Below are positions 1 through 32,691 of a stretch of 32,691 nt of DNA, piece by piece (positions within the stretch are counted from its first letter, which is position 1; each line of letters opens with the position of its first letter). The translations under genes were made by a program, and so were the position numbers. This DNA is from a virus: positions 1 through 32,691 of the IMG/VR virus record IMGVR_UViG_3300019458_000073. One strand, 5' to 3'. The notes under the pieces are model-generated. The model was not told the DNA's origin, did no database searches, and worked only from the letters and a program-made list of their open reading frames with translations.

Positions 1-32
1 ACCTTGGCGCCCTCGCGGCTCTTGTCGCTCAT
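1..32 (-). CDS. 5' end of a gene running off the left edge
   Basis: An ATG at 32 overlaps the stop of the upstream gene in a TAATG arrangement, and AAGGAG lies 5 nt before it on the minus strand. Ten residues (MSDKSREGAK) are visible before the window ends. Its place downstream of the portal gene suggests another virion morphogenesis gene, such as a scaffold or capsid gene, but nothing in the visible residues shows this. Confidence 0.5.
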   Translation of the reverse strand, partial: MSDKSREGAK

Positions 33-226
33 TACAGCTCCTTGTCTGCGAAGATGAATGGATCAGGGTCTTCAGCGGTGAACGGGATCATGAAGATCCG
101 CACCGTCATGTGGCCCTCGTGCAGCTTGGGCATCACGTGGATGGCCTTGAGCCGCCCGCGCATGTCCTCGGGGAGTCCGTCTCGGATGGCCCTCGCGAGC
201 GTCCGTGCGTCCGTGTAGGCGAGCAT
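32..226 (-). CDS. Small hypothetical protein downstream of portal
   Basis: A 64-residue acidic protein that I do not recognise. The start is well supported: AGGAGG lies 5 nt upstream of the ATG, and the gene begins 10 bp after the portal stop. It ends in a TAATG overlap with the next gene, so it is translationally linked inside the leftward structural operon. There are no Cys, no signal peptide and no membrane segment; the middle (VRIFMIPF) could be a beta strand. A morphogenesis accessory role is inferred from position only. Confidence 0.6.
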   Translation of the reverse strand: MLAYTDARTLARAIRDGLPEDMRGRLKAIHVMPKLHEGHMTVRIFMIPFTAEDPDPFIFADKEL

Positions 227-235
227 TCCGTCCTC

Positions 236-2446
236 CTACTTGTTCTTCGAGGGATTACTCACTCCGCCCTGCATTTCGCGGGTCGGCGCCGCGTGCGGGG
301 ATCCGCCGCCCGGAGGGGCGCCCGGCTTACCCGCGCCAGGAGGACCGCCACCCGGCTTCTCTTCGCCCGGAGGCGCGCCGCCACCACCCGGGGGCGCCAT
401 CGGCATCTTGAGCGCCTTCGACGCGAGCATATCGGCTTGGTGCTGCATCATGTGCATGTACCAAGCCTGCTGGATCGGCATCGGCAGCGCCTTGAACTCT
501 TCAGTCAGCGCGAGTCGACGATGCGTCAGAAAGTGAACCGCGTGGTCATCAACGATCGGGACGACCCGAACGGGCATCTGTACCGACAGTTGCTGCGCGG
601 CCATCTCCTGCATCTCGGGGTCCTGAACGGCCGCGATCTGCTCGGCTGACTGGCGAGCCCACTCGAGGAACTCAGCGTTCTCCTTGTAGGCTTGCTTGGT
701 ATCTTCCTCGACGCCCGGGCGCATGTTCACCATGCCCAGGTCCTCGAGCATTTTGATCTTCTGCGCCTCGTCCATGAAGTCGAGCGCGCCGATTTGTCCC
801 AATTGCATGTACATCTGGAGCTTCTCGGCCTGCGTGTGCGGCCGCGAGCTCCCGGCCTCCACTTCGACCTCGACGCCGTCGTCCCAGTCCGCCCCCATGA
901 ACTCCTGGAAGGTGAACCCGCCGATTGCGTCCTTGATCGCCATCACGCGCGGCGAGTGCGCGTTCTGTCGCCAGACCTCCATCGCCTTCTTGGCGATGTC
1001 CTGGTAGCCAATCTCGATGCCGCTGAACACGGTCGCCCAGCGGCCGAAGCCGCGCTCCTGGAGGGCTTGCACGGTGCCCACCGGCGTTCGGGTGCCCATC
1101 GACTTGCCCTTCACCGCGGCGAACGCGCCGGACAACTCCTCGAAGGACTGCCGGATGTCCTGGATGTACTTGACTAGAGTCTGCGGCGCCTCGGCCCCGG
1201 GCGTGCGCTTGGGCTCGAGCTGGCCGACCGGCGTGTACTCGATCTGCACGCCGATGTCGCCCGTGATGCGCGACGGGTTGCTGTTGGCCGGGATCATCCA
1301 AACCGGGTTGGCCATGCGACTGACGATCATCGTCATCAACGACTCGGCCTTGTTCAGCTGGTACTGCTTCGGCTGGAGGTCGTCCGCCGGAGTGTAGCCC
1401 CACGCGCGCCCGCCGATGGTGCCGAAGCGATAGTGCGTGATCGGGTAGAACTTGCGCCCTGCCCCAGCGCGCGTGCGCCACGGGTACGGCGTCTGGCGCT
1501 CCAGCAGCACCCCTCGCGAGGTCATCGCGATGTAGGCGCCCTTGGGGAACTTCTCGTGCATCTTGATGAACGCGCGCCAGACGATCGTCCGCTTGGCGGT
1601 CGGGTCGGCGCTGGCCGCGGCATAGGTCGTGATCCCGGGTGCGATCGCCGGGATGGCGTCCTGATGGATCAGCGAGATGTTATTCTCGCCGCCCGACACA
1701 AAGCCGCCCTCGACGTCGACGTCCCACCGCATCTTGATCTGCTCTTGTGTGTAGGACTGGCCGATGAGGATGAACGGCTGGTCCTCGATCTCTTCGATCG
1801 AGGGGTCCAGGAACACCTGGAACGGGCTCAGCGAGTCGAACCGGATCTCGCCCTTAGGGATCCAGTCGTACTGCGTCGACGACTCCACCAGCATGCCGCC
1901 GCACTTGGGGCACTGGGGATCGTTCGGGTCCAGCTGCTCAGCCTTGTAGATCGTCTGGCAGTCCACGCAGATCTCGCGCGGCACCGCCTCGAGGCCGGTC
2001 TCCTCGGAGTTGTCCCACACGATCTCCTGAAAGGCGTTCCCGGTCAGCAGCAGCCAGTCGAGCATCTTGGCGCGCGCCCGGTCGAACTGCCCTTCCTTGA
2101 GGACGATCTTCAGCTGCGCGTCGGTAGAAGCAGCAGCAGCAACAGCGCGAGCGTCGTCCCGAGTAGGAATCCCCACATAACGGGGCTCATGCTGTGCGAT
2201 TGCAGACTTAACTGTGTCCAGTGTGGAACGGAAGTAGTTGGTAACTGGAGTTGGTACACTGGGCGAAAGTCTCCGGTTCTTCCAACGCTTGCTATTTTGG
2301 TCGTACAACACCCATTGCTGGCCGAGGTGGAACAGGATGTTGCCGAACCAGTTTCGCTCCATCAGCCAGCGCCGATGAGAAAGCCGGCGTTGGATGTCCT
2401 GGACCACTTCCTGGTCAGTCTGCTTCGCCTGTTTCGCCGTCGCCAT
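236..2446 (-). CDS. Portal protein with zinc-ribbon-like insert
   Basis: A 736-residue phage portal protein, which would form the dodecameric DNA channel at the head vertex. Support is the size, the place downstream of TerL, and portal-like stretches: an N-terminal helical region (RRWLMERNWFGNILFHLGQQ), a central YQLNKAESL helix, and a C-terminal segment rich in Gln/Met helices. Two features are unusual. Cys160, Cys163, Cys179 and Cys182 form a CxxC-x15-CxxC zinc-ribbon-like insert. The C-terminal ~60 residues are a Pro/Gly-rich tail beginning near APPGGGGAPPGEEKPGG. The start overlaps the preceding small gene by 32 bp. The family call is by overall resemblance to large (P22-sized) portals; no search was possible. 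Confidence 0.85.
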   Translation of the reverse strand: MATAKQAKQTDQEVVQDIQRRLSHRRWLMERNWFGNILFHLGQQWVLYDQNSKRWKNRRLSPSVPTPVTNYFRSTLDTVKSAIAQHEPRYVGIPTRDDARAVAAAASTDAQLKIVLKEGQFDRARAKMLDWLLLTGNAFQEIVWDNSEETGLEAVPREICVDCQTIYKAEQLDPNDPQCPKCGGMLVESSTQYDWIPKGEIRFDSLSPFQVFLDPSIEEIEDQPFILIGQSYTQEQIKMRWDVDVEGGFVSGGENNISLIHQDAIPAIAPGITTYAAASADPTAKRTIVWRAFIKMHEKFPKGAYIAMTSRGVLLERQTPYPWRTRAGAGRKFYPITHYRFGTIGGRAWGYTPADDLQPKQYQLNKAESLMTMIVSRMANPVWMIPANSNPSRITGDIGVQIEYTPVGQLEPKRTPGAEAPQTLVKYIQDIRQSFEELSGAFAAVKGKSMGTRTPVGTVQALQERGFGRWATVFSGIEIGYQDIAKKAMEVWRQNAHSPRVMAIKDAIGGFTFQEFMGADWDDGVEVEVEAGSSRPHTQAEKLQMYMQLGQIGALDFMDEAQKIKMLEDLGMVNMRPGVEEDTKQAYKENAEFLEWARQSAEQIAAVQDPEMQEMAAQQLSVQMPVRVVPIVDDHAVHFLTHRRLALTEEFKALPMPIQQAWYMHMMQHQADMLASKALKMPMAPPGGGGAPPGEEKPGGGPPGAGKPGAPPGGGSPHAAPTREMQGGVSNPSKNK

Positions 2447-2747
2447 CAGGTTTGCTCTGATACTCCGCTGCCAGCTCGATCGACATCCCCGTCTCTTCTT
2501 CGCTGGGCGTGAGATATGTTTCCAACTGCTTCGGGTCCTCGGCGAACGGGTCGCGCTCGAACTCCGGCTTCATGCGCGGAGGAACGCGACCGGCGGTCAG
2601 GGCTACGAGACCCTTGAAGTCATCTTGCAGCCGGGCCAACTCCAACTCCGCGCGCTCGCGCCGATTCACCTCGGCAGACAGCTGCACGCGAAGTTGTGCG
2701 GCTTCGACTTGCAAGTTCAGGTATTCCAGTCTACCGATCCAAGGCAT
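2415..2747 (-). CDS. Small coiled-coil protein before portal
   Basis: A protein of 110 residues. I chose the ATG at 2747 because AGGAGG lies 9 nt upstream; this start overlaps the HNH gene end by 17 bp. A longer frame to 2858 would run deep inside the HNH gene and has no comparable ribosome site. The first half is a charged helix with coiled-coil character (VEAAQLRVQLSAEV, ERAELELARLQDDF). The C-terminal half is acidic and loop-like (PSEEETGMSIELAAEY). Its end overlaps the portal start by 32 bp. Possible roles are scaffold-like or packaging accessory; the family is not recognised. Confidence 0.65.
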   Translation of the reverse strand: MPWIGRLEYLNLQVEAAQLRVQLSAEVNRRERAELELARLQDDFKGLVALTAGRVPPRMKPEFERDPFAEDPKQLETYLTPSEEETGMSIELAAEYQSKPDGDGETGEAD

Positions 2748-3099
2748 ACCGCGCGGCCTCCTGAAGGATTTTAGGGTCGTCCCTAAACTTTCCGAGGCCC
2801 AAATTACACGCGTCACACAATAACCCGCGTACTCGCCCGGAACTATGACAGTAATCAACCACTAGACGACGTTTGTCAGGGGAAGTTTTGCAGATCGCGC
2901 AACGTCCGCCCTGCGTTTCTAGTAAAATGTCGTACTGTTCTTCCGTGAGGCCATAGACACGCTTCAAGGCTGCGCGCCATTGCCAGTACGACGCCCGCGC
3001 CCGGTTACGAAGCTTCCATTCTGCGTTTTGCGCAGCAGCGGCGCGGGGGTTCTTGTAACGTCCTAATCCTTTAGGGCTATACTCACCACGCGGACGCAT
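2731..3099 (-). CDS. HNH endonuclease, recombination endonuclease VII type
   Basis: A 122-residue protein with the endonuclease VII (T4 gp49-like) zinc/HNH core: Cys67-x2-Cys70, then VDYCH at 81-85, then RGLLCDACN with Cys95 and Cys98 as the second zinc pair and Asn99. Such free-standing genes are usually homing endonucleases or Holliday-junction/debranching nucleases. In the family the centre reads D-H-x-H; here the first His is Tyr83 (codon TAC), which may weaken catalysis. The gene overlaps the 3' end of TerL by 17 bp and the next gene by 17 bp, a typical site for a mobile HNH gene next to the terminase. The start at 3099 places the ATG inside the TerL end; a longer frame to 3159 lies wholly within TerL. 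Confidence 0.85.
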   Translation of the reverse strand: MRPRGEYSPKGLGRYKNPRAAAAQNAEWKLRNRARASYWQWRAALKRVYGLTEEQYDILLETQGGRCAICKTSPDKRRLVVDYCHSSGRVRGLLCDACNLGLGKFRDDPKILQEAARYALDR

Positions 3100-4627
3100 C
3101 CTCGATCTCCTCCCCGGGGCCGAACGGCTGCCCCCAGTACTCGTTGAGGACCTCGTCATCGAGGCCCGGCGTCAGGATCGACTGGCGCCCTTTCATCTTC
3201 GGAAGCGTGCTGCGATGCGCTATCCAGTGTTGCCGCGAGTGCTCGTCGAGGTGCTCCGGGATCTCGAAGGCGTCCCGGATCTCGTCGAGGTCGACCGCGA
3301 CGACCTTGGTCGGGAGGACGCTGAACGCGTACCCCGCGGCGTCGATCGCGTGGAAGTGCTGCTTCCCGACGATCTTGAGGTTCTTCGCTGAGCCGGTGTA
3401 GTCGAAGACAGCTTGGCCCTTGACGCGATACTCGGGGCCTTGACGAAGCAGGTTCGCGCACTCGGTGGACACGACGAGGCCGCGCCGGTGTGCGGCCGCG
3501 AAGAGCCCGACGCGCGCCCACTCGTCGCCATCAGACGGCGCCACGGGAAGGCCAGCAGCGATATACAGCTGCGCAACCGACACAATGCCTGTCTTGCGAG
3601 ATAGGCTAGTGCTGGACCAGGCACTCCGATCCATGACCCTACCGCGGAGAGGATGGCGTCCACAACGCTCCGAAATCGCCTCGGCATGCGCTTCGGCCTC
3701 GCGGCCTTCCTGCCAGTACTCCTGGTAGATGTACGGCGCGTTCGGCACGACGCCCTTGTACTCGACCTTGTCCGGGTTGACGGCGACCCACACCGCGCAC
3801 GTCACGCCAGTTGATCGCGCGGGGTCCACACCCATGAAGCGCGGCCAATGCGCCGGCGGCTCGAAGTGTTGGACGATCCGCAAGTCCGGGATCAACCGCG
3901 TCGTGCCAGCCGCCATCGTCGCGTAGACGTAGCGCTGCTGGATCTCCGCCGGCATCGAGAGTAGCTGCGCCCGCGCGCCTTCGTCCAAGTGCGGGTTGTC
4001 TAGCGAGGACCCACGCAGCAAACGGCGTGTGGCACCGGCCGTCGGCCGGCCGTGCGGCTTCTCGTACGTCAAGAAGCGCTTGCGAAGCCAGTTGTCGCCC
4101 TCGTCGTTGGCGATCGAGAGCACGTGGCGCTCGGTCGGCGGCACGGCGTTCAACCGGCAACGCAAGAGCAAGATCTGATACGTCGAGAAGTCGATTTCCT
4201 CGGCTTGGTCGATCGCGATCAGCGAGTACTCGAGGTTCTTGATCTTGTCAAGTTTTCCTGGCTCGAGGTTCGCGAACGTGATCTCAGACCCGTTCGTCAA
4301 GCGGCAGTGGTTCGTCCCTTCGCGGTAGTCCCACCGCTTCGGGAGCAGGAAGACCTCACGGAGGCCCTTCGCCTCGATGAGCTCGTAGAACTGCCGCTTG
4401 GTCGAGTCGATCAACTCGCGGAACGTCAGCCGCGCGACCAGGACGTTGGCGCCCGGGAAGCGCACGGCATGGCGGAACACGGCGGCGCACAGCGCGTACG
4501 TCTTGCCGGCGCCCATGCCCGTGACCGCGGCGACCTCGTACTCCCTGGCAAGGATCAAGTCCGCCTGCAGCTTCGAGTACTCCTTGCCGAGGAGGTGAGC
4601 CAGGCTCAGCTTCTCGGTGAGGTCCAT
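3083..4627 (-). CDS. terL: Terminase large subunit (TerL)
   Basis: A 514-residue packaging motor. The N-terminal ATPase domain shows a Walker A (VTGMGAGKT, residues ~35-43) and a Walker B with the terminase signature (SLIAIDQAEEI). The C-terminal RNase H-like nuclease domain shows FMGVDPA as its first acidic motif and HAIDAAGYAF as its last. The ATG at 4627 begins 2 nt after the upstream gene's stop; a longer frame reaching 4903 would lie inside that gene and read as low-quality Arg/Pro sequence. No clear ribosome site precedes the start, so coupling to the upstream gene is likely. TerS is separated from TerL by two genes, which is unusual. Confidence 0.92.
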   Translation of the reverse strand: MDLTEKLSLAHLLGKEYSKLQADLILAREYEVAAVTGMGAGKTYALCAAVFRHAVRFPGANVLVARLTFRELIDSTKRQFYELIEAKGLREVFLLPKRWDYREGTNHCRLTNGSEITFANLEPGKLDKIKNLEYSLIAIDQAEEIDFSTYQILLLRCRLNAVPPTERHVLSIANDEGDNWLRKRFLTYEKPHGRPTAGATRRLLRGSSLDNPHLDEGARAQLLSMPAEIQQRYVYATMAAGTTRLIPDLRIVQHFEPPAHWPRFMGVDPARSTGVTCAVWVAVNPDKVEYKGVVPNAPYIYQEYWQEGREAEAHAEAISERCGRHPLRGRVMDRSAWSSTSLSRKTGIVSVAQLYIAAGLPVAPSDGDEWARVGLFAAAHRRGLVVSTECANLLRQGPEYRVKGQAVFDYTGSAKNLKIVGKQHFHAIDAAGYAFSVLPTKVVAVDLDEIRDAFEIPEHLDEHSRQHWIAHRSTLPKMKGRQSILTPGLDDEVLNEYWGQPFGPGEEIEDASAW

Positions 4628-4629
4628 GG

Positions 4630-5280
4630 CTAGTAGAGCGCCATGCCCCCGGTGCGGCCGCCGCGGCGCATGCGGTCCTCGACGCCCTGGGAGATCGTGG
4701 TGCTCCGCGGGCCGCCGCTGATGAGCGGGGAAGCCTTGGTGCCCGGGAGGGGCTCGAGAGGCGCGGTCTGATAGGGCTGCGCGGCCGGCGAACTCGGGAG
4801 CCCGATCAGGCGCGGGGCCTTGGGCTGGCCTTGGAGGGCGCGGATGCCCGCACTGAGGCCAGCGGCGCCAATCGAACCGGCGGCCCCAAGGCCCATCTTC
4901 CAAAGATCCCGCTTGAAGCGCTCGTCTTCCATCAGGCCGCGCTCACCCCCAGAGGAACCGGTGGGCTGCCCGATCGTTGGCCCCGGCGTGTCCATACCAG
5001 GGGTAGTGGAGTACGCGAGGGTCCCCGGGTCGCGGAGACGATCGCTCAAGGAGACAGAAGGCGCACCAACGCCCATACCACCCTGCGCGGGCGCATAAGC
5101 CTGCTGCATCTCGTCGTCCGCAGTCCAGGAAGACGGGAACTCGGACCAGTCGAATCCGGGGGCCGAAGCGCGAGGGGCTTCGAAGCCGCCGAACGCAGGA
5201 CCTTCGCCGCCACCGAAAATCTGACTCCAGTCAGCGGTAACTGGCTGATAGTCAAGGGAAATCAGGCCTGCGTCGTACAC
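4630..5280 (-). CDS. Gly-rich protein of unknown function between TerS and TerL
   Basis: A 216-residue protein starting at GTG 5280 with AAGGGGG 8 nt upstream, in a TAGTG overlap with the preceding gene. The N-terminal half is acidic and Gly/Pro-rich with aromatic residues (DWSQIFGGGEG, DWSEFPSSW). A weakly hydrophobic segment (KMGLGAAGSIGAAGLSAGI) follows, then a Pro-rich linker, and a basic end (RMRRGGRTGGMALY). The larger neighbour has a similar composition and a comparable GGM ending, so the two may work together. A minor or internal virion protein is plausible; the family is not recognised. Confidence 0.65.
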   Translation of the reverse strand: MYDAGLISLDYQPVTADWSQIFGGGEGPAFGGFEAPRASAPGFDWSEFPSSWTADDEMQQAYAPAQGGMGVGAPSVSLSDRLRDPGTLAYSTTPGMDTPGPTIGQPTGSSGGERGLMEDERFKRDLWKMGLGAAGSIGAAGLSAGIRALQGQPKAPRLIGLPSSPAAQPYQTAPLEPLPGTKASPLISGGPRSTTISQGVEDRMRRGGRTGGMALY

Positions 5281-7013
5281 TAGACGGTCCCCCTTTGCCG
5301 CTGGCGCGCGGCCATCTGCTGCTGGTTACCCCCAGCCGGTCCACCAAAGTCGCGTCCTAGGCCAAATCCGGGCCGCACAGGGCCTCCAAACGGGGCACCC
5401 GCGGCGCCCCCTTCGCTTACCCGCATGCCGCCCTGGCGCTTGCCTGCTTCCGCGGCCTCTTGGGCGTTCTCGACCTCGGGCTTCGGGGTGCCGGATGCGC
5501 CGGTGACGAGGTTCAACGGGAGGCGCTTGCCTGCAGCGGTTCCCTCAGGAATGGGGACGGCTTCTCCTCCCGACACGACTTCTCCTCCCGGCGCTGTCCC
5601 TGTTCCAAAGCCCCAGCCTTGGAAATGAGGGCTGAGATTCTGTACGCCAAGGAGGTCCGCCAAGCCCTTCTCGTAATTGCCAGGCTGTAGGCCGGTTAGG
5701 GCTTGGTTCGCCTCAGACGACCAGGCACGCGGGTTGGTAGCCGACCCGAAGAACCAAGGGGACGGGATGGCTTGGTAGCTGTCTTCCACATCGCCAAAGG
5801 GCGGCGGCGTAAGAGGGAAGGCGGCCTCGGCTTGGCCTCGCGACCACTCCGGGTTAGCCGCCATCAGTTCGTCGACCACCCTGAAGGCACGGGCGTCCGC
5901 GTAGTTCTCAGTGAGGTACGGGGCGTACTTGACATTCTTGGAGAGCGGGTTTATATCGTCTATGTTGACGCTCGGGTCCCCCTCCGGGTTGGTGCGCGTG
6001 TCCCCCGGCGGTCGGAGCCAGCTGTAATCGGCACCAAAGGCCACTGCGGCAGATCTGGGATCCGCGTATGGATTAGCCGAAATGTCCATTCCACCCCTTG
6101 CCATGATGTCAGCCGCACGAAGAAGGCCGACATCGTAGGCAGACATTTGGGGCTTAAGGCGCTCCATGATAGCAGGGCCTTCTGGGAAGCCTTGGGCGTA
6201 CTCAGCAGGACCGGACCGACTGCTGGTGACGCCCCGCTTAAGGAAATCCTCCATGCCGCTGGCTTGGAAACGGCTTTGGATCGCCTGTAACTCCCCAAGA
6301 ACGCGCTGGGCTTCCTCAGGCGAGGCGTTGTTCAGCTGACGGAGCAGACCAGGGGCTCGGTTCCAATCGGCAATGCTACCCTCGATCCCACCGGTCAGCT
6401 GCCCCAACTTCTTTTGGGTCTTTTCGGCCGCTTCCGCCTTGCCCAACTGATAGTCGAGTAACTGGGACATGTACATGGCGGTGATAGGAAGCGTAACGGC
6501 GAGTGTCGGAGCAGACGCGCTTAAGCTAGCGCCCGCGCCCGCTAGACCACCACCCGCAGCCGCACCGGCTCCCAAACCAAGTGCGCCCGCCGCAGCAGCC
6601 GCAGCCGGCGGGGCAGCTAATTGGGTGGCGGCATCGATGATCATTCCAGTCTTAGGATCAACTCCCAAGCCCTTGGCAATCAGCCCAGGAGCCATCCCAA
6701 GGAGGGCGCCAATGCCAGAAGCACCAAAGGACTGTAGGCCGGCCGATAGGCCGCCAGAGGCGCCGGTAGCGGCACCAGCGCCCGTTGGGGCCGCCCAAGC
6801 ACTGTACGCGGCCTTCGCTGCATCGGGCCCCAATCGCGCCAACACCTTGTTTAAGTCCTCGAGGTCGAGTTTGCTCTTGGTCTTCCTCGGGGCATTCAAG
6901 CTGGAGGTGCCGGAGGATCGCTGGGGGGCGCCTCCGGGCTGGACGGCGAGTCCTCCACCGGGTTGAGGAGTGGGGCTTCCGCCGTAGGATCTAAGGGTGG
7001 GGCTTGTGGCCAT
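5280..7013 (-). CDS. Large Ala/Gly-rich protein, possible internal virion protein
   Basis: A 577-residue protein of unrecognised family. The order is a disordered Gly/Pro/Ser N-terminus; a short basic-acidic helix (KTKSKLDLEDLNKVLARL); a long Ala/Gly-rich hydrophobic stretch at ~110-185 that could insert in a membrane; a helical region with Gln/Glu (QLNNASPEEAQRVLGELQAI); a mixed central domain; and a Gly-rich basic tail. This architecture would fit an ejected internal virion protein, but that is inference. The ATG at 7013 overlaps the TerS end by 118 bp in another frame; both ends there are Pro/Gly-rich, and I see no better internal start. Confidence 0.65.
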   Translation of the reverse strand: MATSPTLRSYGGSPTPQPGGGLAVQPGGAPQRSSGTSSLNAPRKTKSKLDLEDLNKVLARLGPDAAKAAYSAWAAPTGAGAATGASGGLSAGLQSFGASGIGALLGMAPGLIAKGLGVDPKTGMIIDAATQLAAPPAAAAAAGALGLGAGAAAGGGLAGAGASLSASAPTLAVTLPITAMYMSQLLDYQLGKAEAAEKTQKKLGQLTGGIEGSIADWNRAPGLLRQLNNASPEEAQRVLGELQAIQSRFQASGMEDFLKRGVTSSRSGPAEYAQGFPEGPAIMERLKPQMSAYDVGLLRAADIMARGGMDISANPYADPRSAAVAFGADYSWLRPPGDTRTNPEGDPSVNIDDINPLSKNVKYAPYLTENYADARAFRVVDELMAANPEWSRGQAEAAFPLTPPPFGDVEDSYQAIPSPWFFGSATNPRAWSSEANQALTGLQPGNYEKGLADLLGVQNLSPHFQGWGFGTGTAPGGEVVSGGEAVPIPEGTAAGKRLPLNLVTGASGTPKPEVENAQEAAEAGKRQGGMRVSEGGAAGAPFGGPVRPGFGLGRDFGGPAGGNQQQMAARQRQRGTV

Positions 7014-7480
7014 TCCGCTAAGTCATCCTTGAAGTCGAAGGACTGGTCGTGCTTGCCGACCTTGCCTTCGGTCTGTTCGGTGATGGCGCCGAGCTTGACG
7101 GCGATCTCGGCGATCGCTCGAGTCGCTTCGATCTTCTCGCGCGTCTTGCTCGCGCGGCCGATCACGATCGAGTTCAGTTCGGCCAGCCCATCCGCGAGTC
7201 CGTTGCGCACAGCCTGCTTGAGGCTATCAACGCGGGCAACGGTCGCTTTCGCATTTTTGCGGAGGGCCTGGTCGACTTTCTGCTGCCAGCGGTCGGTCTC
7301 GTACCAGCGCCGTACGGTGACGGCGTGGACGCCCAACTCCTGGCTGATCGAGCGGAACGAGCGGCGCTTCCCCCCAGCCTCGGCGGCCAGGTAGAGTTCA
7401 AAGGCCTTGATCCGCTCCTCGTCTTTCGGCGTCACCGCCGGCGTCCGCGTCGGAGGCGGAGGAAGTACGTATCGAGTCAC
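6896..7480 (-). CDS. terS: Terminase small subunit (TerS)
   Basis: A 194-residue DNA-binding packaging protein. A helix-turn-helix lies at ~42-62 (FRSISQELGVHAVTVRRWYE), followed by a long helical oligomerisation region (KATVARVDSLKQAVRNGLA and on) and an acidic Pro-rich tail likely to contact TerL. I chose the GTG at 7480: AGGAGG at 7487-7492 sits 6 nt upstream on the minus strand. An earlier GTG at 7600 has no ribosome site and would add a Pro-rich leader. It is the first gene of the leftward operon. A copy of the 29-bp element lies about 150 bp upstream in the orientation expected of a promoter. Confidence 0.85.
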   Translation of the reverse strand: MTRYVLPPPPTRTPAVTPKDEERIKAFELYLAAEAGGKRRSFRSISQELGVHAVTVRRWYETDRWQQKVDQALRKNAKATVARVDSLKQAVRNGLADGLAELNSIVIGRASKTREKIEATRAIAEIAVKLGAITEQTEGKVGKHDQSFDFKDDLAEWPQAPPLDPTAEAPLLNPVEDSPSSPEAPPSDPPAPPA

Positions 7481-7631
7481 TGTCAACCTCCTGACAGTCC
7501 CAAGCGGCCCGCCAAGTTGAGTGGGCACCTGTTCGGTCTTGTGAGGGCCGGAGGGGGGCGGGGGATCTCCAGGCGGGCTCAACCGGTAGGGGCGGGCCAC
7601 AAGGGAAGCACACTAGGGGTAGTGCACTCTA

Positions 7632-7660
7632 TTAAGGGGCCGAGGAGCGCGCAAGACTCG
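7632..7660 (-). repeat. 29-bp bipartite element, copy A
   Basis: On the plus strand this reads TTAAGGGGCCGAG, six variable bases, GC, one variable base, AGACTCG. The copies at 16155-16183 and (inverted) 16204-16232 have the same length and spacing, each with 24 of 29 positions equal to this copy. Read on the minus strand (CGAGTCT first, CCCCTTAA last), it points at TerS about 150 bp downstream. A promoter or operator role is inferred from position and from the two conserved blocks separated by about 16 bp. Confidence 0.7.
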
Positions 7661-7925
7661 GTGGTTGGAAGAAAGGGTGTATCTGGCCTTGGAAGGCCGT
7701 ATTCGAAAATTGCCCTCACGGCCGGTGCCGTCTAAAAGGTAGACTTCATTGACGTTTTTGCGCTTTTTGCCTGTTCGTGTCGCGTAACCCCGCGTAATCA
7801 AAGCCCTTTCGCCCCCCAGGTTCCCCCCGGACCGGGAGCGGCAGCGGGAGGTCCGGGGGTGAAACGGCCTTGTGGGGCGCGGAGTTAAGGGCGATTTTTG
7901 GGTCATTTTTATATTCCACGCACGC

Positions 7926-7942
7926 TATGTAAAAATTACATA
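7926..7942. repeat. AT-rich inverted repeat
   Basis: TATGTAA, AAA, TTACATA: perfect 7-bp arms in the only AT-rich patch of the control region. It could be an operator or an origin-unwinding element; neither is proven. Confidence 0.5.
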
Positions 7943-8010
7943 CCCCCCGGGCGCTCTTAGTATAGTCATCCCCATCGAACCATCCCCATTCATTTTCACG
8001 TATTTCGGTA

Positions 8011-8030
8011 CTTTCACCAACCGGTGAAAG
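8011..8030. repeat. Perfect stem-loop
   Basis: CTTTCACC, loop AACC, GGTGAAAG: an 8-bp perfect stem with a 4-nt loop. No T-tract follows on either strand, so an intrinsic terminator is unlikely. Confidence 0.55.
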
Positions 8031-8067
8031 CGAGCATTCCCGCGCACGGGTGACTAGTGGCTGGCGC

Positions 8068-8088
8068 CGCGGGGCTTGTCGCCCCGCG
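8068..8088. repeat. GC-rich stem-loop
   Basis: CGCGGGGC, loop TTGTC, GCCCCGCG: a perfect 8-bp stem, 37 bp after the preceding hairpin. Confidence 0.55.
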
Positions 8089-8114
8089 CTTGGATAGGCA
8101 CATTCCTTAAGGCG

Positions 8115-8148
8115 CGAGAGTTGCGCTCTCGGCGCGCTGGCGCGCGCC
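8115..8148. repeat. Two abutting stem-loops
   Basis: CGAGAG, loop TTGCG, CTCTCG (8115-8131), then GGCGCGC, loop TGGC, GCGCGCC (8131-8148). The two hairpins share base 8131, so they are mutually adjacent, as in a structured RNA. Confidence 0.5.
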
Positions 8149-8166
8149 TGCCGCGGGGCAGAGAAA

Positions 8167-8199
8167 CCCCCACCCTCCCCCCTTCCCCCCTCCCGCCCC
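8167..8199 (-). other. C-rich tract, G-quadruplex-capable on minus strand
   Basis: The plus strand has C runs of 5, 3, 6, 6, 3 and 4 separated by 1-2 bases. The minus strand therefore has six G runs of at least three with very short loops, satisfying the G3+N1-7 quadruplex pattern. Its 3' part also enters the hairpin at 8186-8218, so two alternative folds compete. Confidence 0.6.
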
Positions 8200-8218
8200 G
8201 AGGCGGGGCAGGAGGGGG
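8186..8218. repeat. Long GC stem-loop
   Basis: CCCCCTCC-C-GCCCC, loop GAGGC, GGGGC-A-GGAGGGGG: 13 base pairs with a single C/A mismatch. It is the most stable single hairpin I can find in the control region. Confidence 0.55.
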
Positions 8219-8339
8219 AAGCCGCAGAAGCAGCGTGCAAGGTTGCGCAGCGCAAAATTGTTAGCAAGGTTAGGTACTTAGCGCAAATCGGCCCGAGGGG
8301 GCCCCATTGAACACTGTGCGGAACTAACACGCCGGGGGG

Positions 8340-8357
8340 CCCCGTTGCAAAACGGGG
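8340..8357. repeat. Stem-loop with GCAA tetraloop
   Basis: CCCCGTT, GCAA, AACGGGG: a 7-bp perfect stem closed by a GNRA-type loop when read as plus-strand RNA. This loop class is common in functional RNAs. Confidence 0.5.
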
Positions 8358-8430
8358 GCGGTCAATGTGGGCACCAGGGGGTTTGGCACAGGAATTGCAC
8401 GCATGCAAGACGCGTGCCAACGCGCGTGCG

Positions 8431-8452
8431 TGTGAATGTGATCACATTCACA
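8431..8452. promoter_or_regulatory. Perfect 22-bp palindrome, likely operator
   Basis: The left half is TGTGAATGTGA and the right half its exact reverse complement, centred between 8441 and 8442. It contains two overlapping TGTGA-N6-TCACA matches, the half-sites of CRP/FNR-superfamily regulators. A host CRP-like protein or a phage repressor dimer could bind here. It lies about 360 bp before the first rightward gene. Confidence 0.5.
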
Positions 8453-8488
8453 ATTGGCGCTAGCGTGCGCGGGTGGGCAAAGTGCCTG

Positions 8489-8539
8489 GGGCAAAATGCC
8501 CGAGTGACAGGGATTGTCACACCCACGAAATGTCGTGGG
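8489..8539. repeat. Three consecutive hairpins in 51 nt
   Basis: GGGCA-AAA-TGCCC (8489-8501), GTGACA-GGGAT-TGTCAC (8504-8520) and CCCACGA-AATG-TCGTGGG (8522-8539), with gaps of 2 and 1 nt. All stems are perfect and different in sequence. A series like this suggests a structured transcript or a protein-recognised DNA site. Confidence 0.5.
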
Positions 8540-8811
8540 GTTGAGTGCAACGGTTGCGCGGTGTCTCCTTTATGCCACACTCGCGCGCAAGAAGCGTGCC
8601 AAGTCAACCGGTTGCCGCGCGAATATAAAGGTCCGCGGCGCGTCAAACCACTCAACAGTTGGCGACTAAAAATAGTTTGCGATGACTTCACACCGCGTCA
8701 AGTGAGCATTATCACGCACTTAGCGCTGACGCGTGGCGTTATTTTGGCGCCGCGACGCCATAGGGTGCGGGGCGCGGGTTGATGGCGCCCCCGGAAAGCG
8801 AGAAACCAACG

Positions 8812-8937
8812 ATGCCGTTTACCAACCTGGTCCGAGCCTACTGTGCCAAGTGTCTCCGAGCCACGTTCCACTTCTGGACCCCAGCTGGGTTCATCTGTGG
8901 TCCCTGCAGCCGACACGAGGCGCGAGTCAGATCGTGA
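8812..8937 (+). CDS. 41-residue zinc-ribbon miniprotein
   Basis: The protein contains YCAKCLRA and FICGPCSR, giving CxxC-x14-CxxC, the spacing of a small zinc ribbon. It ends in a GTGA overlap with the next gene, which supports real translation. The ribosome site is weak (GCGAG about 10 nt before the ATG). Zinc ribbons of this size in phages often bind nucleic acid or host proteins; the role here is unknown. It is the first gene of the rightward block. Confidence 0.55.
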   Translation: MPFTNLVRAYCAKCLRATFHFWTPAGFICGPCSRHEARVRS

Positions 8938-9122
8938 CGCGAAAGGACGTCAACGCCCTTGCGGTGGCGCTCAACGGTATCAAACCGGAACACAGGGCGG
9001 ACACGCACCAATGGGAAGACGCCGTTAACGCGATCGCCGACGCGTGCGCAAGATCCAATGCCCGCTTTAACCGGGAGTGGTTTCTTGCCGCGTGCGGCGT
9101 GGCCCCTAACCCGGACGCCTAA
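8934..9122 (+). CDS. Small phage hypothetical protein (W-x9-A-x-F-D/N type)
   Basis: A 62-residue protein from GTG 8934, overlapping the previous stop. The body (KDVNALAVALNGIKP, QWEDAVNAIADACARSNARF, REWFLAACGV) resembles a small helical protein seen often in tailed phages with unknown function, in which an N-terminal helix is followed by a conserved FxRxRFLAACGV-like end. A longer frame to 8733 exists but would cover the zinc-ribbon gene and reads as low-quality sequence. Confidence 0.65.
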   Translation: MTRKDVNALAVALNGIKPEHRADTHQWEDAVNAIADACARSNARFNREWFLAACGVAPNPDA

Positions 9123-9196
9123 CGCCGCGTCACACTCACACAAGGGGCCGCACCTGGGGGCCGCGCATCCTACACGCGGAGATAGGACAATCAATC

Positions 9197-9496
9197 ATGT
9201 GGACCGAAAAGCATTTCTGGGGCAACGTCGAGTACCCGTCCAACGAGGCAGCCAAGGCGGCGCGGGACGCCGAAGCGCGGCGGCTTACGGCCGACGGGCA
9301 CCAAGTGCGCCGGACCGTCCTGCGCGACCAGTTGCGCCCCTACTCCGGGTTTGGGCAGCCGGACGGGCGCATTGGCCACGTTTACATCGTGCGGGTCAGT
9401 CCCCTGCGGCGCAAGCCTATCGTGTTGCCTGACATCGGCGACCTAACACTCCCGGACGGGGTTCGCGTGACCGCGGACACGACGCGCCATGACTAG
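9197..9496 (+). CDS. Hypothetical protein
   Basis: A 99-residue protein, unrecognised. The N-terminal half is an Ala/Arg-rich helix (NEAAKAARDAEARRLTADGH); the rest looks beta-rich (GHVYIVRVSP, ADGVRV-like turns). GGAG lies about 15 nt before the ATG and AGGA about 9 nt. It overlaps the next gene by 8 bp. Confidence 0.6.
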   Translation: MWTEKHFWGNVEYPSNEAAKAARDAEARRLTADGHQVRRTVLRDQLRPYSGFGQPDGRIGHVYIVRVSPLRRKPIVLPDIGDLTLPDGVRVTADTTRHD

Positions 9497-9614
9497 CCTA
9501 CAGGAGAAGCGACTCCTAGCGCGCCTAGAACGCCCAGCGCCCGCCGATCGAGAGTGCATCCCAAGCCTACTCGTGGCCCTCGTCATGGCCCGCGCAGCGC
9601 GGAGACAAGCATGA
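9489..9614 (+). CDS. 41-residue basic hypothetical protein
   Basis: The ATG at 9489 lies inside the previous gene's end and the stop overlaps the next ATG (ATGA at 9611). The product is helical and basic (MTSLQEKRLLARLERP, VALVMARAARRQA). Only the overlaps at both ends argue that it is a gene; no family is recognised. Confidence 0.45.
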   Translation: MTSLQEKRLLARLERPAPADRECIPSLLVALVMARAARRQA

Positions 9615-9784
9615 CGCGCACCTTAAAACACGTGGTGGACCGTATTATGCTCGACGGCGAGTTCGGCCATGCCTATGGCGCGTGGGGCCGATCGGGCACG
9701 GGCACTGAGGCCGTGCAGGACCGCAAGATCGGACAGGCGGTGTTGAAGCGTAAGAAGGCCCCCAAACGGGGAAGAAAGGGTTAA
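9611..9784 (+). CDS. 57-residue hypothetical protein with basic tail
   Basis: The ATG at 9611 sits in an ATGA overlap with the preceding small gene. The frame is open to 9554, but that extension lies in another gene's frame. The product begins with a short helix (TLKHVVDRIM), has a Gly-rich middle, and ends in a strongly basic tail (KRKKAPKRGRKG) that could bind nucleic acid. Confidence 0.55.
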   Translation: MTRTLKHVVDRIMLDGEFGHAYGAWGRSGTGTEAVQDRKIGQAVLKRKKAPKRGRKG

Positions 9785-9790
9785 CTACCG

Positions 9791-10903
9791 ATGAGCGCAA
9801 AGACTCTCCGAGCAATGGCCGTCGCCGTTCAGGCTGGCGTCCCCGTGGTCGCCATTGGCGGCCCTGGTACTGGGAAAACGTCCGGGATCAACGCCCTTGG
9901 GGACGCGCTCGGCCTGCCTACCGAAATTGTCATTGCGTCCCTGCGCGAGCCGGCCGACTTCGGGGGTCTCCCCGTGGTAACGCCCAACGGCGTCAAGCTG
10001 GCCCCGCCCGCGTGGGCCGTTCGTTTGCATGAAGCGGGCAAGGGCCTGCTATTCATCGACGAAATTAGCACGGCCGCGCCCGCCGTCCAAGCCGCGCTCC
10101 TACGCGTCATTCTCGACCGCGTAGTGGGCGACTTGGCACTCCCGCTGGGCGTCCGTATAATCGCGGCCATGAACCCGCCTGAGCAAGCGGCCGGTGGGTG
10201 GGAATTGTCTCCTCCGTTGGCTAACCGTCTCTGTCACCTACCATGGGCGGTCAACACGAGCGAATGGCTGGAAGGTATGATGCAAGGCTTTCCTGCCCCA
10301 ACCTTCCCGCGCGTACCTACCGACTACACGGACGAATTGTGCAACGCGCGCGTCCTGATCGCGTCATTCATCCAGCACAACCAGACTGCGCTCTACCAGT
10401 TCCCGAAGAACGACTCCGACGCGGGCAAGCCGTGGCCGTCGCCGCGCTCGTGGACCATGGCCGCGACGCTCAGCGCTGCATGCCAAGCCGCGCAAACGGG
10501 CCTAGAGCTAGAGATTCCCCTGATCGCCGGGTGCGTGGGCGACGGGTACGCGCTTGAGTTCACCAACTGGCGCGACGCCCTTGACCTGCCGAACCCCGAA
10601 GCACTCTTGAAGGACCCCAAGTCGTTCGTCTGCCCGGAGCGCGGCGATAAGACTTACGCGGTACTCGCGTCGGTAGCGAGCGCGGCAGTCAATAACATGA
10701 ATAAGACGCGTTTTCTCGCGGCGTGGCACATTTTCAAGGTGGCCGCTGACGCGGGGAAGAAAGACATGGGTGCGGCAGCTGTTCGTACGCTCGCCCAGGC
10801 GGCCGGGAAAGAAGGCTACATGTCCGATCCTGACGTCCGTAAGGCCATGACGGAAAACCTTAAGCCGTATATCGACATTCTGAAGCAAGCGAGACTGTTC
10901 TAA
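9791..10903 (+). CDS. MoxR-type AAA+ ATPase
   Basis: A 370-residue AAA+ protein. Walker A GGPGTGKT is at 23-30, Walker B LLFIDEIS near 86-93, and a sensor-1 region reading AAMNPPEQA follows, the order and wording typical of MoxR ATPases. These act as chaperone-like remodelling rings with VWA-domain partners. The C-terminal ~150 residues are helical. A metallopeptidase-VWA protein is encoded 1.1 kb downstream in the same operon, with an unknown 242-residue protein directly adjacent (stop TAA then ATG, no gap). The target in infection is unknown. Confidence 0.85.
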   Translation: MSAKTLRAMAVAVQAGVPVVAIGGPGTGKTSGINALGDALGLPTEIVIASLREPADFGGLPVVTPNGVKLAPPAWAVRLHEAGKGLLFIDEISTAAPAVQAALLRVILDRVVGDLALPLGVRIIAAMNPPEQAAGGWELSPPLANRLCHLPWAVNTSEWLEGMMQGFPAPTFPRVPTDYTDELCNARVLIASFIQHNQTALYQFPKNDSDAGKPWPSPRSWTMAATLSAACQAAQTGLELEIPLIAGCVGDGYALEFTNWRDALDLPNPEALLKDPKSFVCPERGDKTYAVLASVASAAVNNMNKTRFLAAWHIFKVAADAGKKDMGAAAVRTLAQAAGKEGYMSDPDVRKAMTENLKPYIDILKQARLF

Positions 10904-11632
10904 ATGCCTAGGATACGATACGATTGCTCCCGTCAGACTTACTACGAAGTGTACCAAGAATACACGGTACGCTTCGAGCGGCGCCGCTACGACGCGTGCG
11001 CTAACGAGGTCCTGCGCCTAGACCCCACGGACTCGCTGTTTGACGCGACAACGCGCACGCTCAAGCGTGACCGTATCCGTATATGGGGGGGTGATCACCA
11101 GCCCCCGCGCCAAACCGTGTTATCGCCCGCCCAGGTCCGGGACGCGTTCATGACGAAAGGGAACGCCTCCGTCTCAGCCCGCAGGGCTCAGGCGCTGGAA
11201 TTGCACGCCGCGGGCTATGTTGGCCCCGTGAAGCCGGGCGAAGCACGCGCGCTCAAGAACGTGTTTAACGACCTGGGCATGCCCGACCTTGTGCGCCGTG
11301 GATGGTATGGCCAGACCAAAACCATACGGACGCGCACTACGTCGCGGTATATGATGCGCGCGTGGCTGCGCCGGAACCCTGCAAACACGCCGCAAAATAT
11401 ACCCGTGCGCGAGTACAAAGCAAACGTGCTCCAATACTGCTACGTGTTCCGGTCCCCGTTGCCTGAGGTGCCGTTTACCAAATTCCTCAAGCTTGCGCGC
11501 ATGTATCGCGGCGACAAGGGCGGCCTACGCGCGGCAGTAAAGGCCGTGCTCGCGAACCCGGACGCGCACAAAGAAATTGAGACGGTTGACGCAATCGACG
11601 TGTTAGCCGGTCTCACGGGAATGGATGGATGA
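10904..11632 (+). CDS. Unknown protein between MoxR and VWA genes
   Basis: A 242-residue protein, family not recognised. It is basic, Tyr-rich at the N-terminus (YDCSRQTYYEVYQEYTVRF), followed by helices with Arg/Lys and several Trp (RRGWYGQTKTIRTRTTSRY, MMRAWLRRNP). It starts on the base after the MoxR stop and overlaps the next gene by 4 bp, so it belongs to the MoxR/VWA cassette. It may be an adaptor or client of the ATPase ring; this is inferred from gene order only. Confidence 0.75.
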   Translation: MPRIRYDCSRQTYYEVYQEYTVRFERRRYDACANEVLRLDPTDSLFDATTRTLKRDRIRIWGGDHQPPRQTVLSPAQVRDAFMTKGNASVSARRAQALELHAAGYVGPVKPGEARALKNVFNDLGMPDLVRRGWYGQTKTIRTRTTSRYMMRAWLRRNPANTPQNIPVREYKANVLQYCYVFRSPLPEVPFTKFLKLARMYRGDKGGLRAAVKAVLANPDAHKEIETVDAIDVLAGLTGMDG

Positions 11633-11871
11633 TTGTCACGCACCATTATCTGCCGTGGCCCTCAGGGTGGCAGGGCCGCCACATAGAGCCCGAAGTGCGC
11701 GCATGGTCGGACGAAGAAATGGCCGTTGCGGTACTCGCGGGCAATGATCCGCGAGATAACAGCGCGCTTACACGGCGCCAGCATTGTTATTGCCCGCGCA
11801 TTGGTCGCGCGTACTGTAAAAAGTGTCTCGGAGCCGGTTGCTACTACAAAGGAAAGGACAAAACCACATGA
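11629..11871 (+). CDS. Small Cys-rich protein, LAG-motif member 1
   Basis: An 80-residue protein. SDEEMAVAVLAG at 27-38 is the shared motif found in at least eight small proteins of this window. A Cys-rich C-terminus follows (HCYCPRIGRAYCKKCLGAGCYY), able to bind one zinc. It starts in an ATGA overlap with the upstream gene and ends in another with the small membrane protein. The function is unknown. Confidence 0.65.
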   Translation: MIVTHHYLPWPSGWQGRHIEPEVRAWSDEEMAVAVLAGNDPRDNSALTRRQHCYCPRIGRAYCKKCLGAGCYYKGKDKTT

Positions 11872-11975
11872 TCTTAGTACTAATCGGTGGTATGATAGGC
11901 TTCATATTCGGCGGCCCGGTGGGGATGTTCATCGGGTTTGGTACGGTTCTTGCCCTGATCCTCGTGTGCGACTGA
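11868..11975 (+). CDS. 35-residue membrane miniprotein
   Basis: Nearly the whole product is one hydrophobic Gly-rich helix (LVLIGGMIGFIFGGPVGMF, then ALILVC), with only Asp at the end. An ATGA overlap with the upstream gene supports translation. It lies 8 bp before the VWA gene, so it could anchor the MoxR/VWA complex at the membrane; that is speculation. Confidence 0.5.
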   Translation: MILVLIGGMIGFIFGGPVGMFIGFGTVLALILVCD

Positions 11976-11982
11976 GGGAGCT

Positions 11983-13194
11983 ATGGCGCACGACACACTG
12001 CCCGAAATTATCCAAGCGGCGCGCATTCGCTGCGTCCAGGACCGCCCGTATCTAGCCGGGCTACTCTATCGCCTTGTCCCCGTCGCCAAGCCAGGTATTG
12101 GCACCCTGGCCGTCGATAAGTGGATGCGCCTGTACTTCGACCCCACGTGCCGGTGGACAGTGGAGCAGTATGCGACCGTTCTGTATCACGAGGCGGGTCA
12201 CGTGCTCCGAGACCATGCGGGCCGCGAAGAGTCACTTGGAATCACGCCAGATCAGCATTTGCGTTGGAACACGGCGGCCGACGCGGAAATAAACGACGAC
12301 TTGAACGCGGAAGGCGGCATGACATGGCCATTCCCGGTCGTCACACCGTCGGCGCTTGGACTACCGGACGGGCTGTTTGCTGAGGAATACTACGACAAGC
12401 TACCCAAACCACCGCCCGCGAAAGGCCCCAGCTCCGGGGCATGTGGCAGTGCAAGCGGCGCGCCGTTGCCATTCGAGGAGCCCGGCCCAAGTGGCAAGCC
12501 AGGCGCCGACGAGACGCGTGGCATCCTGCCCGCTGAACAGGATGCTATCCGCCACAAAGTCGCATCGGACGCGCGCGAGTATGAGCGCTCTGGTCGCGGC
12601 ACGTTGCCCGCGCACATGAAAGCCTGGGTGAAAGTGATCCTCAACCCCAAAGTGGATTGGCGCAAAGTCCTACGCGCGTCCATGCGCTCCTGTCTGTCGT
12701 GGGTAGCTGGGATGCAGGACTACTCGTATCAGCGCCCCGGTCGGCGTCAGTCCGTACTGCCCGACGTCGTAATCCCAAGCATGCGCCAACCCGCACCGCT
12801 GGTCGCGACCGTCATTGACACGTCCGGTAGCGTGTCCGACGCAGCCCTGAGCGCGGCGCTAGGAGAAGTGGCGTCGGTACTCAAACAGTGCGGCCAAAAG
12901 GACGGAGTAACGGCCATTGTATGCGACGCGGCGGTAGACTTCGCTAAGCGCGTATATCGGGCCGACCAAATCCAAGTAAGCGGGCGCGGCGGTACGGATA
13001 TGCGCGTCGGAATCAACCACGCGCTAAGCATGCGGCCAAAGCCGCACGTAATTATCGTGCTAACGGACGGAGACACGCCGTGGCCCGACACGCCCATACC
13101 AGGCGTGCGGCTGATTGCCTGCATCCTTGGTCAGGCGCGCGGGCTTGCGGGCGTACCGGAGTTTATCAAGGGGATACACGTTGACCTTAGCTGA
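11983..13194 (+). CDS. Metallopeptidase-like protein with C-terminal VWA domain (DUF2201 type)
   Basis: A 403-residue protein. The N-terminal domain carries a zinc-protease motif (LYHEAGHVLRDHAG, HEAGH at 69-73). A Pro/Ser-rich linker follows. The C-terminal domain (from ~250) is a von Willebrand A-like fold with a MIDAS: VIDTSGSVSD, later GRGGTDMRVG, then LTDGD. This arrangement matches the DUF2201 metallopeptidase/VWA family, which is commonly found next to MoxR ATPases, as here. GGGAG precedes the ATG by 2-3 nt. Possible roles are metal-dependent assembly or remodelling of a phage or host complex, or host-protein cleavage. Confidence 0.85.
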   Translation: MAHDTLPEIIQAARIRCVQDRPYLAGLLYRLVPVAKPGIGTLAVDKWMRLYFDPTCRWTVEQYATVLYHEAGHVLRDHAGREESLGITPDQHLRWNTAADAEINDDLNAEGGMTWPFPVVTPSALGLPDGLFAEEYYDKLPKPPPAKGPSSGACGSASGAPLPFEEPGPSGKPGADETRGILPAEQDAIRHKVASDAREYERSGRGTLPAHMKAWVKVILNPKVDWRKVLRASMRSCLSWVAGMQDYSYQRPGRRQSVLPDVVIPSMRQPAPLVATVIDTSGSVSDAALSAALGEVASVLKQCGQKDGVTAIVCDAAVDFAKRVYRADQIQVSGRGGTDMRVGINHALSMRPKPHVIIVLTDGDTPWPDTPIPGVRLIACILGQARGLAGVPEFIKGIHVDLS

Positions 13195-13465
13195 AATGGA
13201 ACGGGTTTGCAGAGCCTTCAAGTACCCAAACGAATCCGCTGCCGTGCTCATACTAGCGGGTCAATGGCCTTGCATTACGTGCGGAATGAACCCGTGCGCC
13301 GCGTCTAGCCTGTGCTGCGAGACGTGTACAGAGCTGCTTATGCAGCAGCGCCCAGCGACCTTGAAATTCTTTAGGGCCTACCGCGATGCTGCGCAACGGC
13401 CGCATTGGGTCACTCGCGTTATAAGTCAAGACGTTAGGCAACAAAATAGAGCCAGGAGAAAATAG
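13181..13465 (+). CDS. Small Cys-rich protein, LAG-motif member 2
   Basis: From TTG 13181 (AGGGG 7 nt upstream) the product has 94 residues; an ATG at 13196 lacks a ribosome site. NESAAVLILAG carries the shared motif and is followed at once by Cys-rich QWPCITCGMNPCAASSLCC and ETC, enough for one or two zinc sites. The C-terminal part is basic and helical. It overlaps the VWA gene by 14 bp. The function is unknown. Confidence 0.6.
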   Translation: MTLAEMERVCRAFKYPNESAAVLILAGQWPCITCGMNPCAASSLCCETCTELLMQQRPATLKFFRAYRDAAQRPHWVTRVISQDVRQQNRARRK

Positions 13466-13467
13466 AC

Positions 13468-13533
13468 ATGATCGGCCTTCGCGCCAAGGGCAAGGCGCGT
13501 AAGGATGCGAGCGGGTTTGTGGTGCGGACATGA
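13468..13533 (+). CDS. 21-residue basic micropeptide
   Basis: AGGAGA lies 8 nt before the ATG at 13468, and the stop overlaps the next ATG (ATGA at 13530). The product, MIGLRAKGKARKDASGFVV plus two residues, is basic with no known family. The call rests on the ribosome site and the coupling overlap. Confidence 0.4.
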   Translation: MIGLRAKGKARKDASGFVVRT

Positions 13534-13727
13534 CGGACGAAGAGAAAGCATTGCACATTCTAGCGGGGTTACCACGACTAGAGCATTGCATAGGCATGAC
13601 TTGTCTGCATTACGCGCGGAAAAGGATGGACGTCCCAGGCGGCCGGTATTGTGTCTGCTGCGCGTTTCGTGATTGCCTATCCATGAAGGGTGCCGTATAT
13701 CGCTGCGACGGAGAGTTACTTAAATGA
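13530..13727 (+). CDS. Small Cys-rich protein, LAG-motif member 3
   Basis: A 65-residue protein. TDEEKALHILAG at 2-13 is close to the consensus, followed by EHCIGMTC, YCVCCAFRDC and YRC, seven cysteines in all. ATGA overlaps at both ends place it in a tight chain with its neighbours. Zinc binding is likely; the target is unknown. Confidence 0.65.
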   Translation: MTDEEKALHILAGLPRLEHCIGMTCLHYARKRMDVPGGRYCVCCAFRDCLSMKGAVYRCDGELLK

Positions 13728-14011
13728 AACGCCGTCTTACACGGTACGCGCTCCCGTATGAGGAACGCGCCTTGAAGGAAACACTGGACGCGCTACGTAT
13801 CTTAGAGGGACTAACCAAGTGTCCATGGTGCAACGGGACAGCAGTCTCTCACCCCTTGGCGCTGGATTGCGAGTCAGGAACGCGTCATTTTGCGGCGCGT
13901 TGTCATTGGTGCGTCGATGAACCCGTGCCGGGTTGGTACGGGCCCGACCGTGCCGAGTATTTTCGCGCAGTGGCGGACGCCAGACAGCGACGCTGGGGGC
14001 CACGACGTTGA
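13724..14011 (+). CDS. Zinc-ribbon protein, LAG-motif member 4 (LEG variant)
   Basis: A 95-residue protein. ETLDALRILEG carries a variant of the shared motif (Glu for Ala), directly followed by KCPWCNG, with a second pair AARCHWC later: a standard CxxC...CxxC ribbon. The gene ends at TGA followed by C. The same frame stays open past this stop and encodes another Cys-rich segment (see the 14008-14157 entry), so read-through would give a longer protein with two ribbons. Confidence 0.65.
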   Translation: MKRRLTRYALPYEERALKETLDALRILEGLTKCPWCNGTAVSHPLALDCESGTRHFAARCHWCVDEPVPGWYGPDRAEYFRAVADARQRRWGPRR

Positions 14012-14157
14012 CGTGCCGCATGTGACGACGGAACGATCGCGCCAGGCCGTTACTACTGTGACGAATGGTGCGCGTATGCTGGCATGCTTGAACGCCAGGG
14101 CAGGACGCGCGAAGCTGCAAAAGACCACGTGAAGAAGCTACAGGAGTCTGCCCATGA
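14008..14157 (+). pseudogene. Candidate zinc-ribbon segment without a normal start
   Basis: The frame following the TGA at 14009-14011 reads CDDGTIAPGRYYCDEWC, a small-zinc-ribbon pattern, then a charged helix (REAAKDHVKKLQES). It has no ATG, GTG or TTG before the cysteines. A TTG at 14008 overlapping the upstream stop would give MTCRM and then an in-frame TGA; a shift of one base there would join the extra Cys to the ribbon. It is either a UGA-C read-through or frameshift product or a recently broken gene. The end is set at the TGA overlapping the next gene's ATG and is approximate. Confidence 0.35.
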
Positions 14158-14672
14158 CCGCCGACGCATACGAGGAGATGCTCCCACGACTAAAGACGCA
14201 AGCCTTGAAGTTATTGAGGGCGAAGTTTCGGAACATCCCGCGCGACGTGCACGACGACGCAGTGCAAATGGCGTTGATTCAAGCGATGAATCGTCGGCAA
14301 ACGCTGTTAAACGAGCGCGCGGCAAGCACATACGTAAACGAAAGCGCAAGGTTGAATCTACAAGGCTGGATACGAAAGCGGGATCGGGGGCAATTCGCCG
14401 ACACGTCGGGACTCCCGGCGCCGCTCCCGAGCCGCGACGCGGGAAGCACTATCGTGGAAAAAATTGACCTCGAGCGCGCCATCATGCGCGCGCAGTGTTC
14501 CCCAGAGGTAAAGGAAGCCTTGGGGGAGCGTTTCTTGAGCGGCTGGACCCGTGAGGAATTGGCCCTAAAACTGCCGCCCACGAAGTCCCTCAAGGCGTGG
14601 AAAATGGTGTTGGAACGCGCCGAGGAAAGGGTGCGCACTCTCCTCGTGGAGATGGGATATGACGGACAGTGA
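14154..14672 (+). CDS. Sigma-70-family-like (ECF-type) protein
   Basis: A 172-residue protein with the layout of a small sigma factor. The N-terminal half (DVHDDAVQMALIQAMNRRQT, then a helix ending NLQGWIRKRDRG) resembles region 2. The C-terminal half (SPEVKEALGERFLSGWTREE, then LKAWKMVLERAEERVR) resembles the region 4 helix-turn-helix. AGGAG lies 7 nt before the ATG. If functional it could direct host RNA polymerase to phage promoters; the 29-bp elements are candidate targets. Sequence divergence from true sigma factors is high, so another helix-turn-helix regulator remains possible. Confidence 0.55.
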   Translation: MTADAYEEMLPRLKTQALKLLRAKFRNIPRDVHDDAVQMALIQAMNRRQTLLNERAASTYVNESARLNLQGWIRKRDRGQFADTSGLPAPLPSRDAGSTIVEKIDLERAIMRAQCSPEVKEALGERFLSGWTREELALKLPPTKSLKAWKMVLERAEERVRTLLVEMGYDGQ

Positions 14673-14913
14673 GCGGGGCGCCGAAGCGCCCCGCACGCCA
14701 GAGGAACGCGCGTTGGGTATCTTGGCAGGGGAGCGCTGGTGCTGGGTATGTGGGCAGAGCGTGGCTACTGTGTCGACGCAACGGTACTCTGGATCTTGGG
14801 CGTGCCGCCATTGCGCGGAGCGAGCACCGATGCGCCTACTCCTCGATGCGTTGCGCAGGGGTGGGCCGCCAGAATGCGATAATACACCGCCCGAGACACC
14901 CCCACTTGCTTAA
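14659..14913 (+). CDS. Zinc-ribbon protein, LAG-motif member 5
   Basis: An 84-residue protein. TPEERALGILAG at 13-24 is followed by ERWCWVCGQ and, 17 residues on, WACRHCAERA: a clean CxxC...CxxC ribbon just after the shared motif. It overlaps the sigma-like gene by 14 bp. Its last 149 bp are antisense to the 3' end of the minus-strand helicase gene, so the two transcripts converge and overlap. Confidence 0.65.
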   Translation: MTDSERGAEAPRTPEERALGILAGERWCWVCGQSVATVSTQRYSGSWACRHCAERAPMRLLLDALRRGGPPECDNTPPETPPLA

Positions 14914-15751
14914 ACGCGGTGTCGTAAAGCTCGCCATGCGTCTTGTGTGGCTCGGCGGCGCAAACGGCGTGAAGTCTTAGGGCTAGCGTCTTATCGCGGT
15001 CAAGGTCGGGGAACGTGAATAGTCCAGTACTCGTCTGCTGGCGCGCGGTGGTGGTCGTTTGCTCCATGAAACGCGACTCGAAAACGAGTTTCCGGTTTGG
15101 GGCTTCACCGTGCAGGAGCCAATAGCCGTCAACACGGCCCGTGATGTAACTGCTCCCGCGCGAGAGGCTCACCGGGTCGGGGCTCAAGCGGTCGTCTTGG
15201 TTCGTCTTGCGCGTATGGTGGACAAGCAACACCGTGCGCCCGGCAAAGATAGGCTCCATAGCGTCAAAGACCTTTTTCATGCTTGTCGAGTCATTCTCGT
15301 CTTCCTCATGGGACTCACGAAGGACGTCGATAATGACCACGGCGGGGTCCTCTTGTGATAGCACTGTTCTCCACCACGCGACGCCTTGAGCGCTCGTCAC
15401 AAGGAGCGGTAATACCATGTCGTCTTGGTGAATCAGTCGCAAATTGGGGAGATTCAGGTCAACGCCGTGCTCGTCAAACTTGCGTAATCGTTCGGTCCAG
15501 GCAGCTTCCTTTGTGTCAAGCTGCACGTAGAGTACTTTCTGCGGCGTGGGCGTTGGGTGGCCTAGGACGGGCTCCCCGTTGGCGAGCGCGCTAGCGATCG
15601 TCCACGCGAGAAAGGATTTGCCCGCCTTGGGCGGGCCCATGAGGAGAAAATATGCCGGACGCGGGATCAAACCAGTGGATAACCAAGCAAGTTGCGGCCG
15701 AGGAACGCGGAGAAACTCCGCCGGGGAAACCGTCCGAACGACGTTGGCCAT
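14765..15751 (-). CDS. RepA-like hexameric helicase / RecA-fold ATPase (AAA_25 type)
   Basis: A 328-residue protein. Walker A GPPKAGKS is at 39-46, Walker B PAVVIIDVLRE in the middle, and VLLVHHTRK follows, the signature of the RSF1010 RepA/AAA_25 branch of RecA-fold helicases. A winged-helix-like end (GELYDTAFKQVGVSRAVYYR) closes it. AAAGGAG lies 6 nt before the ATG at 15751, confirming a minus-strand gene inside a rightward block. It overlaps the gene on its left tail-to-tail by 149 bp and the one on its right head-to-head by 100 bp. A role as replicative helicase or loader for the nearby polymerase is likely. A 29-bp element copy about 400 bp upstream points towards it. Confidence 0.8.
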   Translation of the reverse strand: MANVVRTVSPAEFLRVPRPQLAWLSTGLIPRPAYFLLMGPPKAGKSFLAWTIASALANGEPVLGHPTPTPQKVLYVQLDTKEAAWTERLRKFDEHGVDLNLPNLRLIHQDDMVLPLLVTSAQGVAWWRTVLSQEDPAVVIIDVLRESHEEDENDSTSMKKVFDAMEPIFAGRTVLLVHHTRKTNQDDRLSPDPVSLSRGSSYITGRVDGYWLLHGEAPNRKLVFESRFMEQTTTTARQQTSTGLFTFPDLDRDKTLALRLHAVCAAEPHKTHGELYDTAFKQVGVSRAVYYRILAAHPCATHRGVGASVLAPRNGGTPKIQSTVASTQ

Positions 15752-16080
15752 GGGACACTCCTTTGGATAGTGAGATTGATTCGCGAAGCTGCCAGCGTTG
15801 CGCTGGCCTACTGTCCAAAGGTGCCAAGGTTAAATCTGCGGGGGTGCTGATCGAGTACGATGGGACGAAATTGTCGTTTAATGTCACCTATTTGTGCGAG
15901 GAACACGGCGCGTTGGCGATACTGGCGGGCAACGGGGGAAGTTGGTATCCGCGAACGGTGCTGACTCCTGAGCAGCACAAGGGGTTGGGTGGTCTGTCAA
16001 AAGACACACAACGGGTAGTGTACACTAGACCCTGCCCTCCCTTGATGGCAGACGGCGGGGAGAATGACGGCCAGGGATAG
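15652..16080 (+). CDS. Hypothetical protein, LAG-motif member 6
   Basis: A 142-residue protein. GAGGAG lies 5 nt before the ATG at 15652, although the first 100 bp are antisense to the start of the helicase gene, including its Walker A codons. It has one CQRC pair, a beta-like stretch (VKSAGVLIEYDGTKLSF), then CEEHGALAILAG, the shared motif. Unlike most members, the Cys pair precedes the motif, with TYLCEEH supplying further ligands: the whole resembles a small zinc-bound beta domain. Confidence 0.6.
   Translation: MPDAGSNQWITKQVAAEERGETPPGKPSERRWPWDTPLDSEIDSRSCQRCAGLLSKGAKVKSAGVLIEYDGTKLSFNVTYLCEEHGALAILAGNGGSWYPRTVLTPEQHKGLGGLSKDTQRVVYTRPCPPLMADGGENDGQG
16016..16027. promoter_or_regulatory. 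12-bp palindrome
   Basis: TAGTGTACACTA is a perfect palindrome inside the 3' part of the preceding gene. A related AGTGCACT palindrome lies next to 29-bp copy A (7621-7628 region), so both control regions carry a GGGTAGTG...CACT sequence. It is a possible repressor site; the evidence is thin. Confidence 0.3.
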
Positions 16081-16154
16081 TCAATCCCCGGCTCAGCAAG
16101 AGGCGCCGTCTGGACGGGAGGCGCGAACGATTTGAAGTTCGCCCCTCACTGTCG

Positions 16155-16183
16155 TTAAGGGGCCGAGACGCATGCTAGACTCG
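16155..16183 (-). repeat. 29-bp bipartite element, copy C
   Basis: The plus strand reads TTAAGGGGCCGAG, six variable bases, GC, one base, AGACTCG, with exactly the spacing of copy A (24/29 identical). Read as CGAGTCT...CCCCTTAA it points left, towards the minus-strand helicase gene that starts at 15751. Together with the copy at 16204-16232 it forms a back-to-back pair separated by 20 bp that includes an AT-rich run (AAATTTTT). Confidence 0.7.
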
Positions 16184-16203
16184 GGCGTGTAAATTTTTCC
16201 TAT

Positions 16204-16232
16204 CGAGTCTTGGGGGCCGCTCGCCCCCTTAA
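16204..16232 (+). repeat. 29-bp bipartite element, copy B
   Basis: Reads CGAGTCT, one base, nine G/C-rich bases, then TCGCCCCCTTAA on the plus strand: the inverted counterpart of copy C. Its TTAA end is 27 bp before the ATG at 16259, a fitting distance for a promoter with a short leader. Copies B and C could also pair into one long imperfect hairpin (16155-16232), so an operator, origin or hairpin role remains open. Confidence 0.7.
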
Positions 16233-16258
16233 CACTATGCAAGCACAAAAGGAGCCAC

Positions 16259-17182
16259 ATGAAAGTCTATAGCCCGTCGCAAACGTCCACTTGGATGCGC
16301 TGCCCGGTGTTGCGGGCGCTGCGCCACGAGGGCTGGACTTCTAAGTACGTCGGGCGCCCGTTTTGGGCCGCCACCTTGGGGCAGGGGTTCGCGGCTGGAG
16401 TGGGAGTCTACAACAACCTTCGTAAGGATCGGGAGGCCCTGGGCCAGCCCGCGCCCGCGCGCACGTTGTCCGGGCGCGTCACCCTCGCCAACGCGGCCGC
16501 CGCCGTAGCCATCAGCGTGATCGACCAGCGCCTAAACGAGGCCGAACGCTTGGGCGTGGTCATCGACGCCGAGGGCGTGGATTATGTCAAGACCATTCAC
16601 ACGCGCGCGGCGAAAGCTGTGACGGCTTACGTCGTGAGCGATCCGCTGCCCGACACGTGGCGCATTGTTGCGGTCGAAGAGTCTCTTGGCCCTGAGGCCG
16701 GCAATGCGCGCCCGGATGCGGTCGTGCGCGACACCATGGGACTGGCGATCCTGGATTACAAGTCCAAGCTGACACTGAACGCGCAGTACCGCCAAAAGAC
16801 CATCAACGAGTTCGCCAACGGCCACCAGTTCTTGCATTACGGTCACTTTGGCGCGCTCAAGTATCAAGAGCCCATCGATCGTTACTACATCGGCCTAGCA
16901 GTTTTCGAACCGCGGTGGGCATTCGACCTGCTCCCGTTTCCCCTGAACGCGGAGACGCAGAAGGTGTGGTTCCAGGGCGCATCCGTGGCGTGGGCGGCCA
17001 TGGAAAAGGAAGACCTTGGCCTACAGGCGCCGTGGATGAGTGACCGCCACAGCGACCAGTACGGGCAATGCCCGATGTACAAGGCGTGTTTCGTCCATCA
17101 CTTTGACGCGGCTCTCATGAAGCAGGATTACCTGCTCACCGAGCGCGTCCCGGAGGAGGTTCCGAATGAGGAAGCTGTTTAA
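16259..17182 (+). CDS. PD-(D/E)XK nuclease, RecB/Cas4-like
   Basis: A 307-residue protein. The N-terminus has the RecB-family start (SPSQTSTWMRCPVLRAL). The nuclease core reads NARPDAVVRD then LAILDYKSK, that is D-x(n)-D-Y-K with a following Gln motif (QFLHYGHF). Two cysteines near the end (QCPMYKACF) with the N-terminal one recall the Fe-S nucleases of the Cas4/AddB branch, but only three of four expected Cys are seen. AAAGGAG precedes the ATG by 4 nt. It is probably a 5'-3' or recombination exonuclease acting with the Sak4-like ATPase downstream. Confidence 0.75.
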   Translation: MKVYSPSQTSTWMRCPVLRALRHEGWTSKYVGRPFWAATLGQGFAAGVGVYNNLRKDREALGQPAPARTLSGRVTLANAAAAVAISVIDQRLNEAERLGVVIDAEGVDYVKTIHTRAAKAVTAYVVSDPLPDTWRIVAVEESLGPEAGNARPDAVVRDTMGLAILDYKSKLTLNAQYRQKTINEFANGHQFLHYGHFGALKYQEPIDRYYIGLAVFEPRWAFDLLPFPLNAETQKVWFQGASVAWAAMEKEDLGLQAPWMSDRHSDQYGQCPMYKACFVHHFDAALMKQDYLLTERVPEEVPNEEAV

Positions 17183-17423
17183 CGTAGCACTGGCGGTGAT
17201 GCTGGTTCTCACGGCGGCGAGCCCGGCGTTCGCTGGTGGCGGCGGCCATGACGGCGGCGGGGGTAACGGCGGAGGGAATCACGGAGGCGGACACGACGGC
17301 CCGGAGAGCGCGCGGTTCTTGTATGTGGGCGTCATGACGGATGCGCCGTGCAGCAGCGATGGGGTGCTGCACTCGGGACAGTATGGCAGCTTGGACGGCC
17401 ACGCAGCGCCGCAAGCGAACTAA
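17166..17423 (+). CDS. Secreted Gly/His-rich small protein
   Basis: An 85-residue protein. A signal peptide (basic MRKLF, hydrophobic ALAVMLVLTAA, cleavage near AFA-GG) is followed by a Gly/His/Asp-rich stretch (GGGHDGGGGNGGGNHGGG) and a short tail with one Cys. It overlaps the nuclease gene by 17 bp. His-rich Gly repeats can bind metals. An exported protein inside a replication operon is unusual; it may act in the periplasm during infection. Confidence 0.6.
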   Translation: MRKLFNVALAVMLVLTAASPAFAGGGGHDGGGGNGGGNHGGGHDGPESARFLYVGVMTDAPCSSDGVLHSGQYGSLDGHAAPQAN

Positions 17424-17432
17424 GCAACGAAA

Positions 17433-17456
17433 GGGGCGGGGGTTGCCCCCCGCCCC
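17433..17456 (+). terminator. Strong GC hairpin after the secreted-protein gene
   Basis: GGGGCGGGGG, loop TTGC, CCCCCGCCCC: ten perfect base pairs 9 bp after a stop codon. No T run follows, so it may pause RNA polymerase, protect the upstream mRNA or act as a weak terminator within the operon. Confidence 0.4.
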
Positions 17457-17517
17457 GTCCAGTCACACCAGACTAACCCCGACGGGGGAGAAAGGCCAAC
17501 AGGCCAAGGTGAAAGAC

Positions 17518-17787
17518 ATGCCGAAACGCGTAACGGTGCAGTTAAGCCTACCGGGGATCACGCCAAGTAGCCTGGCGCGGCAGCTGAAGAAACGCGGGAT
17601 AAAGGGCGATATCGGAGACAACCTGGCTTGTCCGCTCGCTAACTATTTCGCCACGGACCCTAACGTAGAGGAAGTGGAAGTTGCCGCCAACGCGGTGGTG
17701 CTCACAGTGCGCGTCCCGCTGCCCCCGGTGGCCCGGAAGTTCGTTAGCGAGTTCGATCAGGGCAAGCACCCGGCTTTGGAGCGTTAG
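17518..17787 (+). CDS. Small hypothetical phage protein
   Basis: An 89-residue protein from the ATG at 17518 (AAGGTG about 6 nt upstream); a longer frame to 17341 would cover the hairpin and the previous gene. A charged basic helix (SSLARQLKKRGIKGD) precedes DNLACPLANYFA, a Cys-Pro-x-A-x-Y motif seen in many small phage proteins of unknown function, then a beta pair (VEEVEVAANAVVLTVRV). It is immediately upstream of the ATPase gene. Confidence 0.65.
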   Translation: MPKRVTVQLSLPGITPSSLARQLKKRGIKGDIGDNLACPLANYFATDPNVEEVEVAANAVVLTVRVPLPPVARKFVSEFDQGKHPALER

Positions 17788-17789
17788 TC

Positions 17790-18527
17790 ATGAGACAACG
17801 GTTCAACCTGGACCTCGCGAGCCTCGAACGGTTCGCCATGCTCCTGCACGGCAACTATGGCGTCGGCAAGACGTTCCTGCTGGGCGACATGCTCCGCCAC
17901 GAGGCGCAAGCCGGTAAGGCGCGCTTCCTGAACGTCGCGGGCGAAGACGGCGCGCTCTCCATCGCCAACTTAGGGCTCGGGGAGATCGCTGAGACCGTTG
18001 ACACGCTCGCCGACTTCAAGGCCGTCCTCGTGGACTATAAGAAGGATGGCGTTTACGCGCTCGCGGTGGACGGCGGCAAGTTCTTCGGCAAGCTGGTGAT
18101 CCGCGCGGTGTGCGGCGACCGGCTCCCGAGCGTCGGCAAGGGCTCAGACGACTGGGCCAAGATTCATCGAGAGTTCGAGGACACGCTCGTAGCCCTGAAA
18201 CAGGCGGCTCCCGTCGTCGTCATGGCGTCGTCCAGCGACCGGAGCATGGACCAGATCACGGGCGAAACGTCCCTCACCCCCGACTTCCCTGGAAGGCAGG
18301 CCGCCGGATCGGGGGGTCAATTCGACTTCGTGTTTCTGGTGAAGGCTCAAGCCCTTTCACCCACGAAGGTGCGGCGTTGGGTGGAGACGGCCCCCACGGC
18401 GAACACCGTGATCCGTCAGCGTTTGCCCAAGCCGCTGCCTCCGGTGATCGAGCTACCGGAGAACGGCGGCGGCTGGGCCATCATTCGAAAGGCCATGCAG
18501 GAGTGCTTGGCCAAGGGAGGCAAGTAA
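17790..18527 (+). CDS. RecA-fold ATPase, Sak4-like (AAA_24 type)
   Basis: A 245-residue protein. Walker A HGNYGVGKT lies at ~20-28, a Walker B-like strand VYALAVDGG near 90, and a second strand APVVVMASSSD. Size and wording suit the phage AAA_24 group, which includes Sak4 single-strand annealing ATPases. GGAG precedes the ATG by 8 nt. The next large gene is a possible ssDNA-binding protein, the usual Sak4 partner, and an exonuclease lies upstream, so a phage recombination set is likely. Confidence 0.75.
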   Translation: MRQRFNLDLASLERFAMLLHGNYGVGKTFLLGDMLRHEAQAGKARFLNVAGEDGALSIANLGLGEIAETVDTLADFKAVLVDYKKDGVYALAVDGGKFFGKLVIRAVCGDRLPSVGKGSDDWAKIHREFEDTLVALKQAAPVVVMASSSDRSMDQITGETSLTPDFPGRQAAGSGGQFDFVFLVKAQALSPTKVRRWVETAPTANTVIRQRLPKPLPPVIELPENGGGWAIIRKAMQECLAKGGK

Positions 18528-18528
18528 G

Positions 18529-18723
18529 GTGCTAACACCCGCCACGGTGTTCTACTTTCTCTTAGTGCTGGGGGGCTCTGGGAAAGCGGCGGTTGTCGTT
18601 GGTCCCTTCAGCCAAGAGAGTACCTGTAACGCGGTACGCGAAACAGCGGCAAAAAACCTTTCGTTCGCGGGGTATGTCTCTTCGACGTGCTGGAGCGCGC
18701 CGTTGGGAGTCCTAGGCCGTTAA
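18529..18723 (+). CDS. Small exported or membrane protein with two Cys
   Basis: A 64-residue protein from GTG 18529, which begins 1 nt after the ATPase stop, with GGGAGG about 9 nt upstream. A hydrophobic N-terminus (ATVFYFLLVLGG) is followed by a GPFSQESTCNAVRETAA segment and SSTCWSAP. This GPF...C...C layout appears in many short phage proteins of unknown role; the cysteines could form a disulfide outside the cytoplasm. Confidence 0.55.
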   Translation: MLTPATVFYFLLVLGGSGKAAVVVGPFSQESTCNAVRETAAKNLSFAGYVSSTCWSAPLGVLGR

Positions 18724-18763
18724 CTTCGTTAGCTGGGCAATTACGCCCGAGGAGTTTTAGCGC

Positions 18764-19291
18764 ATGAGCGACCTGAACATCGAAGACCTGTACAACAAGA
18801 TCACCAGTCCCGAGCAGTTGAAGGAGTCCTTTGACAAGATCACCGCGCGGACGGGTCGGTACACCTTCACGGCCACCCGCGTCGACCCCCGCAAGGGGGA
18901 GTCGGACGCCAAGTTCGAGCCCGTGCGTGACCGGGAGTACGCCAGTGTCTTCGGCAAGATGACCGAGACCATGCCCGACGGCACCACCAAGCGCCGGGGC
19001 TCCGTGGGCTTCGACGCGTCGTGGGAGCTGAAGCGCGACCAGCGCGGCGCCGCGGACAAGCTGAGCAAACTGTGGGGCCAGATCGCCACCGCGCTCGACA
19101 TGAAGGACAAGAGCGTGGGCGAGATCATCAACGCGCTCAAGCAGTATCCCGTGAGCGTGTACGTCAACGAGTCGTTCAAGACGCCCGAGAAGTGGGCGAC
19201 CGCGCGCAACCAGGAGGAGCGGGAGGCGTATCGGCGCTTGGGTTACGAGGCCCGCAACTTCGTGGAGTCGGTGTCGAAGATCACGGGCTAG
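18764..19291 (+). CDS. Probable ssDNA-binding-type protein
   Basis: A 175-residue protein. GAGGAG lies 9 nt before the ATG. An N-terminal helix is followed by a beta-type region (GRYTFTATRVDP, YASVFGKMTETMPDG, KRRGSVGFDASWEL) and a C-terminal helical half (ADKLSKLWGQIATAL, QYPVSVYVNESF). The order and the location next to a Sak4-like ATPase suggest an OB-fold ssDNA-binding protein, but no motif proves it. Codon use is GC-rich and regular, as expected for an abundant protein. Confidence 0.5.
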   Translation: MSDLNIEDLYNKITSPEQLKESFDKITARTGRYTFTATRVDPRKGESDAKFEPVRDREYASVFGKMTETMPDGTTKRRGSVGFDASWELKRDQRGAADKLSKLWGQIATALDMKDKSVGEIINALKQYPVSVYVNESFKTPEKWATARNQEEREAYRRLGYEARNFVESVSKITG

Positions 19292-19295
19292 CGGC

Positions 19296-19730
19296 GTGAG
19301 GAAACCAGACGTCTGCCGGGGCTGCCCGCTTTACGATGACGGGGAAGGCTTTGTGCCTGACGAAATCGTGGACCCAGCGGCCCCGGTAGACGTCTGGTTG
19401 CAGAACCCCGGCGCGACTGAGGAATTGAAAGCGCGCCCGGCCGTTGGGGCAACGGGCGAAGACCTAAACGAGAAGTTCTTGCCCGCGGCTGGTCTCGAGC
19501 GCGGCAAGAACGTCAACGTTCGGAACGTCCTGCGCTGCCGGATGCGCGTGAATGGAAAGAAAGTTAACGACCTTCCCACGGGGAAGACCTTGATAGCGGC
19601 GATGAAGCACTGTCGGGTACACGACGTCGAAACGAAGGCTACCCTCGCGGTCGCCGCGGGGGCGCTCGCCTGGAAGGCATTTGGCGGCCCTGGGACGATC
19701 AGCGACTGGAGGGGGTTTTTGAGACCGTAA
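19296..19730 (+). CDS. N-terminal half of a split uracil-DNA glycosylase-like protein
   Basis: A 144-residue protein from GTG 19296. It shows the family 4 UDG layout: Cys7-x2-Cys10 (CRGCPLY), a degenerate motif 1 (LQNPGATEE where GEAPG is usual), RPAVGATGEDL, NVRNVLRC with Cys81, and HC at Cys106, giving all four Fe-S cysteines. It stops at SDWRGFLRP, before the essential C-terminal HPS-type motif. That missing part is found at the start of the polymerase gene at 20306. The stop TAA overlaps the HNH ATG (TAATG). The two halves probably once formed one UDG-polymerase protein and may still assemble. Confidence 0.75.
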   Translation: MRKPDVCRGCPLYDDGEGFVPDEIVDPAAPVDVWLQNPGATEELKARPAVGATGEDLNEKFLPAAGLERGKNVNVRNVLRCRMRVNGKKVNDLPTGKTLIAAMKHCRVHDVETKATLAVAAGALAWKAFGGPGTISDWRGFLRP

Positions 19731-20101
19731 TGGCTAGGGATTTGGCACGGAAGCGGGAGCGCGACCGTGCGCGGTGGGCTAGTCTTACCCCTGAACAACG
19801 CGCGGCCAAGAACGCCCGCGTGCGTGCGCGGCACGCCGCGAACCCCGGCTACTGGCGCAAGCGCAAGTACGACCTTACTTCGGAAGCGTACGACGCGATG
19901 AAAGAGGCCCAAGCTGGGCGGTGCGCGGTATGCAAAGAGGTGTTCACGAGTACACCTTCAGTGGACCACGACAAAGCAACGGGGCAGGTGCGCGGGCTGT
20001 TGTGCCACCAGTGCAACATCAACAGGGTCGGCGCGCATACAGTCGAAACCGCGCGCAAAGTCCTCGCCTATCTCGAACACTGGAGTCAACATGAACCGTG
20101 A
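19730..20101 (+). CDS. HNH endonuclease, endonuclease VII type (homing-like)
   Basis: A 123-residue protein. A basic N-terminal helix (RKRERDRARWASLTPEQRA) precedes Cys65-x2-Cys68, VDHDKATGQVRGLL and Cys92-x2-Cys95-Asn96, the endonuclease VII core. The centre reads D-H-D-K, with Lys82 in place of the second His of D-H-x-H. It lies exactly between the two halves of the UDG domain, consistent with a homing insertion, as known for free-standing HNH genes that split phage genes. It is about the same length as the copy at 2731-3099. Confidence 0.85.
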   Translation: MARDLARKRERDRARWASLTPEQRAAKNARVRARHAANPGYWRKRKYDLTSEAYDAMKEAQAGRCAVCKEVFTSTPSVDHDKATGQVRGLLCHQCNINRVGAHTVETARKVLAYLEHWSQHEP

Positions 20102-20309
20102 GACGAACCCAAAGGTTGACCTGGACGAAATCTACCGTGGAATGTTAGAGTTGTTAGTGCCGCACCGTGGCGCCCGTAATGCTTACTTGAAGGCGTGTGG
20201 TGGGGATGCGGCGGAGGCCATTGATAGGATGACTGAAGATATTACCGCCTTCCAACAGGGGAAGGCTTCTCATCCGTACAGTTCGGTGATGAACGACATA
20301 CCAACATGA
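20091..20309 (+). CDS. Small helical hypothetical protein in the UDG/polymerase insertion
   Basis: A 72-residue protein. GGAG lies 5 nt before the ATG at 20091, which overlaps the HNH end; the stop overlaps the polymerase ATG. The product is helical (VDLDEIYRGMLELLVPHRGA, AEAIDRMTEDITAFQQG). It is carried with the HNH gene inside the split locus; it could be a helper of the nuclease or serve to restart translation of the polymerase. No family is recognised. Confidence 0.6.
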   Translation: MNRETNPKVDLDEIYRGMLELLVPHRGARNAYLKACGGDAAEAIDRMTEDITAFQQGKASHPYSSVMNDIPT

Positions 20310-22300
20310 TCGCGCAGCCCTACAAGGCGGTCCTAGCGGCGTTGCACCCGGCCGACCTGTACCGCAACCCGGCGATGAAGCTTCCGTCGCTCCAAGACTG
20401 GAGCAAGGTGGAGAAATACCTCAATGGAACGTGGCCGGAAGCCGTCCCAGCCTTTGACGTGGTTGACCAGCCCGGGGGCGCCGATCGACTGGTTGCATGG
20501 GCGCGACTGGCTCGAAGCCGCGCGCCATTCGTCGTTGTGGACACCGAGTTCACGCGCGACACCCGGTATCTACTTACTCTTGGGCTTGGCTATCCTGGCG
20601 CTCCTGGAATTCAGCTTTGGTTCCGGGACTTCACCGCGGTCGACCGATCCGTTGTGCGTGGTGCCTTGCTCGAGCTTTTCGGACACGTCCCCGTAGTCTT
20701 CCAGAATGCGATGGCCGACGTGCCCGTGATCGAGCAGGCCATGGGCATTAGCTACAAGGATTACTACACGATCGAGGACACCATGCTCGCCCACGCGGTC
20801 CTGTGGAGCGAGTGGCCGCACGACTTGGGCTACTTGGCTAGCCTCTACGGCAAGCATCCGAAGATGAAGCACCTGAGCGTTTCGCAGCCACACCTGTACA
20901 ACTGGGGCGACGTGCTGGATACCATGAGCACGTGGCAGGGAGTTGAACGTGAGCTTAAACAAGACCCCCTATCGGAGGCGGTGTACCGTGAGCAGTCGCT
21001 GCCTCTGGTGCCGATCCTTCTACGACGCGCGCGGAAGGGCATACGCGTCGACTCCGGCGCCGTTACCCAGGCGGTTGACGACCTCGAAATGCGCCAGGAT
21101 TGGGCTTCTGGAGTTGCTGCAGCAGCGGTCGGCCGCACGTTCAACATCGGGTCGGAGAAGCAACTCAAGCACTTCTTCTACGAGGAACGGGGCTACCCGG
21201 TCCAGAAGGACAAGGACAAGAAGGTATCGATCGGCAGCGACGCGGTTGCTAAGCTTCGCCAGCACGTTGGCCCGGCGCCCGATCTTGAGTACGAAGCCAA
21301 GGAGGGGTTAGACATTGCGCTCGCGGAAGCCCGGATCGAGCAAGGCGCGGACCCGGTCCTCGAAGCGCGGGTCGTCTACGCGGCGGCCAAGCAAGAACTC
21401 ACGCACTTTCTTGAGCCCCTCCGCGGCAAAGAGCGCGTCTACCCGAGCGTCAAGATCCACGCGCAAGCCAGCGGGCGCTGGTCGATCACGGACCCACCGC
21501 TCCAGCAGTTCCCGAGCTACTTGCAAGACCTCCTCATCCCGGACGTCGGTGAGGCGTGGATCGGGTGGGACTGGGATCAGATTGAGTTGCGGCTGCTGGC
21601 AGCATTGGCTCAGGACGAACCATACTTGCGGGCTTTCGTGGCTAACGAAGACGTCCACACGCTCAACGCCTGTGACATCTTCGGGCTCCCGAGACCTCCT
21701 AGCGCGGTCGAATCCGACCTCGCCGGGCCGGTTTGCGCAGCTTGGCGCGCGCAGGTGGGATGGGCCGGAAAGGACGACCTTCGGCGAGCGTTTGCTAAAC
21801 GCTTTGTATACCGGCTTAATTACGGGGGTGATCCTCGTATGGCTGGGGATATCCCGGGTGCTCGGGCGCTTGGCCTCACGCCGGGGAAGCTGGTAGATGC
21901 CTCCCGACGGTATCTGGGGGCCCATCCGGCGATGACAGCGTGGCGTGTCCAGGCGGCTACGGAGGCGCAAACGACGCGCGTGTCTCGAACCTTCATGGGC
22001 CGCCGCCGACGCCTTCTGGGTGATGGCAGAGGCGTTATCCGGGAAGCATACAACCACCCGCTTCAAGGCGGCGTCGCGGACATCTTGAACCTGTGTACCC
22101 TCAGGATCGCGGAGAAGCTGGGCGCCCAAGGGACGCTCGTGTACACCGTCCACGACTCGGCGTGGTGGGCAGTGCCAAATTCGATGGTCGAGGAGGCTAA
22201 GGGGATCATCCATGAAATCATCACCGCGCCGTGGCGGATCGGCGGGGTCGAAGTCGTCTTCCCCGCCAAGTTCAAGCCCGTCCGCGTGTCCCATGATTAA
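20306..22300 (+). CDS. polA: Family A DNA polymerase with a UDG C-terminal piece at its N-terminus
   Basis: A 664-residue protein. Residues 1-50 (PYKAVLAALHPADLYRNP, then LQDWSKVEKYL) match the end of family 4 UDG, where VxTxHPSxLLR is expected. The 3'-5' exonuclease domain follows: DTEF at 79-82, QNAMAD with Asp138, and YNWGD near 205. The polymerase domain shows motif A (DWDQIELR), motif B (KRFVYRLNYGG) and motif C (VHDSAWW, 615-621). Motif C usually reads HDE; here Ser618 replaces Glu. This is the replicative polymerase. The start at 20306 overlaps the preceding small gene and has no ribosome site of its own, so coupling is likely. Confidence 0.92.
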   Translation: MIAQPYKAVLAALHPADLYRNPAMKLPSLQDWSKVEKYLNGTWPEAVPAFDVVDQPGGADRLVAWARLARSRAPFVVVDTEFTRDTRYLLTLGLGYPGAPGIQLWFRDFTAVDRSVVRGALLELFGHVPVVFQNAMADVPVIEQAMGISYKDYYTIEDTMLAHAVLWSEWPHDLGYLASLYGKHPKMKHLSVSQPHLYNWGDVLDTMSTWQGVERELKQDPLSEAVYREQSLPLVPILLRRARKGIRVDSGAVTQAVDDLEMRQDWASGVAAAAVGRTFNIGSEKQLKHFFYEERGYPVQKDKDKKVSIGSDAVAKLRQHVGPAPDLEYEAKEGLDIALAEARIEQGADPVLEARVVYAAAKQELTHFLEPLRGKERVYPSVKIHAQASGRWSITDPPLQQFPSYLQDLLIPDVGEAWIGWDWDQIELRLLAALAQDEPYLRAFVANEDVHTLNACDIFGLPRPPSAVESDLAGPVCAAWRAQVGWAGKDDLRRAFAKRFVYRLNYGGDPRMAGDIPGARALGLTPGKLVDASRRYLGAHPAMTAWRVQAATEAQTTRVSRTFMGRRRRLLGDGRGVIREAYNHPLQGGVADILNLCTLRIAEKLGAQGTLVYTVHDSAWWAVPNSMVEEAKGIIHEIITAPWRIGGVEVVFPAKFKPVRVSHD

Positions 22301-22610
22301 GTGGTGGGTATTGGATCATCTCACGGAAGACGAGTGGGCGCTTCATGTGCTCGCGGGCAACGGGTGGTTTACTGAAGACCCGTCTATAGACGCCACGTTA
22401 GGGTTGCGTCCTACGTTGCGGATCTATAAGGCATCGCGGTTGCAGCACAACATCTTCGTGTGTATTGGTGGAGACCCTAATGGACGGCAATACTCGGCTT
22501 ACCGTAGTCCTGAACGATCTTCAGATTCCGTTCCAGGACAAACGCGCGCTGTCACTCGTTCTCGGGTTCATCGGCGACCTCCGCCCGGAGGAAATCGTCC
22601 TCAACGGTGA
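22293..22610 (+). CDS. Small protein, LAG-motif member 7
   Basis: A 105-residue protein. It starts inside the polymerase end. LTEDEWALHVLAG at 10-22 is the shared motif, then NGWFTEDPS and a beta-type stretch (PTLRIYKASR, NIFVCIGGD). The last 131 bp run out of frame over the phosphoesterase gene and read as Pro/Arg-rich sequence, so the original stop may have been lost. It lacks the CxxC pair seen in most members. Confidence 0.55.
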   Translation: MIKWWVLDHLTEDEWALHVLAGNGWFTEDPSIDATLGLRPTLRIYKASRLQHNIFVCIGGDPNGRQYSAYRSPERSSDSVPGQTRAVTRSRVHRRPPPGGNRPQR

Positions 22611-23244
22611 CATCGTCGATTGCTATTCGATCAGCGACTTCGACCGTAACCCGCTGACGCAAGCGACCTTGGCGCGCGAGATCCGGGAGGCCGAGAAGCT
22701 GATGAAGACGCTCCAGGGCGTTCCGAAGAAGATTTGGATCGGGGGGAACCATGAGGATCGCCTTCGGCGCCACGTGTGGAAGAATACAGGTCTCTTGCGC
22801 GGCTTTGACTCGCGGACACGGGAGACCCTTGTGGCCGCCATGGACTTCCCGGAAGTCTTTTCGCTTGGGTCGTATGGATTCCAGTGGGTGCCGTACGGCG
22901 GCGTCTACAAGATCGGCAAGCTGATGGCCACCCACGGGAGCATGGTGCGGCGGCATTCCGCTGACACCGGGAGGGCGCACCTTGAGAAATATGGGCAGTC
23001 GGTCATCATCGGCCATACCCATCGTGGCGGCGTTACTTACCGTCGCGACGTTCGGGGCGTCCATGCCGCCTACGAAAACTTCTGCCTCTGTCGCCTCGAC
23101 CCGGAGTGGACTCAGTACCCGAACTGGCAACACGGATTTTCGGTCGTCCATTCAGACACGAAAAGCGGTTTCTTCAATGTCCAAGCGATTCCCCTCCTAC
23201 CAGGGCCGCAGTTCTGGTATGGGGGGACGCGGGTGAGGGGCTAA
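22480..23244 (+). CDS. Calcineurin-like metallophosphoesterase
   Basis: A 254-residue protein. GGAG lies 6 nt before the ATG at 22480; a GTG at 22465 is less likely. The metal-binding motifs run in order: VLNDLQIPF (D-x-Q where D-x-H is common), LNGDIVD, IGGNHEDR, ATHGS and IGHTHRGG. These give the two-metal centre of phosphodiesterases and phosphatases acting on nucleic acids or nucleotides. Single-domain proteins of this type are frequent in phages, with substrate unknown. It is adjacent to the polymerase. Confidence 0.85.
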   Translation: MDGNTRLTVVLNDLQIPFQDKRALSLVLGFIGDLRPEEIVLNGDIVDCYSISDFDRNPLTQATLAREIREAEKLMKTLQGVPKKIWIGGNHEDRLRRHVWKNTGLLRGFDSRTRETLVAAMDFPEVFSLGSYGFQWVPYGGVYKIGKLMATHGSMVRRHSADTGRAHLEKYGQSVIIGHTHRGGVTYRRDVRGVHAAYENFCLCRLDPEWTQYPNWQHGFSVVHSDTKSGFFNVQAIPLLPGPQFWYGGTRVRG

Positions 23245-23245
23245 A

Positions 23246-23377
23246 ATGATTCGCTTCCTGGAGCACCTTGTCGCCGGCCTGACGCTCGTGGTCCTCGCTG
23301 GGCTCCTGTGGGCGCTCCTGGCAGGGCGCGTCATTGTCTCGAGGATCACCTACCTCGTGACAGGAGGCTGCGCATGA
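23246..23377 (+). CDS. 43-residue membrane miniprotein
   Basis: One hydrophobic helix (LVAGLTLVVLAGLLWALLAG) flanked by basic residues, starting 1 nt after the phosphoesterase stop and ending in an ATGA overlap. It is likely an inner-membrane protein of unknown function; early phage membrane peptides often affect host physiology or superinfection. Confidence 0.5.
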   Translation: MIRFLEHLVAGLTLVVLAGLLWALLAGRVIVSRITYLVTGGCA

Positions 23378-23688
23378 ACCGCGATCACAGCGTCGGCTGC
23401 TCGGCGCTGCGCAATGGCGTCCGCTGCACGTGCCAGATCGCGCCGCCGTTACCTGCGGCTGGAAGAGCTTCTCGGGCTGAAGAAGTAGCGCGTCTGCGGG
23501 AGGCGTTAGTCGCGGCGCGGCGTTTTATCGACTACACCGTACGTGAATGGTTACCCCGTGAGCACACCAGTTGTGGAATCGACCGTGGGTGTGCGCACGG
23601 CGTGAGGGAGCGGGACGCGTTCCAACAACTGGACGATGCAGTGGATGCGATGACAACCGCCCTACACGATCGTGAGGAGAAAACGTAA
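23374..23688 (+). CDS. Small Cys-rich phage protein
   Basis: A 104-residue protein from the ATG at 23374, with AGGAGG about 6 nt upstream. The N-terminus HSVGCSALRNGVRCTCQIA has a Cys/His set typical of a small zinc-binding element. It is followed by a long charged helix (SRAEEVARLREALVAARRFI) and CGIDRGC. This layout is common in tailed-phage genomes with no known function. The stop overlaps the next ATG. Confidence 0.6.
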   Translation: MNRDHSVGCSALRNGVRCTCQIAPPLPAAGRASRAEEVARLREALVAARRFIDYTVREWLPREHTSCGIDRGCAHGVRERDAFQQLDDAVDAMTTALHDREEKT

Positions 23689-23933
23689 TGGTTTGGAACT
23701 ACCGCGTCGTCAAACGCGTGACGCCTGCTGAGACCATCTACGCGATCCATGAGGCCTACTACGCCGAGGACAAAACGGTGGACGCGATCACCCAGGACGC
23801 GGTTGGCTTGACCGGCGCGACTCCCGAGGAACTTCACAAGGCGTGGTCCCTGATGGAGGAGGCGTTCCGCGCCCCGGTGTTGGACTACGACACCCGGAAG
23901 GAGATCGCCCGCTTGGCTGTGGAGGGGACGTGA
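23688..23933 (+). CDS. Small conserved-type phage protein
   Basis: An 81-residue protein. The pattern WNYRVVKRV, ETIYAIHEAYYAED, then LHKAWSLMEEAFRAPVLDY resembles a family found in many phages, with an N-terminal beta hairpin and a C-terminal helix. The function is not known. It starts on the last base of the preceding gene's TAA stop (TAATG). Confidence 0.65.
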   Translation: MVWNYRVVKRVTPAETIYAIHEAYYAEDKTVDAITQDAVGLTGATPEELHKAWSLMEEAFRAPVLDYDTRKEIARLAVEGT

Positions 23934-23934
23934 G

Positions 23935-24393
23935 ATGAGTTTCGGGCTATTCAAGGTAGGCGTAGAGGCGTTGGTGAAGACGCACGAGTGCTCCAAAGGA
24001 GGGGAAGACATGAGTGAGCGGGTGGAGGAAATTCGAGAGCGTCGCGGCGTAGCCCTCAGACATATCGCCGAGTTCCCATGGAAGGACTGGGACGCCCGCC
24101 GGGTTAAGGAGTTGCTGGACGAACAGGGATATCTCCTCGCCCAACTCGCGGAAGCCCAGCAGGAACTCGGTGAGTGGATGACGGGACTGACTACCCAGGA
24201 AATGCTTACCGAACAAAAGGTCGCTGCCGCCCGCGCCGAGGGCTTCCGCGCCGGGCTGGAGGAGGGGGCGAGGATTGCCGACAGCGTACCGGAACCCGTT
24301 AAGGGGGTTGTGGACACGGGAGCAATCTGGCGAAAGGCGTCCGCGAATGCCATCGCCGCCGCCATCCGCCGCCGGGCGCAAGAGGGACTGTGA
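23935..24393 (+). CDS. Helical hypothetical protein, two possible starts
   Basis: A product of 152 residues from ATG 23935 (GGAGG about 9 nt upstream) or 127 from ATG 24010 (AAAGGAGG 7 nt upstream); both starts are in frame and well placed, so two forms are possible. The body is a long charged helix (KELLDEQGYLLAQLAEAQQE, AAARAEGFRAGLEEGARIAD), likely a coiled coil. The C-terminal pattern with AIWRKASANAIAAAIR resembles a frequent phage protein of unknown function. Confidence 0.65.
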   Translation: MSFGLFKVGVEALVKTHECSKGGEDMSERVEEIRERRGVALRHIAEFPWKDWDARRVKELLDEQGYLLAQLAEAQQELGEWMTGLTTQEMLTEQKVAAARAEGFRAGLEEGARIADSVPEPVKGVVDTGAIWRKASANAIAAAIRRRAQEGL

Positions 24394-24455
24394 GGTGGCA
24401 TCGCCGCTGTTATCGTTGCGGTAATCGAATCCTCATCTGTGGAGGGTGCCCATGA
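24390..24455 (+). CDS. 21-residue four-cysteine zinc-knuckle micropeptide
   Basis: A GTG at 24390 overlaps the preceding stop (GTGA) and the TGA overlaps the next ATG (ATGA). Between them the frame reads MRWHRRCYRCGNRILICGG plus Cys-Pro: C7, C10, C17, C20, a CxxC-x6-CxxC zinc knuckle. Exact fit between two genes and the Cys spacing argue for a real product. No ribosome site of its own is clear, so it depends on coupling. Confidence 0.45.
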   Translation: MRWHRRCYRCGNRILICGGCP

Positions 24456-24724
24456 AGGTACGGGAATACACAATTTACCAGACCGAGGAGGAAGACAAGA
24501 TCCTCAAGGCCGTGCTCGCGGCCGTGAAGAAACGTGGCGCGCTGCCCGATGCGGTCACCGAGCGCGACTTCATCGAGAAGACGCTGGTCCCGTCGGCGCT
24601 ACGGATGGTCAGGGCTGACCTTCGCAAGCGCACCCAGGCCGAGCGACTCGTGATCACGCCTAAAGAGGCGCAAGAGATGGCGGCGCGGATGCCCAGGCGC
24701 CCACCGGGGGCGAAAATCGGATGA
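24452..24724 (+). CDS. Small helical basic hypothetical protein
   Basis: A 90-residue protein. The ATG at 24452 has GGAGG 6 nt upstream; a GTG at 24446 lies within that ribosome site and is unlikely. The product is helical (DKILKAVLAAVKKRGALP, MVRADLRKRTQAERLV) with a basic Pro-rich end. It overlaps the next gene by 4 bp (ATGA). The family is not recognised. Confidence 0.6.
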   Translation: MKVREYTIYQTEEEDKILKAVLAAVKKRGALPDAVTERDFIEKTLVPSALRMVRADLRKRTQAERLVITPKEAQEMAARMPRRPPGAKIG

Positions 24725-25134
24725 GCACGCCCGAGCAGGATTACTACAAGAAGGAAATCGCGCAGGAAGTGAAACTGCGTCACGCGTTCCAACGCATACA
24801 ACGTGACCTGGCGGACGCAGTCAACGTCCTCGCCGGGGAGGGACGCGTCGAGCACCTCGTCTGCGACCTCTGTGAAAAGGGTAAGGTAACTAAACGCATT
24901 CGAATTTTCGGCCCGCTCCATTACTGGAAGCGGCGCCCGTGTGCTGCGTGCAGAGGGAACGGTCACTATCGCGTCGTCATGAACGGGAAAAGGGGGCACC
25001 TCGATTGGGGACGAAATTCCGCGTATGGATCAGTCGACAGTTCGCCGAAGACGCAGGCATTCGCTTTTCAGCCGATAAGTTCGAAGTCACCATCCTCCCC
25101 GGGGGCGACGGGGACGCTGTCGCTCCTGACCTGA
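24721..25134 (+). CDS. Zinc-ribbon protein, LAG-motif member 8
   Basis: A 137-residue frame. A helical N-terminus leads into RDLADAVNVLAG, the shared motif, followed by HLVCDLCEKG and RRPCAACRGNG: two CxxC pairs of DnaJ-type zinc-finger spacing. From about residue 95 onward the frame runs over the next gene and becomes Ser/Pro-rich, so the natural C-terminus was probably shorter. It is a likely RNA- or protein-binding zinc protein. Confidence 0.6.
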   Translation: MSTPEQDYYKKEIAQEVKLRHAFQRIQRDLADAVNVLAGEGRVEHLVCDLCEKGKVTKRIRIFGPLHYWKRRPCAACRGNGHYRVVMNGKRGHLDWGRNSAYGSVDSSPKTQAFAFQPISSKSPSSPGATGTLSLLT

Positions 25135-25325
25135 TCCTGCACGAGAACGCCGTGCGCTGGTCGGACAAGTTGTGGAAGCACCTCGACATCACCATCAAGG
25201 AGGCCAACCGTGGTAAGAGAACGCGTGACAAAGCCGCGCGGGACGTCGCCGCAGCCGCCAATCCGCCCGCACCTCGAAAGCAGCGTAGTCCTCGTAAAGG
25301 ATCTGGCGGAGCAGCCTCCGAGTAA
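25005..25325 (+). CDS. Hypothetical protein with basic C-terminal tail
   Basis: A 106-residue protein from TTG 25005 (AAGGGGG 8 nt upstream); the frame extends to 24939, but the extra part is antagonistic to the zinc gene. The domain (FRVWISRQFAEDAGIRFSAD, then VRWSDKLWKHLDITIKEA) is mixed alpha/beta, and the tail is Lys/Arg/Ala/Pro-rich, suggesting nucleic acid contact. It overlaps the zinc gene by 130 bp and the following gene by 116 bp in different frames. Confidence 0.55.
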   Translation: MGTKFRVWISRQFAEDAGIRFSADKFEVTILPGGDGDAVAPDLILHENAVRWSDKLWKHLDITIKEANRGKRTRDKAARDVAAAANPPAPRKQRSPRKGSGGAASE

Positions 25326-25722
25326 GTACATCCTGCTGGTAGGCGCCGCGGAGAACCGCCGCCCGAGCTACTACGCGGTCGACGACTATCTCTCGAGCGA
25401 CAACGTGATCCGCTTCTTCCAGGGCCACGGGCGCGACTCGAAGCTGGTCTACGCCTGTCGGGTCACGGAGGGCCAGTGGGCGCTCGCGGCGCGCGACGCG
25501 GTCGACGTGGTGACGGAAAAGGAGTTCCACCAGTTTAATACCTTGGACGCCAAGGCGACCAAGCGGTACTTCCAGGAGTCCGACCCAAAGGCGTTCGAGG
25601 CCGCTGAGCGGATGGCGCAGCAGCTCGGGCTCGCGGTGATCGATCCGTCGGGCGCGGTCCAGGCGCCAGCGCCGCACGGGAAGGCCGACGACGGCAAGCC
25701 CGGGCCGGGGCAATATCTCTAG
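25210..25722 (+). CDS. Hypothetical protein
   Basis: A 170-residue protein from GTG 25210, with AAGGAGG 6 nt upstream. A Pro/Arg-rich N-terminus precedes a compact alpha/beta part (KYILLVGAAENRRPSYYAVD, NVIRFFQGHG, KLVYACRVTEGQWALAARD) and a helix (AFEAAERMAQQLGLAVID), ending in a Gly/Pro/Lys tail. Its end touches the next ATG. It may be a nucleotide- or DNA-related enzyme by context; no motif identifies it. Confidence 0.6.
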   Translation: MVRERVTKPRGTSPQPPIRPHLESSVVLVKDLAEQPPSKYILLVGAAENRRPSYYAVDDYLSSDNVIRFFQGHGRDSKLVYACRVTEGQWALAARDAVDVVTEKEFHQFNTLDAKATKRYFQESDPKAFEAAERMAQQLGLAVIDPSGAVQAPAPHGKADDGKPGPGQYL

Positions 25723-26136
25723 ATGATCTACCTCATCGGTTCGCTCCGCCACCCGCGCGTCCGTGAGGTCGCCGCCGCCTTGCGCGCGCGCTGCGTGGAG
25801 GTCTTCGATGATTGGCACTGTGCCGGAAAAGAGGCGGATGAAATCTGGCAGCGCTACGAGCAAGAGCGTGGACGTACGTTTCGGGAGGCCCTCGTAAGCG
25901 CGCACGCGCAAAACGTGTTACGCTTCGATCAGACGCACTTGGACCGGGCGCGCGCAGCATGCCTCGTGATGCCCGCGGGCAAATCCGGGCACCTCGAGCT
26001 AGGCTACATCCTCGGCCAGCGCAAACCGGGCTACATCCTGCTCGAACAGGAACCCGAGCGTTGGGACGTGATGTACGGACTCGCGACGAAAGTGTTCTAT
26101 GCGGTGGATGATCTCGTCACGGAGGTGGCGCGCTGA
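25723..26136 (+). CDS. Nucleoside 2-deoxyribosyltransferase-like protein
   Basis: A 137-residue protein. IYLIGSLRHPRVREVAAAL at the start is the NDT/DUF4406-type strand and loop. GKSGHLELGYILGQRKPGYI near 90-110 contains the Glu expected as nucleophile in GHxELG. Such enzymes move or cleave the base of deoxynucleosides or nucleotides, and can supply or modify precursors during phage replication. It sits 0 bp after the preceding gene and overlaps the next by one base. Confidence 0.75.
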   Translation: MIYLIGSLRHPRVREVAAALRARCVEVFDDWHCAGKEADEIWQRYEQERGRTFREALVSAHAQNVLRFDQTHLDRARAACLVMPAGKSGHLELGYILGQRKPGYILLEQEPERWDVMYGLATKVFYAVDDLVTEVAR

Positions 26137-26477
26137 TGGACGGAGGGTACATGGGCTATGAGGTCAAGGATTCCGGGACTCGCGAGCAGTTCCCCGGTGG
26201 GATGCAACGGGACGTGCAAACCGACAAGACGCTCTTCTCGCTGGTCTATGACGGGCCGATGCTCGAACGGTGGGCCGTCCATCTGACGAAAGGGGCCCGG
26301 AAGTACGAGGCACGGAACTGGATGCTGGCGGAGGGCGCGGCGGAGCTGGTGCGAGCTAAGGACTCCGCGGCGCGGCACTTCTTTCAGTGGATGCGGGGAG
26401 ATCAGGACGAAGATCACGCGGCGGCGGTGTTCTTCAACATCAACCTCGCGGAATATGTGAAGAAGAAGAACGAATGA
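26136..26477 (+). CDS. dATP/dGTP diphosphohydrolase-type protein (DUF5664-like)
   Basis: A 113-residue protein. KDSGTREQFPGGMQRDVQTD, then YDGPMLERWAVHLTKGARKY, RNWMLAEG, and RHFFQWMRGDQDEDHAAAVF match the phage family described as dATP/dGTP diphosphohydrolase N-terminal domain: paired helices with conserved Glu/Asp for metal and an EDHAAA motif. With the adjacent NDT-like enzyme it would shape the deoxynucleotide pool. No PurZ-like gene is seen here, so a diaminopurine genome is not implied. Confidence 0.7.
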   Translation: MDGGYMGYEVKDSGTREQFPGGMQRDVQTDKTLFSLVYDGPMLERWAVHLTKGARKYEARNWMLAEGAAELVRAKDSAARHFFQWMRGDQDEDHAAAVFFNINLAEYVKKKNE

Positions 26478-26533
26478 TTGAAGCCCTCGCCGTCGCAGCG
26501 GCGTTGGCGATCTTAACTTGGCTGGTTGATTGA
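26474..26533 (+). CDS. 19-residue membrane micropeptide
   Basis: It begins in an ATGA overlap with the preceding gene and encodes MIEALAVAAALAILTWLVD, a single short hydrophobic helix with acidic ends. It is the last frame before the terminator. Translation is plausible by coupling only. Confidence 0.35.
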   Translation: MIEALAVAAALAILTWLVD

Positions 26534-26539
26534 ATAGAA

Positions 26540-26571
26540 AAAGGCCCCTAGCATTTTCGCTAGGGGCCTTT
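26540..26571. terminator. Bidirectional intrinsic terminator between convergent operons
   Basis: AAAGGCCCCTAGC, loop ATTTTC, GCTAGGGGCCTTT: 13 perfect base pairs with A run before and T-rich sequence after, so both strands can terminate. It lies 6 bp after the last rightward frame and 7 bp before the stop of the leftward operon. Confidence 0.9.
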
Positions 26572-26578
26572 CGTTTGC

Positions 26579-26875
26579 CTACTTCTTTACGGTGGGCCGT
26601 ACCAACTCGGGGAACTCGCTGATGCCGACGTCCAGGATCTCGTGGATCGCGTGGAGGAGCTCGTGCAACAGCACGTAGCGTTGGACCTCGATCGGGGCGT
26701 CTTTGCTGATGACGATCGCTGCCTTGTCTTCATCGACGTCGTACAGCCACAGCCCGTGCGTGTTCGCGGCGATGCTCGACGCGTTCGGGTCCGCCAGCGC
26801 AACCCGCACCCGGCACCCCGGCAGCGCCACGCTCGCCGGGATGGGAAAGTCGTAATTCCACCTACGGCGCTTCAA
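26579..26875 (-). CDS. Small zinc-metallopeptidase-like protein
   Basis: The core is ~98 residues from TTG 26875, which overlaps the upstream gene by 14 bp; no clear ribosome site exists and an ATG further upstream would run through that gene. A beta-rich N-terminal half (LPGCRVRVALADP, HGLWLYDVDED, AAIVISKDAP) leads to VLLHELLHAIHE, a HExxH zinc site at ~71-75. Proteins of this type (ImmA/SprT-like minimal peptidases) occur in phages with unknown targets. It is the final gene of the leftward operon. Confidence 0.65.
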   Translation of the reverse strand: MKRRRWNYDFPIPASVALPGCRVRVALADPNASSIAANTHGLWLYDVDEDKAAIVISKDAPIEVQRYVLLHELLHAIHEILDVGISEFPELVRPTVKK

Positions 26876-27353
26876 CGAGGGCGATGACTCGGTTGAGCCA
26901 CCCACGGACGATGCGGTGGGTGAGGAGTCCATGGGGGCTGTCGGCGTCTCCGAGGTAGCCGTTTCGTCCGTAATCCCAGGCCCAGATTTGGGCTTGGATG
27001 TCGCTGCCATCGAGACCTTCCTTCGCCATCTGGCGGATGGCGTACGCGTCGGCCTCCCACTCGCCACGGCCTTGCAAGCAGTGGCCGATCTCATGATGCA
27101 GCACAAACCGTTTCCAGCGCTCGTCCGGGACCAAGTGGAAGTTGATCAGCCCGATCGTCCCGCCCCCATCGAACATGTTGTACGCGTAGAACGCGTTCCA
27201 GTCGTCCGTCCACGCCCAGGTCAGGACGTGCGCCTCCGCGGGGCACCCTGAAGCATTCACGACGTGCTGCGCCTCATCTTGCGTTAGGGCCAGAGCCGGT
27301 CCAGCTACGAGCAGGATGAGGAGTGCGGCAGCGGCGATAAGCGCGCATTTCAT
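26862..27353 (-). CDS. Exported zinc-metallopeptidase-like protein
   Basis: A 163-residue protein. A signal peptide (MKCALIAAAALLILLVAGPA, cleavage near LALA) is followed by a domain with FVLHHEIGHCLQG (HExxH at 87-91) and, nine residues on, EWEADAYAI as the probable third ligand, the gluzincin layout. A second metallopeptidase gene overlaps its end. Export and place in the lysis cassette suggest cell-envelope or periplasmic action, for example on host envelope proteins. Confidence 0.75.
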   Translation of the reverse strand: MKCALIAAAALLILLVAGPALALTQDEAQHVVNASGCPAEAHVLTWAWTDDWNAFYAYNMFDGGGTIGLINFHLVPDERWKRFVLHHEIGHCLQGRGEWEADAYAIRQMAKEGLDGSDIQAQIWAWDYGRNGYLGDADSPHGLLTHRIVRGWLNRVIALVEAP

Positions 27354-27374
27354 GGCACTCCTCCTGTTGGATCG

Positions 27375-27686
27375 TTACGTCTCCCACGCCTTCCCAGCGA
27401 ACCACTTCACCGCGAGCCAGCGCCACCACGACATCGGGCTCAGAAGCCCGAACGGCGACCGCATCTGGATGTACCAGCGCAGCCGCTGGTCGGCGTCCTC
27501 CCGGGTGAGCGGGAAGCCATACGGGTCGCGGTGGGTGCGGTACGCGATGTCGTGCTCGAGGCACCCGAACAGGTAGAAGTCCGGGACGCCCGTGCAACCG
27601 TCCGCCTTGAGCGCGGCGGCTTGCTCAGCCACCGCATGGACATACCACGCGTCCGCCCACCGCGCCTCGTAGTCCTTCCGGGTCAT
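27375..27686 (-). CDS. Phospholipase A2-like protein in the lysis cassette
   Basis: A 103-residue protein. DGCTGVPDFYLFGCLEHDIA at 29-48 has the PLA2 pattern: Cys31 and Cys42 for a disulfide, catalytic His45-Asp46, then Tyr49. A Trp/Met-rich C-terminal segment (SPMSWWRWLAVKWFAGKAW) could sit at a membrane surface. Next to the endolysin and holin-like genes, lipid cleavage to help membrane disruption is a reasonable inference; a structural role in the virion is the alternative. Confidence 0.6.
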   Translation of the reverse strand: MTRKDYEARWADAWYVHAVAEQAAALKADGCTGVPDFYLFGCLEHDIAYRTHRDPYGFPLTREDADQRLRWYIQMRSPFGLLSPMSWWRWLAVKWFAGKAWET

Positions 27687-27687
27687 G

Positions 27688-27846
27688 CTACCCTCCGAGC
27701 ACCTTCACGAGCAGGTCGAGCGCGGCGGGGCCGTTCGACTCGACCACCTTGGAGACCGCGGGCCCATGCGCGCCGGCAAGGTACGCCAGCCCGAGCTTCC
27801 ACGCCATCTGCACCTTCGGGTTCTGCTTTACGGCTTCCCAGTTCAT
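27688..27846 (-). CDS. 52-residue small protein between endolysin and PLA2-like gene
   Basis: The ATG at 27846 overlaps the endolysin stop (ATGA). The product is helical and mildly hydrophobic (VQMAWKLGLAYLAGAHG, AALDLLVKVLGG). A longer frame to 27966 lies in the endolysin gene. It could be a lysis accessory such as a membrane-associated peptide; there is no family match. Confidence 0.55.
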   Translation of the reverse strand: MNWEAVKQNPKVQMAWKLGLAYLAGAHGPAVSKVVESNGPAALDLLVKVLGG

Positions 27847-28208
27847 GAGTAGTATGCCCATATCACGTCGGGGTTGAGGTCCTGAGAGACGTCGACGTGA
27901 ACGAACGTCTTCCCCATGCCCAAGCGCCGGAAGCCACACTTGAGCGCCGCATTGACCATGAGCCATCGCTCCCGGCTGGTTGCGCAGGCCAGATCAGCTG
28001 CCTCGCCCGTGAGATGGGCGCTCGAACTCACCCCGCCGACCTTGCGGTTGGCCTTCTGACACCGGATGCCGCTGTTGATGATCACTGGGCGGCGGAGCAT
28101 GTCACGGAGGGCGTCCAGGCGCGCCACCAGGTCGGGCGACGGTTCCCCCATGGCGCACTCGCCGCACTTGCACTGGAACTCTTCGAGCTTGAAGTAGAGG
28201 CTGTTCAT
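27843..28208 (-). CDS. Endolysin, peptidase M15 type
   Basis: A 121-residue protein from the ATG at 28208. FKLEEFQCKCGECAMGEPSP is the usual N-terminus of the M15_3 group. IINSGIRC, then SAHLTGEAADL (His65, Asp72) and FVHVDV (His104) supply the zinc and catalytic residues of D-Ala-D-Ala carboxypeptidase/L,D-type endopeptidases that cut peptidoglycan crosslinks. It is preceded by a holin-like gene, so it is the cell-wall lysis enzyme. Confidence 0.9.
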   Translation of the reverse strand: MNSLYFKLEEFQCKCGECAMGEPSPDLVARLDALRDMLRRPVIINSGIRCQKANRKVGGVSSSAHLTGEAADLACATSRERWLMVNAALKCGFRRLGMGKTFVHVDVSQDLNPDVIWAYYS

Positions 28209-28210
28209 GG

Positions 28211-28408
28211 CTACCCTCGCACCCATGCCACCGCCAGCCCCGCGAGCGAGCCCACGAGGCCGGCGATGAGCAGGATGGCAGTCCAGGCGCCCTTGAAGAA
28301 GGTGCGGGAGTCTTGAAGGGACGCGACGCTGGTTTGGAGCGAGGCTAGCTGGCGGGAATGATCCTCCAGCCGGTCGAGGATGAGGTCGAGCCGGTCCTTA
28401 CGCGGCAT
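28211..28408 (-). CDS. Holin-like protein, XhlA-type architecture
   Basis: A 65-residue protein from the ATG at 28408, overlapping the upstream gene by 11 bp. A charged coiled coil (LDLILDRLEDHSRQLASL, TSVASLQDS) is followed by one C-terminal membrane helix (GAWTAILLIAGLVGSLAGLA). This order is that of XhlA-type lysis proteins. It directly precedes the endolysin. A longer frame to 28588 runs inside the upstream gene and is rejected. Confidence 0.7.
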   Translation of the reverse strand: MPRKDRLDLILDRLEDHSRQLASLQTSVASLQDSRTFFKGAWTAILLIAGLVGSLAGLAVAWVRG

Positions 28409-28847
28409 CGCCCCACTCCGGCTCGAAGGCGGCCAGAGCGTCGGGGTCGCCGATGCGATCGATCTGAGGCCCGACGACCTGAGGAACGTCGCGGAGCTTC
28501 TGGCGCCGCGCCGCCAGAGCGCGGGTATCGCCCCCGGTCTCCTGCGCGCGGAGCATCTCCTTGTCGGAGGCGTCGAGCCGGGCGTCACGCTCGGTGCGAA
28601 TCTCGTCGAGGCGCTTCACGCGCGCCTTGGCCATGTCGACGAACACGCCACGCTCGTCAGCCGTCCACTGGTTGCGCCAGCGGCGGTCCTTGGGTAGCGG
28701 GAGGTCGTCGCCCACCACGACCGCGCCGCCGTGGCCTGCGAGGAAGTTCTCCGTGTCTCTCGTGATGAGCTTCGGGTCCGCGGTGGCGAAGATCATCACG
28801 GCTACAGAACCGTCAGCGCGTTTGAACGTCCGGTACATAGGGCGCAC
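28398..28847 (-). CDS. Tail-fibre assembly chaperone-like protein
   Basis: A 149-residue protein. The N-terminal part is beta-like (YRTFKRADGSVAVMIFA). The C-terminal half (RLDEIRTERDARLDASDKEM, then ARRQKLRDVPQ) follows the R-x2-RD-x3-L-x2-SD ... R-x2-LRDxP pattern of phage tail assembly chaperones. It lies directly downstream of tail-fibre-like genes, as usual for such chaperones. Confidence 0.65.
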   Translation of the reverse strand: MRPMYRTFKRADGSVAVMIFATADPKLITRDTENFLAGHGGAVVVGDDLPLPKDRRWRNQWTADERGVFVDMAKARVKRLDEIRTERDARLDASDKEMLRAQETGGDTRALAARRQKLRDVPQVVGPQIDRIGDPDALAAFEPEWGDAA

Positions 28848-28851
28848 CTCC

Positions 28852-29211
28852 TTAGTAGGTGTCCAGGATAGCGATGTAGAAGCGTGCGGGGTCGAACAGC
28901 GCTGCAGCCGAGTAGTTGAAGAACGCGCATCGGGCCGACCCTGCTACCTGCGCGTGCAGCGTGTGAAAGGCGCGGGTCGCAGCCGTCGCGGTTGCGTCAG
29001 ACAGGAGCGCAACCGGGGCGTTCGCACTCCGTGCCGCCGCCCGCCACGTCACCGTGATATCCCCCGCTGCGTTGTCGGTGAGGCTGGAAACGTTGTGGCT
29101 GTCGTCGATAGCCGGCGTGCCCGTCGTGATAGTCACCTGCGCCCAACCCCAGAAGCGCTGCCGGAACCCCAGATGCTGCCCCATGACGGAGCCGATGTTT
29201 CGTCTACGCAT
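28852..29211 (-). CDS. Small tail-fibre-domain protein, tandem paralogue 3
   Basis: A 119-residue protein, with GGGAG 6 nt before the ATG at 29211. WGWAQVTITTGTPAI, then NVSSLTDNAAGDITVTW, is the beta-repeat pattern found at the ends of many tail fibres, where it forms receptor-contacting or trimerisation domains. Two neighbouring genes carry the same pattern. The C-terminal part (FYIAILDTY) differs from its siblings. Confidence 0.65.
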   Translation of the reverse strand: MRRRNIGSVMGQHLGFRQRFWGWAQVTITTGTPAIDDSHNVSSLTDNAAGDITVTWRAAARSANAPVALLSDATATAATRAFHTLHAQVAGSARCAFFNYSAAALFDPARFYIAILDTY

Positions 29212-29213
29212 GG

Positions 29214-29564
29214 CTATCTCCCAATGCAGATGACGGTCGTGGGGTGGTAATCCGTAAGGGTATCCGCAGGGCTCCAAGTCGAAACCCGCACCGCGCCGGC
29301 CGCCTTGGCTGTCGCGGTGTTGTTCGTCCAGATTTGAGAGTGGTTGCCCGTCCCGGCCGACCCGACCACAGCGTAGGTCGCGTTGGAGAACGCCTTGGTG
29401 AACGTCACCGTGAAGTCGCCCGCCGAGTGGTCGGTGATGCTCGTGACATTGAATGACCGTGCGATCGCCGCCGCGCCGCTGTTGTCGATGTTGACCCACG
29501 CGCCTGGATAGAGGACCCTGTCTGCGCGCGTCTTGGTGGTCTCCCCAAGTGCGCCCCGAATCAT
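29214..29564 (-). CDS. Small tail-fibre-domain protein, tandem paralogue 2
   Basis: A 116-residue protein. WVNIDNSGAAAIARSF, then NVTSITDHSAGDFTVTFT, then SNATYAVVGSAG, the same order as in its two neighbours. It ends in TVICIGR, the hydrophobic strand typical of fibre tips. It abuts the next gene. Surface exposure on the virion is inferred. Confidence 0.65.
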   Translation of the reverse strand: MIRGALGETTKTRADRVLYPGAWVNIDNSGAAAIARSFNVTSITDHSAGDFTVTFTKAFSNATYAVVGSAGTGNHSQIWTNNTATAKAAGAVRVSTWSPADTLTDYHPTTVICIGR

Positions 29565-29923
29565 TAGAGTGCCCCCACGGCCGTCGCGCTCACGATGGTC
29601 GAATCGATGCCGGTGTCGGACGTGTTGGCAGTCTCAATGGCCATGCCGCCGGTCGTGAGCCCGGTGGCGGACAGTGACGCCGCGGCAACCGTTGCAGCCG
29701 TCGTGCCGGTAGCGAGCCCACACACACCAACCGCAAACGTTGCGGCGCGGTAACCGTACGTGAAGTTGAGCGTCCAGATGCCGGCCGCCGTGTCAGTGAT
29801 CGATGAGATGTTACGGGAGTCCAGGAGCGCGGGCGTACCACTCCCGTTGAAGGTCGCCCAGGACCACGCCAGCTGCTCGTGGCCTGGGGTTTGGGACGAA
29901 ACAGCGCCTGGTTGACGGCGCAT
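29564..29923 (-). CDS. Small tail-fibre-domain protein, tandem paralogue 1
   Basis: A 119-residue protein. LAWSWATFNGSGTPALLDSR, then NISSITDTAAGIWTLNFT and AATFAVGVCGLATG: the first of three tandem related genes. FNGSGTPALL matches the FNG...T pattern common before NVSSITR-like motifs in fibre ends. Its last base overlaps the following gene's first. Confidence 0.65.
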   Translation of the reverse strand: MRRQPGAVSSQTPGHEQLAWSWATFNGSGTPALLDSRNISSITDTAAGIWTLNFTYGYRAATFAVGVCGLATGTTAATVAAASLSATGLTTGGMAIETANTSDTGIDSTIVSATAVGAL

Positions 29924-29933
29924 AGGGCTCCCC

Positions 29934-30302
29934 TTACGGCCTTACTTCGTTCACGTAACCGTGGATCATGATCAGGTTCGCCGAGCCAGCGAACGCGCGC
30001 ATGACCGCGCCGTTCTGGAGAATGAGGCCGGGGATCACTTGGAAGAGTCCACTCTCCGGCGGGATCGTGACCTCGATCAAGTCATCTGGCGCGGTGGTGC
30101 CGCCGAACTCGATGGTCAGCTTGATCGCGGCGGTGTCGCTGTTGACGGCCCACGCCCAGATCTCGTCCCACGTGTTCGCGGTGGTGCCAGAGACGGCCGT
30201 GTGGATCGTGGTGCCGGCGGTTGCGGTGGCGACGACCTTGATCGCGCGCCCGTCCGTCGCGCCAGAGAAGTCGGCCTTGTTAAAGATACTCGGGCTTGCC
30301 AT
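29934..30302 (-). CDS. Virion protein, beta-rich
   Basis: A 122-residue protein, unrecognised but regular: alternating beta strands (AIKVVATATAGTTIHTAVSG, KLTIEFGGTT, LIEVTIPPESGLFQVIPG) and no Cys. Such small beta proteins between tail-fibre genes are often head-tail or fibre components. Seven bases separate it from the upstream fibre gene. Confidence 0.65.
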   Translation of the reverse strand: MASPSIFNKADFSGATDGRAIKVVATATAGTTIHTAVSGTTANTWDEIWAWAVNSDTAAIKLTIEFGGTTAPDDLIEVTIPPESGLFQVIPGLILQNGAVMRAFAGSANLIMIHGYVNEVRP

Positions 30303-30308
30303 GTTGTG

Positions 30309-30926
30309 TTATCCTCCGAAGACTTGAACTGCGATGGGATTGAGACCGCTGCTGGGCGCCGCCCATGCCGGCACACCGCCCGATACCGTGAGCACTTCAC
30401 CGCTGTTGCCGATCGCGCGCCGCTCGGGCGTGTTCGCGCTGGACGCATAGTAGATGTCGCCAGTCGTGGTGAGCGTATTCTTGCGCGTGTATTGGGTATG
30501 GTCGTCGTCCGCGAGCCCACCGAGCGTCCCGTGGTCCAACGCGGCGTTCAAGGACGCAAGCGACTGGGTGGTGATCGCGCTTGTTCCTGCCCCTTTCACG
30601 AATTCCCCGGACGCGATCGTGGCCACGCCCGTGCCACCATCCGCCACAGGGATGGGCGTTGTCTGGACGCCGACCGCGCCGCTCGAGTTGGTCTTGAGAT
30701 ATCCCGCGCCCAGATAGGAGAGCGTCAGAAGCGTGGAGACGGTGATGGAGACGACGGCGCCAATGGTGGCGGTCAGCACGTCGAGCGTGTCGGCCACCAG
30801 CGCCTTGAAGCGCCCGGTGTCGAAGCGCTGGCCCGGGAGGCCAACGTCGAGGCCCTCGTTGCGCTCCGGGATCAGGTTGTCCCGGAAGTGGTGCTTGTTC
30901 TGCGGGTCACCTTTATACTGAGGCAT
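30309..30926 (-). CDS. Tail-fibre-like protein
   Basis: A 205-residue protein. The N-terminus is polar, then a hydrophobic helix-like stretch (LTATIGAVVSITVSTLLTLS) and a fibre-type beta region with PVADGGTGVATIASGEF and TRKNTLTTTGDIYYASSANT, then GEVLTVSGGVPAW, wording typical of trimeric phage fibres. It likely lies at the base or shaft of the receptor-binding apparatus. Confidence 0.75.
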   Translation of the reverse strand: MPQYKGDPQNKHHFRDNLIPERNEGLDVGLPGQRFDTGRFKALVADTLDVLTATIGAVVSITVSTLLTLSYLGAGYLKTNSSGAVGVQTTPIPVADGGTGVATIASGEFVKGAGTSAITTQSLASLNAALDHGTLGGLADDDHTQYTRKNTLTTTGDIYYASSANTPERRAIGNSGEVLTVSGGVPAWAAPSSGLNPIAVQVFGG

Positions 30927-30934
30927 GTGGTCTC

Positions 30935-31255
30935 CTACTGCCCACGGGGGACAGGGGTAGGTTGGGCTACCGCCTGGACCTTCTTGGTCAGGTCAGCGAG
31001 GTCCTTGGCGTGCTGGTCAAGCGCCACGGTCAGCTTCATCACCGCCGCCGTCAGCTGGTCCATGCGGCTGGTTAGCCCGCCCCACGGGAGCAGTGTGGAG
31101 CCGCCTTGAGGATCGTGGTCGGCCAGCTTCGCCCACAGCAGGATCGCCAGCGCCCGCGCCTCCGCATCGGGCTCGAGGAGCTCCTCGCCGTGCGCCGTCA
31201 CCTTCGCCACCCGGATCGCGTCTCCGGTGCGCGTGACGGTAATGAGAGTCTTCAC
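30935..31255 (-). CDS. Small protein with C-terminal coiled coil
   Basis: A 106-residue protein. A beta-rich N-terminus (LITVTRTGDAIRVAKVTAHG) and an Ala-rich helix precede a coiled coil (RMDQLTAAVMKLTVALDQHA, DLADLTKKVQAV). It overlaps the next gene by one base. A virion or tail assembly role is inferred from position. Confidence 0.6.
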   Translation of the reverse strand: MKTLITVTRTGDAIRVAKVTAHGEELLEPDAEARALAILLWAKLADHDPQGGSTLLPWGGLTSRMDQLTAAVMKLTVALDQHAKDLADLTKKVQAVAQPTPVPRGQ

Positions 31256-31569
31256 TACGGCACCAGCTCAAAGGCGTCCACGTCGAGTGGGGTGACGACC
31301 ACACTGGCGTTGGTCACCCGGAAGCCAACCGTCCAGACGCCTAGGGGATCACTTGCGGCGGTCTGGTGGCTGTAGGTATAGCGGCCGGTCTCCTGCTCGG
31401 TCATGTTCACGTGGTTGACCTGCACCGCGCCCAGCGGATCCCGGAGGAGGATCGTGGGCACGCTCGCTGACGAGAACAAGTCGTGCTCGTCGTCGGTCGA
31501 GTCGCGCAGCTCGATGCGGAAGAAGATCGCCGTCCCGGCCTTGAACTTCTTGATGGGCTTGGTGGCCAT
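31255..31569 (-). CDS. Beta-sandwich (Ig-like) virion protein
   Basis: A 104-residue protein. FKAGTAIFFRIELRD, then TILLRDPLGAVQVN, MTEQETGRYTYSHQT and GVWTVGFRVTNASVVV: the strand order and the G-x-Y-x-Y, G-x-W motifs of a small phage protein frequent in tail gene clusters and probably Ig-like. The function is not known. Confidence 0.65.
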   Translation of the reverse strand: MATKPIKKFKAGTAIFFRIELRDSTDDEHDLFSSASVPTILLRDPLGAVQVNHVNMTEQETGRYTYSHQTAASDPLGVWTVGFRVTNASVVVTPLDVDAFELVP

Positions 31570-31570
31570 C

Positions 31571-31720
31571 CTATCCTCCCGTGACCTCGACGAGCGTCAC
31601 CCGGTATTCCTCGCTCACGGACACGAGGGTGATGAAGCCCTGAGAGAACTGGGTCTCCGTGTTCGCGGCCGCGGTCGCGGGCGCCATGGTAAACGTGATG
31701 GTCTTCTCGTAGGTCGCCAT
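31571..31720 (-). CDS. 49-residue small virion-operon protein
   Basis: The ATG at 31720 overlaps the upstream stop (TAATG), and its own stop is 1 bp before the next gene. It reads MATYEKTITFTMAPAT and later EYRVTLVEVTGG, short beta strands around a Thr/Ala-rich centre. Its GGAGG at the end also serves as ribosome site for the next gene (AGGA before ATG 31569). Confidence 0.6.
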   Translation of the reverse strand: MATYEKTITFTMAPATAAANTETQFSQGFITLVSVSEEYRVTLVEVTGG

Positions 31721-32274
31721 TAGGGGTGGTAGGTCCCGAAGACCTCCTCCTTGATCGGCATGAAGCCGGTTGCGCTGCCCCCCGTGGCCGACAAGGTCAC
31801 CGTGACGTTCACGATGTCCGTGCCCGCAACGACCTGGTCACCACCGTCGAAGTTGCCCTCCCCATACAGCGTGCCCGACGTGCCGCCCTTGGCGTTGGAG
31901 TCGGTCAAGAAGGCGCCAGCGAGCGTGCCCCCGGACGTGATCGTGAAGCTCGCCTTGGCCGCGGAGTTGTTCACCGCGCCGGCGGCCACTGTACCGGGCG
32001 TGAAGGACGGCCGCACGGTCTGGGAGTAGATGATCGACTCGGTCCACCCGCCGTGGCTGCTCATGGTGTCGGCCAGCGCGAACGTGGCGCCCGTGTTGAT
32101 CAGGCCGACGTACCACGTGGGCGACGCGAGCCCGGTCTTGAACGTGGCGTCGAGGAGCTTGTTGAGCCCCGCCGTGGGGACGAGGTTATCGAACTCCGCC
32201 GTCCAGACGAGCTCCCCTTGGCGCCAGCACTCGACCTTCCAGTGGTTCTCGAGAATGACGTCAACGATTGGCAT
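31720..32274 (-). CDS. Phage tail/virion structural protein
   Basis: A 184-residue protein. Beta-rich with LNKLLDATFKTG, then WYVGLINTGATFALADTMSS, HGGWTES and RPSFTPGTVAAG, a word order often met in tailed-phage structural proteins. The second half has Gly/Thr repeats (SFTITSGGTLAGAFLTDSNA). It begins on the base before the upstream gene's stop. Confidence 0.7.
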   Translation of the reverse strand: MPIVDVILENHWKVECWRQGELVWTAEFDNLVPTAGLNKLLDATFKTGLASPTWYVGLINTGATFALADTMSSHGGWTESIIYSQTVRPSFTPGTVAAGAVNNSAAKASFTITSGGTLAGAFLTDSNAKGGTSGTLYGEGNFDGGDQVVAGTDIVNVTVTLSATGGSATGFMPIKEEVFGTYHP

Positions 32275-32691
32275 CTAGCTCACCCTCAGGAGGAATTCGG
32301 TCTCACGGCCCTCCGGGATCTGCTCCACCGGCCAGGCGCTCGAGGCATAGTGGACGATCGGCCCCTCGGGGCCCACGACGCCCTGGAGGGCGAACCAGCC
32401 GTGGAAGCCGACCGCCTTGAACAGGGGCTTCCAGGGCTCCAGATAGGGCCCAGGCGGGACGATCTCGTTGTCGCGGAACCAGCCGCCGCTCACCCACGGC
32501 TCGCCCTCCGCGCCGGGGTCATACGGGATGCCCAGCTTCCCGCACCACTTGCGCAGGTAGCGCGCGTCGCCGACCAGGAGGTCGACGGTGGGCGTGGGGC
32601 CGAGGACGTTGATGTTATACGCGCGTCGCAACTCGTCGAAGAAGAGCGCGTCTTGGTGGGGCCGGAAGGAGCGGCGGGTGCGCACGAGGGG
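32275..32691 (-). CDS. Structural-operon protein, possibly cut by the right edge
   Basis: At least 136 residues; a GTG at 32685 could be the start but the frame stays open to the window end. The sequence is Trp/Pro/Gly-rich (YLRKWCGKLGIPYDPGAEGE, WKPLFKAVGFHGWFALQG, EGRETEFLLRVS). I do not recognise the family. It precedes the tail protein directly (TAG then ATG). Confidence 0.6.
   Translation of the reverse strand, partial: PLVRTRRSFRPHQDALFFDELRRAYNINVLGPTPTVDLLVGDARYLRKWCGKLGIPYDPGAEGEPWVSGGWFRDNEIVPPGPYLEPWKPLFKAVGFHGWFALQGVVGPEGPIVHYASSAWPVEQIPEGRETEFLLRVS

Follow-up and report, generated by a model that had tools for sequence, protein, structure and literature searches.

How does a phage come to carry a UDG gene that stops inside its domain and, beyond two further genes, a polymerase gene with an odd N-terminus, and do the two products still belong together? 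This question is raised by a locus in a viral DNA stretch of 32,691 nucleotides (IMG/VR record IMGVR_UViG_3300019458_000073; the whole stretch is called the window in the following). An earlier note had proposed that a single UDG-polymerase gene was split there by an HNH gene plus a small gene. Its coordinates, translations and overlaps (1–11 bp) all proved right on rechecking the sequence: four overlapping frames occupy positions 19296–22300 of the + strand and share, in order, 1, 11 and 4 bp. The features are listed below, where L002 (IMG/VR 3300025164_000134) denotes a relative in which both parts are fused.

19296–19730, + strand: UDG N-terminal part, 144 aa (GTG start at 19296, TAA at 19728–19730)
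19728–20320, + strand: intervening stretch relative to the fused L002, 593 bases, from the UDG stop codon to the shared proline codon
19730–20101, + strand: endonuclease VII-type HNH endonuclease, 123 aa (Pfam PF02945, Endonuclease_7, 2.2e-17; PHROG endonuclease VII, 3e-22)
20091–20309, + strand: frame of 72 aa without detectable homologues, overlapping the HNH gene by 11 bp
20306–22300, + strand: family A DNA polymerase, 664 aa (Pfam DNA_pol_A, 2.4e-37; PHROG 17 DNA polymerase, 4e-66)
20318–20422, + strand: UDG C-terminal part, polymerase residues 5–39, the final ~35 residues of the domain (from structure and from TIGR00758, which reaches L002 residue 174, aligned to polymerase residue 39)
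20525–20863, + strand: 3'-5' exonuclease domain (PF01612, residues 74–186, E 0.0016, below the cut-off; 5.9e-7 in L002)
21098–22297, + strand: polymerase domain, limits approximate (Pfam PF00476 from residue 265)

With overlaps of 1–11 bp among all four frames, their translation is probably coupled in a single series. The ATG of the HNH gene at 19730 shares one base pair with the UDG stop codon (TAATG), the polymerase start (ATG at 20306) lies in a 4-bp overlap with the 72-aa frame (ATGA), and no promoters or terminators above chance were detected inside the cassette. The UDG half ends in SDWRGFLRP, directly followed by TAA, at the position of a beta-hairpin turn; it contains LQNPG as motif I, as well as C7, C10, C81 and C106, the full set of four cysteines conserved in family-4-type UDGs. 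Taken alone, it is barely scored by Pfam (E 0.03), and it matches the NCBIfam type-4 UDG models TIGR00758 (6e-8) and NF040953 (5e-8) over its first 87 residues. The polymerase N-terminus reads MIAQPYKAVLAALHPADLYRNPAMK (also written MIAQPYKAVLAALHPADLYRNP). Its first four residues, MIAQ, derive from the insert side and are followed by the strand and helices that come after the turn, including HPA at 20345–20353. The replication module as a whole, with Sak4-like, SSB-like, polymerase and metallophosphoesterase genes, is syntenic with that of L002. Elsewhere in the window, positions 9791–13194 encode an AAA ATPase and, two genes on, a DUF2201/VWA-like metallopeptidase, which have no connection to the split.

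The search for intact homologues, suggested by the earlier note as a check, succeeded: L002 carries UDG and polymerase in one frame of 798 residues, with a polymerase 60% identical to that of the window. When L002 was used as query, its residues 2–140 fell on 19296–19727 and its residues 139–180 on 20315–20440, with no gap. The joint reads DWRGFPHPSKPVLATLHPADLFRNP in L002 and DWRGFLRP / YKAVLAALHPADLYRNP in the window, and the window polymerase N-terminus scored 174 against L002, compared to a maximum of 48 among 1000 shuffles; at the level of sequence, the joint is thus far above chance. The proposed in-register join therefore stands as to its exact register, with no residue missing in the L002 alignment, but not in its precise form of LRP plus PYK: as one proline is common to both ends (LRP / QPYK), the register is LRP plus YK. 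Further fused homologues are L004 (802 aa; one phage represented by the four contigs L004–L007), L001 (825 codons; Manatee Spring phages), L012, L013 and L031. A search (A5) of the records of four relatives found one UDG apiece, so these four hold no second intact copy. No polymerase relative was found in bacterial or archaeal genomes, and the sole UDG match there, on an archaeal contig, was dismissed because it covered 10 residues only. As a separate observation, the polymerase itself is divided in its thumb region in L013 (at 5434, with overlapping stop and start) and in L012 (at 5628–5638, with a short overlap); the latter break is possibly a single-base error and was left out of the analysis.

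That the first ~39 residues of the polymerase complete a family-4-type UDG fold was borne out by a model of the fused relative L002, which served for the fold test in place of the two window chains. The model of residues 1–180 (pLDDT 85.5, pTM 0.84) matched the Thermus family 4 UDG 1ui1 with a Z of 19.3 and an rmsd of 2.5 over 168 aligned residues, and the UDG part of the phiLo phage polymerase (9qhs, a solved structure) with a Z of 13.1. The alignment to 1ui1 covers residues 2–177 and so runs across the break (140/141); in L002, the family-4 fold extends over the whole domain. Consistently, a full-length model, with low confidence in its UDG part, places the break between strands 136–139 and 142–146, in agreement with a hairpin turn. 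The cysteines (4/4) and motif I lie on the first chain and HPA on the second. Intact homologues and fold together bear out that a UDG-polymerase gene is split inside its UDG domain.

The affiliation of this domain needs some care. L002 matches family 4 UDG at 3e-11; the curated NCBIfam UDG_fam4 cut-off of 125.3 bits is missed by both L002 (52.7) and the window half (32.5), which makes the window UDG, as judged by sequence, a clear relative of UDG_fam4 that stays below full membership by the cut-off rule. Like the family 4 enzymes 1ui0/1ui1, 1vk2 and 4zbx, it has the whole fold (Z about 18–19) and the four cysteines, which are invariant in all nine lineages described below and, by analogy, presumably bind a cluster. 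Unlike these enzymes, it is fused to a polymerase, resides on two chains in three lineages, and has glutamine in place of the motif I glutamate, with [LGA]QNPG instead of GExPG in 9/9 lineages. As this glutamate is absent, we speak of a family-4-type fold and not of an active family 4 enzyme. The C-terminal motif, previously described as HPS-type and essential, is HPA in the window, and "essential" is too strong, because relatives read HTA, HVA or HLA. The order of domains, UDG first, then exonuclease and family A polymerase, is shared with the polymerases of SPO1, Shbh1 (PMC5135824) and Thermus phage phiLo; these, however, are single-chain, and phiLo features the canonical motifs GEAPG and HPS, in contrast to the QNPG of the window's family. 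A processivity-type role has been suggested for the UDG domain of SPO1-type polymerases (PMC5135824). The domain described here may work as a glycosylase whose chemistry is altered, sense uracil or contribute to processivity.

The window is not the only phage with such a break. Nine lineages were found, six of them fused at the turn and three, namely the window, L011 and L030, broken at the same turn. Besides the cysteines, QNPG and the proline preceding the break are invariant in all nine; the three breaks all follow an invariant WRGxxxP, and the inserts are unrelated to one another. In L011 (3300036861_000596, 3992–6509), the UDG half ends WRGFLLP-TGA; at the same codon position, a frame of 51 codons whose product looks like a small membrane protein separates it from the polymerase. 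In L030/L035 (3300050515_000013), the UDG half (L035:1498–1992) is intact and ends in WRGFLLP plus a charged tail of 20 residues, while the polymerase (L030:3908–5968) begins just before VLGTLHLADLYRNP; about 4 kb of genes, two of them glycosyltransferase-like, lie in between. Fused L031 (L031:3344–5992) has the longest turn, with ~45 residues where other members are broken. Among fused members the turn thus varies from 4 to ~45 residues in length, which marks it as a permissive place.

The phylogenetic tests speak on how often the break arose. The window clusters with fused L002 and L004 (support 100/100). Uniting the three split members in one clade was rejected (p-AU 0.0035; 0.010 with the polymerase alone). 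A break shared by L011 and L030 received an AU p of 0.31, and the two may indeed have one in common. One old split that was later mended by recombination is also conceivable, and the safe statement is therefore that there were at least two break events. Repeated fission at a permissive turn appears to be the best reading of these sequences.

What, then, broke the gene in the window? The earlier note had held the HNH gene responsible. Its product is weakly similar to T4 endonuclease VII and retains two Cys pairs, DH and N, i.e., a nuclease domain with its catalytic pattern outside an intron or intein, and the gene is absent from the same site in the uninterrupted alleles (L002, L004, L001, L012, L013 and L031). 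It is thus, judging from sequence, very likely a candidate free-standing homing endonuclease. Endonuclease VII-type genes occur in other telling places: one relative adjoins and precedes a T7-like DNA polymerase gene with a 4-bp overlap, another lies between tail genes of a Klebsiella phage, a third within the predicted intein of a large terminase (L021:514–2901, Gordonia phage Angelicage), and a second copy of the type in the window itself (2731–3159, - strand; PF02945, 9e-25) overlaps the terminase gene at its 3' end. By analogy, such placements are a habit of homing endonucleases. Relatives less than 60% identical were present in 1376 phage records, peptide patterns recovered no HNH relatives in viral contigs, and the particular insert of HNH plus small gene was found as a single copy, in the window only, by searches that covered its more distant relatives. 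A target-site duplication was considered for CCGTA/CCCTA at the insert edges, which is too short to count.

The cut by the HNH gene is plausible as proposed, but in L011 and L030, whose genes are interrupted at this very turn, the gap contains no HNH gene, and the one in the window may therefore have entered an already tolerated break. In this scenario, to which we assign a serious though less than even chance, fission at the flexible turn came first, the HNH and small genes settled later, and the chains still assemble. The range of turn lengths in fused members fits it as well, and a like ambiguity exists for gene 43 of T4-like phages (44RR versus phage 25), where cause and passenger are indistinguishable because one break contains an endonuclease gene and another an untranslated stretch only (PMC2988022). 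Against it, the grouping of the window with fused L002 and L004 makes its break look young and separate, and the way the HNH start overlaps the UDG stop (TAATG) agrees with a direct insertion, comparable to the UAAUGA of T4 mobE (PMC2988022), with which the window also shares coupled overlapping frames. We regard the HNH gene as the likely cause of the break in the window.

The codon usage of the small gene prefers the annotated reading frame to the other two, and no clear relatives of the 72-aa protein emerged from Pfam, PHROG or further homologue searches. Its GC content of 52%, compared to 63% for the window, makes a separate arrival probable. Its start (20087–20094) and that of the polymerase (20302–20309) both read CAACATGA, a match half accounted for by the ATGA starts; repeat and low GC together are a weak hint that the small gene arrived on its own.

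Two further explanations would remove the split altogether. One chain could be restored if the insert were a self-splicing intron or formed part of a split intein, and HNH endonucleases do occur in group I introns within polymerase genes of the SPO1 type, as do endonuclease VII-type ones in inteins. The insert, however, is filled by coding frames from its first bases, and the UDG half runs straight into a stop codon. Group I and II introns were rejected, as no ribozyme core was found: Rfam intron families gave no hit in the insert at E up to 1, and its fold energy equals that of shuffles (z 0.19), leaving no excess RNA structure. An intein was rejected likewise, with no intein sequence at either insert edge, and we consider restoration by splicing extremely improbable. 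The same holds for an assembly chimera or sequencing error, which is hardly credible in spite of the window being a single metagenomic contig that was compared with more distant relatives: the four well-formed overlapping genes sit in a syntenic replication module shared with L002, and independent contigs are broken at the same place.

Moreover, the UDG half could be a dying remnant, with the polymerase chain working alone and no reassembly. This would agree with the complete exonuclease and polymerase in the second chain, with the variable second motif and with QNPG in motif I. The three split phages, however, hold intact UDG half-frames that keep the four cysteines and are as conserved as in fused members. 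In fact, the UDG half shows 10 changes unique to the window and 14 unique to fused L002, and exonuclease and polymerase together show 59 and 54, respectively, so that the UDG half of the window is not accelerated by these sequence counts. UDG-half identity minus polymerase identity was 0.107 in fused-fused, 0.093 in mixed and 0.084 in split-split pairs, and between L011 and L030 the detached UDG half is 60% identical, compared to 41% for the polymerase. A small excess of unique changes in the C-terminal UDG stretch (7 in the window versus 2 in L002) counts against the reassembly that we favour. No dN/dS is claimed since synonymous change is saturated, and should the insertion in the window be recent, the absence of decay in the UDG half would carry little weight. 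Overall, we consider a dying remnant unlikely.

Fused homologues, an exact register and conservation of both halves are found together at this locus. Conserved halves, each with half an active site, favour continued function and assembly: most likely, the two chains associate after translation and rebuild the UDG domain on the polymerase. For the assembly suggested in the earlier note, the conservation in three split phages is thus indirect support. The explanation that we consider best, and quite probable, starts from an ancestral single gene that combined 3'-5' exonuclease and family A polymerase with a UDG domain of the family-4 type. An endonuclease VII-type HNH gene would have inserted by homing and broken it at the turn of the UDG beta-hairpin; the small gene would have come along with it or later. 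The first chain would then provide cysteine cluster and motif I, and the second the last UDG strand and helices on the N-terminus of a complete exonuclease-polymerase. Both would join after translation, as described for the split NrdA of phage Aeh1.

In Aeromonas phage Aeh1, mobE, a gene for an HNH homing endonuclease, splits nrdA, and the NrdA chains are active together (PMC2988022). As there, a DNA-metabolism gene (an essential one in Aeh1) is interrupted by a free-standing HNH-type gene in the window; the two NrdA chains of Aeh1 form one working enzyme, and those of the window may do likewise. The window differs in its target, a UDG domain attached to a family A polymerase, in an HNH gene of the endonuclease VII and not the Mob type, in its extra small gene, and in that the same site was hit by unrelated inserts in other phages. 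T4 genes 39/60 and 43 are further published split genes, and 43A and 43B co-purify (PMC2988022). As with the latter in phages 25 and 44RR, a replicative polymerase consists of two chains; unlike in family B gene 43, the break in the window runs through the attached UDG domain and leaves exonuclease and polymerase domains whole.

That homing endonucleases split genes is already known; what is new is this target, along with a site that is used more than once, and for specialists the surprise lies in one turn being broken repeatedly. More tentatively, and on balance doubtful, the turn could act as a repeated fission point at which, in several lineages of phages, the cluster-bearing half docks as a separate conserved protein onto the UDG stub of the polymerase. 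If so, this would be a stable, perhaps selected two-chain design, in which a sensor module comes on and off the polymerase and the intervening genes are freely exchanged cargo. For annotation, a UDG half and an odd polymerase N-terminus should be taken as belonging together. With three unrelated inserts at one site, the same protein occurs in nature in a series of fused and split forms, which allows testing how a single-domain fold survives a cut. The series also bears on what sets break positions, invading genes or permissive sites, and on the role of UDG for phage polymerases, be it excision, uracil sensing or processivity.
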